From the IMG/VR virus record IMGVR_UViG_3300027736_000105, positions 1 to 38,104 of that record: a stretch of DNA of 38,104 bases, one strand, 5' to 3'. Below the pieces are notes generated by a model. The model saw only the letters and a list, made by a program, of their open reading frames with translations. It ran no database searches and had not been told where the DNA came from. This document shows positions 1-38,104 of the stretch, piece by piece; position 1 is the first letter of the stretch; every line of letters begins with the position of its first letter. The position numbers and the translations under genes are program-made. The DNA comes from a virus.

Positions 1-484
1 TAGCCAAGCGCAACAATGCAGTTGACGTAGTGTTTGAAGGCATTGTCAAAGTAAAAGTGCCTGCCGTAATGGTCTGTGAACCAAACGTGTGGACGCTGAT
101 AGCTTTGTTGCTTTGAGTTGAGTTGTAGAGCAGCACGGTATCAAAAGCAGTGGACAAAGTTACCGTGGTGTAGGTGATTGATGCGGAAGGAGTCCAGTAC
201 GCCACACCTGCTGTTGCAGAACTGTTAGTGGAAGTTGGAGCCGTTGCGTTCGTTACCGTTACACCGCCAGCAGTGTAGTTTGTACCAGACACTTCACCAG
301 TAGCAGAATATGCTGTGGTTGCCGCATTGATGGTTGCCGAAGTCAAATACAGGGCTGCTTTAACAGTGTCTGTAGTTGGTGATGTCAAGCTGCCGCGAGA
401 CACAATGGTTGAAGTGCCAAGTTGATGTTGACCGAGCATAAGCTCGCTCATGAATGAAGTACACATTGATTGGGTATTTGCCAC
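1..484 (-). CDS. beta-rich virion or tail-associated protein, partial (3' end cut by window)
   Basis: Open reading frame on the minus strand that begins with GTG at 484, preceded by an AAGGAG ribosome binding site at a normal distance, and stays open to the left edge. The roughly 160 visible residues are rich in Thr, Ser, Ala and Gly and look like a beta-structured virion protein. The stretch TTAYSATGEV followed by NYTAGGVTV closely matches TTAYASTGEV and GYTAGGLAL in the protein at 694-1116, so the two are paralogues. It is the last visible gene of the leftward structural operon. I recognise the fold class only loosely; a tail fibre or tail-tip accessory role is inferred from position. Confidence 0.7.
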   Translation of the reverse strand, partial: MANTQSMCTSFMSELMLGQHQLGTSTIVSRGSLTSPTTDTVKAALYLTSATINAATTAYSATGEVSGTNYTAGGVTVTNATAPTSTNSSATAGVAYWTPSASITYTTVTLSTAFDTVLLYNSTQSNKAISVHTFGSQTITAGTFTLTMPSNTTSTALLRLA

Positions 485-496
485 TTTAGTTCTCCT

Positions 497-694
497 TTAT
501 CCTATTGAAGCTGTTTCGCCGCCGCCAAAAACTGGCATCTTTTTCAGGGTCACATGGGCAGAACGATGAACAAGCTCACCCTCCAACCAGTACTCAACCC
601 ATGTTGTGAGTTCATTGTCATTATCGACTGAGCCTTCCCGCTTTTCAAGCAGAGATTCGTCCATGTCGCCTTTGGTTGTTGTTACGAGTGCCAT
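497..694 (-). CDS. small orphan protein, 65 aa
   Basis: Its ATG at 694 overlaps the TAA stop of the upstream gene in a TAATG junction, and its own stop lies inside the ribosome binding site of the next gene, so it is translationally coupled on both sides. The protein is acidic in the middle and contains a segment resembling a short beta sandwich strand (WVEYWLEGELVHRSAHV). No family is recognised. Sandwiched between two paralogous beta-rich virion proteins, it probably belongs to the same tail or virion substructure. Confidence 0.7.
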   Translation of the reverse strand: MALVTTTKGDMDESLLEKREGSVDNDNELTTWVEYWLEGELVHRSAHVTLKKMPVFGGGETASIG

Positions 695-1116
695 TACGCG
701 ATCCTTATGATTGCCGATGTGTTTGATACAGCGGGGAACTGTACCGTGAATGTTGTTGCTGAAGTCTTATCTGCGCCAAAGTCCAGCACGCAAACTGCGG
801 GGTTTCCACCACCGCTTTGGTAAATCAAAGCCCCACGCGCAGTCAAAGCAGAAGTCCAGACCGCATTGTTGAATGATATATAAGCGGTATTACTTGTACC
901 TACCGTGGGAGTTTGCGCAATCGTAAGTGCCAGCCCACCAGCCGTGTACCCAGAAGCCACAACCTCGCCCGTAGACGCATAAGCCGTGGTAGAGGCATTA
1001 AGCGTGGCTGCATTGGTATAGAGCGCAATATAGAACGTCCCCGAAGTGAAGTTGAACGTCCCGTTCATCAGCCCAGTCTTAAAGCCGTTGCACGCAAAGT
1101 TTCCTTGAAACGCCAT
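694..1116 (-). CDS. beta-rich virion or tail-associated protein, 140 aa
   Basis: Starts at ATG 1116, which overlaps the TGA of the adaptor gene in a TGATG junction. An upstream in-frame TTG (1119) is less likely. The protein has N-terminal FNFTSGTFYIALYTN and TTAYASTGEV segments followed by Thr/Ala/Gly-rich strands and ends in hydrophobic beta strands. It is a paralogue of the partial protein at 1-484, from which the small gene at 497-694 separates it. A role as a short-tail or fibre component is inferred from its place downstream of the head-tail adaptor; no enzymatic motif is visible. Confidence 0.75.
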   Translation of the reverse strand: MAFQGNFACNGFKTGLMNGTFNFTSGTFYIALYTNAATLNASTTAYASTGEVVASGYTAGGLALTIAQTPTVGTSNTAYISFNNAVWTSALTARGALIYQSGGGNPAVCVLDFGADKTSATTFTVQFPAVSNTSAIIRIA

Positions 1117-1847
1117 CAACGAACTCCATTATTCTGTGGCAACGGAGCTTCCCGATACTGCCCACTACGATATGCGTCGCTGCGCTCCAAACCATCGCCC
1201 AAACGCTTAGCCAAGCCGAGAGCTTCTTTGTACTTGCCGTCATACAAACCAATAATGTCCGCTTCACCCTTCATAAAGGTGTATGCCTCAACCAGCGAAC
1301 CGTACAGCAGCACTGAATCAAAATTGTCGCCCAGCCATGTCTGGCCAGAAGAAGCAACCGTGATTGATACTGGATAATAGTAGTAGTGCAATTCAACACT
1401 GTAAGTCGTGTCAGGTGTTGGGCCAAGGATGAAGCTTAACTCGTTGGTGATAGTTGGGGTTGCACCCGACGTTGTGGTCGGGCCAAACAATGCGTAGTAT
1501 TTTGGAGTGGCTGTGTCAGTTGGCGTTGGGTATGCTTGTCGAATGAAGTTCACATCTTTGTTCAACAAATAGTCATAGCTACCATCCGTATTGATTACCG
1601 CCAAGGAATATGTTGACAGGAAATCATCAGGGCAAGCAAGATACTTATTGTTGGCCGTGAGCGTACCAGTTACGTTTTTGCGGATAGACGGAAACTGAAT
1701 CGTGTTGTAGATGCGTTGCTCCGCCTGCTGGATGAACCGATTTAACTGAGCCGTAGACGAAACCGTAGACGAGTCCGCAAGCGTAATCGCCGGAAAATTG
1801 TTTTCCGTATAGGTTTGTATTGCGGCTACAAGCTCAGTGTAAGTCAT
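1116..1847 (-). CDS. head-tail adaptor protein, SU10/P22 gp4-like (putative)
   Basis: A 243-residue protein beginning MTYTELVAAIQTYTENNFP. It has an N-terminal helical part (FIQQAEQRIYNTIQFPSIRKNV), a beta-rich middle, and a C-terminal helical segment with WLGDNFDSVLLYGSLVEAYTF. This layout matches, from memory, adaptor proteins of SU10-type and P22 gp4-type podoviruses, which sit under the portal ring and join the tail to the head. It shares a 4-bp ATGA overlap with the 88-residue gene before it and a TGATG overlap with the gene after it. It is the second adaptor-type protein in the window (compare 2709-3644). The family call rests on remembered sequence resemblance. Confidence 0.7.
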   Translation of the reverse strand: MTYTELVAAIQTYTENNFPAITLADSSTVSSTAQLNRFIQQAEQRIYNTIQFPSIRKNVTGTLTANNKYLACPDDFLSTYSLAVINTDGSYDYLLNKDVNFIRQAYPTPTDTATPKYYALFGPTTTSGATPTITNELSFILGPTPDTTYSVELHYYYYPVSITVASSGQTWLGDNFDSVLLYGSLVEAYTFMKGEADIIGLYDGKYKEALGLAKRLGDGLERSDAYRSGQYREAPLPQNNGVR

Positions 1848-2110
1848 GCCATCGGGCCTCGTGCCATCAGACCTTTAGTAGCTGCGCCAGTACCACGGAC
1901 TTTGATGCCGTCGGTTTTGACTTGCTCGTCACCAGCAGCTTTGCTGATATTGCCAACGCTCATATTGACCGTGTCGGCTTTGCTGCGGTTTGGCATAACG
2001 CCGGGAGTGGAGGAAATCTTCATTGCCTTACCATCCATAGTGTGTGGCTCTGCGTAGACGCTTGCGCCGCCAACTTCTTTACCGTCACGTTTCATGCTGA
2101 ATTTAGCCAT
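1844..2110 (-). CDS. small basic protein with C-terminal DG-x-KG motif, 88 aa
   Basis: An 88-residue basic protein linked by TAATG (2110) and ATGA (1844-1847) junctions to its neighbours. The C-terminus (DGIKVRGTGAATKGLMARG) resembles the C-terminal motif ADG-A-x-KG-x-TKG of the small basic protein at 5533-5865. No catalytic motif, signal peptide or membrane segment is seen. It is part of the run of small Lys/Gly-rich proteins scattered through the virion module; function unknown. Confidence 0.75.
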   Translation of the reverse strand: MAKFSMKRDGKEVGGASVYAEPHTMDGKAMKISSTPGVMPNRSKADTVNMSVGNISKAAGDEQVKTDGIKVRGTGAATKGLMARGPMA

Positions 2111-2310
2111 TATTTGCCCCGCTGATTTGCAACTTTAGCCATACCACGACCCATGCTAAGCATCATCTCATTGGTCTTGCCGCCTTTGGCTAACTTCAAT
2201 GATGTGCCCTTGCCGCCCTTGTGCTCTTGCTTGTCGTGCTGTTTAAACGCCTTTTTGATTAAAGCAACATCTTGCTTTTTATCTGCTGCGGCTGATTCCA
2301 TTTTTGCCAT
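2110..2310 (-). CDS. small lysine-rich KGGK protein, 66 aa
   Basis: A 66-residue, strongly basic protein with a helical N-terminal half (MAKMESAAADKKQDVALIKK) and a C-terminal half with KGGKG and AKGGKTNEMM segments. The ATG at 2310 follows an AGGAG sequence. The stop overlaps the start of the next gene. Composition is like that of the KGG proteins at 5264-6252. DNA or nucleoprotein binding inside the capsid is possible from charge alone; there is no direct evidence. Confidence 0.75.
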   Translation of the reverse strand: MAKMESAAADKKQDVALIKKAFKQHDKQEHKGGKGTSLKLAKGGKTNEMMLSMGRGMAKVANQRGK

Positions 2311-2319
2311 TTTGAACTC

Positions 2320-2709
2320 CTAAGTTACAACTATCGTTACTGTACCGATTTCTACTGCCATTGCCAAGTTATTTGGGGTCAACGCGGCATCAAACTCTGA
2401 AGCTCCCCCAACAGGGTTCCAACCCCACTGAAATATCCGGCTACCACCACCGCTATATCCATCTGCCAACAAGCCGGAGACTTGGTAACTCAAATCAGGA
2501 CGCGGGTCACGCACCCCTTGCGGGTCATCAACTGGGTACATACCCAACAGCAACTGCGGCTGATCTGGCTCCCAGCACTCAGGGCACACTTTCAAGTCAT
2601 ATGTCTTGGTCTTGACAACAAGCTTTTTGAGTACCGTGAGTTTGTACCGAAAGCCGCACCGGTCGCACTCAGCAATTGAGTTCTTGCCACTGGCAAACCG
2701 ATTACCCAT
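2320..2709 (-). CDS. zinc-ribbon virion protein, 129 aa
   Basis: Near the N-terminus the protein has CDRCGFRYKLTVLKK and, about 25 residues later, CPECWEPDQPQ. These two CxxC pairs form a classical zinc ribbon. The remainder is Pro/Gly-rich and ends in a hydrophobic strand (VEIGTVTIVVT) like a virion beta domain. Its ATG overlaps the stop of the adaptor-type gene 2709-3644 (TAATG), which suggests stoichiometric co-expression with it. A structural role with a metal-stabilised N-terminus is inferred; no precise family is recognised. Confidence 0.75.
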   Translation of the reverse strand: MGNRFASGKNSIAECDRCGFRYKLTVLKKLVVKTKTYDLKVCPECWEPDQPQLLLGMYPVDDPQGVRDPRPDLSYQVSGLLADGYSGGGSRIFQWGWNPVGGASEFDAALTPNNLAMAVEIGTVTIVVT

Positions 2710-3644
2710 TATCCGCCCCCAATGAACATCTGTCTAGGCACGAGGCGCAAGGCGGCGCGTTCCTGATCTTCATCAGCCGCCGTCATCCAAGCCTCATCGT
2801 ACTGCGCTTTAAGGATCTGCAATCTATCCATGCCGCCGGGCACCTTGAGCGCAATGTAGTAAGCCAATCCAGCCACCATACAAGGTATAAAACGGAAGGG
2901 CACATCCATCACGTTGACACCGTTGCCGGCATCTTGCACACGGCGCATACGCCAGTAGACAAACTGATATGTCTGGGAGCCGTCAGGCGTTGGCCACATG
3001 GTCACGCGAGGGGTATTGTTGATGTAAATCTTGGCGCTGGCACTTGCTGTATGCGAAGCCGCCGTTGTTCCGTTCTGTCCACGGAAGCAGTTACTCAAAG
3101 TGTTGCCGTCAATGTAGTTGTAAAAGATGGTTTCGCTGTCAAGGTTGATGTACCCAATGGCAGGCAAGCCCACGACGTTGGAAAGAACGATTGTATTTGT
3201 TGTGGCGTTGATGCTGGTGGACAAAACCGCTGTCGTGGGCATGATTTGACCATCCAAACGTTGATACCAAACTTGAATTGGCCGTGCTTGGGTCAGCTTG
3301 TTGGGTAAAGTAGCGTAGGTAGAAACACTGACGCGGGTAATTGTCAAATCAGACTGTGTGGCCGCCACATTTGCCTGTGTTCGGATAACGTGATCGAGCA
3401 AATCGACAGTATCTGTGGGGATTGTGTATGTGTTCAAGCCTTGAGTTAGGGTTATCGTGCCCTGCTCGAACGTCCACATGTTGATACCGCGATTTGCCCA
3501 GTCAGCAAACAACAAATTCAATGACCGGCGAGCCGTTTTTAGGTCATAGCCTGTGCGCAACTCTGAACCCGCACGCTCAAACGCCTCCTCCACCAGTTCG
3601 GTGAGGTCTAAATTAAAGCCTGATGATCCAGAAGTTGTTGCCAT
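2709..3644 (-). CDS. head-tail connector/virion protein, P22 gp4-type (putative)
   Basis: A 311-residue protein. After a Ser/Gly-rich start the N-terminus is helical (LDLTELVEEAFERAGSEL, DLKTARRSLNLLFADWANRG). Next is a strand-rich part (FEQGTITLTQGLNTYTIP), then a long beta insertion, and a C-terminal helical part with DEAWMTAADEDQERAALRLVP. The helix pair plus ITLTQG-TYTIP segment is typical of connector proteins that plug the portal in podoviruses. Ribosome binding is by a weak GGAT. The neighbours, another adaptor (1116-1847) and the zinc-ribbon protein, support a head-tail joining region. The assignment is from pattern memory. Confidence 0.7.
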   Translation of the reverse strand: MATTSGSSGFNLDLTELVEEAFERAGSELRTGYDLKTARRSLNLLFADWANRGINMWTFEQGTITLTQGLNTYTIPTDTVDLLDHVIRTQANVAATQSDLTITRVSVSTYATLPNKLTQARPIQVWYQRLDGQIMPTTAVLSTSINATTNTIVLSNVVGLPAIGYINLDSETIFYNYIDGNTLSNCFRGQNGTTAASHTASASAKIYINNTPRVTMWPTPDGSQTYQFVYWRMRRVQDAGNGVNVMDVPFRFIPCMVAGLAYYIALKVPGGMDRLQILKAQYDEAWMTAADEDQERAALRLVPRQMFIGGG

Positions 3645-3647
3645 TTT

Positions 3648-4553
3648 TTATCCGCCGTAATAATCCATAAAGTAAGGGGCGTTCAAAGCATTGGATTGGG
3701 TAATCTGGCCGTCAAAACCTCTAGGTCCAGCCAATAATCCTGGTGAACCGCCATACCCACCAATTTGTTGTGGTGCATCAGCCAATAATCCTGATAAACC
3801 GCCTAATCTTGGTAATCTGGCGGGCATAGGCACCTGATCGTTTCTAGAATATTTGCCTTCTATGGCTTGCATTTTTGATTGCAAATCAGCAAGTTGTTTT
3901 TGATATCCTTGATATTCTGTATTTTTTAAATATTCTGGATTTTGATTGACTTCTTGAGCTTGTGGTTCTTGAGCTTTTTGCGTAAACCCGCCAAATCCAC
4001 GGCGATTGCCACCAAAACCGTAGCCTTGAGGTTGACCAAAACCGCCAAAACCGCCGCCGTAACCACCCTGTCCACCCATAAAAGGGTTTTGCATTTGGTA
4101 AGGGTTGTATCCGCCACCAAAACCGCCTTGTCCTCCCATGAATGGGTTCTGCATTTGGCCGCCGCCGTAACCGCCTTGCATCGGGCCGTAACCGCCAAAG
4201 CCACCGCCGTAACCGCCGCCAAATCCACCACCGTAGCCGCCGCCAAATCCACCACCGTAGCCGCCTTGTTGTGGCATTGGGCCAAAGTCACCGTAGCCGT
4301 TTGAGCCGGAATTCATCATCCCGTTATTGCCACCATAACCGGCAAACATGTTATTCATGTTTCCCTGAGAATATCCAGAATTTTGTTGCTGTTGGCCAAA
4401 GCCACCAAAGCCACCAAAGCCACCGCCACTTGACTGGGTAAATGGGTTCTGCATCTGCTGCTGTGGTTGCTGGTATTGTTGAGATTGTTGAGATTGCTGT
4501 TGGCCATTTGACCCGCCAAACAAGCTTTGCCCAAATGCGCTGAACGGACTCAT
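3648..4553 (-). CDS. Gly/Gln/Tyr/Phe-rich low-complexity protein, 301 aa
   Basis: The first 190 residues are almost entirely Gly, Gln, Asn, Phe and Tyr. A Gln-rich start (QQQSQQSQQYQQPQQQ) is followed by FGGFGGFG blocks, GGYGGGFG tandem repeats, and three copies of MQNPF, two of them as MQNPFMGGQGG units. The C-terminal 100 residues are different: a charged helical stretch (LADLQSKMQAIEGKY), proline-rich loops and a terminal DYYGG. Composition resembles prion-like and FG-repeat domains. The ATG overlaps the TGA of the 58-residue gene upstream. It sits between small basic proteins and the connector, so it is probably a virion or tail component; function unknown. Confidence 0.8.
   Translation of the reverse strand: MSPFSAFGQSLFGGSNGQQQSQQSQQYQQPQQQMQNPFTQSSGGGFGGFGGFGQQQQNSGYSQGNMNNMFAGYGGNNGMMNSGSNGYGDFGPMPQQGGYGGGFGGGYGGGFGGGYGGGFGGYGPMQGGYGGGQMQNPFMGGQGGFGGGYNPYQMQNPFMGGQGGYGGGFGGFGQPQGYGFGGNRRGFGGFTQKAQEPQAQEVNQNPEYLKNTEYQGYQKQLADLQSKMQAIEGKYSRNDQVPMPARLPRLGGLSGLLADAPQQIGGYGGSPGLLAGPRGFDGQITQSNALNAPYFMDYYGG
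4213..4260. repeat. 24-bp tandem repeat inside the Gly-rich gene
   Basis: Two exact adjacent copies of a 24-base unit (4213-4236 and 4237-4260), with degenerate flanking copies from about 4186 to 4266. On the coding strand each unit encodes eight residues of the pattern GGFGGGYG. The repeat is in frame, so copy-number change would only lengthen or shorten the low-complexity domain. Confidence 0.85.
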
Positions 4554-4726
4554 TTTTTTAATCCTTTTAAGGTCTGCGCCAATCGTGCACGTTGTCCCAT
4601 CTTACCGGGAGCTTTAGCTGCTGCGGCCAACTTCTTAGCGGGGATAGGTTTGTCGCCTTTGACACCAAGAGACGCACGCAATGCGCCGGGCTTCTTGATT
4701 GCTTTTTGAATCCATTTTTCAGCCAT
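4550..4726 (-). CDS. small basic protein, 58 aa
   Basis: The short frame encodes MAEKWIQKAIKKPGALRASL followed by GVKGDKPIPAKKLAAAAKAPGK and ends in LKGLKK. It starts in a TAATG overlap with the coiled-coil gene upstream and ends in an ATGA overlap with the Gly-rich gene downstream, which is strong evidence that it is real. The protein is highly basic. From memory the sequence belongs to a small orphan family common in aquatic phages. A nucleic-acid-binding or packaging-associated role is a guess from charge. Confidence 0.8.
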   Translation of the reverse strand: MAEKWIQKAIKKPGALRASLGVKGDKPIPAKKLAAAAKAPGKMGQRARLAQTLKGLKK

Positions 4727-4929
4727 TATATTTTCTCCGCAGTTTCATGTGCTTTCAAAAGACCTTTTAGGCGTTCAATCTCTTTATCGCGTTCTTCAAG
4801 CTTGCGCATAAGGCTATCATTCATATCCGCCCACATTGCAATCTGTTCCATGCGTTCTTTGTGGTCTCTGTGCATAAGCTCAAACATGCGTTCAGAAGCA
4901 TCAAGTTGTTTTTGAATGAAGGAAATCAT
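4726..4929 (-). CDS. small coiled-coil protein, 67 aa
   Basis: Almost the whole 67-residue protein is predicted helix with heptad spacing (FELMHRDHKERMEQI, LMRKLEERDKEIERLKGLLKAH), so it is probably a coiled coil. It has an ATGA overlap with the gene before and a TAATG overlap with the gene after. No family is recognised. It may be a virion spacer or an assembly helper. Confidence 0.75.
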   Translation of the reverse strand: MISFIQKQLDASERMFELMHRDHKERMEQIAMWADMNDSLMRKLEERDKEIERLKGLLKAHETAEKI

Positions 4930-5267
4930 TTTCTAAATCCTGCTGTTTTCTTTGCTATGCCTTTAGGCTGGGCTACGAATTGCTTTCCGGCTTTTTTCCC
5001 CGCACGTTTTGCACGCGTTGTCGCAGCGTACTCAGCAGGGCTGAGAGCTTTGATTGCAGCTTCAGGGAGATATCTTTCACCTGTGTCAGAAGATTTTTTA
5101 CCACTTTTTGTTCCCCATTTTTGGTCACCCCAAGATTTCAGACTTTGCTGTGATTTAGCTAAACCACCACCAGCCATTTTCTTTTTACCAGCACAATGCG
5201 CCTTCTGCGAAAAACCTTTTGGGTTATCACAATCAATAGACGCTTTGTACTTTTTAGACCATGTCAC
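4926..5267 (-). CDS. basic protein resembling the viral DUF5872 group, 113 aa
   Basis: The protein starts MTWSKKYKASIDCDNPKGFS and has conserved-looking blocks QKAHCAGKKK, SLKSWGDQKWGTKSGKK, GERYLPEAAIKALSPAEYAA and TTRAKRAGKKAGKQF. The order of a W-x(3)-W-x-TKSGKK block, a YLPE/SPAEYAATTRAKRA block and a basic tail resembles, from memory, the DUF5872 domain of algal and giant viruses. Two Cys residues near the N-terminus could bind metal. It overlaps both neighbours by ATGA. The role is unknown; the charge suggests nucleic acid or capsid interior. Confidence 0.75.
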   Translation of the reverse strand: MTWSKKYKASIDCDNPKGFSQKAHCAGKKKMAGGGLAKSQQSLKSWGDQKWGTKSGKKSSDTGERYLPEAAIKALSPAEYAATTRAKRAGKKAGKQFVAQPKGIAKKTAGFRK

Positions 5268-5536
5268 TTGTAACCGCCGCCCTTGGCTTTGTAGTTCTTC
5301 GCTAAAAGTTGTGCTTTACGGGCTGACCACTGACCTGCGCCTGTTCCCTGCACCGCACGAGCTTTAATACTCTCAAACATAGACTTACGCATTCCGGGCT
5401 TGGTGTAGTTACCGGCAGCGTTTACGCCTCCACCCTCTTTAAACTGGGTAAAGGCAGTGTCATCCCGACGTGGTTTTTTCACGCCCTTGGGCATTTTTGA
5501 GGGATTTACATCCCCCATACCACGACTGGGTCTCAT
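5264..5536 (-). CDS. small basic phage orphan with QWSARKAQ block, 90 aa
   Basis: The sequence begins MRPSRGMGDVNPSKMPKGVK. It has a central AAGNYTKPGMRKSMFESIKA block and a C-terminal GTGAGQWSARKAQLLAKNYK block ending in AKGGGYK. These three blocks belong, from memory, to an uncharacterised protein family widespread in aquatic phages. It is basic with no membrane segment or catalytic motif and is linked to both neighbours by ATGA overlaps. A virion-internal role is inferred from context. Confidence 0.8.
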   Translation of the reverse strand: MRPSRGMGDVNPSKMPKGVKKPRRDDTAFTQFKEGGGVNAAGNYTKPGMRKSMFESIKARAVQGTGAGQWSARKAQLLAKNYKAKGGGYK

Positions 5537-5865
5537 CTCTTACCTTTGGACATACCGCCGCCACACATTACGATTGTGCCTTTGGTTTTGCCTTTGACAG
5601 CGCAACCATCCGCACGACTAGATGCGCTGGAGACTTTACCGCCTTTGGCGTAGTCTTTTCCTTGCTTTGGGTTAACTTGGCCTCGGCCAGCCCCAGATTT
5701 AGGATTTAGAAACTCAGATAAGCTATCGCTCTGCATGACACGCATAGCTTTTTGATCGGGCACATCGCTCTCGCGAATTTCAGCCTCACCTTTTTTTAGT
5801 TTTTCAACATCAAATTTATCATCTGATGTTTTTCCCGGGGATGCGGTGTATGCATATTTAGCCAT
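5533..5865 (-). CDS. small protein with C-terminal KGKTKGT motif, 110 aa
   Basis: The N-terminal half is acidic/basic mixed and helical (KFDVEKLKKGEAEIRESD). The C-terminal half contains YAKGGKVSSASSRADG, CAVKGKTKGTIVMCGGG and a basic end. The KGKTKGT motif followed by a hydrophobic residue and Met recurs in the adjacent protein 5875-6252, so the C-termini are related. The start at 5865 is preceded by AAGGAG. Function unknown. Confidence 0.8.
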   Translation of the reverse strand: MAKYAYTASPGKTSDDKFDVEKLKKGEAEIRESDVPDQKAMRVMQSDSLSEFLNPKSGAGRGQVNPKQGKDYAKGGKVSSASSRADGCAVKGKTKGTIVMCGGGMSKGKR

Positions 5866-5874
5866 AATGACTCC

Positions 5875-6252
5875 TTAACAGGCTTTGCCGCCCTTGTTCA
5901 TTTTAATCATGGTGCCTTTGGTTTTACCCTTGGACTCGATGCCACCACCCTTGGCCATACCGCCAGCAGCCATCTTCTTCATGCCGCCTTTTTTCATGCC
6001 CATCATCTGCTTTTTATCAGATGCCATGTCAGCTTTAGAGCCTTCTTGTGCGCCCTTCTTTTTGGCCATCATTGCCATAAAACCGGGATTCATTTTTGTA
6101 GCCATAGTTCCACCTCTTTTAAAAGTTTTGCCTTTGTCGGCAGTTGAAAAATCTTTGCCCACGGACTGCGGGACTCCCACCTTCTTGGCAAACGCTGAGC
6201 TATGAGCCACCGCTTCCATGAAATTGTGTTGTTTCTTACTTGTGCTCGGCAT
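5875..6252 (-). CDS. small Met/Lys/Gly-rich protein, 125 aa
   Basis: The start chosen is ATG 6252, giving MPSTSKKQHNFMEAVAHSS; the frame is open upstream, but that extension overlaps the holin-like gene much more. The N-terminal 45 residues form a defined block (AKKVGVPQSVGKDFSTADKGK). The rest is Met-, Lys- and Gly-rich (MMGMKKGGMKKMAAGGMAKGG) and ends with ESKGKTKGTMIKMNKGGKAC. It shares the KGKTKGT ending with 5533-5865. The 17-bp overlap with the preceding gene indicates coupling. A nucleic-acid-condensing role is only a guess from composition. Confidence 0.75.
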   Translation of the reverse strand: MPSTSKKQHNFMEAVAHSSAFAKKVGVPQSVGKDFSTADKGKTFKRGGTMATKMNPGFMAMMAKKKGAQEGSKADMASDKKQMMGMKKGGMKKMAAGGMAKGGGIESKGKTKGTMIKMNKGGKAC

Positions 6253-6442
6253 CGTCGTCTTTCTTTTTACGGAACAACGCGGAAAACTCTTTGCCTGTAG
6301 CCATTTCGTAAATACGCATGACACCTACCACTGCACCGATCAAGGCAAACAAGGGATTAAACATTTCTAAGAACGCGCCAAACGTGCTGAAGATTGCTAC
6401 GAAATCAAGGACGTTTTTTACGTTGTCTGTTTGTTCAGTCAT
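6236..6442 (-). CDS. holin-like membrane protein, 68 aa (putative)
   Basis: A 68-residue protein with a polar N-terminus (MTEQTDNVKN), one long or two closely spaced hydrophobic segments (about residues 10-27 and 29-46), a MRIYEMATGKEF junction, and a highly charged C-terminus (FRKKKDDDAEHK). Size, hydrophobic span and charged tail fit a small phage holin, which would form membrane lesions to time lysis. No endolysin is seen in the window, so the lysis partner must be elsewhere. It could also be another small membrane protein. Confidence 0.6.
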   Translation of the reverse strand: MTEQTDNVKNVLDFVAIFSTFGAFLEMFNPLFALIGAVVGVMRIYEMATGKEFSALFRKKKDDDAEHK

Positions 6443-6443
6443 T

Positions 6444-6701
6444 TCAGCACTTCCATCTTGCTAAGGAAGCCGCCTTACGGGTGGGCTTGCCTTTTTCATC
6501 TTTCATCGGGCCGGGCATACCAGACATACGGGCGCAGAATGACTTCTTACGTGCGCCGCCTCCGGGCTGTGGAGCTTTCAAGTTGCTGCCTGTTGCTGCG
6601 TTGTACTTGGCGCGACCTTTGGCAGTTAAACCCGCCCCTTTAGAGACAGGTAGCTTTTCGCCACGACCGACAGCTAAAGAGGGGCCTTTTTTCTTAGCCA
6701 T
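6444..6701 (-). CDS. small basic phage orphan with FCARMSGMPGP block, 85 aa
   Basis: ATG 6701 is preferred; a TTG two codons upstream is possible. The protein contains VSKGAGLTAKGRAKYNAATG, SNLKAPQPGGGARKKSFCAR, MSGMPGPMKDEKGKPTRKA and ends SLARWKC. These blocks are, from memory, a conserved orphan family of aquatic phages. It is basic with two cysteines. The gene lies between the glycosyltransferase, which it overlaps by 8 bp, and the holin-like gene. Function unknown. Confidence 0.8.
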   Translation of the reverse strand: MAKKKGPSLAVGRGEKLPVSKGAGLTAKGRAKYNAATGSNLKAPQPGGGARKKSFCARMSGMPGPMKDEKGKPTRKAASLARWKC

Positions 6702-7437
6702 TTGCAACTTTCAATTTTGATTTGCGAATGTCTTCCAACAATGGAGCAACAACCTCAGTGGCAAAGTTGTTTGTAAATTCTTCACTGCCCACATGCGGAA
6801 GACTGATTTCCACATCAATGTGTACAGTAAACCCCATCTTGGTAGCACGGTCACAGAACAAATAGTCCTCGCCCACATACTGGCCATCGACAATCTCAAA
6901 GTCAAACACAGCGGCCAACTTCTCGTTCTTGCCTTTGTTCTCGTACATCCACTCAGGATGCGCTTCAATCATCTTCTCAATGACGTGGCGCTGGATCATC
7001 ATAAACCCTGTGCCAACCCGCTTAACACGCATCAACGCACCATCAAACTCCAAGTCGCCGTTCTCGTCCCAGTACAGGTCAGCAAAGAACTTCTTGTCGC
7101 GTGCGCGGCGAGGATAAGCCCCAGCAGTGATGTCTTTGTTGCCACTTTGAGCCATCAAGCGCAGAACTTGTTGAGGTTCAACAATTAGGTCAGCATCAAT
7201 AAACAGCAGGTCTGTGGCATCGGTTTTCAAGAACTCATTGACCAAAGCATTACGCGCCATTGTGATGATGGAGCAGTTGGACATATCAGACAAGAAGACA
7301 GACACACCACACCGAGCAGCTTCGGGCATCAGTTGTGCCAACGCAAAAGCCGTCTTGATGTTGAGTTTGCCGTCATAGGCAGGGATAGCTATGAACAGCT
7401 TACGCCCCGCCAGACTTGCCTGTTTATGTTCAGCCAT
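6694..7437 (-). CDS. GT-A fold glycosyltransferase, 247 aa
   Basis: The N-terminal Rossmann-type strand KLFIAIPAYDG is followed by a helix, a VSVFLSDMS strand, and a metal-binding DXD motif (DLLFIDADLI, residues about 81-83). Further on, GAYPRRARDKKF, GTGFMMIQRHVIEKM and YVGEDYLFCDRA match the acceptor side of phage GT2-like transferases. These enzymes transfer sugars from nucleotide donors. In a virion cluster the acceptor could be a virion protein, DNA or host surface glycan. It overlaps the following gene by 8 bp. The fold assignment is strong; the substrate is unknown. Confidence 0.85.
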   Translation of the reverse strand: MAEHKQASLAGRKLFIAIPAYDGKLNIKTAFALAQLMPEAARCGVSVFLSDMSNCSIITMARNALVNEFLKTDATDLLFIDADLIVEPQQVLRLMAQSGNKDITAGAYPRRARDKKFFADLYWDENGDLEFDGALMRVKRVGTGFMMIQRHVIEKMIEAHPEWMYENKGKNEKLAAVFDFEIVDGQYVGEDYLFCDRATKMGFTVHIDVEISLPHVGSEEFTNNFATEVVAPLLEDIRKSKLKVANG

Positions 7438-7936
7438 AGTAAATATTGCACGCAGTTACGTTGGACATATACGCGTATATACCATTTACGGCCAATACGC
7501 CATCGTCGGCAATGACGGGAGAGTTGTTGAACAAGTCCGTAGCGGCTGTGTCATAACTCAAAAGCCATTTGCTTGAATACACCATAGCTGGCGATCCGGT
7601 AATAGTTCCTGAGTTAATGTCTGTAATCGTAAAGGTGCTTGAGTTAGTAACTGTTACCACATAGTTTCCGTTTGTAGCAGTACCGCCTGTTCCAGCGGCA
7701 AAATCAATACCAATCACATCACCTGTTGTAAAGCCGTGCGCAGATTGAGTAACCGTTACGGTGGTTCCAGAGCGACCATAAGTGGCGGTAGTTATAGGCG
7801 CAGTTGTCGTATCAAACAAGGCAACAAAACCTGCGGTAGCGGAACCTGTAAATGAAATGCCTTTAATGCGATTTCGCCCAAGAACCAAAAAACCACTACC
7901 GTTTAAATGCGCTTGTTTTACATTGGTCTGATTCAT
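7430..7936 (-). CDS. Thr/Gly-rich virion protein, 168 aa
   Basis: ATG 7936 is chosen because GGAG lies 7 nt upstream. An N-terminal block (GSGFLVLGRNRIKGISFTGS) with FVALFDTTTAP is followed by VTVTQSAHGFTTGDVIGIDF and NGNYVVTVTNSSTFTITD. The latter resembles the HGF-x-TGD beta modules found in phage tail and decoration proteins. It lies just after the intrinsic terminator at 7946-7971, so its transcription depends on read-through or an unseen promoter. A virion surface or tail component is inferred. Confidence 0.75.
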   Translation of the reverse strand: MNQTNVKQAHLNGSGFLVLGRNRIKGISFTGSATAGFVALFDTTTAPITTATYGRSGTTVTVTQSAHGFTTGDVIGIDFAAGTGGTATNGNYVVTVTNSSTFTITDINSGTITGSPAMVYSSKWLLSYDTAATDLFNNSPVIADDGVLAVNGIYAYMSNVTACNIYYG

Positions 7937-7945
7937 AATCAATCT

Positions 7946-7971
7946 CCTTTTAAAAGGGGGCCTAAGCCCCC
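7946..7971 (-). terminator. intrinsic terminator after the 175-aa virion gene
   Basis: On the minus strand a 6-bp GC stem (GGGGGC/GCCCCC, 7956-7971) with a 4-nt loop is followed by TTTTAAAAGG. It lies directly downstream of the stop of the gene at 7980-8507. Confidence 0.75.
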
Positions 7972-7979
7972 AAGATCAA

Positions 7980-8507
7980 TTAAGCAGAAACTGGTGACTG
8001 CGTGCCATCAGAGTTAGCAACTGCGTACACAACTGTGTACTGCACAGTACCAGCAGTCACTGTTGCAACTGTAGGTGACAAAACTGCTTGGATAGTTACG
8101 TCTGTAGCACCAACACCCGCACCGTTAGGTGAAGCGGTAGTAGCAGCGCCACACCAGTTAGCCAGCTTAGATGCTGCGTTGGTGTTAGCCAAACGACCTT
8201 GTGAAGTAATGTCAGAAGAAGCCCAGTACAAGTTAGTTGTACCAGATGTTCCGACTACCACGTTAGCGGCGGTAGAACCAGTGAAAGCTACCAATGTATC
8301 AATAAAGATATTGACGATTTGTGAACCAGCAGGAATGGTAAACAACGTAGTTGTTGTACCTGATGCAACAGTAGAACCTGTGTAGTCAACTTTTTTAGTT
8401 TGGCTAACAGTGGTAGCACCAGTGTTTTGAATAGTGCCAGCAGTAGTACCAGTTGTGTTTTTAACAGTGCCCAACAACCAAGGGCCAAGGTGTGTTGCAA
8501 ATCCCAT
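7980..8507 (-). CDS. Thr/Ala-rich virion protein, 175 aa
   Basis: ATG 8507 has GGAGA seven bases upstream. The protein is Thr/Ser/Ala/Gly-rich with regular hydrophobic strands (TLFTIPAGSQIVNIFIDTLV, VQYTVVYAV) and one Cys. It looks like a jelly-roll or immunoglobulin-like surface protein, but no family is recognised. It has its own strong leftward promoter (8595-8622), a hairpin in the 5' leader and its own terminator. That arrangement suggests a separately and abundantly expressed virion protein such as a decoration protein; this is inference. Confidence 0.75.
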   Translation of the reverse strand: MGFATHLGPWLLGTVKNTTGTTAGTIQNTGATTVSQTKKVDYTGSTVASGTTTTLFTIPAGSQIVNIFIDTLVAFTGSTAANVVVGTSGTTNLYWASSDITSQGRLANTNAASKLANWCGAATTASPNGAGVGATDVTIQAVLSPTVATVTAGTVQYTVVYAVANSDGTQSPVSA

Positions 8508-8528
8508 GTTCAATTCTCCATGCGTTGT

Positions 8529-8573
8529 GGCGTATCAATCTGCATGAGGTCAGCCGAGCCTGTTTGATACGCC
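8529..8573. repeat. 10-bp perfect inverted repeat in the leader between the virion gene and the HNH gene
   Basis: The arms are GGCGTATCAA (8529-8538) and TTGATACGCC (8564-8573), separated by 25 bases. In the leftward mRNA this forms a stem in the 5' leader of the virion gene 7980-8507. In the other direction it lies 50 bases upstream of the HNH start. A leader-stabilising hairpin or a regulator-binding dyad are both possible. Confidence 0.8.
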
Positions 8574-8594
8574 GATGAGTCTCGGGGTAGCTGC

Positions 8595-8622
8595 AATATA
8601 CACGATCTATGTAGAATGTCAA
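8595..8622 (-). promoter_or_regulatory. strong leftward sigma-70 type promoter
   Basis: Read on the minus strand, a perfect -35 TTGACA (8617-8622) and a -10 TATATT (8595-8600) are separated by 16 bases. It would start RNA near 8588, giving an 80-nt leader before ATG 8507. It abuts the oppositely oriented HNH start at 8624. Confidence 0.7.
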
Positions 8623-8623
8623 T

Positions 8624-8989
8624 ATGCCGTACAAAGACCCAATTAAAAGGAAAGAAAAGCAACAGGAGTATTCCAAAAAATACTATGCCGACAATACGCA
8701 AAAAGTAAAAGCCGCTACCAAAAAAACAGATGATAATTTTAAGCAGCAGTGGAAAGACTTTAAAGCCACCCTGTCATGCCTTGAGTGCGGGGTCTACCAT
8801 CCGGCGGTTTTAGATTTTCACCACATAGACCCTGAAATGAAGAACGCCAGTGTACATAAACTTGTACAAGCTAAAAGTTATAGAAAAGCACTAGAAGAAA
8901 TACAGCAGTGCATAGTGTTGTGTTCAAACTGCCATAGGGTTCACCACTACAACGAACGCCATACAGAAAAAGCTGTGCATGAAAAATGA
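8624..8989 (+). CDS. HNH endonuclease, small free-standing type, 121 aa
   Basis: After a basic helical N-terminus (MPYKDPIKRKEKQQEYSKKY), the HNH core reads CLECG (Cys52, Cys55), VLDFHHIDP (His66, His67, Asp69) and CIVLCSNCHRVHHYN (Cys100, Cys103, His104). This is a beta-beta-alpha metal nuclease in a treble-clef zinc scaffold. It is the only rightward gene in the leftward structural arm, which is typical of a mobile homing-type endonuclease. The ribosome binding site is weak. Its start almost touches the leftward promoter of the neighbouring virion gene, so the two transcripts probably interfere. Confidence 0.88.
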   Translation: MPYKDPIKRKEKQQEYSKKYYADNTQKVKAATKKTDDNFKQQWKDFKATLSCLECGVYHPAVLDFHHIDPEMKNASVHKLVQAKSYRKALEEIQQCIVLCSNCHRVHHYNERHTEKAVHEK

Positions 8990-8992
8990 ATC

Positions 8993-9015
8993 AAAAATGG
9001 GGGCCGAAGCCCCCA
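8993..9015 (-). terminator. intrinsic terminator with TTCG loop
   Basis: On the minus strand a 7-bp stem TGGGGGC/GCCCCCA closes a TTCG tetraloop (8998-9015) and is followed by TTTTTGATT. It ends the transcript of the acidic repeat gene at 9022-9423. The hairpin could also act on the rightward HNH transcript, though no T-run follows on that strand. Confidence 0.85.
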
Positions 9016-9021
9016 CTGAGA

Positions 9022-9423
9022 TTACTCTTCAATACGTGTAATAACAAAATGAGTCACATTGTCTGACTGCGCTTCAGCTTCGTCTTCTGACTCTTCGTCT
9101 TCGACGTACTCAATCCAGTCGTCAGACTCTTCATCGTAGACGTACCAAACATCCGCTTCTTCGTCGAGCCAATACCAAGCATCTGTCTCTTCGTCATAAA
9201 CGTACTCTTCGTCTTCGTCCTCGCCAAACTCAACACCTTCGTCGTCAAACTGATTGTCAATGAACTCGTCGGTAACGTCGTAGTCAACAGCCCAGCCATA
9301 CGCTTGTTGAAACTCGATGAACTCTTGAATGATTTGTGCTTTCTCAAAGTCGCTGGTCTCAATGGTCACGACTTCGTCTTCCATAAAAGCATACTCGCCA
9401 ATTTTAATTTCTACTCTGTACAT
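9022..9423 (-). CDS. highly acidic Trp/Tyr repeat protein, 133 aa
   Basis: The N-terminal 55 residues form a mixed domain (MYRVEIKIGEYAFMEDEVV, KAQIIQEFIEFQQAYGWAV). The C-terminal part is very acidic and contains three to four imperfect repeats of about 10-11 residues with the pattern Y-x-DEE-x-D-x-W (YVYDEETDAWY, WLDEEADVWY, VYDEESDDWIE, YVEDEESED). The gene has AGGAG before its ATG, a candidate promoter (9466-9494) and its own terminator. The negative charge could mimic DNA or bind a basic partner, but no family is recognised. Confidence 0.75.
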   Translation of the reverse strand: MYRVEIKIGEYAFMEDEVVTIETSDFEKAQIIQEFIEFQQAYGWAVDYDVTDEFIDNQFDDEGVEFGEDEDEEYVYDEETDAWYWLDEEADVWYVYDEESDDWIEYVEDEESEDEAEAQSDNVTHFVITRIEE

Positions 9424-9465
9424 GAAAAACTCCTTTAATTTGGTGCAGCCCCATGCCGCAAAACA

Positions 9466-9494
9466 ATCCTACGGAGCTTCTATGACTGTTGCAA
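9466..9494 (-). promoter_or_regulatory. candidate leftward promoter for the acidic repeat gene
   Basis: On the minus strand, -35 TTGCAA (9489-9494) and -10 TAGGAT (9466-9471) are separated by 17 bases. It lies between the capsid terminator and the acidic gene, where a new promoter is needed. Confidence 0.45.
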
Positions 9495-9501
9495 GGCTAA
9501 T

Positions 9502-9526
9502 AAAAAAGGGCCCCTTTTGGGGGCCC
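9502..9526 (-). terminator. strong intrinsic terminator after the major capsid gene
   Basis: On the minus strand a 7-bp stem GGGCCCC/GGGGCCC (9508-9514 with 9520-9526) is followed by a run of six T residues (9502-9507). It sits about 27 bp beyond the capsid stop at 9553. Confidence 0.85.
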
Positions 9527-9552
9527 CCATCTGGTTATTTAAAACCAAATTA

Positions 9553-10464
9553 TCAGGTCGTACCGGGGGAACCAAAAGCTCCCAATGGATCAGACCAGCC
9601 AAATGAGTAACGCTCACGAGCCTTGTAACGTACGTTACCAGTATCGAAGTCGCCGTCCATTTTGTTTTCCAAAGGCATACGCTCAAAATGCTTCAAGCCG
9701 TTGGGAACGTCGGTCATCAAGAACCAGCCGTTAGCGTCTGTCAAGAAGTGATTGACAGTGTAGCCTTCGGGGATTGAGCCGTTGTTTTTCAACGCGTTGA
9801 TATCGTTGTCGGTAGTGCCAACGCGGAGGTTGGTTTCCAACAGGCGGGTAGCAACGAACATCAGAGCAGGAGGAATAACCAACTTGCGTGGCTTGGCTGC
9901 AATCAACAAGCCGCGCTCATCTGTCCAAGCTGCGATTTGAATAACTGCATTTTCCAATGAAGTTTCGTTCAAGTCAGCGTTGGTAGTTGGGCGATTGCTG
10001 TTGGTGCCGCCAGAAACCAAGGGGTGGGCTGTGCTGAACAAAGCAACACCGTCGCCACCGAGGTAGCTAGATGAGAAGCCGTTGTTCAAAACAGAAGCTG
10101 CCTTGACTTGCTTGGTGTAGGACATAGCACGGGCCAAAGCTTTGGTGTAGCGAGCAGACAAGCTGTCGTACAAGTTATCTTCAATCGCCTCTTCGGTGAT
10201 TGAGAAACCCAAGGCAATGGTTTCGTGGTTGTAGCGTGCTGTGAACGCTTCTTGCGCATTGTCATAAGCAATGGCAGAACCTTCGTTCTTGACGGGAGCA
10301 GCGGAGAAACCAGCAAGCTTGGTCTCTTCTTCGAAGCTACGCTCTGATTTCTCAGTGTCATAGATTTCTTTGTGCTCTTCGCCGTAGCGTGCGTACTCCA
10401 TACCAAACAATGCGTTCAGACCGGGGAGCAACTCTTTAAGTAGCTGTGCGCGTGAAATAGCCAT
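9553..10464 (-). CDS. major capsid protein, 303 aa
   Basis: The sequence starts MAISRAQLLKELLPGLNALF followed by GMEYARYGEEHKEIY. The body has a helix-rich segment (FSITEEAIEDNLYDSLSARY), a VALFSTAHPLVSGG loop, and a C-terminal beta domain with PRKLVIPPALMFVATRLLET and KARERYSFGWSDPLGAFGSP. These blocks match HK97-fold major capsid proteins of the SU10/pelagiphage-like group from memory. Position after the scaffold and two accessory head genes, strong AGGAG, and a strong terminator directly behind it all fit the most abundant virion protein. Confidence 0.88.
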   Translation of the reverse strand: MAISRAQLLKELLPGLNALFGMEYARYGEEHKEIYDTEKSERSFEEETKLAGFSAAPVKNEGSAIAYDNAQEAFTARYNHETIALGFSITEEAIEDNLYDSLSARYTKALARAMSYTKQVKAASVLNNGFSSSYLGGDGVALFSTAHPLVSGGTNSNRPTTNADLNETSLENAVIQIAAWTDERGLLIAAKPRKLVIPPALMFVATRLLETNLRVGTTDNDINALKNNGSIPEGYTVNHFLTDANGWFLMTDVPNGLKHFERMPLENKMDGDFDTGNVRYKARERYSFGWSDPLGAFGSPGTT

Positions 10465-10475
10465 TTATGTGCTCC

Positions 10476-11090
10476 TTAAATACCAGTGGTATCAGTGTAC
10501 TGGTGCAGGTTGAACTTAACCAAGAACTCGTAGTAAGTCGTAGCTGCAACACCGGGCAAGCCAGTAGCTGTATCAGGCACAACGTCAATTACGCGAATTG
10601 GCAACGTGTTGGTTGTATTGGCAGAAGAGCCGTCAATACCGTAGGCAGAGTCGCCAGTGGTAGTGGAGCCAGCACCTGCAACCAAAGCTACGTTAGAGCC
10701 AACAATCGTACGGTCATAAGCCGTAGGAGTGGTGGAAGAAGCAACAGTGGCAACAACTTTGAAGATTGCATTGGGATCATCCACAACATAACCAAAGGCC
10801 ATGTTTGTAGAAGTTGACAATGCGGCGGGATAGTACTGACCTTGAACGGTTTGGCCATTCGAGTTCACATACTGGCAACCAACCAGAACGCCAACGCTAT
10901 CGCCAGTGGCAGTAGCAGTTTTGGCAATCAAGTAGCCGCTGGTGTTCACCTGTACGGTGTCACCGTTGAGAATTGCGGTCGCGTAAGCTGGCGCAATGGG
11001 GATTTGACGGATCGCTCCGGCGTATGGCAGACCATCCAAACGGTTTAATGGTTTGAAGCCGTACGTCTTATCAATGGTGGGATAGCCCAT
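10476..11090 (-). CDS. accessory head protein (decoration or stabilisation), 204 aa
   Basis: Beginning MGYPTIDKTYGFKPLNRLDG, the protein is Thr/Ala/Gly-rich with many short strands (GDTVQVNTSGYLIAKTATAT, GDSVGVLVGCQYVN) and ends with YYEFLVKFNLHQYTDTTGI. It lies immediately upstream of the capsid gene in the transcript, with its own AGGAG. Position and composition resemble head decoration or stabilisation proteins. No catalytic signature is present. Confidence 0.75.
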   Translation of the reverse strand: MGYPTIDKTYGFKPLNRLDGLPYAGAIRQIPIAPAYATAILNGDTVQVNTSGYLIAKTATATGDSVGVLVGCQYVNSNGQTVQGQYYPAALSTSTNMAFGYVVDDPNAIFKVVATVASSTTPTAYDRTIVGSNVALVAGAGSTTTGDSAYGIDGSSANTTNTLPIRVIDVVPDTATGLPGVAATTYYEFLVKFNLHQYTDTTGI

Positions 11091-11101
11091 TAAAGACTCC
11101 T

Positions 11102-11551
11102 TTATTTAGAACCTGTACCAAATCCGCTTCCACGACTGGTTGAAGACTTTCGATCAGCAAACAGAGGCATACGCGGGTCGTTATTTCTCATGAAGTGGTT
11201 GTCCACTGAATCCATCTGGTTCTGCGCTTGCGTGTCGTAGTACTCTTTCATGGCCATGAGTTTTTCGGTTTGGATTTTGCAAAGCATCAATCCACCAATT
11301 TCCACATTACCATTTGCACTACCTTCAAGCATCAGTTCTGGATGGTCTGCTGCCTTCACTGGAACCCAGCCGTCCCGCATCTTGCTAGACACATTGGTTG
11401 GCATTGTCTGTCCCAAGACATGAGTCGCTATGTAGCGATACTCCCATCCGGGTTCAGGGGTAGGATCGGGCAACGCACTCGATGGTTTATACACATATCG
11501 AGTTGATTTTTCGCGTGAAACATTGTCACGGGGGTTACGATTTTCAGCCAT
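11102..11551 (-). CDS. head-associated orphan, 149 aa
   Basis: The protein starts with a charged, disordered segment (MAENRNPRDNVSREKSTRYV). It has a central globular block with PGWEYRYIATHVLGQTMPTN, GWVPVKAADHPE and IGGLMLCKIQ, a helical LMAMKEYYDTQAQNQMDSVD stretch and a Ser/Gly-rich basic tail. The start overlaps the stop of the scaffold gene by 8 bp and has GGAG upstream. Conserved position between scaffold and capsid genes suggests a minor head or assembly role; the family is not recognised with certainty. Confidence 0.75.
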   Translation of the reverse strand: MAENRNPRDNVSREKSTRYVYKPSSALPDPTPEPGWEYRYIATHVLGQTMPTNVSSKMRDGWVPVKAADHPELMLEGSANGNVEIGGLMLCKIQTEKLMAMKEYYDTQAQNQMDSVDNHFMRNNDPRMPLFADRKSSTSRGSGFGTGSK

Positions 11552-12482
11552 TTTGATTCTCCAATTTTAAAACTTCAGCAACATATTTCTTAGGGTCAAG
11601 GTTGTACTTCTTAATTAACGCTGCTTGTGACGGCGTTAACTGTACCTTCCTTGTTCCTGTGGAACGTGTTGCCGGAGCAACCACTGAAGAAGGTCGCCGG
11701 GACTTTTCGCTAGTACCACCGAACATTTCGGGGAACGTAGACTTCACGCGAGCATCAATTTGCTCGAAATATTCATCACTGCGGGGATCAACCCCGTTTG
11801 ACACTAATTTTTGATGCAGCCCTAGTGCAAAGCTGGAAACTTCTTCAAACCCTTGTGCTCCGAACCACTGGTTTTTTGCCTGCCAGCGCAGGGTTTTTTC
11901 GTCGGGTTGCACCTGTTGGGATGCGGGTTGTTGAGGTTGTACAGCATATTCATCCACTTGTAAAGGGGCTGGACGAAAGTTTTGTACAGCCGCAACCTTC
12001 ATTTTTGCATCGGTCAGGGCTTCTTGCGCCGCAAGTATAGCATCCGTGTCAAACGCTTCTTGTGCTGCCTTGTAATCCCTTCGGGCTTTTTCCAACTCTC
12101 CGTCGGCAACAGTCTTGGCCATAGCACCATACTGTTCAGTGCCATTATTCACATATTGTTTGAGACGCTTGTTCTCTTCAACCATGTGCTGTGCAAGACG
12201 CTCAAGCTCTTGCTTTTCGCGGTAAAGAGCTTCTTTGGCCCTGCGCTCGTCATGCCGCGCATGGGTTAACTCTTTAATGCGTACCTTGACCTTATCGGAG
12301 TAGTTTTCGATTTCGTCGTCTGTAGGGTCTTCGACATTCTTGTCCAGCGGTCTACGACCACGGTCTTGTACAGGCGTGTCATCAACAATCTCAATTTCAA
12401 CTTCGTCTTCTTGTTGTGTTATTTCAACATTTTGATTTTTGTCGTCATCAAGTTCATCGGGAAACTTGTATTGGTCTGACAT
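11544..12482 (-). CDS. capsid scaffold protein, 312 aa
   Basis: The N-terminal 60 residues are very acidic (QQEDEVEIEIVDDTPVQDRG). Residues about 60-165 form long charged helices typical of a coiled coil (KEALYREKQELERLAQHMVE). A proline/glutamine-rich linker follows, and the C-terminus is basic and helical (VQLTPSQAALIKKYNLDPKK), which in scaffolds binds the capsid protein. No protease domain is visible. Location between portal and capsid genes is the usual place. Function is assembly of the procapsid. Confidence 0.82.
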   Translation of the reverse strand: MSDQYKFPDELDDDKNQNVEITQQEDEVEIEIVDDTPVQDRGRRPLDKNVEDPTDDEIENYSDKVKVRIKELTHARHDERRAKEALYREKQELERLAQHMVEENKRLKQYVNNGTEQYGAMAKTVADGELEKARRDYKAAQEAFDTDAILAAQEALTDAKMKVAAVQNFRPAPLQVDEYAVQPQQPASQQVQPDEKTLRWQAKNQWFGAQGFEEVSSFALGLHQKLVSNGVDPRSDEYFEQIDARVKSTFPEMFGGTSEKSRRPSSVVAPATRSTGTRKVQLTPSQAALIKKYNLDPKKYVAEVLKLENQNG

Positions 12483-12492
12483 CTCTACTCCT

Positions 12493-12930
12493 TTAAGCGC
12501 GGGTTAAACCGCGTGGGTCTTGCACAACAGCGTCCACTTGGTCATCGTTGATGAGCCGGAACTCTTTTCCAAAGATCTTGAACCGTGTACCAGAGTAGGT
12601 ACGTACAAGTACAAAATCACCTTCTTTGCACCATGCACCTGTGGGGAACTTGGTCTGATCTTTGTACGCATCAGGGCCAACTTTCATCACAAACAACACG
12701 GTGGTTGCGCTTTCTTCTTGTCGCATAGTGCTTGTGTCGCGTACAAGATCAAGCTCAGTACCATCAATCTTTTCGGAGACTGGGGGCACGGCACACAAGA
12801 TGCGCCAGCCCGAAGGCTCTGGCAACATGGTGGCTTTTTCTTCATCTGTCGCAGTTGCTGCGGGAGCGTCAACTGGTTGGATTGCTTCAGGTAGGGCGTA
12901 TTGCCCGGGTTCTAGAACAAGTTCACTCAT
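12493..12930 (-). CDS. GroES-like co-chaperonin, 145 aa
   Basis: ATG 12930 is preferred to the upstream in-frame frame opening because it overlaps the previous stop by 8 bp and begins MSELVLEPGQYALPEAI. The core reads EPSGWRILCAVPPVSEKIDG, TTVLFVMKVGPDAYKD, GAWCKEGDFVLVRTYSGTRF and RLINDDQVDAVVQ. This order of strands with a mobile loop and a GD-x-V-L segment is that of GroES/Cpn10. The 40-residue N-terminal extension is not typical of host GroES. It would cap host GroEL during folding of the capsid protein, as T4 gp31 does. It sits directly before the scaffold. Confidence 0.75.
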   Translation of the reverse strand: MSELVLEPGQYALPEAIQPVDAPAATATDEEKATMLPEPSGWRILCAVPPVSEKIDGTELDLVRDTSTMRQEESATTVLFVMKVGPDAYKDQTKFPTGAWCKEGDFVLVRTYSGTRFKIFGKEFRLINDDQVDAVVQDPRGLTRA

Positions 12931-13117
12931 CGGAATTCTCTGCTTTCTGTGCAAGGTCAAGTAAGTGGCGCTCTGCAAGGGCTAGACCCTGAATAATCCC
13001 GCAGAGTTTTTGGTACTCTTCAAAGTTGCGACATGCCCCACCAGCGCAGTCATCTGCATAGTTGTTCATGTCGAGGCGTAATTTGTCGCGCAATACGCGT
13101 GCGAATTCTTGAATCAT
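12923..13117 (-). CDS. small conserved orphan of the head module, 64 aa
   Basis: A 64-residue mainly helical protein (MIQEFARVLRDKLRLDMNNY, EYQKLCGIIQGLALAERHLL) with a DDCAGGACRNF loop carrying two cysteines. It has an ATGA overlap with the portal stop and an 8-bp overlap with the GroES-like gene. From memory similar short proteins sit after portal genes in aquatic podoviruses. Function unknown. Confidence 0.75.
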   Translation of the reverse strand: MIQEFARVLRDKLRLDMNNYADDCAGGACRNFEEYQKLCGIIQGLALAERHLLDLAQKAENSDE

Positions 13118-15648
13118 TTAGTAGGTTTCTCCTGTGGTTGGTTTTTATTGCGCATTTCGGTAGCAAGCCGTGCACTGTTGTTTGCAGCAGTCTGTCCAGC
13201 TTTAAACCCTTCAAGTTCCATTTTTCCGCTGAACTCATCTTTACTTCTTTGCAAGCTTGATGATGCTTTGAATCCTTCAAGCTCAATATACGCGTCGTTT
13301 TTTTCTTTATCTAGTTGCAAGCGTTGTTGTTCAAGCTGCAACCTGTTCTGCACCTCTTGTTGTTTCATTTGCATCTCTTGCTGAGCAAGCTGCGCTTTAG
13401 CTTGTGCGTCTTGCGCACGCATTTGCAAGTCTTGTTGCTTCAACTGAAGCTCTGCTTGCTGCAACTGTAGGACGGGGTCTTGCGCCTGTTGTTGAGCCTG
13501 CTGTTGAGCTTGTTGTGTTTGACTTTGTTGCACCACTTGCTGTGACGCTTGAGCCAAGATGCCAGCCAACGCATACTCTGCTTGGGGTGGCAACTTATCG
13601 TCTTGCTGTGGCAGTGCGGCTCCCAGTTGCTCTTCAACTTTACGACGGTATTCAAAGCCAACGTGTTCAGCGATGTGCGCCATGAGTGCGCCAGAAATTT
13701 GTTGCGCCTTGGGGTTTTGTCCCAGCATCTGCGCAATTGTTGGGTCTTGTATCAATGCCATGTGCACTTTAATGTGTGACTCATGGTCTTGGTAGAAGAA
13801 CGCCTTGGTTGGCTCACCCTTGATGAGGCTCATATTCTCAGACACGGGATCTTTGGGCTTCATGTCGTCAGGCAGAGGTACAAGCTTGTCTGCATCCTTG
13901 ATACCCAAAACCTCCAGCATGTTGCGGTGCAACTGTGGCAAGTCATAAATATCAGGAGCCATCTGCGCCATCTGAATGACCGCTTGGTACTGCACAACCC
14001 GCTGGCTCATTGTTGCCGCGTTGGGGTCGCTCACAGGGATGATGTCAATGTGGTCGTAGTCTTTTTTCTTGGCCTTGCGTGGGGCATCTTCTGGGTCGTA
14101 GTCGTAATCAGGTTCCGTAAAGTCGCGGATGATTGCCGCTAACAGGCGCAATTCTTGCTTAAAGGTGTAGTGCAGTCGGGCTTGAACCGCAGACATAACC
14201 TTAAGCTGGCGCTCCAAGAGAGCCAGTGTCGTGCCCACAGGGGCCTGTGCGGACATGTCCGACACGTTCATATCCGCTGTTGCGGCAAAACGACGGCCTT
14301 CTTCAACAATTTTATCTAATAGTCCTGACAGGACGATAGAAGGTTCCTTATATGGCAGGGGCAAAATGCTGTCGCGCAGTGCCCCAGAACCAATGTCTAC
14401 ATCTCGCCATTCTCCGGGAGCGATGGGGGTGTCGTCTCCCTTAATGCGCATTCCGCGAGCCTTAAGACCTCCGGGTAAGTTAGATAACGTCCCAGCATCG
14501 ACAAGCTGACGCATAAGGCTGGTGGCAGATTTTGCGTATCCACCAATGAGGTGGAAGAGTCCAAAGCCGTAGGCTCCAAAGCCGGGGATGTACTGGTAGT
14601 GGACAAAGTGCTGGCGCTTGATTCTGAGGGGGTCATCTTGGTTCCAATTTCTGCGGATGGCGAGTACATCATTGCTTCCTTTTATCAGGGTAACTACGTA
14701 TGGCTGCATCACTCCGGTAGGTTCACCGGCATCGTCCAAGTCTTCGTCGCCTTCCAATACCAAGTCAACATGGCACTCGTACAGGGTGTAACGCTCATCG
14801 TTCAGGTCAGAGAAGCCGGTCTCTTTGTCCTTGGCTTTCTTGATGTTGTCTTGCTCTTTGCTGGGGTCAGGCAACTCGATGTCGCGGTAAAAGCCTGCTT
14901 GCTGGAGCTTGATGATCTCGTTCTCGGTCTTGCGCATGACGTGGGTCAGGCGGTAGCAAGTGTCTAAGTCGGTAGTTCCGTAGGGCAGAATAATATCTTC
15001 CGCCGGTATAAACATAGATACTTGCCGTCCCAAACTGGGATCAAAATAAACTTTCTTGAACGCAGAGCCGGTGGCCGGCAAGCTCCACAACATACGCTCA
15101 TGCTCAGGACGGAACTCGCGCATGACCTCAGTCAACTCGTAGTTCATGTCAGCCTCGACACGCACCGCCGCTTCTTGCTTCTCAGGAGTCTCTTTACCAA
15201 CTATCTTTGTACGTACAGGGCCTGCGGCGGGGAACTGTTCAGTAATTGTCTCTGACTGAAAGCGCACAACAGCTTCTGTAATCATGGGGTGGAACACGCC
15301 ACATGCACCGTTCCAAGGTTCTGTACGCTCTTCGTACTGGAGTCCCAGCAGCTTCAAACCTTCTGTATAGGCTTTCTCCCAATCTTTGCGTGAGCCTCTA
15401 TCTTGCTCAACGTCACCAGCCAAGTCTCCTGCCAGTGAAGACAGCGCACCCTCGTCCATGTCCTCGGCCAAGTTCTCGTTAAAGTCATCCTCTTCTTCGC
15501 CGGGCATGATACTGATGTCCATATCCCCCGCGTGGATGTTCACGGCTTCAGGATCAACAATCTCAATTTCAATCGGCTCCTCGTCTTGCGACAGATCGTC
15601 TATGCCTTGGGGTTGTTGGTACAAAGACTTGTCTATATTGGTTGCCAT
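13114..15648 (-). CDS. portal protein, P22-like, 844 aa
   Basis: The acidic N-terminus is followed by a portal core with RKDWEKAYTEGLKLLGLQYE, EPWNGACGVFHPMITEAVVR, WSLPATGSAFKKVYFDPSLG and LMRQLVDAGTLSNLPGGLKA, which are typical of the P22/SU10 portal group. Residues about 720-830 form a very long Gln-rich helical tail (AQQQAQQQAQ, LQLKQQDLQMRAQDAQAKAQ), comparable to the C-terminal barrel of the P22 portal that projects into the capsid. It forms the dodecameric DNA channel and docks the terminase. It lies directly downstream of the terminase gene. Confidence 0.92.
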   Translation of the reverse strand: MATNIDKSLYQQPQGIDDLSQDEEPIEIEIVDPEAVNIHAGDMDISIMPGEEEDDFNENLAEDMDEGALSSLAGDLAGDVEQDRGSRKDWEKAYTEGLKLLGLQYEERTEPWNGACGVFHPMITEAVVRFQSETITEQFPAAGPVRTKIVGKETPEKQEAAVRVEADMNYELTEVMREFRPEHERMLWSLPATGSAFKKVYFDPSLGRQVSMFIPAEDIILPYGTTDLDTCYRLTHVMRKTENEIIKLQQAGFYRDIELPDPSKEQDNIKKAKDKETGFSDLNDERYTLYECHVDLVLEGDEDLDDAGEPTGVMQPYVVTLIKGSNDVLAIRRNWNQDDPLRIKRQHFVHYQYIPGFGAYGFGLFHLIGGYAKSATSLMRQLVDAGTLSNLPGGLKARGMRIKGDDTPIAPGEWRDVDIGSGALRDSILPLPYKEPSIVLSGLLDKIVEEGRRFAATADMNVSDMSAQAPVGTTLALLERQLKVMSAVQARLHYTFKQELRLLAAIIRDFTEPDYDYDPEDAPRKAKKKDYDHIDIIPVSDPNAATMSQRVVQYQAVIQMAQMAPDIYDLPQLHRNMLEVLGIKDADKLVPLPDDMKPKDPVSENMSLIKGEPTKAFFYQDHESHIKVHMALIQDPTIAQMLGQNPKAQQISGALMAHIAEHVGFEYRRKVEEQLGAALPQQDDKLPPQAEYALAGILAQASQQVVQQSQTQQAQQQAQQQAQDPVLQLQQAELQLKQQDLQMRAQDAQAKAQLAQQEMQMKQQEVQNRLQLEQQRLQLDKEKNDAYIELEGFKASSSLQRSKDEFSGKMELEGFKAGQTAANNSARLATEMRNKNQPQEKPTK

Positions 15649-15657
15649 TCTTTATCC

Positions 15658-17190
15658 TTAGTAGTACGCCGCAGTTCGGCTTTTAAAAAATCGTGGTTCA
15701 TCTGGCTCATCCGTGTCTAGCGTGATGAAGCCGCCTTGTCTGAATCGAAGCAGTGCTTGGCTGGTCGTGTCCACAAAGTCATCGTGTTCGCCAACGGGGA
15801 AGGCCGCAACCTCCTCAATGACTTCACGCGCCCAGCGTGTGTCAGGTGCCCACACCATGCCCGAAGAGAACAGGTCAGCAATAGCCTGTACACGCACCAT
15901 CTTATCGTTTCCACGGCTCGGTGTAAATTCTTGTACAGGGATGCCCATCGCCCTGAGTTCTTGGATTAACGGGCCACCAGCCGCCTTTTTCTCCACAATG
16001 AAGGCATCGGGTTGCCATTCTTTCCAGTGCTTGAAAGCGTACTGTTTGAGTTCGGGGAAGGCGATTCGGTCTTTGAAAGCGTCAAGGAGAATAAGCTGGG
16101 GCTTATCATTTTCTTCCTCGTTGTACCAGACCCCCCAAGTAGTACAGGCAGAATAGTCGGATGTGGTTTTGGTTTCATGCGCCGTGTCCCAAGACTGAAT
16201 TATGTACTCGCAAGTGGGTGGGTCGTCACTGGGCCATATCCTCCAGTGCTTCCTTGAAATGATAGCCGCTGTGTCTGAGGTCGGCTGCTGCATGTACTGC
16301 GCGTTCCAATAGCGGGGGTCCATTGAGGACTTGGCGGACTTCAGCGCTTCCAGTGGCCACTGCTCCGGCCAGAGGGACTTCTCGTTGTCCGTGTCTTCGT
16401 TCAAGATGGCGGGAAGCTCTACTATCTCCCAGCGCGGGCTGTCTGGATTACTTACCTGATACTGTATGAGTCGGCCAGTCAAGTCCAGTGGCCCCCAGCG
16501 CGTCATGATTACTATGATCGCTCCGCCCGGCATGAGACGCTGCAACGGGCCAGTTTGAAACCAACTCCACGCCGTGTCAAACGCTAGACGACTGTTTGCT
16601 TTTACATCTTGTTCTGAGTGTGGGTCATCAATAACGAACAGGTCAGCACCGCGACCGGCAAGAGCGCCACCAACACCAGCAGCGTAATACTGGCCCCCAG
16701 CAGTAGTACTCCACTTTCCAGCAGCCTTTTGGTCATCTGCAACAATTGTTTTGGAAAAAAGCTCATGGTATTGCTCATCATCAAGTAAGTTACGAACCCG
16801 CCGACCAAAGTCTTCAGACAGCGACGCAGTGTGCGTGCCCATGATAATTTTCTTGTCAGGGTAATTACCTAGGAAGAACGCGGGGAACAGGTAGCTGGAA
16901 AACTCAGACTTACCCATACGTGGCGCAATGTTGATGATGACGCGCTTCTTCTTGCCTTCAATCACATCTTGGAATATCTTGGCCAGCTTCCTGTGGTGTG
17001 GCCCTACCTTGAATCCGGGGTAGACGTACTTGGAAAACTCGATCATGTTAGTGCGCGCTGACCTAATTGTCTTGAAGCCTTCTGATCTGTCCAACATGTC
17101 CAACGTCTCTAATTTCTCTCGTGGACTCATCAACGGCAGCTTGGCATAAAGCGCTGTGGCTTCTTGCTGGGTAAGTATGTGCTCACTCAT
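15658..17190 (-). CDS. terminase large subunit, 510 aa
   Basis: ATG 17190 (MSEHILTQQEATALYAKLPL) overlaps the stop of the upstream gene by 8 bp. The frame continues upstream for 27 codons with no ribosome site, so that extension is not used. The ATPase domain has Walker A APRMGKSE (Lys94) and Walker B DLFVIDDPHS (Asp188, Asp189), with IVIMTRWGPLDLTGRL as coupling motif. The nuclease domain has YIIQSWDTAHETK, DAFIVEKKAAGGPL and HDDFVDTTSQAL acidic residues. It packages DNA through the portal. Length and motif order are normal. Confidence 0.93.
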   Translation of the reverse strand: MSEHILTQQEATALYAKLPLMSPREKLETLDMLDRSEGFKTIRSARTNMIEFSKYVYPGFKVGPHHRKLAKIFQDVIEGKKKRVIINIAPRMGKSEFSSYLFPAFFLGNYPDKKIIMGTHTASLSEDFGRRVRNLLDDEQYHELFSKTIVADDQKAAGKWSTTAGGQYYAAGVGGALAGRGADLFVIDDPHSEQDVKANSRLAFDTAWSWFQTGPLQRLMPGGAIIVIMTRWGPLDLTGRLIQYQVSNPDSPRWEIVELPAILNEDTDNEKSLWPEQWPLEALKSAKSSMDPRYWNAQYMQQPTSDTAAIISRKHWRIWPSDDPPTCEYIIQSWDTAHETKTTSDYSACTTWGVWYNEEENDKPQLILLDAFKDRIAFPELKQYAFKHWKEWQPDAFIVEKKAAGGPLIQELRAMGIPVQEFTPSRGNDKMVRVQAIADLFSSGMVWAPDTRWAREVIEEVAAFPVGEHDDFVDTTSQALLRFRQGGFITLDTDEPDEPRFFKSRTAAYY

Positions 17191-17797
17191 CTTTATTTTC
17201 GGCTTCGTTTTCGACAGGTTCTTGCGGTGTGTTGATTTCTTCAATGTCTGTGTACTCAGCGTCGGACACATTCATGAACTTGGCCAGCTTTTCTTTGAGC
17301 TTCTTGTCGATCTCTTCTTCTGTCATGTCAAGTTTCTTGACCTCAATCTTGTCGGTGAATAGTCCGACTTCTGTGACTTTACCCAACAATCCCAACGCTT
17401 TTAGTCGGATATTGGCGCTGGGGTTTTTGCATTCTTCCAACAGTTGAGCTACGGCATAGCCACGAAGCTCCTTGGCCTGATGGACAAACTCCCAGTCATA
17501 AGCAGTAAGCATCCCTACTAAATGTTGCACCGCAGCAGGTGTTTTGATCTGGGACAGATGTTCGTGCGTGATTTCGCTTGGGGCGGCAGAGACTAGGTTG
17601 GTGAACGCGCCCCGCGCTGCTTTGACTTCTGCTTGGCTGACCACGGTATCTGTGTCTGCGGCTCCAAGACTCTTAAGCCAGTCTGTTGTTTTTACTTGAG
17701 CGTCGATCCTGTCTGCCGGATGTTCTTTTTCAAGCGGCGTAGGTTTACCCCAGTGGTCAACCACTTCGGGTTCAAAATCAATCAAGTGTTCTAGCAT
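17183..17797 (-). CDS. terminase small subunit (putative), 204 aa
   Basis: First gene of the leftward arm. Residues 1-60 are mixed. The central part is helical (VQHLVGMLTAYDWEFVHQAK), followed by NIRLKALGLLGKVTEVGLFT, DKIEVKKLDMTEEEIDKKLK and an acidic tail. The segment LKALGLLGKVTEVGLFTDKIEV resembles the oligomerisation and C-terminal part of small terminases. Position immediately before the large subunit supports the call. ATG 17797 has no clear Shine-Dalgarno sequence, so the leader is short or initiation is weak, consistent with low stoichiometry. Confidence 0.72.
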   Translation of the reverse strand: MLEHLIDFEPEVVDHWGKPTPLEKEHPADRIDAQVKTTDWLKSLGAADTDTVVSQAEVKAARGAFTNLVSAAPSEITHEHLSQIKTPAAVQHLVGMLTAYDWEFVHQAKELRGYAVAQLLEECKNPSANIRLKALGLLGKVTEVGLFTDKIEVKKLDMTEEEIDKKLKEKLAKFMNVSDAEYTDIEEINTPQEPVENEAENKDE

Positions 17798-17812
17798 GGG
17801 CGCATAAGTTTC

Positions 17813-17841
17813 TTGTACCTGCGATGCGCGGAGTGTATACT
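17813..17841 (+). promoter_or_regulatory. candidate rightward promoter for the small RNA
   Basis: A -35-like TTGTAC (17813-17818) and a good -10 TATACT (17836-17841) are 17 bases apart. RNA would start near 17848. The -10 overlaps that of the leftward terminase promoter through the palindrome GTATAC. Confidence 0.45.
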
Positions 17842-17862
17842 ATTTCTTAAGTGATGTGGCAA
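17834..17862 (-). promoter_or_regulatory. leftward promoter of the terminase/head operon
   Basis: On the minus strand, -35 TTGCCA (17857-17862) and -10 TATACA (17834-17839) are separated by exactly 17 bases, about 30 bases before the first structural gene. Its -10 overlaps the -10 of the rightward promoter, so the two may compete. Confidence 0.6.
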
Positions 17863-17977
17863 GTCGCCCAATTGGTCTTTGACCAACGGCTACAGCAGTT
17901 GCCCGTTGCTTCTCCTCGGTTGGATAGATACTCCGCCGTTTCACCCCCTGATTGCAAAGTCAGGGGGTTTTTTTTTT
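17848..17977 (+). ncRNA. candidate phage small RNA with anti-Shine-Dalgarno seed
   Basis: About 130 nt with no plausible reading frame. It starts after a promoter-like sequence and ends in a strong terminator with ten T residues. The 5' part folds into TTGGTC/GACCAA (17872-17886) or the alternative CAACGG/CCGTTG (17884-17908). Then comes an apparently unpaired stretch containing GTTGCTTCTCCTCGGTTG (17905-17922). TCTCCTCGGTTG is complementary over 12 nt to the ribosome site of the Cys-rich gene (22431-22442). GTTGCTTCTCC is complementary over 11 nt to that of the SNF2 helicase (32447-32457). There is no rightward gene upstream whose mRNA this terminator would end. Existence and function are inferred. 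Confidence 0.5.
17944..17977 (+). terminator. very strong rightward intrinsic terminator
   Basis: An 8-bp stem CCCCCTGA/TCAGGGGG (17944-17951 with 17960-17967) and an 8-nt loop are followed by ten consecutive T residues (17968-17977). The T-run is on the plus strand only. Confidence 0.92.
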
Positions 17978-18030
17978 GATTGAATACTTATTCTGGGGCT
18001 TTGTATATTTAAACCGCCTTGTGTGTATTT

Positions 18031-18046
18031 TGTCCAACGGTTGACA
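18031..18046. promoter_or_regulatory. operator copy 1, TGTC-N8-GACA dyad
   Basis: The sequence TGTCCAACGGTTGACA is one of three sites sharing TGTCYAACNNTWGACA (others at 26148 and 34052). Its right half is also the perfect -35 hexamer of the rightward promoter at 18041, so a bound protein would compete with RNA polymerase. Confidence 0.6.
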
Positions 18047-18070
18047 AGAATTTTTATAAAATTTTATAGA
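18041..18070 (+). promoter_or_regulatory. rightward early promoter in AT-rich DNA
   Basis: A consensus -35 TTGACA (18041-18046) is followed after 18 bases by TATAGA (18065-18070). A perfect TATAAT (18075-18080) lies slightly further on but is too far from this -35. The stretch 18047-18100 is almost entirely A/T. It precedes the first right-arm gene by about 200 bases. Confidence 0.55.
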
Positions 18071-18161
18071 AAATTATAATTAGTTGTAAAGTACTAAATT
18101 GAGTTGCGGAGAATGGCTGGGGAATAGTGTTCACTCGGCCAACGGTGGCGGCTATGTATAA

Positions 18162-18185
18162 GGGGGGGTGGGGGTATGGTGGGGG
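18162..18185 (+). other. G-rich tract, possible G-quadruplex, in the divergence region
   Basis: Between 18162 and 18185 the plus strand has G runs of 7, 5, 2 and 5 separated by T, TAT and T. Splitting the 7-G run gives four runs of at least three G, compatible with a quadruplex. It lies next to the AT-rich promoter DNA in the 488-bp gene-free region 17798-18285, which also holds the small RNA and operator. The combination of AT-rich and G-rich DNA could mark an origin or packaging signal; this is speculative. Confidence 0.5.
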
Positions 18186-18285
18186 TCGAGGGCTACCCTG
18201 TTTGACCTTCCTAGAACCCCCGTCATGTAACACTAAGAGTGTCAAGACAATAACTTGGCATTCATCAACTAACTGGAGAAGTAAC

Positions 18286-18732
18286 ATGAAACAAGCAATC
18301 ACTACAACCCAACTGTTCTTTGCACTCGGGCAAGCCGAACGCCTGACAAGGGACGCAACACTCAAGGCGCACAAGGACTACACCAAGTCCACGCCTGAGC
18401 AACAAGCCCAACTGATGCACGACTGCCTTGCACAGTTCATCATGGGCTACACAGACTGCACCCTGAAAGTGGCGGAGAGAATTCTCTCCCAGTCGAGAGA
18501 CGACCGCACCAAGGATGCACAGGACGCCTACTACAAGGGCTACTCAAAGTTTCGCTATCACATCATTCGCCCTGAGACTGAGTTGCCTGAGTCGAGTGGT
18601 CGTGCTGTGAAAGTGATTGCACCACGCAAGGTGTTCAAGTCTGTGCTCAATGAGATTATCAACTCAGGCATGACCAAGGCAGAGTTTGACGCACTCATCA
18701 CTGAGTTGCGTGATTCTGTCGAGTTCAAGTAA
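18286..18732 (+). CDS. first right-arm orphan protein, 148 aa
   Basis: ATG 18286 has GGAGAAGTAAC directly before it, the standard right-arm ribosome site. The frame is open further upstream through the G-rich tract, but that part is not protein-like. The protein is helical (TQLFFALGQAERLTRDATLK, QAQLMHDCLAQFIMGYTDCT) with a middle block YYKGYSKFRYHIIRPETELP and a C-terminal helical block KVFKSVLNEIINSGMTKAEF. No family is recognised. As the first gene behind the early promoter it is a candidate host-takeover protein. A 16-bp perfect palindrome lies inside it. Confidence 0.8.
   Translation: MKQAITTTQLFFALGQAERLTRDATLKAHKDYTKSTPEQQAQLMHDCLAQFIMGYTDCTLKVAERILSQSRDDRTKDAQDAYYKGYSKFRYHIIRPETELPESSGRAVKVIAPRKVFKSVLNEIINSGMTKAEFDALITELRDSVEFK
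18474..18489. repeat. GGAGAGA hairpin repeat, copy 1 (inside a gene)
   Basis: A perfect palindrome GGAGAGAATTCTCTCC within the first right-arm gene. Identical to copy 3 at 19101. Confidence 0.8.
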
Positions 18733-18734
18733 TC

Positions 18735-18750
18735 GGAGAGATTTCTCTCC
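18735..18750. repeat. GGAGAGA hairpin repeat, copy 2
   Basis: GGAGAGATTTCTCTCC forms a 7-bp stem two bases after the stop codon of the first right-arm gene, just before an intrinsic terminator. Confidence 0.8.
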
Positions 18751-18757
18751 CGTATCT

Positions 18758-18786
18758 AACAGCGGCTTTGTGCCGCTGTTTCTTTT
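18758..18786 (+). terminator. intrinsic terminator after the first right-arm gene
   Basis: A 9-bp stem AACAGCGGC/GCCGCTGTT (18758-18766 with 18772-18780) is followed by TCTTTT. A half copy of the phage operator (TGTCCAAC, 18789-18796) follows directly. Confidence 0.85.
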
Positions 18787-18869
18787 CCTGTCCAACTAGG
18801 AAATTCTTACAGCGCATCCGCAAGGGTGCTCTGTGGGGGCAATCCTGCCCGATTTAATTGGAGATTATC

Positions 18870-19097
18870 ATGCGTTCAACACACTTCCCCATGCTCAAAG
18901 ATTGCGGCACTCTCACCATCAAAGGCGTAGAGTGGCGTATGCAAGAGTACTACCCCAACCCAACCATGCTCAACTACAAGTTCCTCACTGTGTACAGCAT
19001 CAAGCACAGCAAGAAAGAAACCTTTGCGTCTGATGAGGCGTTCGAGGCGTGGCTCGACAAGGTGCAAGCCCCTGTTCAACAGTCATTATCATTCTGA
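18870..19097 (+). CDS. small orphan protein, 75 aa
   Basis: ATG 18870 has TTGGAG upstream. The protein starts MRSTHFPMLKDCGTLTIKGV and contains WRMQEYYPNPTMLNYKFLTV and a helix with DEAFEAWLDKVQ. It looks like a small alpha/beta domain. It sits between a terminator and copy 3 of the GGAGAGA hairpin, so it is probably its own transcription unit or lies in a read-through transcript. Function unknown. Confidence 0.75.
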   Translation: MRSTHFPMLKDCGTLTIKGVEWRMQEYYPNPTMLNYKFLTVYSIKHSKKETFASDEAFEAWLDKVQAPVQQSLSF

Positions 19098-19100
19098 CTG

Positions 19101-19116
19101 GGAGAGAATTCTCTCC
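19101..19116. repeat. GGAGAGA hairpin repeat, copy 3
   Basis: A perfect palindrome GGAGAGAATTCTCTCC four bases after the stop of the 75-residue gene. A second hairpin, AGTGTGA-TTA-TCACACT, follows at about 19119-19135. Confidence 0.85.
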
Positions 19117-19461
19117 AAAGTGTGATTATCACACTTACGGACAACTATCCATGATTGCACGACGAGTGCGTAGCGATTGGACACTTTAAGTTGTTGATTT
19201 GTAATGCGTTCCAACTTCTCTTACTTATATATACATATATATTTATATAGATATAGATATAGAAATGTATTTATATACGAGCACCCATGCGCTCGCTTGT
19301 TTCCGCTGGACAAAGTTCCTTTGGGGCTTTGGTACTGTGAAATTATATGTATACTGCGGAACCAAATTGAGAATACCTTTACATATCATGCACATAAAGT
19401 GTCCGAATGCTTTACACTCGGCGTGCAATGTCGGACAGTTTTTAACACAGGAGTGATTATC
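19117..19461. other. 345-bp gene-free region with TATA repeats and repeated GGACA motifs
   Basis: No protein-like frame is present. From 19222 to 19276 the DNA is a string of TATA/TATAGA dinucleotide and hexamer repeats. On both sides sit short motifs of the form YGGACA: CGGACAACT (19138), TGGACACTT (19178), TGGACAAAG (19307), the reverse AAAGTGTCC (19396) and TCGGACAGT (19431). The last two also form a long inverted repeat (GTCCGA/TCGGAC) followed by TTTTT. An AT-rich core flanked by iteron-like repeats fits a replication origin or a control region. Neither role is demonstrated. Confidence 0.5.
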
Positions 19462-20133
19462 ATGGGATACCAGTACACAAAGTACATGAAATTGAGCGCA
19501 AATCAGCTACACAACGCACTCGTGGACAGGGGTTTATCTCAACCTGAGATGGATTCCATCAAGCGTATCGTTGGTGAGCAGAAAGAACACAAGCGTAGCG
19601 AGGGCGCACACAAACGGCAGATGGGCTTGCATTGGGATGAGTTTCTTGCGCCGTTGATACATGAGCGCAAGACTGTGCGGTCAATCATGCGGTACAAGGG
19701 CAGCACAGAGAGAGCCGATGCCTTGGAAGCGTACCTTGCGGTACTGGACAGGGTGCAAGAGAAGCTCTACCTACTGCGCCGAGAGAAAAACCAAACGCCT
19801 TTGCAGATACATCCTGAGCGCACGCATTGGAGTGATTATGTTCCTCAGCGGATTCGTGATGAGGTGTGTGATGCGTTCAGTGCCATACCGCACAAGCCCA
19901 AGGCAAAGACAAAAGTACCCTTCCTACGCACAGTGCCTGTGATTCTGCACAACAAACAAAGGGCAAGGCTTGAACGCCGCACCATCAAGGCGCTAGGGGT
20001 AGCCGAGAGCAATCACACCATAGACCCAAGCGAGGAGAACGCACAGGAACTTATCCGCATCAAGGATGCGCTGAAGATTATCAGAGCAATGCAACCCAAC
20101 GAGCCTGTACCTGCGACATGGCATGGTCTTTGA
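19462..20133 (+). CDS. basic orphan protein, 223 aa
   Basis: ATG 19462 follows AGGAGTGATTATC. The frame is open back through the TATA repeats, but that part encodes low-complexity residues and is not used. The protein is rich in Arg, Lys and His. It has helices QLHNALVDRGLSQPEMDSIK, LEAYLAVLDRVQEKLYLLRR and RARLERRTIKALGVAESNHT. No family is recognised. It lies directly behind the repeat-rich gene-free region, where an origin-binding or regulatory protein would fit, but this is only positional. Confidence 0.75.
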   Translation: MGYQYTKYMKLSANQLHNALVDRGLSQPEMDSIKRIVGEQKEHKRSEGAHKRQMGLHWDEFLAPLIHERKTVRSIMRYKGSTERADALEAYLAVLDRVQEKLYLLRREKNQTPLQIHPERTHWSDYVPQRIRDEVCDAFSAIPHKPKAKTKVPFLRTVPVILHNKQRARLERRTIKALGVAESNHTIDPSEENAQELIRIKDALKIIRAMQPNEPVPATWHGL

Positions 20134-20149
20134 CGGGTGTCTAAACCTC

Positions 20150-20167
20150 GGGAGAGAAACCTCTCCC
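20150..20167. repeat. GGGAGAG hairpin repeat, copy 4
   Basis: GGGAGAG-AAAC-CTCTCCC forms a 7-bp stem 17 bases after the stop of the 223-residue gene. A second 8-bp hairpin TGGTCAGC/GCTGACCA follows at 20172-20204. Confidence 0.85.
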
Positions 20168-20236
20168 AACTTGGTCAGCAGAGATTGGGCTATGCCGCTG
20201 ACCATCCGCACACTAGCCTGAACAAAGGAGAGCAAC

Positions 20237-20473
20237 ATGAGTAAGTATTGGTTTTTGAGAATAGGTAATGACGCTGTCGAAGAGGCGCAGCGTTTCACAA
20301 GCAAGCGTGATGCAGTCAGCGCATTCAAGGTGGTAGCCGCTGAGCTTGCGTTCTACGGACAGGCAATAGAGGCATCGCTACACATAGCGCCAAGCCGTGC
20401 CGATGTTGTCGAGTACCCCGACTTCGTGCTGTCTCTCAATGAGAACGGCAAAGTTGTAACTGAGCAAGCATAA
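20237..20473 (+). CDS. small orphan protein, 78 aa
   Basis: It has AAAGGAGAGCAAC before ATG 20237. The sequence starts MSKYWFLRIGNDAVEEAQRF and continues with a helix (KRDAVSAFKVVAAELAFYGQ) and DFVLSLNENGKVVTEQA. It reads like a small alpha/beta domain. It opens a run of closely packed tiny genes. Function unknown. Confidence 0.75.
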   Translation: MSKYWFLRIGNDAVEEAQRFTSKRDAVSAFKVVAAELAFYGQAIEASLHIAPSRADVVEYPDFVLSLNENGKVVTEQA

Positions 20474-20484
20474 GGAGAAACAAC

Positions 20485-20673
20485 ATGAGAGCTAAAGCTG
20501 TATTGAGTCACATTGTCCTGAGCCTCGTGCTCTACAACACGATGGCGCTTGGCGCTAATCAGATGATGGATGAGGGCGGTGGATACCTATGGATGTTCAT
20601 GGCGCTAGGTAGTGCGTTCCTGTTAGGTATGCAGGTCATGCTGATAGTAATTGAATGTAAAGAGGAGAAATGA
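20485..20673 (+). CDS. small two-TM membrane protein, 62 aa
   Basis: AAGGAGAAACAAC precedes ATG 20485. Two hydrophobic helices are visible, residues about 6-23 and 34-56, with a short acidic loop (MMDEGGGY) between them and a charged C-terminus (IECKEEK). It is a probable inner-membrane protein expressed early, so superinfection exclusion or host membrane modification is more likely than lysis. It could still be a holin. Confidence 0.7.
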   Translation: MRAKAVLSHIVLSLVLYNTMALGANQMMDEGGGYLWMFMALGSAFLLGMQVMLIVIECKEEK

Positions 20674-20674
20674 A

Positions 20675-20983
20675 ATGGGATTAGATATCAACATCTTATC
20701 TGTGCCACGCACAGTAGCAACGGCTAAGGCTGATGCACACATCGGCAGTCGGTATGACGCTAACCCTCAATGGGAACAGGTGCATTACGCAAGGGGGGAC
20801 TGGGGCTTGCATGGCTTGCTATCCAAGCTATACCGCAAACACAGCGGTAGTAGTGAGACATTCTGTAACCGCACAGTGCGCTTGTACAAGCGGGACTTGC
20901 CGCTGTTGCCGCCGAGCCTAGCTGATGCAGTGGCTGAACACTTAAACAAACGGCGTGTTGTATACGCACAGGCGGACTTCTAA
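20675..20983 (+). CDS. small orphan protein starting MGLDI, 102 aa
   Basis: ATG 20675 is chosen because GAGGAG lies 7 bases upstream. The protein starts MGLDINILSVPRTVATAKAD and contains HYARGDWGLHGLLSKLYRKH and LLPPSLADAVAEHLNKRRVV. The MGLDI start and the later pattern recall small phage proteins of unknown function. It is followed by hairpin copy 5. Confidence 0.75.
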   Translation: MGLDINILSVPRTVATAKADAHIGSRYDANPQWEQVHYARGDWGLHGLLSKLYRKHSGSSETFCNRTVRLYKRDLPLLPPSLADAVAEHLNKRRVVYAQADF

Positions 20984-21010
20984 CTAAGCAGACGCAAGTC
21001 TGTCAACGAC

Positions 21011-21032
21011 ATGGGAGAGAAACCTCTCCCAT
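21011..21032. repeat. GGGAGAG hairpin repeat, copy 5
   Basis: ATGGGAGAG-AAAC-CTCTCCCAT forms a 9-bp stem, the longest of the set. It has the same AAAC loop as copy 4. A GCAA tetraloop hairpin (CAGAC/GTCTG, 20989-21002) lies just upstream. Confidence 0.85.
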
Positions 21033-21067
21033 TGAAAGCAAACATAAAACAACCTAGGAGAAACAGA

Positions 21068-21247
21068 ATGAATGAAAGACAAGAACACGAGTGGCACATC
21101 GAGCTTGCTCACATGAGGGCGCAACTGGGCTATGCGCTGGAAAATATTGACAGCATCAGCAAACGCCACGAGGTGGAACTTAAGATTGAGGAGGTGTTAT
21201 TCCGACTCAAAGACCTGTGCGAACTAACCAAAGGAGAAACAGAATGA
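21068..21247 (+). CDS. small helical orphan, 59 aa
   Basis: ATG 21068 has AGGAGAAACAGA directly upstream. The protein is almost all helix (MNERQEHEWHIELAHMRAQL, SKRHEVELKIEEVLFRLKDL) and may form a coiled coil. It has an ATGA overlap with the next gene. Function unknown. Confidence 0.75.
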   Translation: MNERQEHEWHIELAHMRAQLGYALENIDSISKRHEVELKIEEVLFRLKDLCELTKGETE

Positions 21248-21633
21248 CAACGATGGAAGAAATCTTATGGGCAGCGCAACTCGAAGCGTACCCCGACTCG
21301 ATACGCCTGACAGATGACGAGATGCACAGCGCCCTGTACTCAGTCCCTGAGACATTGAAGGGTATGACTGTGAACGACTGGCACTTAAAGGACGGCTATA
21401 CCAACGACATGGAAAGGCAATTCGCTTTCATGGCTTATGTGGAGAAATACAAACTGCAAGAGCAGGCGCAATGGGCGCGAGGTGCATTCATGTGTAGGTT
21501 CTCATATCCCGATGGGTTCTTCTATGCGTGTTGCAAGCGTGACGATGGGACATATCGGTACGTAGGGTTTAGGTATGGAACATCTGGAGACCAGTATATG
21601 TCTGGCTTTGTTGGACTGAATTACACACCATAA
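21244..21633 (+). CDS. orphan protein, 129 aa
   Basis: It starts in an ATGA overlap, with GGAGAAACAGA upstream. The N-terminal half is helical (LTDDEMHSALYSVPETLKGM). The C-terminal half has strand-rich aromatic segments (FMCRFSYPDGFFYACCKRDD, YRYVGFRYGTSGDQYMSGFV). A Cys pair (ACCK) is present. No family recognised. Confidence 0.75.
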   Translation: MTTMEEILWAAQLEAYPDSIRLTDDEMHSALYSVPETLKGMTVNDWHLKDGYTNDMERQFAFMAYVEKYKLQEQAQWARGAFMCRFSYPDGFFYACCKRDDGTYRYVGFRYGTSGDQYMSGFVGLNYTP

Positions 21634-21644
21634 GGAGAAACAGA

Positions 21645-21863
21645 ATGAAACAAAAGACAAACATACAACTCGTCACACACATGATGACATACAGCAAACA
21701 AGGCGTGCTCATGCAAGCCTTCATCATCGAAGCAATAGCCGATTATGCAGAGTCAGTCAAAGCAAACCCGCTACCTGACAACGGCTTCATAAGTCCACAC
21801 GCATGGGATGCCTGTGCTAGTGAGGCACTCGATGCAATCAACAACCGCAACAAGGAGAAGTGA
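21645..21863 (+). CDS. small orphan, 72 aa
   Basis: AAGGAGAAACAGA precedes ATG 21645. The protein starts MKQKTNIQLVTHMMTYSKQG and has a helix LMQAFIIEAIADYAESVKAN, then a FISPHAWDACASEALDAI helix. The middle resembles small phage proteins that regulate other enzymes, but no family is recognised. Confidence 0.75.
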   Translation: MKQKTNIQLVTHMMTYSKQGVLMQAFIIEAIADYAESVKANPLPDNGFISPHAWDACASEALDAINNRNKEK

Positions 21864-21864
21864 A

Positions 21865-22068
21865 ATGAGATTAGATAGTGTGATGAAAGAGACGCTGGGC
21901 TACATCAACGAGGAGTTAGTAAGCGTCATGGGGCGACTGCGCTTTGTCGCTAACAACATGGACGACAGAAGCAAACACGATGACTGTTGCGAACAAGTCG
22001 AACAGGCTATCAACAAACTGCGTGCGCTGATTAGAGAAACCGACATCAAAGAAGGAGAAAAGAAATGA
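21865..22068 (+). CDS. small helical orphan, 67 aa
   Basis: ATG 21865 follows AAGGAGAAGTGAA. The protein is helical throughout (MRLDSVMKETLGYINEELVS, CCEQVEQAINKLRALIRETD) with a vicinal Cys pair. It is linked by ATGA to the next short gene. Function unknown. Confidence 0.75.
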   Translation: MRLDSVMKETLGYINEELVSVMGRLRFVANNMDDRSKHDDCCEQVEQAINKLRALIRETDIKEGEKK

Positions 22069-22208
22069 CATTGACACCATTTGAACTGGTAATTATGTTG
22101 GAAGGACTAATCGCCGCCATTGAGCGAGGCGACCCGCAAGAAATCTCAGACCTAGCCCTGCGCTACAAAAAGTGGTTAGAGCTATCAGTAGAAATTAACA
22201 GGGAGTAA
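22065..22208 (+). CDS. very small helical orphan, 47 aa
   Basis: It begins MTLTPFELVIMLEGLIAAIE and ends LELSVEINRE. It starts in an ATGA overlap behind GAAGGAGAAAAGAA, a perfect right-arm ribosome site, which makes it credible despite its length. Two amphipathic helices are likely. Function unknown. Confidence 0.7.
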   Translation: MTLTPFELVIMLEGLIAAIERGDPQEISDLALRYKKWLELSVEINRE

Positions 22209-22212
22209 TGAA

Positions 22213-22392
22213 ATGAACATGACACACGAACAACTGCACGAAGCCGCTGACTATCTCGAAACTAAAGAGGGCGGGTTTGCCAACGCCATCGCATTGGCTT
22301 ACTACCGAGCAGACAGCGACAACCAACGCAAGCTAGTAGAGGCGTTCGGGGATTTGTTTGAGCGTGCCTACGCTAAGTGGCACACGGAGTAA
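22213..22392 (+). CDS. small helical orphan, 59 aa
   Basis: ATG 22213 is 4 bases after the previous stop and has GGGAG upstream. The protein reads MNMTHEQLHEAADYLETKEG, then ANAIALAYYRADSDNQRKLV, then a helix ending KWHTE. It is one compact helical domain. Function unknown. Confidence 0.7.
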   Translation: MNMTHEQLHEAADYLETKEGGFANAIALAYYRADSDNQRKLVEAFGDLFERAYAKWHTE

Positions 22393-22447
22393 TCAACGGG
22401 TTAGTGGTGTGCCCACTCACACCACATTCGCAACCGAGGAGATTATG

Positions 22448-23800
22448 ATGAAGACAAACTTCACAACACTGGTAAATGAACTGGCAACCATCCTGCGTGG
22501 TGGTGCTACATATCAACGACGCAACAGATACCACTTCTACACAGAGTATCAAACCTGCCCATGCCGTGACTGGCACAGCAGAGAACAACGCAAGTATCCA
22601 CTGCATCCCGCAGTACTGCGAGCGTTGGAGTCAGAGCATCAACCGAACGACTGGCACTTACTTACCCTTGAGTGGCCGCATGTATCCGAGGACAGCACAC
22701 GCCTTGCATACACACGGGACGACCGAGCAGGCGAGGCAGACCGACAGACTGTCACCACTGTGGGCAAGTACATCACACGACACTTCAAGACCATGCCCGA
22801 CCACGAGGTACGCAACCTCGTTGCGTTGTATTCAGCAGGCGAGTCATGCAAGTTTGTACATACGATGGCTGAGATGCTGTATCACTTGCATCGGGGGCCG
22901 ACATCCTGCATGGCCGCTGAGAAGTCCCTTGAGATACGCTGTTCTGATGGTGAGCGCAGGCATCCCTATCAGGTATACGACCCGCAGTATGGCTGGCACA
23001 TGGCTGTGCGTATCGACAACGATGACACAGTAGGTCGTGCGTTGTGTATGGATGATGAGCGCGGCAAGTACTTCGTGCGCACCTACGAGAAGACGGGCGG
23101 TTACTCACACGCCGACTCTAAGCTTCATGCGTGGCTACTGTCTCAGGGGTATGTGCATCGGGCTCGGTACTGTGACGGCACACGGCTTGCACTCTTCGAG
23201 ACCTCGGATGACTTCCTCGCACCATACATCGACGGCGGTGAGCAACGCGTCGAGAAATACCACAACCGCTTGGAGATAGATTGTGAAGGCGAGTACGAGT
23301 GCGGCAACACCAACGGCACACCAAACAACGAGACTGGCGAGCCATGCAGCGACTGCGGCGACCGCATCAGCGAGGGTGACGGCTACTGGGTCGGGCGGTA
23401 TGAGGACAGTCAGGTGTGCCATCACTGCTGTGACAACAACTACTACTATGCGTATGGGCGCAACGGCAACCAGTACTATGTTCACGGACACAATGTTGTG
23501 CATGTGGGTGACGAGGTGTATGACGAGAGTTACCTGTCAGACAATGGCATCGTCGAGCTAGAGAATGGCGAGTACGAGGATGTGGACAACTGCGTGTCTA
23601 TCAACGATGAGTGGTATCACTTCGATGACGAGCGCATCTGCCGACCCGAGGACAGCGACGACTACCACTTGACCGAGGACTGCTGGTTGTGCGAGGAATC
23701 AAACAACTGGTACACAGATGCCACCGCGTCAGTTGAGATAGATGGCTGTCTGTACCACCCCGACCATGCACCTGAACAAGAAACCACTGAAGGAGAATAA
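22448..23800 (+). CDS. large Cys- and acidic-rich orphan, 450 aa
   Basis: ATG 22448 has the better spacing from GAGGAG; the adjacent ATG 22445 is too close. The N-terminal region has TYQRRNRYHFYTEYQTCPCR. The middle is globular. From about residue 280 there is a metal-binding pattern (GEYECGNTN, CSDCGDRISEGDGYWVG, CHHCCDNNYYYAYG). It is followed by acidic Tyr-rich repeats (NQYYVHGHNVVHVGDEVYDE, ENGEYEDVDNCVSINDEWYH, CRPEDSDDYHLTEDCWLCEE). It looks like several zinc knuckles with acidic hairpins. The ribosome site matches the candidate small RNA over 12 nt. Family and function unknown. Confidence 0.8.
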   Translation: MKTNFTTLVNELATILRGGATYQRRNRYHFYTEYQTCPCRDWHSREQRKYPLHPAVLRALESEHQPNDWHLLTLEWPHVSEDSTRLAYTRDDRAGEADRQTVTTVGKYITRHFKTMPDHEVRNLVALYSAGESCKFVHTMAEMLYHLHRGPTSCMAAEKSLEIRCSDGERRHPYQVYDPQYGWHMAVRIDNDDTVGRALCMDDERGKYFVRTYEKTGGYSHADSKLHAWLLSQGYVHRARYCDGTRLALFETSDDFLAPYIDGGEQRVEKYHNRLEIDCEGEYECGNTNGTPNNETGEPCSDCGDRISEGDGYWVGRYEDSQVCHHCCDNNYYYAYGRNGNQYYVHGHNVVHVGDEVYDESYLSDNGIVELENGEYEDVDNCVSINDEWYHFDDERICRPEDSDDYHLTEDCWLCEESNNWYTDATASVEIDGCLYHPDHAPEQETTEGE

Positions 23801-23803
23801 TAA

Positions 23804-24901
23804 ATGAATAAGAAATCAATTCTGTACAAGACCCTGACCCGTGCGCTGTCAGTCAAGCGACCACACAATGGCAAGGGCGTGGCTATGTTCACCGACTGGC
23901 TCGAAGCTCGTGTGCCTGCACATCTACAAGAGCGCATCTCGTATGACAAGGCAGGCAACCTGCACATTGATGCAAGGGTAGACGCTACGCACCGCACTTT
24001 GTTTGTGGCGCACGTTGACACTGTGCACCGTGATGAGGGAGCCAACAAGATACGCAAGACCGCAGGCACATGGTATGCAGACGGCGCGGCTCTCGGTGCG
24101 GATGATGGGGCAGGCGTGGCTATCCTCATGCACATGCTGTGCGGCGGTGTACCCGCATACTACGTATTCACACAGGGCGAGGAGTGTGGTGGTATCGGTG
24201 CTCGTGCCATGTCCAAGGACACAGTGTTGCTGTCACAGTTTGACCGAGCCATCGCGTTCGACCGCAGAGGTATTGACAGTGTCATCACACACCAAGGGTA
24301 TGGCAGGTGTTGTTCGGATACGTTCGCTCAAGCCTTGTCGGACTCGCTCTCATCAGGCAACGTGCTCATGTACTTAGGCGACGACACGGGCATCTACACA
24401 GATACCGCAGAGTTTGTCGATGTCATACCTGAGTGCACCAACATCAGCGTGGGTTATATGTACGAGCACAGCGACAAAGAAGAACTCAACATACACCACT
24501 TCACGGCTCTCGCCGAGGCTGTGTTGACTGTGCCGTGGGATACCTTGCCAACCGACCGCGACCCTGCGGTCGTAGAGAGTAAGTGGGGTAGCTATGACTA
24601 CGCATACGCCCCGCCATCAGGTGCATGGACTAAGGACTGGTGGAAGACATACAAGGATGAGTACACAGTGGAGATGCAGGTAGAGGATGCCATCATTGAT
24701 GCGCAGGTAGGTATCTATGAGCCGCTGGTAGAACTCATGGCTGACTGTATCTACCCCGAAGACCCAGCCCTTGCCAAGCGCAGCATACGCAAGAGTATGT
24801 TGACTGACGAGGTGCTAGAGGAGGCGTTGTATATGCTCAAGGCGTATGACGCAGACACCGTGTTGCTGACCCTGTATGACAGCGCGTATACAGACATGTG
24901 A
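23804..24901 (+). CDS. M28/M20-type zinc metallopeptidase, 365 aa
   Basis: It starts 3 bases after the Cys-rich gene with AGGAGAATAATAA upstream. Catalytic residues of the co-catalytic zinc peptidase fold are in order: TLFVAHVDTVH (His70, Asp72), ALGADDGAGVAI (Asp100), FTQGEECGGIGAR (Glu126, Glu127), AIAFDRRG (Asp153) and ISVGYMYEHSDKEEL (His222). The last 120 residues are outside the peptidase core and acidic. Such enzymes trim peptides or remove acyl groups. An early-expressed copy in a phage is unusual; the substrate could be a host peptide or defence signal. Activity is inferred from intact residues. Confidence 0.8.
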   Translation: MNKKSILYKTLTRALSVKRPHNGKGVAMFTDWLEARVPAHLQERISYDKAGNLHIDARVDATHRTLFVAHVDTVHRDEGANKIRKTAGTWYADGAALGADDGAGVAILMHMLCGGVPAYYVFTQGEECGGIGARAMSKDTVLLSQFDRAIAFDRRGIDSVITHQGYGRCCSDTFAQALSDSLSSGNVLMYLGDDTGIYTDTAEFVDVIPECTNISVGYMYEHSDKEELNIHHFTALAEAVLTVPWDTLPTDRDPAVVESKWGSYDYAYAPPSGAWTKDWWKTYKDEYTVEMQVEDAIIDAQVGIYEPLVELMADCIYPEDPALAKRSIRKSMLTDEVLEEALYMLKAYDADTVLLTLYDSAYTDM

Positions 24902-24916
24902 CGGGTGTATTTTTGT

Positions 24917-24941
24917 GCAGGGGGAAACCCCTGCGTTTTTT
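24917..24941 (+). terminator. intrinsic terminator after the metallopeptidase gene
   Basis: A 7-bp stem GCAGGGG/CCCCTGC closes a GAAA tetraloop (24917-24934) and is followed by GTTTTTT. It ends the Cys-rich and peptidase transcript. Confidence 0.88.
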
Positions 24942-24960
24942 AACTTAAAGGAGAAGTAAC

Positions 24961-25197
24961 ATGAGATTATGTTTTTACAGAGCAGACCAGTACGCATCGT
25001 ATCTTGAAGCCAGCAGAGGGGGCGGGTTGCGAGAGATAACAGGGTTGGAAACAGAGTACCGCAGACTGTACGATACAGGCGGCGACTTGGCAGATACCCT
25101 TGAAGCGATACACACCACGGCTCGCATGATGAACGGCAATGCAAAGATTAGCTATGTCCTGTTCGAGGATGATGGTGAATTTTTAGACGCAAACTAA
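24961..25197 (+). CDS. small orphan, 78 aa
   Basis: GGAGAAGTAAC precedes ATG 24961. The protein starts MRLCFYRADQYASYLEASRG and contains helices LETEYRRLYDTGGDLADTLE and AIHTTARMMNG, then a strand ISYVLFEDDGEF. A small alpha/beta protein of unknown function. It follows the terminator, so it depends on read-through or a promoter I cannot see. Confidence 0.7.
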   Translation: MRLCFYRADQYASYLEASRGGGLREITGLETEYRRLYDTGGDLADTLEAIHTTARMMNGNAKISYVLFEDDGEFLDAN

Positions 25198-25209
25198 AGG
25201 AGAAGTAAC

Positions 25210-25407
25210 ATGAAACGATTTGTAATCTTTGGAGACATCGAGTTCTTTGATGACAACCATGCCTTGGTGCATAACATCAAGAGCGCCGAGTTCATAGCCG
25301 ATGCTGACATCGAGGCGAGGGCGATAGCCCTTGACAACTGTGACTTCATTGCGCCCCAGTACTGCGCATGCAGAATTACGTTTGTTCAATATCACGAGGA
25401 GAATTAA
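25210..25407 (+). CDS. small orphan, 65 aa
   Basis: It has an AAAGGAGAAGTAAC site identical to its neighbour's. The protein starts MKRFVIFGDIEFFDDNHALV and has an ADADIEARAIALDNCDFIAP segment. Short alpha/beta protein; function unknown. Confidence 0.7.
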   Translation: MKRFVIFGDIEFFDDNHALVHNIKSAEFIADADIEARAIALDNCDFIAPQYCACRITFVQYHEEN

Positions 25408-25647
25408 ATGAATGATATGAGAAACCTAGACGCGTTCTACGACAACATGCTGGCCAAGCACTTGGCTAAAGATGAGTACGACCCGCCGTGGTCGGTGGAT
25501 TACTACGATGGTGAGGGCGGGGGCTACATCGTTGTCGATGAGGATGGTACGGAGGACAAGATGGGGTATGTGTTTCATACCGCAAGACTGGCGCAAGAGT
25601 ATGCAGATGAACTTAACCTAAAGGAGATATACGATGACTACTACTGA
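25408..25647 (+). CDS. small acidic orphan, 79 aa
   Basis: It starts directly after the previous stop (TAAATG), with GAGGAGAATTAA upstream. The protein is acidic and Tyr/Gly-rich (WSVDYYDGEGGGYIVVDEDG) and ends with a helix ARLAQEYADELNLKEIYDDY. It may be a DNA-mimic-like small protein from charge, but there is no further support. Confidence 0.7.
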   Translation: MNDMRNLDAFYDNMLAKHLAKDEYDPPWSVDYYDGEGGGYIVVDEDGTEDKMGYVFHTARLAQEYADELNLKEIYDDYY

Positions 25648-25870
25648 ACCTGATTTTTACAGCGGCAAGATGCTAGGGACAACGAGTGAGCTTCTTAACG
25701 AAGCACACAACCACTTGCAAGACGTACGCTTCTATGTGCAGGCTGGTGAGCTAGACCTGTGCTTGGCATCCATCGACAAGGTGTATGACTTGCACGAGCA
25801 GATAAGCAAAATACTGGGAGACAACAATGAAACTAACCTACCTGTGCGCCATCCTAGTGCTGGCGCTTGA
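25634..25870 (+). CDS. small helical orphan, 78 aa
   Basis: It overlaps the previous gene by 14 bp, with an AAGGAGATATACG site. Two helices are visible (TTSELLNEAHNHLQDVRFYV, ELDLCLASIDKVYDLHEQIS). Function unknown. Confidence 0.7.
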   Translation: MTTTEPDFYSGKMLGTTSELLNEAHNHLQDVRFYVQAGELDLCLASIDKVYDLHEQISKILGDNNETNLPVRHPSAGA

Positions 25871-26123
25871 CCTTTTTATATGGAGACCTGACACAAATGA
25901 ACCAAACCAACTACGACCTGAACACCCAAGAGGGTATGGAGAATTCAAAGCACTGGCTGTCGCTCGTTCTGACGAGTCTTTCAGACAACGCCATTTGGGG
26001 CATCCCTCGCTCAAACACCGTCGTGCGTATCAACAAGCCGAAGAAGATTGCAACAGTCATACACCAAGACTTACCCGACGTAAGTATCGAGCTTGTATTC
26101 GAGGCGCTAGGCTGGGCAATTGA
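25827..26123 (+). CDS. possible overlapping gene with N-terminal membrane segment
   Basis: GGGAGACAACA precedes ATG 25827 and the first 19 residues are strongly hydrophobic (MKLTYLCAILVLALDLFIW), like a signal anchor. The remaining 80 residues lie out of frame over the gene at 25897-26145 and look Arg/His-rich and unstructured, as expected for a shadow frame. Either a short membrane peptide is expressed in an Rz/Rz1-like overlapping arrangement, or the start is coincidental. Low confidence. Confidence 0.3.
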   Translation: MKLTYLCAILVLALDLFIWRPDTNEPNQLRPEHPRGYGEFKALAVARSDESFRQRHLGHPSLKHRRAYQQAEEDCNSHTPRLTRRKYRACIRGARLGN

Positions 26124-26145
26124 GTACACCGATAGTACCCGCTAA
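25897..26145 (+). CDS. small orphan, 82 aa
   Basis: The sequence MNQTNYDLNTQEGMENSKHW continues with LSLVLTSLSDNAIWGIPRSN, TVVRINKPKKIATVIHQDLP and a helix ELVFEALGWAIEYTDST. GGAG lies 11 bases before ATG 25897, a long but usable spacing. The segments TVVRINKPKKIATVI and LVFEALGWAIEY look like a real folded domain, so this frame is preferred to the overlapping one at 25827. Function unknown. Confidence 0.65.
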   Translation: MNQTNYDLNTQEGMENSKHWLSLVLTSLSDNAIWGIPRSNTVVRINKPKKIATVIHQDLPDVSIELVFEALGWAIEYTDSTR

Positions 26146-26147
26146 CT

Positions 26148-26163
26148 TGTCTAACACTTGACA
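26148..26163. promoter_or_regulatory. operator copy 2, TGTC-N8-GACA dyad, with promoter -35
   Basis: TGTCTAACACTTGACA matches the other two operator copies. Its right end is a perfect TTGACA; 17 bases later is TACATT (26181-26186), a weak -10. The site lies directly upstream of the winged-helix gene at 26207. Confidence 0.6.
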
Positions 26164-26164
26164 A

Positions 26165-26190
26165 CCTCGCTACGGCGAGGTACATTTTTT
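26165..26190 (+). terminator. terminator-like hairpin before the winged-helix gene
   Basis: CCTCGC-TACG-GCGAGG (26165-26180) followed by TACATTTTTT can terminate the upstream transcript. The same bases form the spacer and -10 of the promoter at 26158, so only one of the two readings may be used. Confidence 0.55.
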
Positions 26191-26206
26191 AACAAAGGAG
26201 AACGCA

Positions 26207-26707
26207 ATGACAGACATCAAAACTGCACTGAGTGGAATACTCAGCGAATGGGAATTAGATAATCAACAACAGGAGAAGCAAGTGCAAACAACACAAGAGA
26301 AACCATATTTCAGCATCACCAACAACGTGACACGCGCAACATTTGAGTACATCAAAGCCAACCCAGTGTCAGCATCGGGGGATGTGGTTAGGGCATTAGA
26401 GCAGCGAGGGTACAAGCCGTCTTCTATTGGCTCACTGCTCACGCAGTTTATTAAGAAGGGTTTGTGTACAAGAGACGCACAGAACCGATACTCGGTGGCG
26501 GTGTCTGAGTATGTGCCTATGAAAGCAAACAAGCAGGTCAAGCAAGTCATACAGAAAGCCAAAGCTACACGAGGCGAGGGCATTGCCGCGCTCAGTCCGC
26601 AGCCTACGGTGAAGCTGGTGTGGGATGCCGATACAGTTATCAACAACATCGGCTTGAAGCAGGCACACGCCCTGTATGTAGAGCTTGGCAAATACTTCGG
26701 AGGCTGA
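26207..26707 (+). CDS. winged-helix DNA-binding protein (putative regulator), 166 aa
   Basis: The N-terminal 40 residues are Gln-rich and probably disordered. Residues about 42-95 form a winged helix: VTRATFEYIKANPVSASGDV, VRALEQRGYKPSSIGSLLTQ, FIKKGLCTRDAQNRYSV. A basic linker (KANKQVKQVIQKAKATRGEG) and a C-terminal segment with a TVINNIGLKQAHALYVELGK helix follow. The gene has a good ribosome site and lies just downstream of an operator copy, so it may autoregulate through the TGTC-N8-GACA sites. It could also be a structural DNA-binding or antirepressor-type protein. Binding is inferred. Confidence 0.72.
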   Translation: MTDIKTALSGILSEWELDNQQQEKQVQTTQEKPYFSITNNVTRATFEYIKANPVSASGDVVRALEQRGYKPSSIGSLLTQFIKKGLCTRDAQNRYSVAVSEYVPMKANKQVKQVIQKAKATRGEGIAALSPQPTVKLVWDADTVINNIGLKQAHALYVELGKYFGG

Positions 26708-26708
26708 T

Positions 26709-26927
26709 ATGAAAACAATAATTCATGTAAACCAGCACGTCATCAGAGCCAACGCAAAGAACGGTACGAACGACCCAGTGCTGACAGTAAAGGACTATAA
26801 AAGCAACAGATACGCCCATGCTGTGGACATTAAAGGCGCGAGTCGCATTGTGTACAGTCCTGACAAGCCGCTGTCATGCGGTGCGAAGGTGTGGATTGAA
26901 ACCCAAGCCGAAGTGGAGGTGGTGTGA
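26709..26927 (+). CDS. small beta-rich orphan, 72 aa
   Basis: ATG 26709 is one base after the previous stop, with GGAGG upstream. The protein starts MKTIIHVNQHVIRANAKNGT, contains LTVKDYKSNRYAHAVDIKGA and SRIVYSPDKPLSCGAKVWIE, and ends EVEVV. It is a small beta barrel-like sequence. Function unknown. It is linked by TGATG to the membrane peptide that follows. Confidence 0.72.
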   Translation: MKTIIHVNQHVIRANAKNGTNDPVLTVKDYKSNRYAHAVDIKGASRIVYSPDKPLSCGAKVWIETQAEVEVV

Positions 26928-27046
26928 TGTGGGATGTAGCTGTAACATTTATGTTAATGATGTTTGGTGCGTTCACTGTGATTGCATTCGGTGCAATCCT
27001 CATTTGGGCGTTGTATGTATTTCAAAATGGAGTTGACGATGAATGA
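26927..27046 (+). CDS. single-TM small membrane protein, 39 aa
   Basis: The frame starts in a TGATG overlap with the previous stop and encodes one long hydrophobic helix (residues about 5-32: VTFMLMMFGAFTVIAFGAIL continuing IWALYVF) with an acidic C-terminus (GVDDE). Tight coupling on both sides supports expression. A small inner-membrane peptide made early; function unknown. Confidence 0.65.
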   Translation: MWDVAVTFMLMMFGAFTVIAFGAILIWALYVFQNGVDDE

Positions 27047-27272
27047 AGAAGATGAAGCGTTCAACGAGATTGAACGAAGAGCCAAGCAACGCATGGAGGC
27101 GGTGAGAGCCGCGATGCGTGGAGAAGACGATGACATCCAAGAATACAAGAAACCTTGGATAGGGCTGACGGATGAGGAGATGCTTGAGTGCAATATGGAT
27201 GGTGACCTCATGATTGACCGAGAAACAGCCAAGCGAAATGTTGAAGCCAAACTCAAGGAGAAGAACACATGA
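27039..27272 (+). CDS. small charged helical orphan, 77 aa
   Basis: ATG 27039 has GGAG six bases upstream and overlaps the membrane peptide gene by 8 bp. The protein is charged (MNEEDEAFNEIERRAKQRME, AVRAAMRGEDDDIQEYKK) with a GLTDEEMLECNMDGDLMIDR segment and a Lys-rich end. Function unknown. It has an ATGA overlap with the GIY-YIG gene. Confidence 0.7.
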   Translation: MNEEDEAFNEIERRAKQRMEAVRAAMRGEDDDIQEYKKPWIGLTDEEMLECNMDGDLMIDRETAKRNVEAKLKEKNT

Positions 27273-27796
27273 ACTGGATGCAGAGTAGAACCCCCGAAGA
27301 GCGCAAAGCTATTGCCGCCAAATCCGTAGCCACACGCCAAAAGAATATCCGTGAGAGAAACGAGAGAGCAACTGCAGACAGGGATGCGCGGGATAGTTTG
27401 AAGTGCGAAATCAAAGAACTGGAAGCCAAACTTGATAGTATGAAAAAACTTGAGTTGGTCAACAAGACTGCCCTCACACTGACTGGTAAAACATTGCTCC
27501 GTGAGGGTGAGATTGTCAGTGCGGCAAACACTTGGGAGTTGGCGACAGGCGTGTATTTCTTAATTGATGGTAACAAGGTTGTGTACGTTGGGCAGTCCGT
27601 CAATGTTTATGCAAGGATTGCGTCACACCACGATAAGGGGTTTGATAGCTTTGCGTTCATACCTTGTGACAAAGCTACGCTTGACAATCTCGAGTCTTTG
27701 TACATCCACGTACTACGCCCGCCACTTAATGCTGATATGCACGGGAGAAAGCAAGCACCATTGTCTTTGAACAAACTCATGGGAGTATCTGCATGA
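27269..27796 (+). CDS. GIY-YIG nuclease, 175 aa
   Basis: The N-terminal 80 residues are a basic helix and coiled coil (EERKAIAAKSVATRQKNIRE, LKCEIKELEAKLDSMKKLE). The C-terminal 85 residues carry the GIY-YIG core: ATGVYFLIDGNKVVYVGQSV, NVYARIASHHDKGFDSFAF and the glutamate helix DNLESLYIHVLRPPLNA. The variant GVY-YVG is accepted in this family. These enzymes cleave one DNA strand at a time and act in recombination, homing or host DNA degradation. It is ATGA-coupled to both neighbours, so it is part of the operon rather than a fresh insertion. Confidence 0.85.
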   Translation: MNWMQSRTPEERKAIAAKSVATRQKNIRERNERATADRDARDSLKCEIKELEAKLDSMKKLELVNKTALTLTGKTLLREGEIVSAANTWELATGVYFLIDGNKVVYVGQSVNVYARIASHHDKGFDSFAFIPCDKATLDNLESLYIHVLRPPLNADMHGRKQAPLSLNKLMGVSA

Positions 27797-27954
27797 TTGA
27801 ACAAATCAAAACATTTTTTGGGAAGTTGCGGGGCTTGCATGGGCAACGCAAAGTTATAGTAGAGCAAGGCTTGCTTTGGAAATGCACCAAGTGCGGCTTA
27901 ATTTTTTTAAACAAAAGAGAAGGAGAGAAACATGGTAGTGAAAGAAATTGTTGA
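27793..27954 (+). CDS. very small orphan with CxxC, 53 aa
   Basis: It starts in an ATGA overlap with the GIY-YIG stop. The sequence MIEQIKTFFGKLRGLHGQRK is followed by LLWKCTKCGLIFLNKREGEK and ends RNC. The single CxxC, with a Trp and Ile-Phe around it, is half of a zinc ribbon. Its last 23 bases overlap the next gene. It may be real or a remnant. Confidence 0.55.
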   Translation: MIEQIKTFFGKLRGLHGQRKVIVEQGLLWKCTKCGLIFLNKREGEKHGSERNC

Positions 27955-28108
27955 GAACGAGAACGGCACAATGACAATCATTTGTGACTTTGAACCAGCA
28001 GAGATACGCGCTTGCGTTGAGGTAGGGTTTTTAAAACTGCTCAAGGATTACTTAGATGAACACGCACCATTCCATCAAGGGACTATTGATGCAAAAACCG
28101 AAACGTGA
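27932..28108 (+). CDS. small orphan, 58 aa
   Basis: AAGGAGAGAAAC stands directly before ATG 27932. The protein begins MVVKEIVENENGTMTIICDF and has EPAEIRACVEVGFLKLLKDY and LDEHAPFHQ. It is a compact alpha/beta sequence that overlaps the next gene by 20 bp. Function unknown. Confidence 0.68.
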   Translation: MVVKEIVENENGTMTIICDFEPAEIRACVEVGFLKLLKDYLDEHAPFHQGTIDAKTET

Positions 28109-28265
28109 ACTTACCAAGAACGGCAGAGGCGTAAGCGCCCAGTTAACGCAGAGCGAGTACGAAGAGTGGGTGAAACTTGGCAAAGGTAAATGGCTGCGGT
28201 CATTTTTGAAAGACAGTAGATTCGAGAGGAAAGCAAATGGCAATGACACCAGAAGCCAAGGTTAA
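28089..28265 (+). CDS. small basic orphan, 58 aa
   Basis: ATG 28089 is favoured by AAGGGA upstream; an ATG 11 codons earlier is possible. The protein reads MQKPKRELTKNGRGVSAQLT, then QSEYEEWVKLGKGKWLRSFL, then a basic tail. The middle looks like a short ribbon-helix-helix or single-domain DNA-binding motif, but this is tentative. It overlaps the VRR-NUC gene by 29 bp. Confidence 0.62.
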   Translation: MQKPKRELTKNGRGVSAQLTQSEYEEWVKLGKGKWLRSFLKDSRFERKANGNDTRSQG

Positions 28266-28554
28266 GAAACAAGTCAAGGCAATCCTTGATGGGTTAGATG
28301 TATACCACTTCTCGCCTATGCAAAATGGTATGGGTAGGGCTGGTATACCTGACATCATTGCGTGTCACGGTGGCAGGTTCATTGGTATAGAGTGCAAGGC
28401 GGGTAACAACAAACCCACAGCACTACAAGAACGCGAACTCAACCGCATACTAAACGCAGGTGGTGAAGCGTATGTAATCTACGAAGAAAATATAGAACAA
28501 CTACGGGAGGAATTGATATGGATGAACAAACACTCGAAAGACGACTTGCTTTGA
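28237..28554 (+). CDS. VRR-NUC nuclease, 105 aa
   Basis: The PD-(D/E)XK core is intact: MGRAGIPDIIACHGGRFIGI with the catalytic Asp, ECKAGNNKPTALQERELNRI with the Glu-x-Lys pair, and GGEAYVIYEENIEQLREEL. The stand-alone length is typical for phage VRR-NUC proteins, which cut branched or structured DNA and probably resolve recombination or replication intermediates. GAGAGGAAAGCAA precedes ATG 28237. It sits at the start of the replication module. Confidence 0.87.
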   Translation: MAMTPEAKVKKQVKAILDGLDVYHFSPMQNGMGRAGIPDIIACHGGRFIGIECKAGNNKPTALQERELNRILNAGGEAYVIYEENIEQLREELIWMNKHSKDDLL

Positions 28555-28784
28555 TGAACGACGAAGAGCGCGAGCACTTCAAAATGGTAATCATGTGTCT
28601 GTCCAAATGCTACGGCCCCGACCCAGACCAAGCGGTACTGCTCGTCAAATCGAAGGGGGAGATGGCCGGACTCATTACCATGAACACCGATGACATGGAA
28701 GCTGCGGCGTTACTCATCGAAGCAAATGAATTTTTTGGCCATTTAAATATGCGCGGCGCACCACCGAAGGAGGCATTTAATTGA
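28518..28784 (+). CDS. orphan protein coupled to DNA polymerase, 88 aa
   Basis: It overlaps the VRR-NUC gene by 37 bp with GGAGGAATTGAT upstream. The protein has MDEQTLERRLALMNDEEREH, a Cys-containing helix KMVIMCLSKCYGPDPDQAVL, and MEAAALLIEANEFFGHLNMR. It is mainly helical. Its stop overlaps the TTG start of the polymerase, so the two may be made in fixed ratio. Function unknown. Confidence 0.72.
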   Translation: MDEQTLERRLALMNDEEREHFKMVIMCLSKCYGPDPDQAVLLVKSKGEMAGLITMNTDDMEAAALLIEANEFFGHLNMRGAPPKEAFN

Positions 28785-30748
28785 CGAAACCATTTGACAG
28801 GATACTGACCATCGACTTTGAAACTCGGTGGGACAAGCGTGACTACACGCTATCCAAAATGACAACTGAGGAGTACATACGTGATAAAAGGTTCATATGT
28901 TTCGGCGCTTGTGTCCATGAGTACGGAAGCAGCGATGACATTAGGTGGGTTGGAGGAGATGAGCTACCTGAATTCTTTTCGGGAATCGACTGGGGACGAA
29001 CCGCTGTGCTTGCGCATAACGCACAGTTCGATGTATCCATCCTTGAGTGGGTCTACGATTCTCACCCAGCCTTTATATTCGACACACTATCAATGGGACG
29101 CGCTCTTCGAGGCGTGGAAGTGGGGAACAGTCTTGCGAAGCTGGCGCTCGACTTCGGACTTCAGCCTAAAGGAACGGCTGTCAACAGCACAGATGGCCTC
29201 ACATCAATATCGCCTGAGATTGAAAGAGAACTTGCCGAGTACTGCACCCATGATGTGTACCTGTGTGAAGAGATTTTCAAGCGATTCGTTGTTGGATATC
29301 CAAAATCCGAATTGCGTTTGATCGACATGACGCTCAAGATGTACACACGACCGTACCTTGAGCTTGACCACAAGATGCTGATACAAGCACTGACAGAAGA
29401 AGGAGAAGCTCGTGAAGGTTTATTACAGAGACTCGGCATACAAGAAGTTGAGCTTGCGTCGAACCCGAAGTTTGCAAACATACTTCAAAGCCTCGGGGTT
29501 GTTGCCCCGACTAAGGTTAGTAAAACTACCGGCAAAGAGACCCTTGCTCTTGCGAAGAATGATGCCCTCTTCCAAGCGCTGCTCAACGGTGAACGTGAAG
29601 ATGTTGCCCTCCTTTGTGAAGCACGCCTTAAAGTTAAATCAACAACAGAACGTACAAGGGCGCAACGCTTCCTTGATATTAGCCAGCGCGGTAAATTACC
29701 GGTTCCTCTTTCGTACTATGGTGCGCTCTCAGGTCGCTGGACGGCGGCAAAGGGAAGCGCAATCAACATGCAAAACCTCAAGCGAGGTAGTTTCCTACGC
29801 AAAGCAATTATGGCTCCCGAAGGGTACAGTTTGGTCGTCGGCGACCTCTCACAAATTGAACCGCGAGTACTCGCGTGGCTTTCGGATTACCATGAGATGC
29901 TTGACATCTTCAGGTCAGGTGGTGACCCTTACGCGGCGTTCGGAGCGCAGATGTTTAACATACCCGGACTTACTAAGGACTCGCATCCCGACCTCCGGCA
30001 GTCTGCGAAAAGTGCGCTCTTGGGTTGCGGGTATGGTCTCGGTTGGGCATCGTTCGCGGCCCAGCTTCTTGTGGGGTTCCTTGGTGCGCCGCCAGTCCGT
30101 TATGAAAAAGCCTTTGCCAAGACGCTAGGTGTAGATCAGGAGTACGCGCAGCGGTTCATTGACTGGGAAGACAACGTGACCAAGATGCTGGAGATTCCCC
30201 ACACCTGCACCGACCAAGAGCTACTGACCCACTGCCTTGCTGCCAAGAAGATCATTGACATCTACCGCGCCACTGCACACCCCGTGGCTACCTTTTGGGA
30301 TATGTGTTCCGGCCTGATTGAGTCCAGCTTATACGGCGGTAAGGTGTACAAGTACAAGTGTTTGACATTCAGCAAGGAACGTATAGAATTGCCAAACGGG
30401 ATGAGCTTGCTCTACCCGCAGTTGCGACGCGAGAAAGATGATAAAGGTAGGAGCCAGTGGGTATACGGGCCAAACGCTACCAAGCTGTATGCAGGGAAAG
30501 TGACGAACAACGTAACACAGGCTGTTGCGCGTATCGTCATGACTGATGGAATGTTGCGGGTAACGAAGAAGTACCCCGTGGTTGGTACTGTGCATGATGA
30601 ACAGATCGTGTTAGTACCGGATGAAGAAGTTGCTGCTGCTAAGACTTGGGTCTTGGAGCAGATGACTATGGAGCCAAGTTATATGCAGGGGATACCCCTC
30701 GCCGCTGACGGTGGTGCGCACCGTAGATATGGAGAAGCAAAACAATGA
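28781..30748 (+). CDS. family A DNA polymerase with 3'-5' exonuclease, 655 aa
   Basis: The start is TTG 28781 behind a full AGGAGG, overlapping the previous stop. The DEDDy exonuclease domain is complete: TIDFET (Asp12, Glu14), NAQFD (Asn80-Asp84), YCTHD (Tyr154-Asp158). The polymerase domain has SGRW (about 317-320), motif A VVGDLSQIEPR (Asp355), motif B RQSAKSALLGCGYG (Arg406, Lys410, Tyr418) and motif C VHDE (His605-Glu607). No N-terminal 5'-3' nuclease is present, as usual for phages. It is the replicative polymerase. The next gene overlaps it by ATGA. Confidence 0.95.
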   Translation: MTKPFDRILTIDFETRWDKRDYTLSKMTTEEYIRDKRFICFGACVHEYGSSDDIRWVGGDELPEFFSGIDWGRTAVLAHNAQFDVSILEWVYDSHPAFIFDTLSMGRALRGVEVGNSLAKLALDFGLQPKGTAVNSTDGLTSISPEIERELAEYCTHDVYLCEEIFKRFVVGYPKSELRLIDMTLKMYTRPYLELDHKMLIQALTEEGEAREGLLQRLGIQEVELASNPKFANILQSLGVVAPTKVSKTTGKETLALAKNDALFQALLNGEREDVALLCEARLKVKSTTERTRAQRFLDISQRGKLPVPLSYYGALSGRWTAAKGSAINMQNLKRGSFLRKAIMAPEGYSLVVGDLSQIEPRVLAWLSDYHEMLDIFRSGGDPYAAFGAQMFNIPGLTKDSHPDLRQSAKSALLGCGYGLGWASFAAQLLVGFLGAPPVRYEKAFAKTLGVDQEYAQRFIDWEDNVTKMLEIPHTCTDQELLTHCLAAKKIIDIYRATAHPVATFWDMCSGLIESSLYGGKVYKYKCLTFSKERIELPNGMSLLYPQLRREKDDKGRSQWVYGPNATKLYAGKVTNNVTQAVARIVMTDGMLRVTKKYPVVGTVHDEQIVLVPDEEVAAAKTWVLEQMTMEPSYMQGIPLAADGGAHRRYGEAKQ

Positions 30749-31056
30749 CAGAACTAACACTGCCAAAGAAAGTACGAATTGGGGAGAAGTGGTACTCAGT
30801 CGAAGTTGTCGAAGCTATGCAAGACAAACTAGACATGGGGCGCGTTATGTATCTTGAGCAGAAGATTAAGCTTGGGCTACGCAACGGCATGACTGGGCGC
30901 AAGTTCAGTCTCGATGATGTCAGAGAAACTTTTTGGCACGAGCTAGTCCACGCTATTCTGCGTGACATGGAAGAACACAAGCTCAACAAGCGCGAAGACT
31001 TCGTAGAAGGATTTGCTAAACGCTTAAGTATTGCAATCAATTCAGCGAGATTCTAA
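30745..31056 (+). CDS. HExxH metallopeptidase-like protein, 103 aa
   Basis: The zinc motif is FWHELVHAIL (His65, Glu66, His69) with a following acidic helix EDFVEGFAKRLSIAIN that can supply the third ligand. The N-terminal half is a small strand-rich domain (KKVRIGEKWYSVEVVEA, GRVMYLEQKIKLGLRN). This compact layout resembles ImmA/IrrE or SprT-like minimal peptidases. It lies between the polymerase and a RecB-type nuclease and overlaps both by 4 and 1 bp. Possible roles are cleavage of a host repressor or of DNA-protein crosslinks; undecided. Confidence 0.75.
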   Translation: MTELTLPKKVRIGEKWYSVEVVEAMQDKLDMGRVMYLEQKIKLGLRNGMTGRKFSLDDVRETFWHELVHAILRDMEEHKLNKREDFVEGFAKRLSIAINSARF

Positions 31057-31721
31057 TGAAAACAGTAACGTGGAGCCACAGTGCCCTGAAAGACTTTGAA
31101 GGATGCCCACGCAGGTATCATGAGGTCAAGGTTCTCAACAACTTTCCTTTTCAGGAAACTGAGGCTACATATTACGGCAAAGAGTTTCATACTGCTGCTG
31201 AGTTGTACATACGAGATAGCAAACCCTTACCCCCACAGTTTGAGTACGCCCGAGGAGTACTCGATGCGCTGATTGCCAAGCCCGGCAGGAAGCTGTGTGA
31301 GCATGAGATGGGGTTGACCAAGGACTTACAACCTTGCGACTTCCACAGTAAGGACAGATGGGTGCGAGGCATTGCCGACTTGCTCATCATTGATGACGAC
31401 AACCTTACAGCGTGGGTGGTGGACTACAAAACGGGCAACAATAAATATCCTGATCGCGATCAATTGAAGCTCATGTCTTTGATGGTATTCAAGCACTTCC
31501 CGCATATCAGGAAGATCAACTCAGCGTTGCTGTTCGTGGTCAAGAATGATATGGTTAAGTACAGCATGACGGTTGACGAGGCGCAGGCTGAGTGGTGGAA
31601 GTACCGCGAGCGTGTGGCCAAGCTAGAAGCCTGTGTTGCATCCGGCGTATGGAACCCAAAGTCCTCTGCGCTGTGTCCGTGGTGCCCAGTTAAAACATGT
31701 GAGTTCAATCCAAAACATTAG
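31056..31721 (+). CDS. Cas4/RecB-like PD-(D/E)XK nuclease with Fe-S cysteines, 221 aa
   Basis: The nuclease motifs are GKEFHTAAEL (His45), EHEMGL (Glu84), RGIADLLIID (Asp108) and WVVDYKTGNN (Asp123, Lys125), followed by DQLKLMSLMVF. A cysteine at position 17 (EGCPRRY) pairs with a C-terminal cluster CPWCPVKTC (Cys207, Cys210, Cys215). This is the arrangement that holds the 4Fe-4S cluster of Cas4, AddB and Dna2 nucleases. It probably processes DNA ends for recombination. TAATG overlap with the previous gene. Confidence 0.87.
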   Translation: MKTVTWSHSALKDFEGCPRRYHEVKVLNNFPFQETEATYYGKEFHTAAELYIRDSKPLPPQFEYARGVLDALIAKPGRKLCEHEMGLTKDLQPCDFHSKDRWVRGIADLLIIDDDNLTAWVVDYKTGNNKYPDRDQLKLMSLMVFKHFPHIRKINSALLFVVKNDMVKYSMTVDEAQAEWWKYRERVAKLEACVASGVWNPKSSALCPWCPVKTCEFNPKH

Positions 31722-31729
31722 GAGGTAAT

Positions 31730-32200
31730 ATGGGAAGACGAGACAGCATCATTTACCGCGTTGCGCGAAAAGCATTGGCGGAATATGATGCCGAGCACCC
31801 TTTAGACGATGGCGAGTGCGAAGCGTGCGCGGCTACAAGCACTAGGCTTTATCGAGTCAGGGCTTTAGACACGTTGTTGAATGCGTTCGAGGATAAAGTG
31901 TGCGCCCTTGTTCTTGATAAAGACGTAGACGGGACGCACTATCTTGACTACGATCTTAAACAAGAGTGGGTAGAGTTTTCATTGCAAGACGATAACTGCA
32001 CAGTTTTATGTGGCGACTGCCGCACGCAGTATCGCAAAGCAAGAAAACAAGTTCTTCAAGAAAGCGGCGTAATAACAGAATTGGAAATGACAAAACTTGC
32101 ATACGACGCAGGCTTTACAAGAACGGATTTAATGTCGATAGGGTTACACCTTTTCAACTACACAAGGGCAGTTGAAAATTTTCATGGCATAAAGGAGTAA
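31730..32200 (+). CDS. two-CxxC zinc protein, 156 aa
   Basis: AGGAGGTAAT precedes ATG 31730. CEACAATSTRLYRVR and about 65 residues later CTVLCGDCRTQYRKARKQ supply four cysteines for a treble-clef-like zinc site. A long acidic insert lies between them. The spacing resembles the shell of an HNH domain, but the catalytic histidines are not visible. The C-terminal 50 residues are helical (LEMTKLAYDAGFTRTDLMSI). It may be a degenerate HNH-like or DNA-binding protein. Confidence 0.7.
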   Translation: MGRRDSIIYRVARKALAEYDAEHPLDDGECEACAATSTRLYRVRALDTLLNAFEDKVCALVLDKDVDGTHYLDYDLKQEWVEFSLQDDNCTVLCGDCRTQYRKARKQVLQESGVITELEMTKLAYDAGFTRTDLMSIGLHLFNYTRAVENFHGIKE

Positions 32201-32203
32201 ATG

Positions 32204-32440
32204 ATGGCAGTAAAAAGAGACTACAAAGCAGAGTACAAGCGTGACTTAGAGACAGGTAAGTCTGGCCCTGACTCAGCACAGTCAGAGCGCCAGCGAGCAC
32301 GCAAGATGTACGACAAGAAAGGCATCGACCGCGCAGGTAAAGACATCGATCACATCAAGCCGCTAAGAGCAGGTGGTAAGTCAACGACAGGTAATTTGAG
32401 ACTGCGTGCGAAGAAAGCCAATCAAGGCGACAACAAATAA
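32204..32440 (+). CDS. small HNH nuclease, 78 aa
   Basis: ATG 32204 is preferred over 32201 because of the distance from AAAGGAG. The N-terminus is basic (RDYKAEYKRDLETGKSG). The core DIDHIKPLRAGGKSTTGNLR with LRAKKANQGDNK gives the D-H, N and terminal basic positions of an HNH motif without zinc cysteines. Such mini-HNH proteins in phages nick or cut DNA, for example in packaging or homing. It is located between the CxxC protein and the helicase. Confidence 0.8.
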   Translation: MAVKRDYKAEYKRDLETGKSGPDSAQSERQRARKMYDKKGIDRAGKDIDHIKPLRAGGKSTTGNLRLRAKKANQGDNK

Positions 32441-32457
32441 AACAACGGAGAAGCAAC

Positions 32458-34017
32458 TTGGAAATCCTTGAAGACAAGGCATTAATATTTAGAACTAGAA
32501 ACCCCGAAAAGTACAGCATCATTCCTAAACACAAAGTCATTGAACGTGATGACGGTGGGTACGATGTCGCTGTCTATTGGGGACTAGACGAATGTAGGGT
32601 GCTACGCAACCTCGGCGTAAAAGATGTGCCCTCGCCAATCACACGCAAGTACAAGTGGCCCGGTCGTTACAAACCTATGGCGCATCAGGTGGATACTGCA
32701 GCGTTCTTAACCATGCACCGCAAAGCGTTTGTGTTCTCCGAACCCGGCACAGGCAAGACATTATCCGCACTGTGGGCGGCTGACTATCTGATGCAACGCG
32801 GTGAAGTGCGTAGGTGTTTGGTGTTGTGTCCCTTGTCCATCATGCAGTCTGCATGGCTGGCTGACTTAAGTAACAGCATCATCCATCGCTCTGCCGTTGT
32901 CGCACACCACTCGCAGGCTAGTCGCCGCATCGAGATGATTCAACAAGACTACGAGTTCGTCATTACCAACTACGACGGCTTGAACTTGATAGCCGATGAG
33001 ATCAACGCTGATGGGCGATTCGACTTAGTTATTGTTGATGAAGCTAACGCATACAAGACAGTGACAACGCGGAGATGGAAGTCGTTGAAGTCAATCATTA
33101 AACCCAACACACACGTATGGATGATGACCGGCACACCTGCATCACAGTCACCAGCAGATGCCTACGGCTTGGCCAAGATAGTTAACCCCGAGGGCGTACC
33201 CAGCTTCTTTACATCGTGGCGCGATAAGGTGATGAACAAGGTCACGCTTTACAAGTGGGCGGCAAAAGCAAACGCTGCTGATCTGGTGCATGAAGCCCTG
33301 CAACCTGCCATACGGTTCAGTAAAGCGCAGTGCCTTGATTTACCACCAGTACTGACTACCACACGCGAAGTACCACTCACGCCACAGCAAGCCAAGTACT
33401 ACAACCTACTCAAAGACCGGATGCTGGTGCAAGCCGCAGGCGAGACGATCAGCGCAGTCAACGCTGCCGCTGGTGTATCCAAGCTGTTACAGATAAGTTG
33501 TGGCGCTGTATATACCGACGATAAAGAGGTGGTTGAGTTCGATGCTGCCCCACGCCTTGGCGTGTTGGAAGAAATCTTAGAAGAGACTTCGCGCAAGGTA
33601 ATTATCTTTGCGTTATTCAGATCAAGCATTGATACGATTCAAGCGCACCTGACCAAGAAAAACATTGCCAACGAATGTATCCACGGTGGGATTACGCCCA
33701 TCAAACGGTCGGATATCATCCACCGCTTTCAACACGAGCAAGACCCTCGCGTGTTGGTAATGCAACCGCAGGCTACTGCGCACGGCATCACGTTGACTGC
33801 TGCGGACACGGTAGTGTTCTTTGGCCCACTGATGAGCGTGGAGCAATATATTCAGTGCATTGCACGGGCTGACCGCAAGGGTCAGAACTCCGACAAGGTG
33901 ACTGTCATACACATTCAAGGCTCACCCATTGAGCGCAAGATGTTCAAAGCATTGGAGGGAAAGGTAAGTGATAACTCACTTCTTACCCAAATGTTCGAGA
34001 TAGAAATAAATTCATGA
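32458..34017 (+). CDS. SNF2-type DNA helicase/translocase, 519 aa
   Basis: The start is TTG 32458 behind CGGAGAAGCAAC. Motifs are: Q/I region KPMAHQVDTAAFL, Walker A FSEPGTGKTL (Lys100), Ia LVLCPLSIMQSAW, motif II IVDEANAYK (Asp194-Asn197, DEAN instead of DEAH), III WMMTGTPAS, and in the second lobe HGGITPIKRSDIIHRF, TLTAADTVVFFGP and motif VI YIQCIARADRKGQ. This is a superfamily 2 SNF2-like ATPase of phage size. It translocates on double-stranded DNA and probably remodels forks or recombination intermediates. The ribosome site is complementary over 11 nt to the candidate small RNA. Confidence 0.9.
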   Translation: MEILEDKALIFRTRNPEKYSIIPKHKVIERDDGGYDVAVYWGLDECRVLRNLGVKDVPSPITRKYKWPGRYKPMAHQVDTAAFLTMHRKAFVFSEPGTGKTLSALWAADYLMQRGEVRRCLVLCPLSIMQSAWLADLSNSIIHRSAVVAHHSQASRRIEMIQQDYEFVITNYDGLNLIADEINADGRFDLVIVDEANAYKTVTTRRWKSLKSIIKPNTHVWMMTGTPASQSPADAYGLAKIVNPEGVPSFFTSWRDKVMNKVTLYKWAAKANAADLVHEALQPAIRFSKAQCLDLPPVLTTTREVPLTPQQAKYYNLLKDRMLVQAAGETISAVNAAAGVSKLLQISCGAVYTDDKEVVEFDAAPRLGVLEEILEETSRKVIIFALFRSSIDTIQAHLTKKNIANECIHGGITPIKRSDIIHRFQHEQDPRVLVMQPQATAHGITLTAADTVVFFGPLMSVEQYIQCIARADRKGQNSDKVTVIHIQGSPIERKMFKALEGKVSDNSLLTQMFEIEINS

Positions 34018-34024
34018 AAGGGGG

Positions 34025-34052
34025 TTGCAAACCAAACGCAAACGTGTAAACT
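34025..34052 (+). promoter_or_regulatory. candidate rightward promoter upstream of operator copy 3
   Basis: TTGCAA (34025-34030) and TAAACT (34047-34052) are separated by 16 bases. The operator dyad starts at the last base of the -10, so bound protein would block initiation. Confidence 0.4.
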
Positions 34053-34067
34053 GTCCAACCTTAGACA
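34052..34067. promoter_or_regulatory. operator copy 3, TGTC-N8-GACA dyad
   Basis: TGTCCAACCTTAGACA matches the consensus of the copies at 18031 and 26148. It lies in the only non-coding gap (34018-34084) between the helicase and the following gene. Confidence 0.6.
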
Positions 34068-34084
34068 AACAACAGGAGAAGTAA

Positions 34085-34489
34085 ATGAGTGAAGACTCAA
34101 TCCCAATAGATAAACTGGTAAAGGTTTATCGCAAGATCAAACTTGAAATTGACACGCTGACCAAAGAGTACGACACCAAGTTGGAAGAACTTAAGTCGGC
34201 GCAAGATGAAATTAAGTTTGCGCTAAAAGATCAGATGAAGGCACTCGGTGTCTCATCTTTGAAGAGTCCCTTTGGGACTGTATCCATGCGTAACTCGACT
34301 ACGTACACAACAAATGATTGGGCATCATTTAAGGAGTTTGTCCTTGAACACGGCGCAGTTGACTTGTTGTTCAAACGTATAGCGCAGGCAAACATGGCGC
34401 AGTTTCTTGAAGAGAACCCGGGGGTAGTGCCTCCGGGTCTGAACTCTGTAACGGAGTTCAACATTGTTATTACCAAACCAACCAAGTGA
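34085..34489 (+). CDS. conserved phage orphan, coiled-coil N-terminus, 134 aa
   Basis: CAGGAGAAGTAA precedes ATG 34085. The first 55 residues form a charged coiled coil (VYRKIKLEIDTLTKEYDTKL, EELKSAQDEIKFALKDQMKA). The rest is a defined domain (FGTVSMRNSTTYTTNDWASF, KEFVLEHGAVDLLFKRIAQA, FLEENPGVVPPGLNSVTEFN). From memory this belongs to a family frequent in aquatic phages and next to replication genes. The layout is a little like Gam-type nuclease inhibitors, but I cannot confirm that. Confidence 0.78.
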   Translation: MSEDSIPIDKLVKVYRKIKLEIDTLTKEYDTKLEELKSAQDEIKFALKDQMKALGVSSLKSPFGTVSMRNSTTYTTNDWASFKEFVLEHGAVDLLFKRIAQANMAQFLEENPGVVPPGLNSVTEFNIVITKPTK

Positions 34490-34496
34490 GTTTTAT

Positions 34497-35456
34497 ATGT
34501 CAAACATAACGATTTTTTCGTCTGCAAACGTACCTGCATTTGCTCGTAACAACGAGTTGTCCGAAACCGCTAAAGCCCTCACAGGTGGCGGCATATCCAA
34601 CAGCGTCAAACGCATCTCTATCAAAGGCGGCGTGTTCCGTCTGGTAGCTGGTGGCAAAGAAGTCGCAGCTATGGATGCACGCAATCTGGAAATCATCATT
34701 GTGAAAGCTGCCCCCAAGGTCAGCCGTATCTTCTACACCGCATCCTACGATGCCGACAACATCACTGGCCCTGACTGCTGGAGCAATGACGGCGAACGCC
34801 CCGATGCTTCTTCTCAGAACAAGCAAGCTGAAACCTGCATGAGTTGCCCCAAGAACCAAGCCGGTTCAGGTCAAGGTAATAGCCGTGCTTGCCGTTACCA
34901 ACAGCGCTTGGCTGTGGTGCTGGCTGACAATCCATCAGGCGATGTGATGCAGTTGACCTTGCCTGCCACTTCGGTGTTCGGTAAAGAAGAAGGTGACAAG
35001 CGCCCACTGCAAGCGTATGCACGCTACTTGGCAGTACAGAACCCTCCTGTGAATCCTGAGCAGATTGTGACCGAGATGCGCTTCGATACTAAAGCGGAGT
35101 CTCCCAAGCTGTTCTTCAAGCCTGTGCGCTGGTTGACTGACGACGAGTATGAAATCATCAAGGCACAAGGCGAGAGCGATGATGCCAAGCGTGCAGTCGT
35201 GATGACCGTGGCGCAGAGTGATGGCGTAAAAGCCAACGCTCCCAAGCTGGCAATTGCTGGCGCACGCCCTATGGGTGAGTTGACCAAGGAAGAAGACGCT
35301 CCCGCGTATGAGCCAATTGCCGCTAAAGCCAAGGCTGCGCCCGTTGCCGATGCTGACGACGAACCTGAAGTTCGTAAGGAAGCCGTGAAGCCGTCTGCTG
35401 TGCCTGCCAAGAAAGGCAAGCTGGCTGACATTGTGTCCGACTGGGACGATGAATAA
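34497..35456 (+). CDS. putative ssDNA-binding protein, 319 aa
   Basis: ATG 34497 lies 7 bases after the previous stop, with only a weak GTGAG. The N-terminal 200 residues are a mixed domain with a four-Cys pattern in GPDCWSNDGERPD, ETCMSCPKNQ and SRACRYQQRLAVVLAD, which suggests a bound zinc, as in T4 gp32. The C-terminal 80 residues are a flexible Ala/Pro/Lys/Glu linker ending in a sharply acidic tip (DIVSDWDDE), the hallmark of SSB proteins that recruit partners. Function is inferred from this architecture and from replication neighbours. Confidence 0.62.
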   Translation: MSNITIFSSANVPAFARNNELSETAKALTGGGISNSVKRISIKGGVFRLVAGGKEVAAMDARNLEIIIVKAAPKVSRIFYTASYDADNITGPDCWSNDGERPDASSQNKQAETCMSCPKNQAGSGQGNSRACRYQQRLAVVLADNPSGDVMQLTLPATSVFGKEEGDKRPLQAYARYLAVQNPPVNPEQIVTEMRFDTKAESPKLFFKPVRWLTDDEYEIIKAQGESDDAKRAVVMTVAQSDGVKANAPKLAIAGARPMGELTKEEDAPAYEPIAAKAKAAPVADADDEPEVRKEAVKPSAVPAKKGKLADIVSDWDDE

Positions 35457-35458
35457 CT

Positions 35459-35481
35459 AGGAGAAGGGGGCTTCGGCCCCC
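35459..35481 (+). promoter_or_regulatory. ribosome site with a TTCG hairpin in the spacer
   Basis: AGGAG (35459-35463) is 23 bases from ATG 35487, too far for normal initiation. The bases between contain GGGGGC-TTCG-GCCCCC (35466-35481). If that hairpin folds, the remaining unpaired spacer is 7 bases (AA plus GCAGT), which is ideal. This decides the start at 35487. Confidence 0.65.
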
Positions 35482-35486
35482 GCAGT

Positions 35487-35765
35487 ATGGCCTACTCACA
35501 AAAAACAATCGACGCGATCATGCGTGCCCCAAAGACTCAAGGCAATCAGCTTGGGCGGTGGGCGGCGCATCACAACTTTTCAGTTGTTCGCATTTCAAAA
35601 GCGTTGGGTGTGTCAAGACAGACTGTGTACAACTGGTTCGAGGGCGGCGACATTTTTCCTGCCTATGAACACCGCGTTGAAACACTTCTCAAATTTCTAC
35701 AACAATCACACTCAGCAGACGAAGCATGGAGAAAAATATGTCAGCATTACAACCTCGTACCTTAA
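35487..35765 (+). CDS. Cro/XRE-like helix-turn-helix protein, 92 aa
   Basis: The HTH is clear in FSVVRISKALGVSRQTVYNW, with FEGGDIFPAYEHRVETLLKF completing the five-helix repressor-like domain. A C-terminal helix (SADEAWRKICQHYNLV) follows. The N-terminus has TQGNQLGRWAAHHNF. It is a compact DNA-binding protein and a second candidate for the protein that reads the TGTC-N8-GACA operators. Its translation depends on the hairpin-spaced ribosome site. Confidence 0.8.
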   Translation: MAYSQKTIDAIMRAPKTQGNQLGRWAAHHNFSVVRISKALGVSRQTVYNWFEGGDIFPAYEHRVETLLKFLQQSHSADEAWRKICQHYNLVP

Positions 35766-35926
35766 GTAACTACGAACTCATCAAGTACTTTGCCATGTAT
35801 ATGGGCAATAAAGATTTTGGTGCCCCCCTTGATTGGCAGTTAGAACTGCTACGCCGTTTTTCAGCTATAGCCTCTGACAATGAGTGGCCTGTAAGAGACG
35901 AACGCCAACTCGACCTGTTCTCTTAA
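35738..35926 (+). CDS. small orphan, 62 aa
   Basis: ATG 35738 is preferred, with GGAG six bases upstream, over ATG 35726. It overlaps the HTH gene by 28 bp. The protein has SNYELIKYFAMYMGNKDFGA and PLDWQLELLRRFSAIASDNE, and ends RQLDLFS, a motif like the QLxLF clamp-binding peptide. This last point is suggestive only. Function unknown. Confidence 0.68.
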   Translation: MSALQPRTLSNYELIKYFAMYMGNKDFGAPLDWQLELLRRFSAIASDNEWPVRDERQLDLFS

Positions 35927-35941
35927 ACCCAAAGGATTCCA

Positions 35942-38104
35942 ATGACTCCGCTTGAATTTCTAGCGGTTGTTTTGCCGTCTCCGGATAACGGGTTGTACTG
36001 CGCGGCAGAGCTAACTACAAAAAAGAAAGAACACACGTTTGTTCAAAAGATTGAGGAGATAGAGCCAACCGTAGGTAAGTGGGTTACGCAGAACAAGGAC
36101 ATCTATTTTGCGTTGTCCACATTTGAGAAGTCGGGTAAGCGCACAGCAGAGAACGCACGGTTCATTCGATCTCTGTTCATTGATATGGATGGGTACGAAA
36201 CCAAGAAGGAAGCTGCCCTTGCGCTGGATGGGTTCCTTGCCAAGACTGGTATTGATTTACTGGGCAATCCGTATATCGTGAGTTCAGGTGGTGGGCTGCA
36301 CTGCTACTGGCCGTTTACAGAAGATGTGACGGTTGGTGAATGGAAGCCTGTTGCCGAGAACTTTAAGCGCCTGTGCAGACAAGAAGCCTTGAGCATTGAC
36401 ATGACCGTGACCGCAGATGCGGCTAGGGTTCTGCGTGTTCCTGAGACTTTCAACAATAAGTCCAAGTACGCTACGCCGCGCCCAGTGCGCATACTAGCCG
36501 AGGGCGACACGTTTGACTTCAACGACTTAGCCAATCACATTGAGAGTCAGCTTGTGTCTCTGCCTGCGCTCCCGCGCCAGCAGAATACGCTTGCATTGCC
36601 CGGCCAAAGACCTGATGTGCCCCACACCCCCACCACGGTCAAGCTGTTTGAGAACAGTATCACGCTGTTCAAGAATATCTACAAGAAGACCAAGGAAGGC
36701 ACAGGCTGCGACCAGCTTCGATACTACGCGGAGAACGCTGCCGAGGATGGCGTGGAACCTATGTGGCGCGGGTGGTTGAGCATTGCGCAGAAGTGTCAGG
36801 ATGGGGAGAAAGCGGCGGTGTGGTTGACTGACCTGCACCCATACCCGCATGAGCGTATGCACCAGAAGCTGGCGGAGATCAAGGGGCCATACCCTTGCGT
36901 GAAGTTTGACTCAGAGAACCCCGGCATCTGTGACGGGTGTCCGCATTGGGGCAAAATCACCAACCCGCTGGCGCTTGGGCGTGAGACTGCGGTAGTCACC
37001 GCTGAAACAACTATCGAGTTGCCTGCTGTGGAAGGCCAAGAAGCCAAGCAACTGATGCGCCCTGAAGCACCCCGAGGGTACGCCTACGGAGTACGGGGTG
37101 GTGTATTTATGGAGAAGGAGGATACAGACGCAAACGGTCAAGTAACCAAACGGCAGATCATGCTGTTGCCTTATGACGTGTTCCCTGTGGACATCTTGAG
37201 TCATAACGGTGAACATCTTGTGCATATGCTCGCGGTGCGTGACTACAAAGTACAAGCGGTGTCGTTCCCGCAGAAAGCCATTGTCAGCAAGGACGAGACA
37301 GTTAAGGCGCTGGCACAACAAAACGTCATGGCCGCATTCGGCTCTGGCAACGACAAAAACTTATATGACTATGTGAGGGCATGTGTGGAAAAAATGAGTA
37401 GCGAAAAGAAACCAATCGAAGTACCAGACCATTGCGGCTGGCAACCAAACGACACCTTTGTATGGGGTGGAAAGATTTACTCTCCCAACAGGGAGGCCAT
37501 CGAAGTGCCGATGCCCGGACTGGAGAACATCACGATGAACTCTAAAGCCGCCGGTACGCTAGAGAACTGGCGCAGGTTTATTGACCTGCTGGTGCGCAGG
37601 AAACTGTGGGATCACTTAGCCATCATTCTTGTAGGCGCTGGCTCACCGCTGATGCGCTTCACAGGGCTGCACGGCTTGACTGTTCACTGCGCCTCGACCG
37701 ACTCGGGTACTGGCAAGTCACTGGCGCTGGAAGGTGCTGCATCTATATGGGGGCACCCCACCCACTACCGTACAGGCGCAGGCACTTCTCCTGTTGCGAT
37801 GCAACAAAGGCTCGGTCTCTTGCACAGCAACCCGCTTATCACGGACGAGATTACCAGCAAGAACCGCGACGAGTTTGAGTGGTTCCCTGCATTCCTGCTT
37901 AGTATGACCGAGGGGCGCGGCAAAGAGCGCATGGAGTCTGGAGCCAACAAAGAACGCTTGAACCTGTCTACATGGGCAGCGATGGCGATAATGTCTTCAA
38001 ACACGCATGCCGTGGACTACTTGACAGGCACACGCAAACACGCTTCTGAGGGAGAGCTTCGCCGCTTGATCGAGTACATCATGGACGAGAAGCTGGAGTG
38101 GAGT
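35942..38104 (+). CDS. primase-helicase fusion, N-terminal 721 aa (3' end cut by window)
   Basis: ATG 35942 follows AAAGGATTCCA, and the frame stays open to the right edge. The N-terminal domain has archaeo-eukaryotic primase motifs: LFIDMDGY (Asp81, Asp83), IVSSGGGLHCYWPF (His120) and a later DMTVTADAARVLRVP acidic residue. A CDGCPHW cysteine pair lies near residue 325. The C-terminal part has Walker A CASTDSGTGKS (Lys592) and LITDEITSKN as Walker B in a DUF927-like helicase context. The protein would unwind and prime the fork for the family A polymerase. The order primase-helicase fits phage and plasmid prim-pol fusions. Confidence 0.85.
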   Translation, partial: MTPLEFLAVVLPSPDNGLYCAAELTTKKKEHTFVQKIEEIEPTVGKWVTQNKDIYFALSTFEKSGKRTAENARFIRSLFIDMDGYETKKEAALALDGFLAKTGIDLLGNPYIVSSGGGLHCYWPFTEDVTVGEWKPVAENFKRLCRQEALSIDMTVTADAARVLRVPETFNNKSKYATPRPVRILAEGDTFDFNDLANHIESQLVSLPALPRQQNTLALPGQRPDVPHTPTTVKLFENSITLFKNIYKKTKEGTGCDQLRYYAENAAEDGVEPMWRGWLSIAQKCQDGEKAAVWLTDLHPYPHERMHQKLAEIKGPYPCVKFDSENPGICDGCPHWGKITNPLALGRETAVVTAETTIELPAVEGQEAKQLMRPEAPRGYAYGVRGGVFMEKEDTDANGQVTKRQIMLLPYDVFPVDILSHNGEHLVHMLAVRDYKVQAVSFPQKAIVSKDETVKALAQQNVMAAFGSGNDKNLYDYVRACVEKMSSEKKPIEVPDHCGWQPNDTFVWGGKIYSPNREAIEVPMPGLENITMNSKAAGTLENWRRFIDLLVRRKLWDHLAIILVGAGSPLMRFTGLHGLTVHCASTDSGTGKSLALEGAASIWGHPTHYRTGAGTSPVAMQQRLGLLHSNPLITDEITSKNRDEFEWFPAFLLSMTEGRGKERMESGANKERLNLSTWAAMAIMSSNTHAVDYLTGTRKHASEGELRRLIEYIMDEKLEWS

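Follow-up and report, generated by a model that had tools for sequence, protein, structure and literature searches.

CU-rich small RNAs (sRNAs) that block ribosome-binding sites (RBSs) are known in Betaproteobacteria and Neisseria (PMC5688073). The families RF02278 (betaproteobacterial toxic small RNA) and RF02837 (anti-hemB) combine two or three hairpins with an unpaired CU-rich stretch (CUCCU) and an intrinsic terminator, and the Neisseria NmsR sRNAs carry unpaired CU-rich stretches complementary to the RBS regions of several mRNAs (PMC5688073). Phages encode pairing RNAs as well: the c4 RNA of P1/P7 acts as antisense to a phage mRNA, whose RBS it blocks, and lambda OOP and P22 sar are short RNAs that regulate phage genes through pairing (PMC12197685). 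The candidate phage sRNA described here shares these traits and nevertheless departs from each of the systems. RF02278 and RF02837 are chromosomal, have no equivalent of its hairpin 1 in the same place and have no coevolving phage regulon, while the NmsR sRNAs have bacterial TCA-cycle targets and occur as tandem genes. The c4 RNA serves immunity control through one target, ant, and OOP and sar are each antisense to a single target, whereas the present element is a single-gene RNA with its own promoter that would act in trans on many distant early genes via a short seed. What would be new here is a phage sRNA with an early-gene regulon, CU-rich sRNAs and single-target phage antisense RNAs being already known; no report of this phage sRNA was found in the open-access literature searched.

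The element was analyzed within the window, the whole 38,104-nucleotide (nt) stretch of the IMG/VR virus record IMGVR_UViG_3300027736_000105. At the gathering score, Rfam 15 yielded no matches in the window. Membership was rejected for RF02278 (21.7 bits against a gathering cut-off of 50) and RF02837 (21.8 bits against 49.5), and NmsRb (RF02877) reached 18.8 bits against a cut-off of 52. We regard it as highly probable that positions 17848-17977 encode a trans-acting, multi-target phage sRNA of about 130 nt that blocks RBSs and thereby lowers early-gene translation at the early/late switch. The initial annotation had already proposed a rightward phage sRNA with an anti-Shine-Dalgarno (anti-SD) seed aimed at right-arm genes, and this proposal gained support from conservation, covarying helices, arm-specific RBS complementarity and coevolution of seed and targets. 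The features of the locus are as follows.

17183-17797, minus strand: first gene of the left (structural) arm, from the ORF list, immediately upstream of the terminase large subunit; anchor for all relatives
17813-17818, plus strand: −35 element of the sRNA promoter, TTGTAC; in 174/174 loci a TTG lies 17 nt (171 loci) or 18 nt (3 loci) from the −10 element
17836-17841, plus strand: −10 element of the sRNA promoter, TATACT; TAnACT in 174/174 loci
17848-17977, plus strand: candidate sRNA gene, predicted to start at about 17848 and to end in the T run; covariance-model match 17848-17973, E value of 4e-12; kept in 174 loci
17849-17911, plus strand: hairpin 1, from single folds; covariation helix 1, 91% of cells paired, 4 pairs changed on both sides
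17905-17922, plus strand: seed, GTTGCTTCTCCTCGGTTG; CTTCTC is near-invariant in alignment A1, and CTCCT at 17912-17916 is the open toehold
17917-17938, plus strand: hairpin 2; 6 of 6 pairs changed on both sides in the covariation analysis
17943-17977, plus strand: intrinsic terminator, an 11-bp stem followed by ten T; covariation helix 3, 95% of cells paired

The sRNA gene sits between the leftward gene 17183-17797 and the rightward replication (right) arm. The product of the leftward gene had no match in Pfam or PHROG, and no annotated phage was found to encode this protein; by its position, the gene is likely to specify the small terminase. A nucleotide search of phage records returned just one match, 71 nt long, in a terminase. 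The sigma70-like promoter of the sRNA in the window (TTGTAC-17-TATACT, 17813-17841) is missed by a simple promoter scanner because its −35 element fits the consensus at only three of six positions. The promoter-like sequence noted at first for the rightward strand nevertheless recurs as the pattern TTG-17/18-TAnACT in 174/174 loci, and the ten-T terminator noted alongside it was detected in the window, as the sole terminator of the region, with a stem that covaries as helix 3. The 3′ tail of the sRNA is U-rich.

Relatives were collected via the protein of the neighbor gene 17183-17797, which led to several hundred viral loci; once duplicates with identical upstream sequences had been discarded, 173 non-identical loci and the window remained (174 in total). 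All 174 carry the promoter pattern, a seed and a terminator on the strand opposite the neighbor gene, with the seed pattern matched in 163 of them and visible variants of it in the other 11. It had been stated beforehand that the proposal would fall if relatives kept the terminator and lost the complementarity of the seed; the relatives did not refute it in this way. A first covariance model, built from 13 loci, matched all 76 sources with enough sequence, and a second one matched all 97 further sources, some of them from the same contigs; among these sources were two loci whose neighbor protein shares only 46-47% identity. The covariance model had no match in the nearest annotated phages, used as controls (DSL-LC04, HTVC027P, HTVC023P, Pag-Yong1 and 023Pt_psg01). 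A search of bacterial genomes revealed two distant loci in metagenome-assembled genomes (MAGs) of unrelated phyla, both with a related element (L354, about 4831-4910, and L355, about 4840-4918, both on the minus strand), and these two contigs are probably misbinned. In L354, TTTCTCCTTTC and ATTCTCCTCC appear to form a tandem of CU-rich anti-SD stretches.

The sRNA of the window folds at −50.7 kcal/mol (z = −4.4), and none of 200 shuffled sequences was equally stable. Twelve singly folded sequences shared a common plan consisting of a 5′ hairpin, an open linker, a short hairpin and the terminator. The consensus that RNAalifold derived from the raw MAFFT alignment was poor, since the sequences differ in their loop insertions and in the length of the seed, and a covariance model was used in its place. 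In the aligned set, 90% of the cells pair, and compensatory cells numbered 139, compared with 53.5 in shuffles (0/500 reached the observed count) and at most 62 in slid controls. Pairs changed on both sides occur in all three helices, so that covariation among relatives, which had been named as a check of the proposal, is borne out. The two strands that pair at the base of hairpin 1 differ in conservation: hardly any change is seen in the 3′ strand, which belongs to the seed, whereas the 5′ strand is variable, as would be expected if the 3′ strand doubled as a recognition sequence. The loop of hairpin 1 (17864-17896 in the window; also in L008, L010, L028, L062 and L022) has gained an extra nested hairpin in several lineages, with the base stem and the seed undisturbed.

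The seed is mostly paired in the free RNA. The initial annotation had described a 12-nt unpaired CU-rich segment; of this, CTCCT at 17912-17916 is indeed open, with a mean unpaired probability of 0.94 over 58 sequences, whereas the remainder is paired in the window fold, GCTT (17908-17911) forming the base of hairpin 1 and CGGTTG (17917-17922) opening hairpin 2. Since only 17912-17916 is fully unpaired, contact would be made by a 5-nt toehold and flanking strands that need to invade, and not by an open segment of 12 nt.

The same region can also be read from the other side, as an old right-arm-like RBS kept on the minus strand, either a relic or part of a small gene in the left-arm leader, with the plus-strand complementarity as its by-product. 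An ATG does follow the minus-strand GGAG by 3-13 nt in 65/171 loci (e.g., GGAGAAAGCAAATG), and the seed may plausibly have arisen from the antisense strand of an early RBS. Yet the window has no start codon at that place, and the open reading frames, where present, span 4-35 amino acids or enter the next gene, with sequences unrelated between lineages. This alternative, which had accompanied the original proposal, leaves the plus-strand promoter, the three covarying helices and the terminator unexplained, and we find it scarcely credible. A plus-strand sRNA has all of these elements, and together with its intergenic position and accessible seed (a 5-nt toehold in the window) they are those expected of a trans-acting sRNA.

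The upstream region of the sRNA gene holds a second candidate promoter, which points toward the structural arm.

17832-17837, minus strand: candidate −10 element of the left-arm promoter, TACACT, pattern TAnAnT
17857-17862, minus strand: candidate −35 element of the left-arm promoter, TTGCCA

In 58 distinct promoter segments, an A at −4 and a T at −2 relative to the plus-strand −10 element are invariant, and together with that element they complete TAnAnT on the minus strand. A GCAA (TTGC on the minus strand) follows the plus-strand −10 element by 15-17 nt in 156/174 loci, and according to lineage this motif belongs to the stem or to the loop of hairpin 1. The left arm thus appears to have a leftward promoter that shares its −10 region with the sRNA promoter, the two starts being about 23 bp apart. 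Bidirectional sigma70 promoters with a symmetric −10 element likewise have two divergent starts that share the −10 region, spaced 7-25 bp apart and mostly 18 (PMC10268837), so the spacing predicted here differs from their usual value. If the promoter is shared in this way, synthesis of the sRNA starts in the late promoter region, and the sRNA gene lies outside the leftward transcript. This arrangement, read from the motifs, suggests co-expression of the sRNA with the late genes and lends some weight to the initial suggestion that the sRNA could act as the structural arm comes on.

Perfect complements of the seed lie at three RBSs of the right arm.

22431-22442, plus strand: RBS of the Cys-rich gene, 12 nt exactly complementary to 17911-17922; the gene starts at ATG 22449 (MKTNF...)
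30731-30740, plus strand: RBS of the 103-amino-acid gene after the DNA polymerase, 10 nt complementary, GGAGAAGCAA; start at 30745
32447-32457, plus strand: RBS of the SNF2-like helicase (Pfam SNF2 domain), 11 nt exactly complementary to 17905-17915; start at 32458

The 12-nt complement to the Cys-rich gene and the 11-nt complement to the SNF2 helicase had both been reported from the first reading of the DNA; each proved exact and located at an RBS. Among 38 right-arm initiation regions of the window, complementarity extended over 9 nt or more in 4 and over 11 nt or more in 2, compared with means of 0.24 and 0.02 in dinucleotide shuffles, 3 out of 1,000 of which reached each observed count. 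None of 2,767 other overlapping 95-nt windows had two 11-nt matches, windows antisense to the right arm being excluded. An 11-nt perfect seed complement was also found at 26271-26281 (plus strand), within a right-arm coding region and not at an RBS.

Across 13 genomes, with gene starts called by a home-made script favoring SD-like sites, stretches of 10 nt or more that perfectly complement the seed of the respective genome were present at 51/441 same-strand (early-arm) RBSs and at 0/491 opposite-strand RBSs. With the RNA gene excluded, such complements in these genomes numbered 51 at plus-strand RBSs, 18 elsewhere on the same strand and 4 on the other strand. Extending the count to 1,638 right-arm genes of the 174 loci gave 279 genes with at least 10 nt and 139 with at least 12 nt, whereas the reversed seed gave 7 and 1. 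Extended complementarity is scarce in seed classes c, e and f, and duplex energies are weak for class d. Each genome offers several targets and not the one dedicated target of the c4/OOP type; the pairing with the RBS of a phage mRNA that marks that type is seen here in complementarity and coevolution. Duplexes of the right-arm sites with the RNA were predicted at −10.5 and −11.4 kcal/mol, and those with the tested 16S tail sequence were weaker, at −8.1 and −8.4 kcal/mol. The two arms also differ in the motif itself, as AA directly follows GGAG at 159/288 right-arm sites but at 24/142 left-arm sites. In five related phages without the RNA, AA follows GGAG at 36/170 sites, and at 0/50 sites in one with two large arms; relatives without the RNA are also without the motif bias. 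In the right arms of L075, L076 and L324, a nearly identical start cassette, AAGGAGAAAGCAAATG, precedes many consecutive early genes, as if RBS units had been copied within the arm.

The longest complement, found in some relatives, comprises 19 nt (CCCAAGGAGAAAGCAAATG) and runs from the SD through the AUG start codon. As the pairing covers the SD sequence and extends over the start codon in many relatives, translation of the early genes should be blocked. The direction of regulation does not follow from complementarity by itself, and the sRNA might instead activate or stabilize early mRNAs, by opening an inhibitory structure or by shielding them from nucleases; pairing over the SD and often the AUG is nevertheless the classical geometry of blocking, which makes activation very improbable in our estimation.

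An sRNA with several early targets is further supported by the way in which seeds and sites have changed together. Orthologous RBSs follow changes of the seed at three separate positions. The right arms of genomes with seed GCTTCTCC contain GGAGAAGC and GGAGAAAGC 20 and 11 times, respectively, compared with 1 and 23 times in those with seed GCTTTCTCC, and among orthologous genes with either motif the counts were 18 versus 8 and 3 versus 15. At the SNF2 site, GGAGAAGC was found in 5/6 and GGAGAAGT in 1/6 cases with seed GCTTCTCC, and GGAGAAAG in 3/4 cases with seed GCTTTCTCC. The helicase site reads GGAGAAGCAAC where the seed is GTTGCTTCTCC, GGAGAAGCAT(C) where it is GATGCTTCTCC, and GGAGAAAGCA where it is TGCTTTCTCC; a change of the seed from GTTGC to GATGC is paralleled by one from GCAAC to GCATC in the site. 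Correspondingly, the site of the Cys-rich gene is AACCGAGGAG in genomes whose seed is CTCCTCGGTT but AACTGAGGAG where the seed is CTCCTCAGTT, and CTCTCTC seeds accompany GAGAGA sites in 15/105 genes, compared with 21/1455 in the two main seed classes. In permutation tests, which ignore the relatedness of the genomes, own seeds fitted the sites better than those of other lineages for the Cys-rich gene (p = 0.0001) and the SNF2 helicase (p < 0.0001), and more weakly for the 103-amino-acid and gam-like families (p = 0.02 and 0.05). GGAGAAAG is common in most lineages, and the seed-linked shift to GGAGAAG is therefore clear, among clusters defined by identity, only in the largest one and partly so in a second. 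No such shift is seen in several small clusters that have seed GCTTCTCC, G005 and G011 run against the rule, and L034 keeps the other Cys-rich site.

These data also bear on the view that the sRNA is real but mainly directed against the host, as a general anti-SD RNA that lowers host translation and matches phage mRNAs as a side effect of the shared SD. The linker UUCUCCU does complement a generic SD (AGGAGAA), similarly built betaproteobacterial CU-rich sRNAs act on chromosomal genes, and the RF02278 family inhibits growth of Escherichia coli (PMC5688073). Nevertheless, the complementarity reaches far past the SD, taking in flanks that are specific to the phages and coevolving with these, and the left-arm SDs of the same phages have no extended complementarity. 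We consider a mainly anti-host role unlikely.

Collectively, the sRNA probably silences the early genes at the level of translation once the structural genes are turned on, a reading built on conserved sequence and pairing. Rightward transcription would start from the sigma70-like promoter, whose −10 region is common to the divergent structural-arm promoter, so that the sRNA would be produced as the structural arm switches on. The CUCCU linker between the two hairpins would then serve as the toehold that lands on the GGAG of early mRNAs, after which the flanking strands GUUGCUU and CGGUUG would invade and pair with the extended RBSs (GGAGAAGC.. or CCGAGGAGA) of several right-arm replication genes. 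Several replication genes, the SNF2-like helicase among them, would be lowered together, and left-arm sites, which have no extension, would escape.

Temporal control in phages is usually attributed to promoters, sigma factors and repressors. If our reading is true, a translational early-to-late switch, coupled to the late promoter, is added in an abundant group of uncultured phages. On balance, we also lean toward a broader generalization, namely that the early mRNAs of a large phage group bear an extended RBS code (GGAGAAGC / GGAGAAAGCAAAUG) absent from late mRNAs and that a single RNA, expressed from the rear side of the late promoter, reads this code and switches off the early regulon, code and RNA coevolving lineage by lineage. 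Because seed and sites changed together several times, the lineages provide a ready-made set of pairs, some matched and some mismatched, in which sRNA specificity can be tested.

The right arm of the window further contains a palindrome, TGTCnAACnnTnGACA, in three intergenic places (18031-18046, 26148-26163 and 34052-34067). The copies at 18031 and 26148 include TTGACA, a possible −35 element, and a match to TGTC-N8-GAC follows the sRNA terminator in 117/174 loci. From its sequence, the palindrome looks like the operator of an early-arm repressor, and the small HTH protein encoded at 35487-35765 (plus strand) is a candidate for the regulator acting there.
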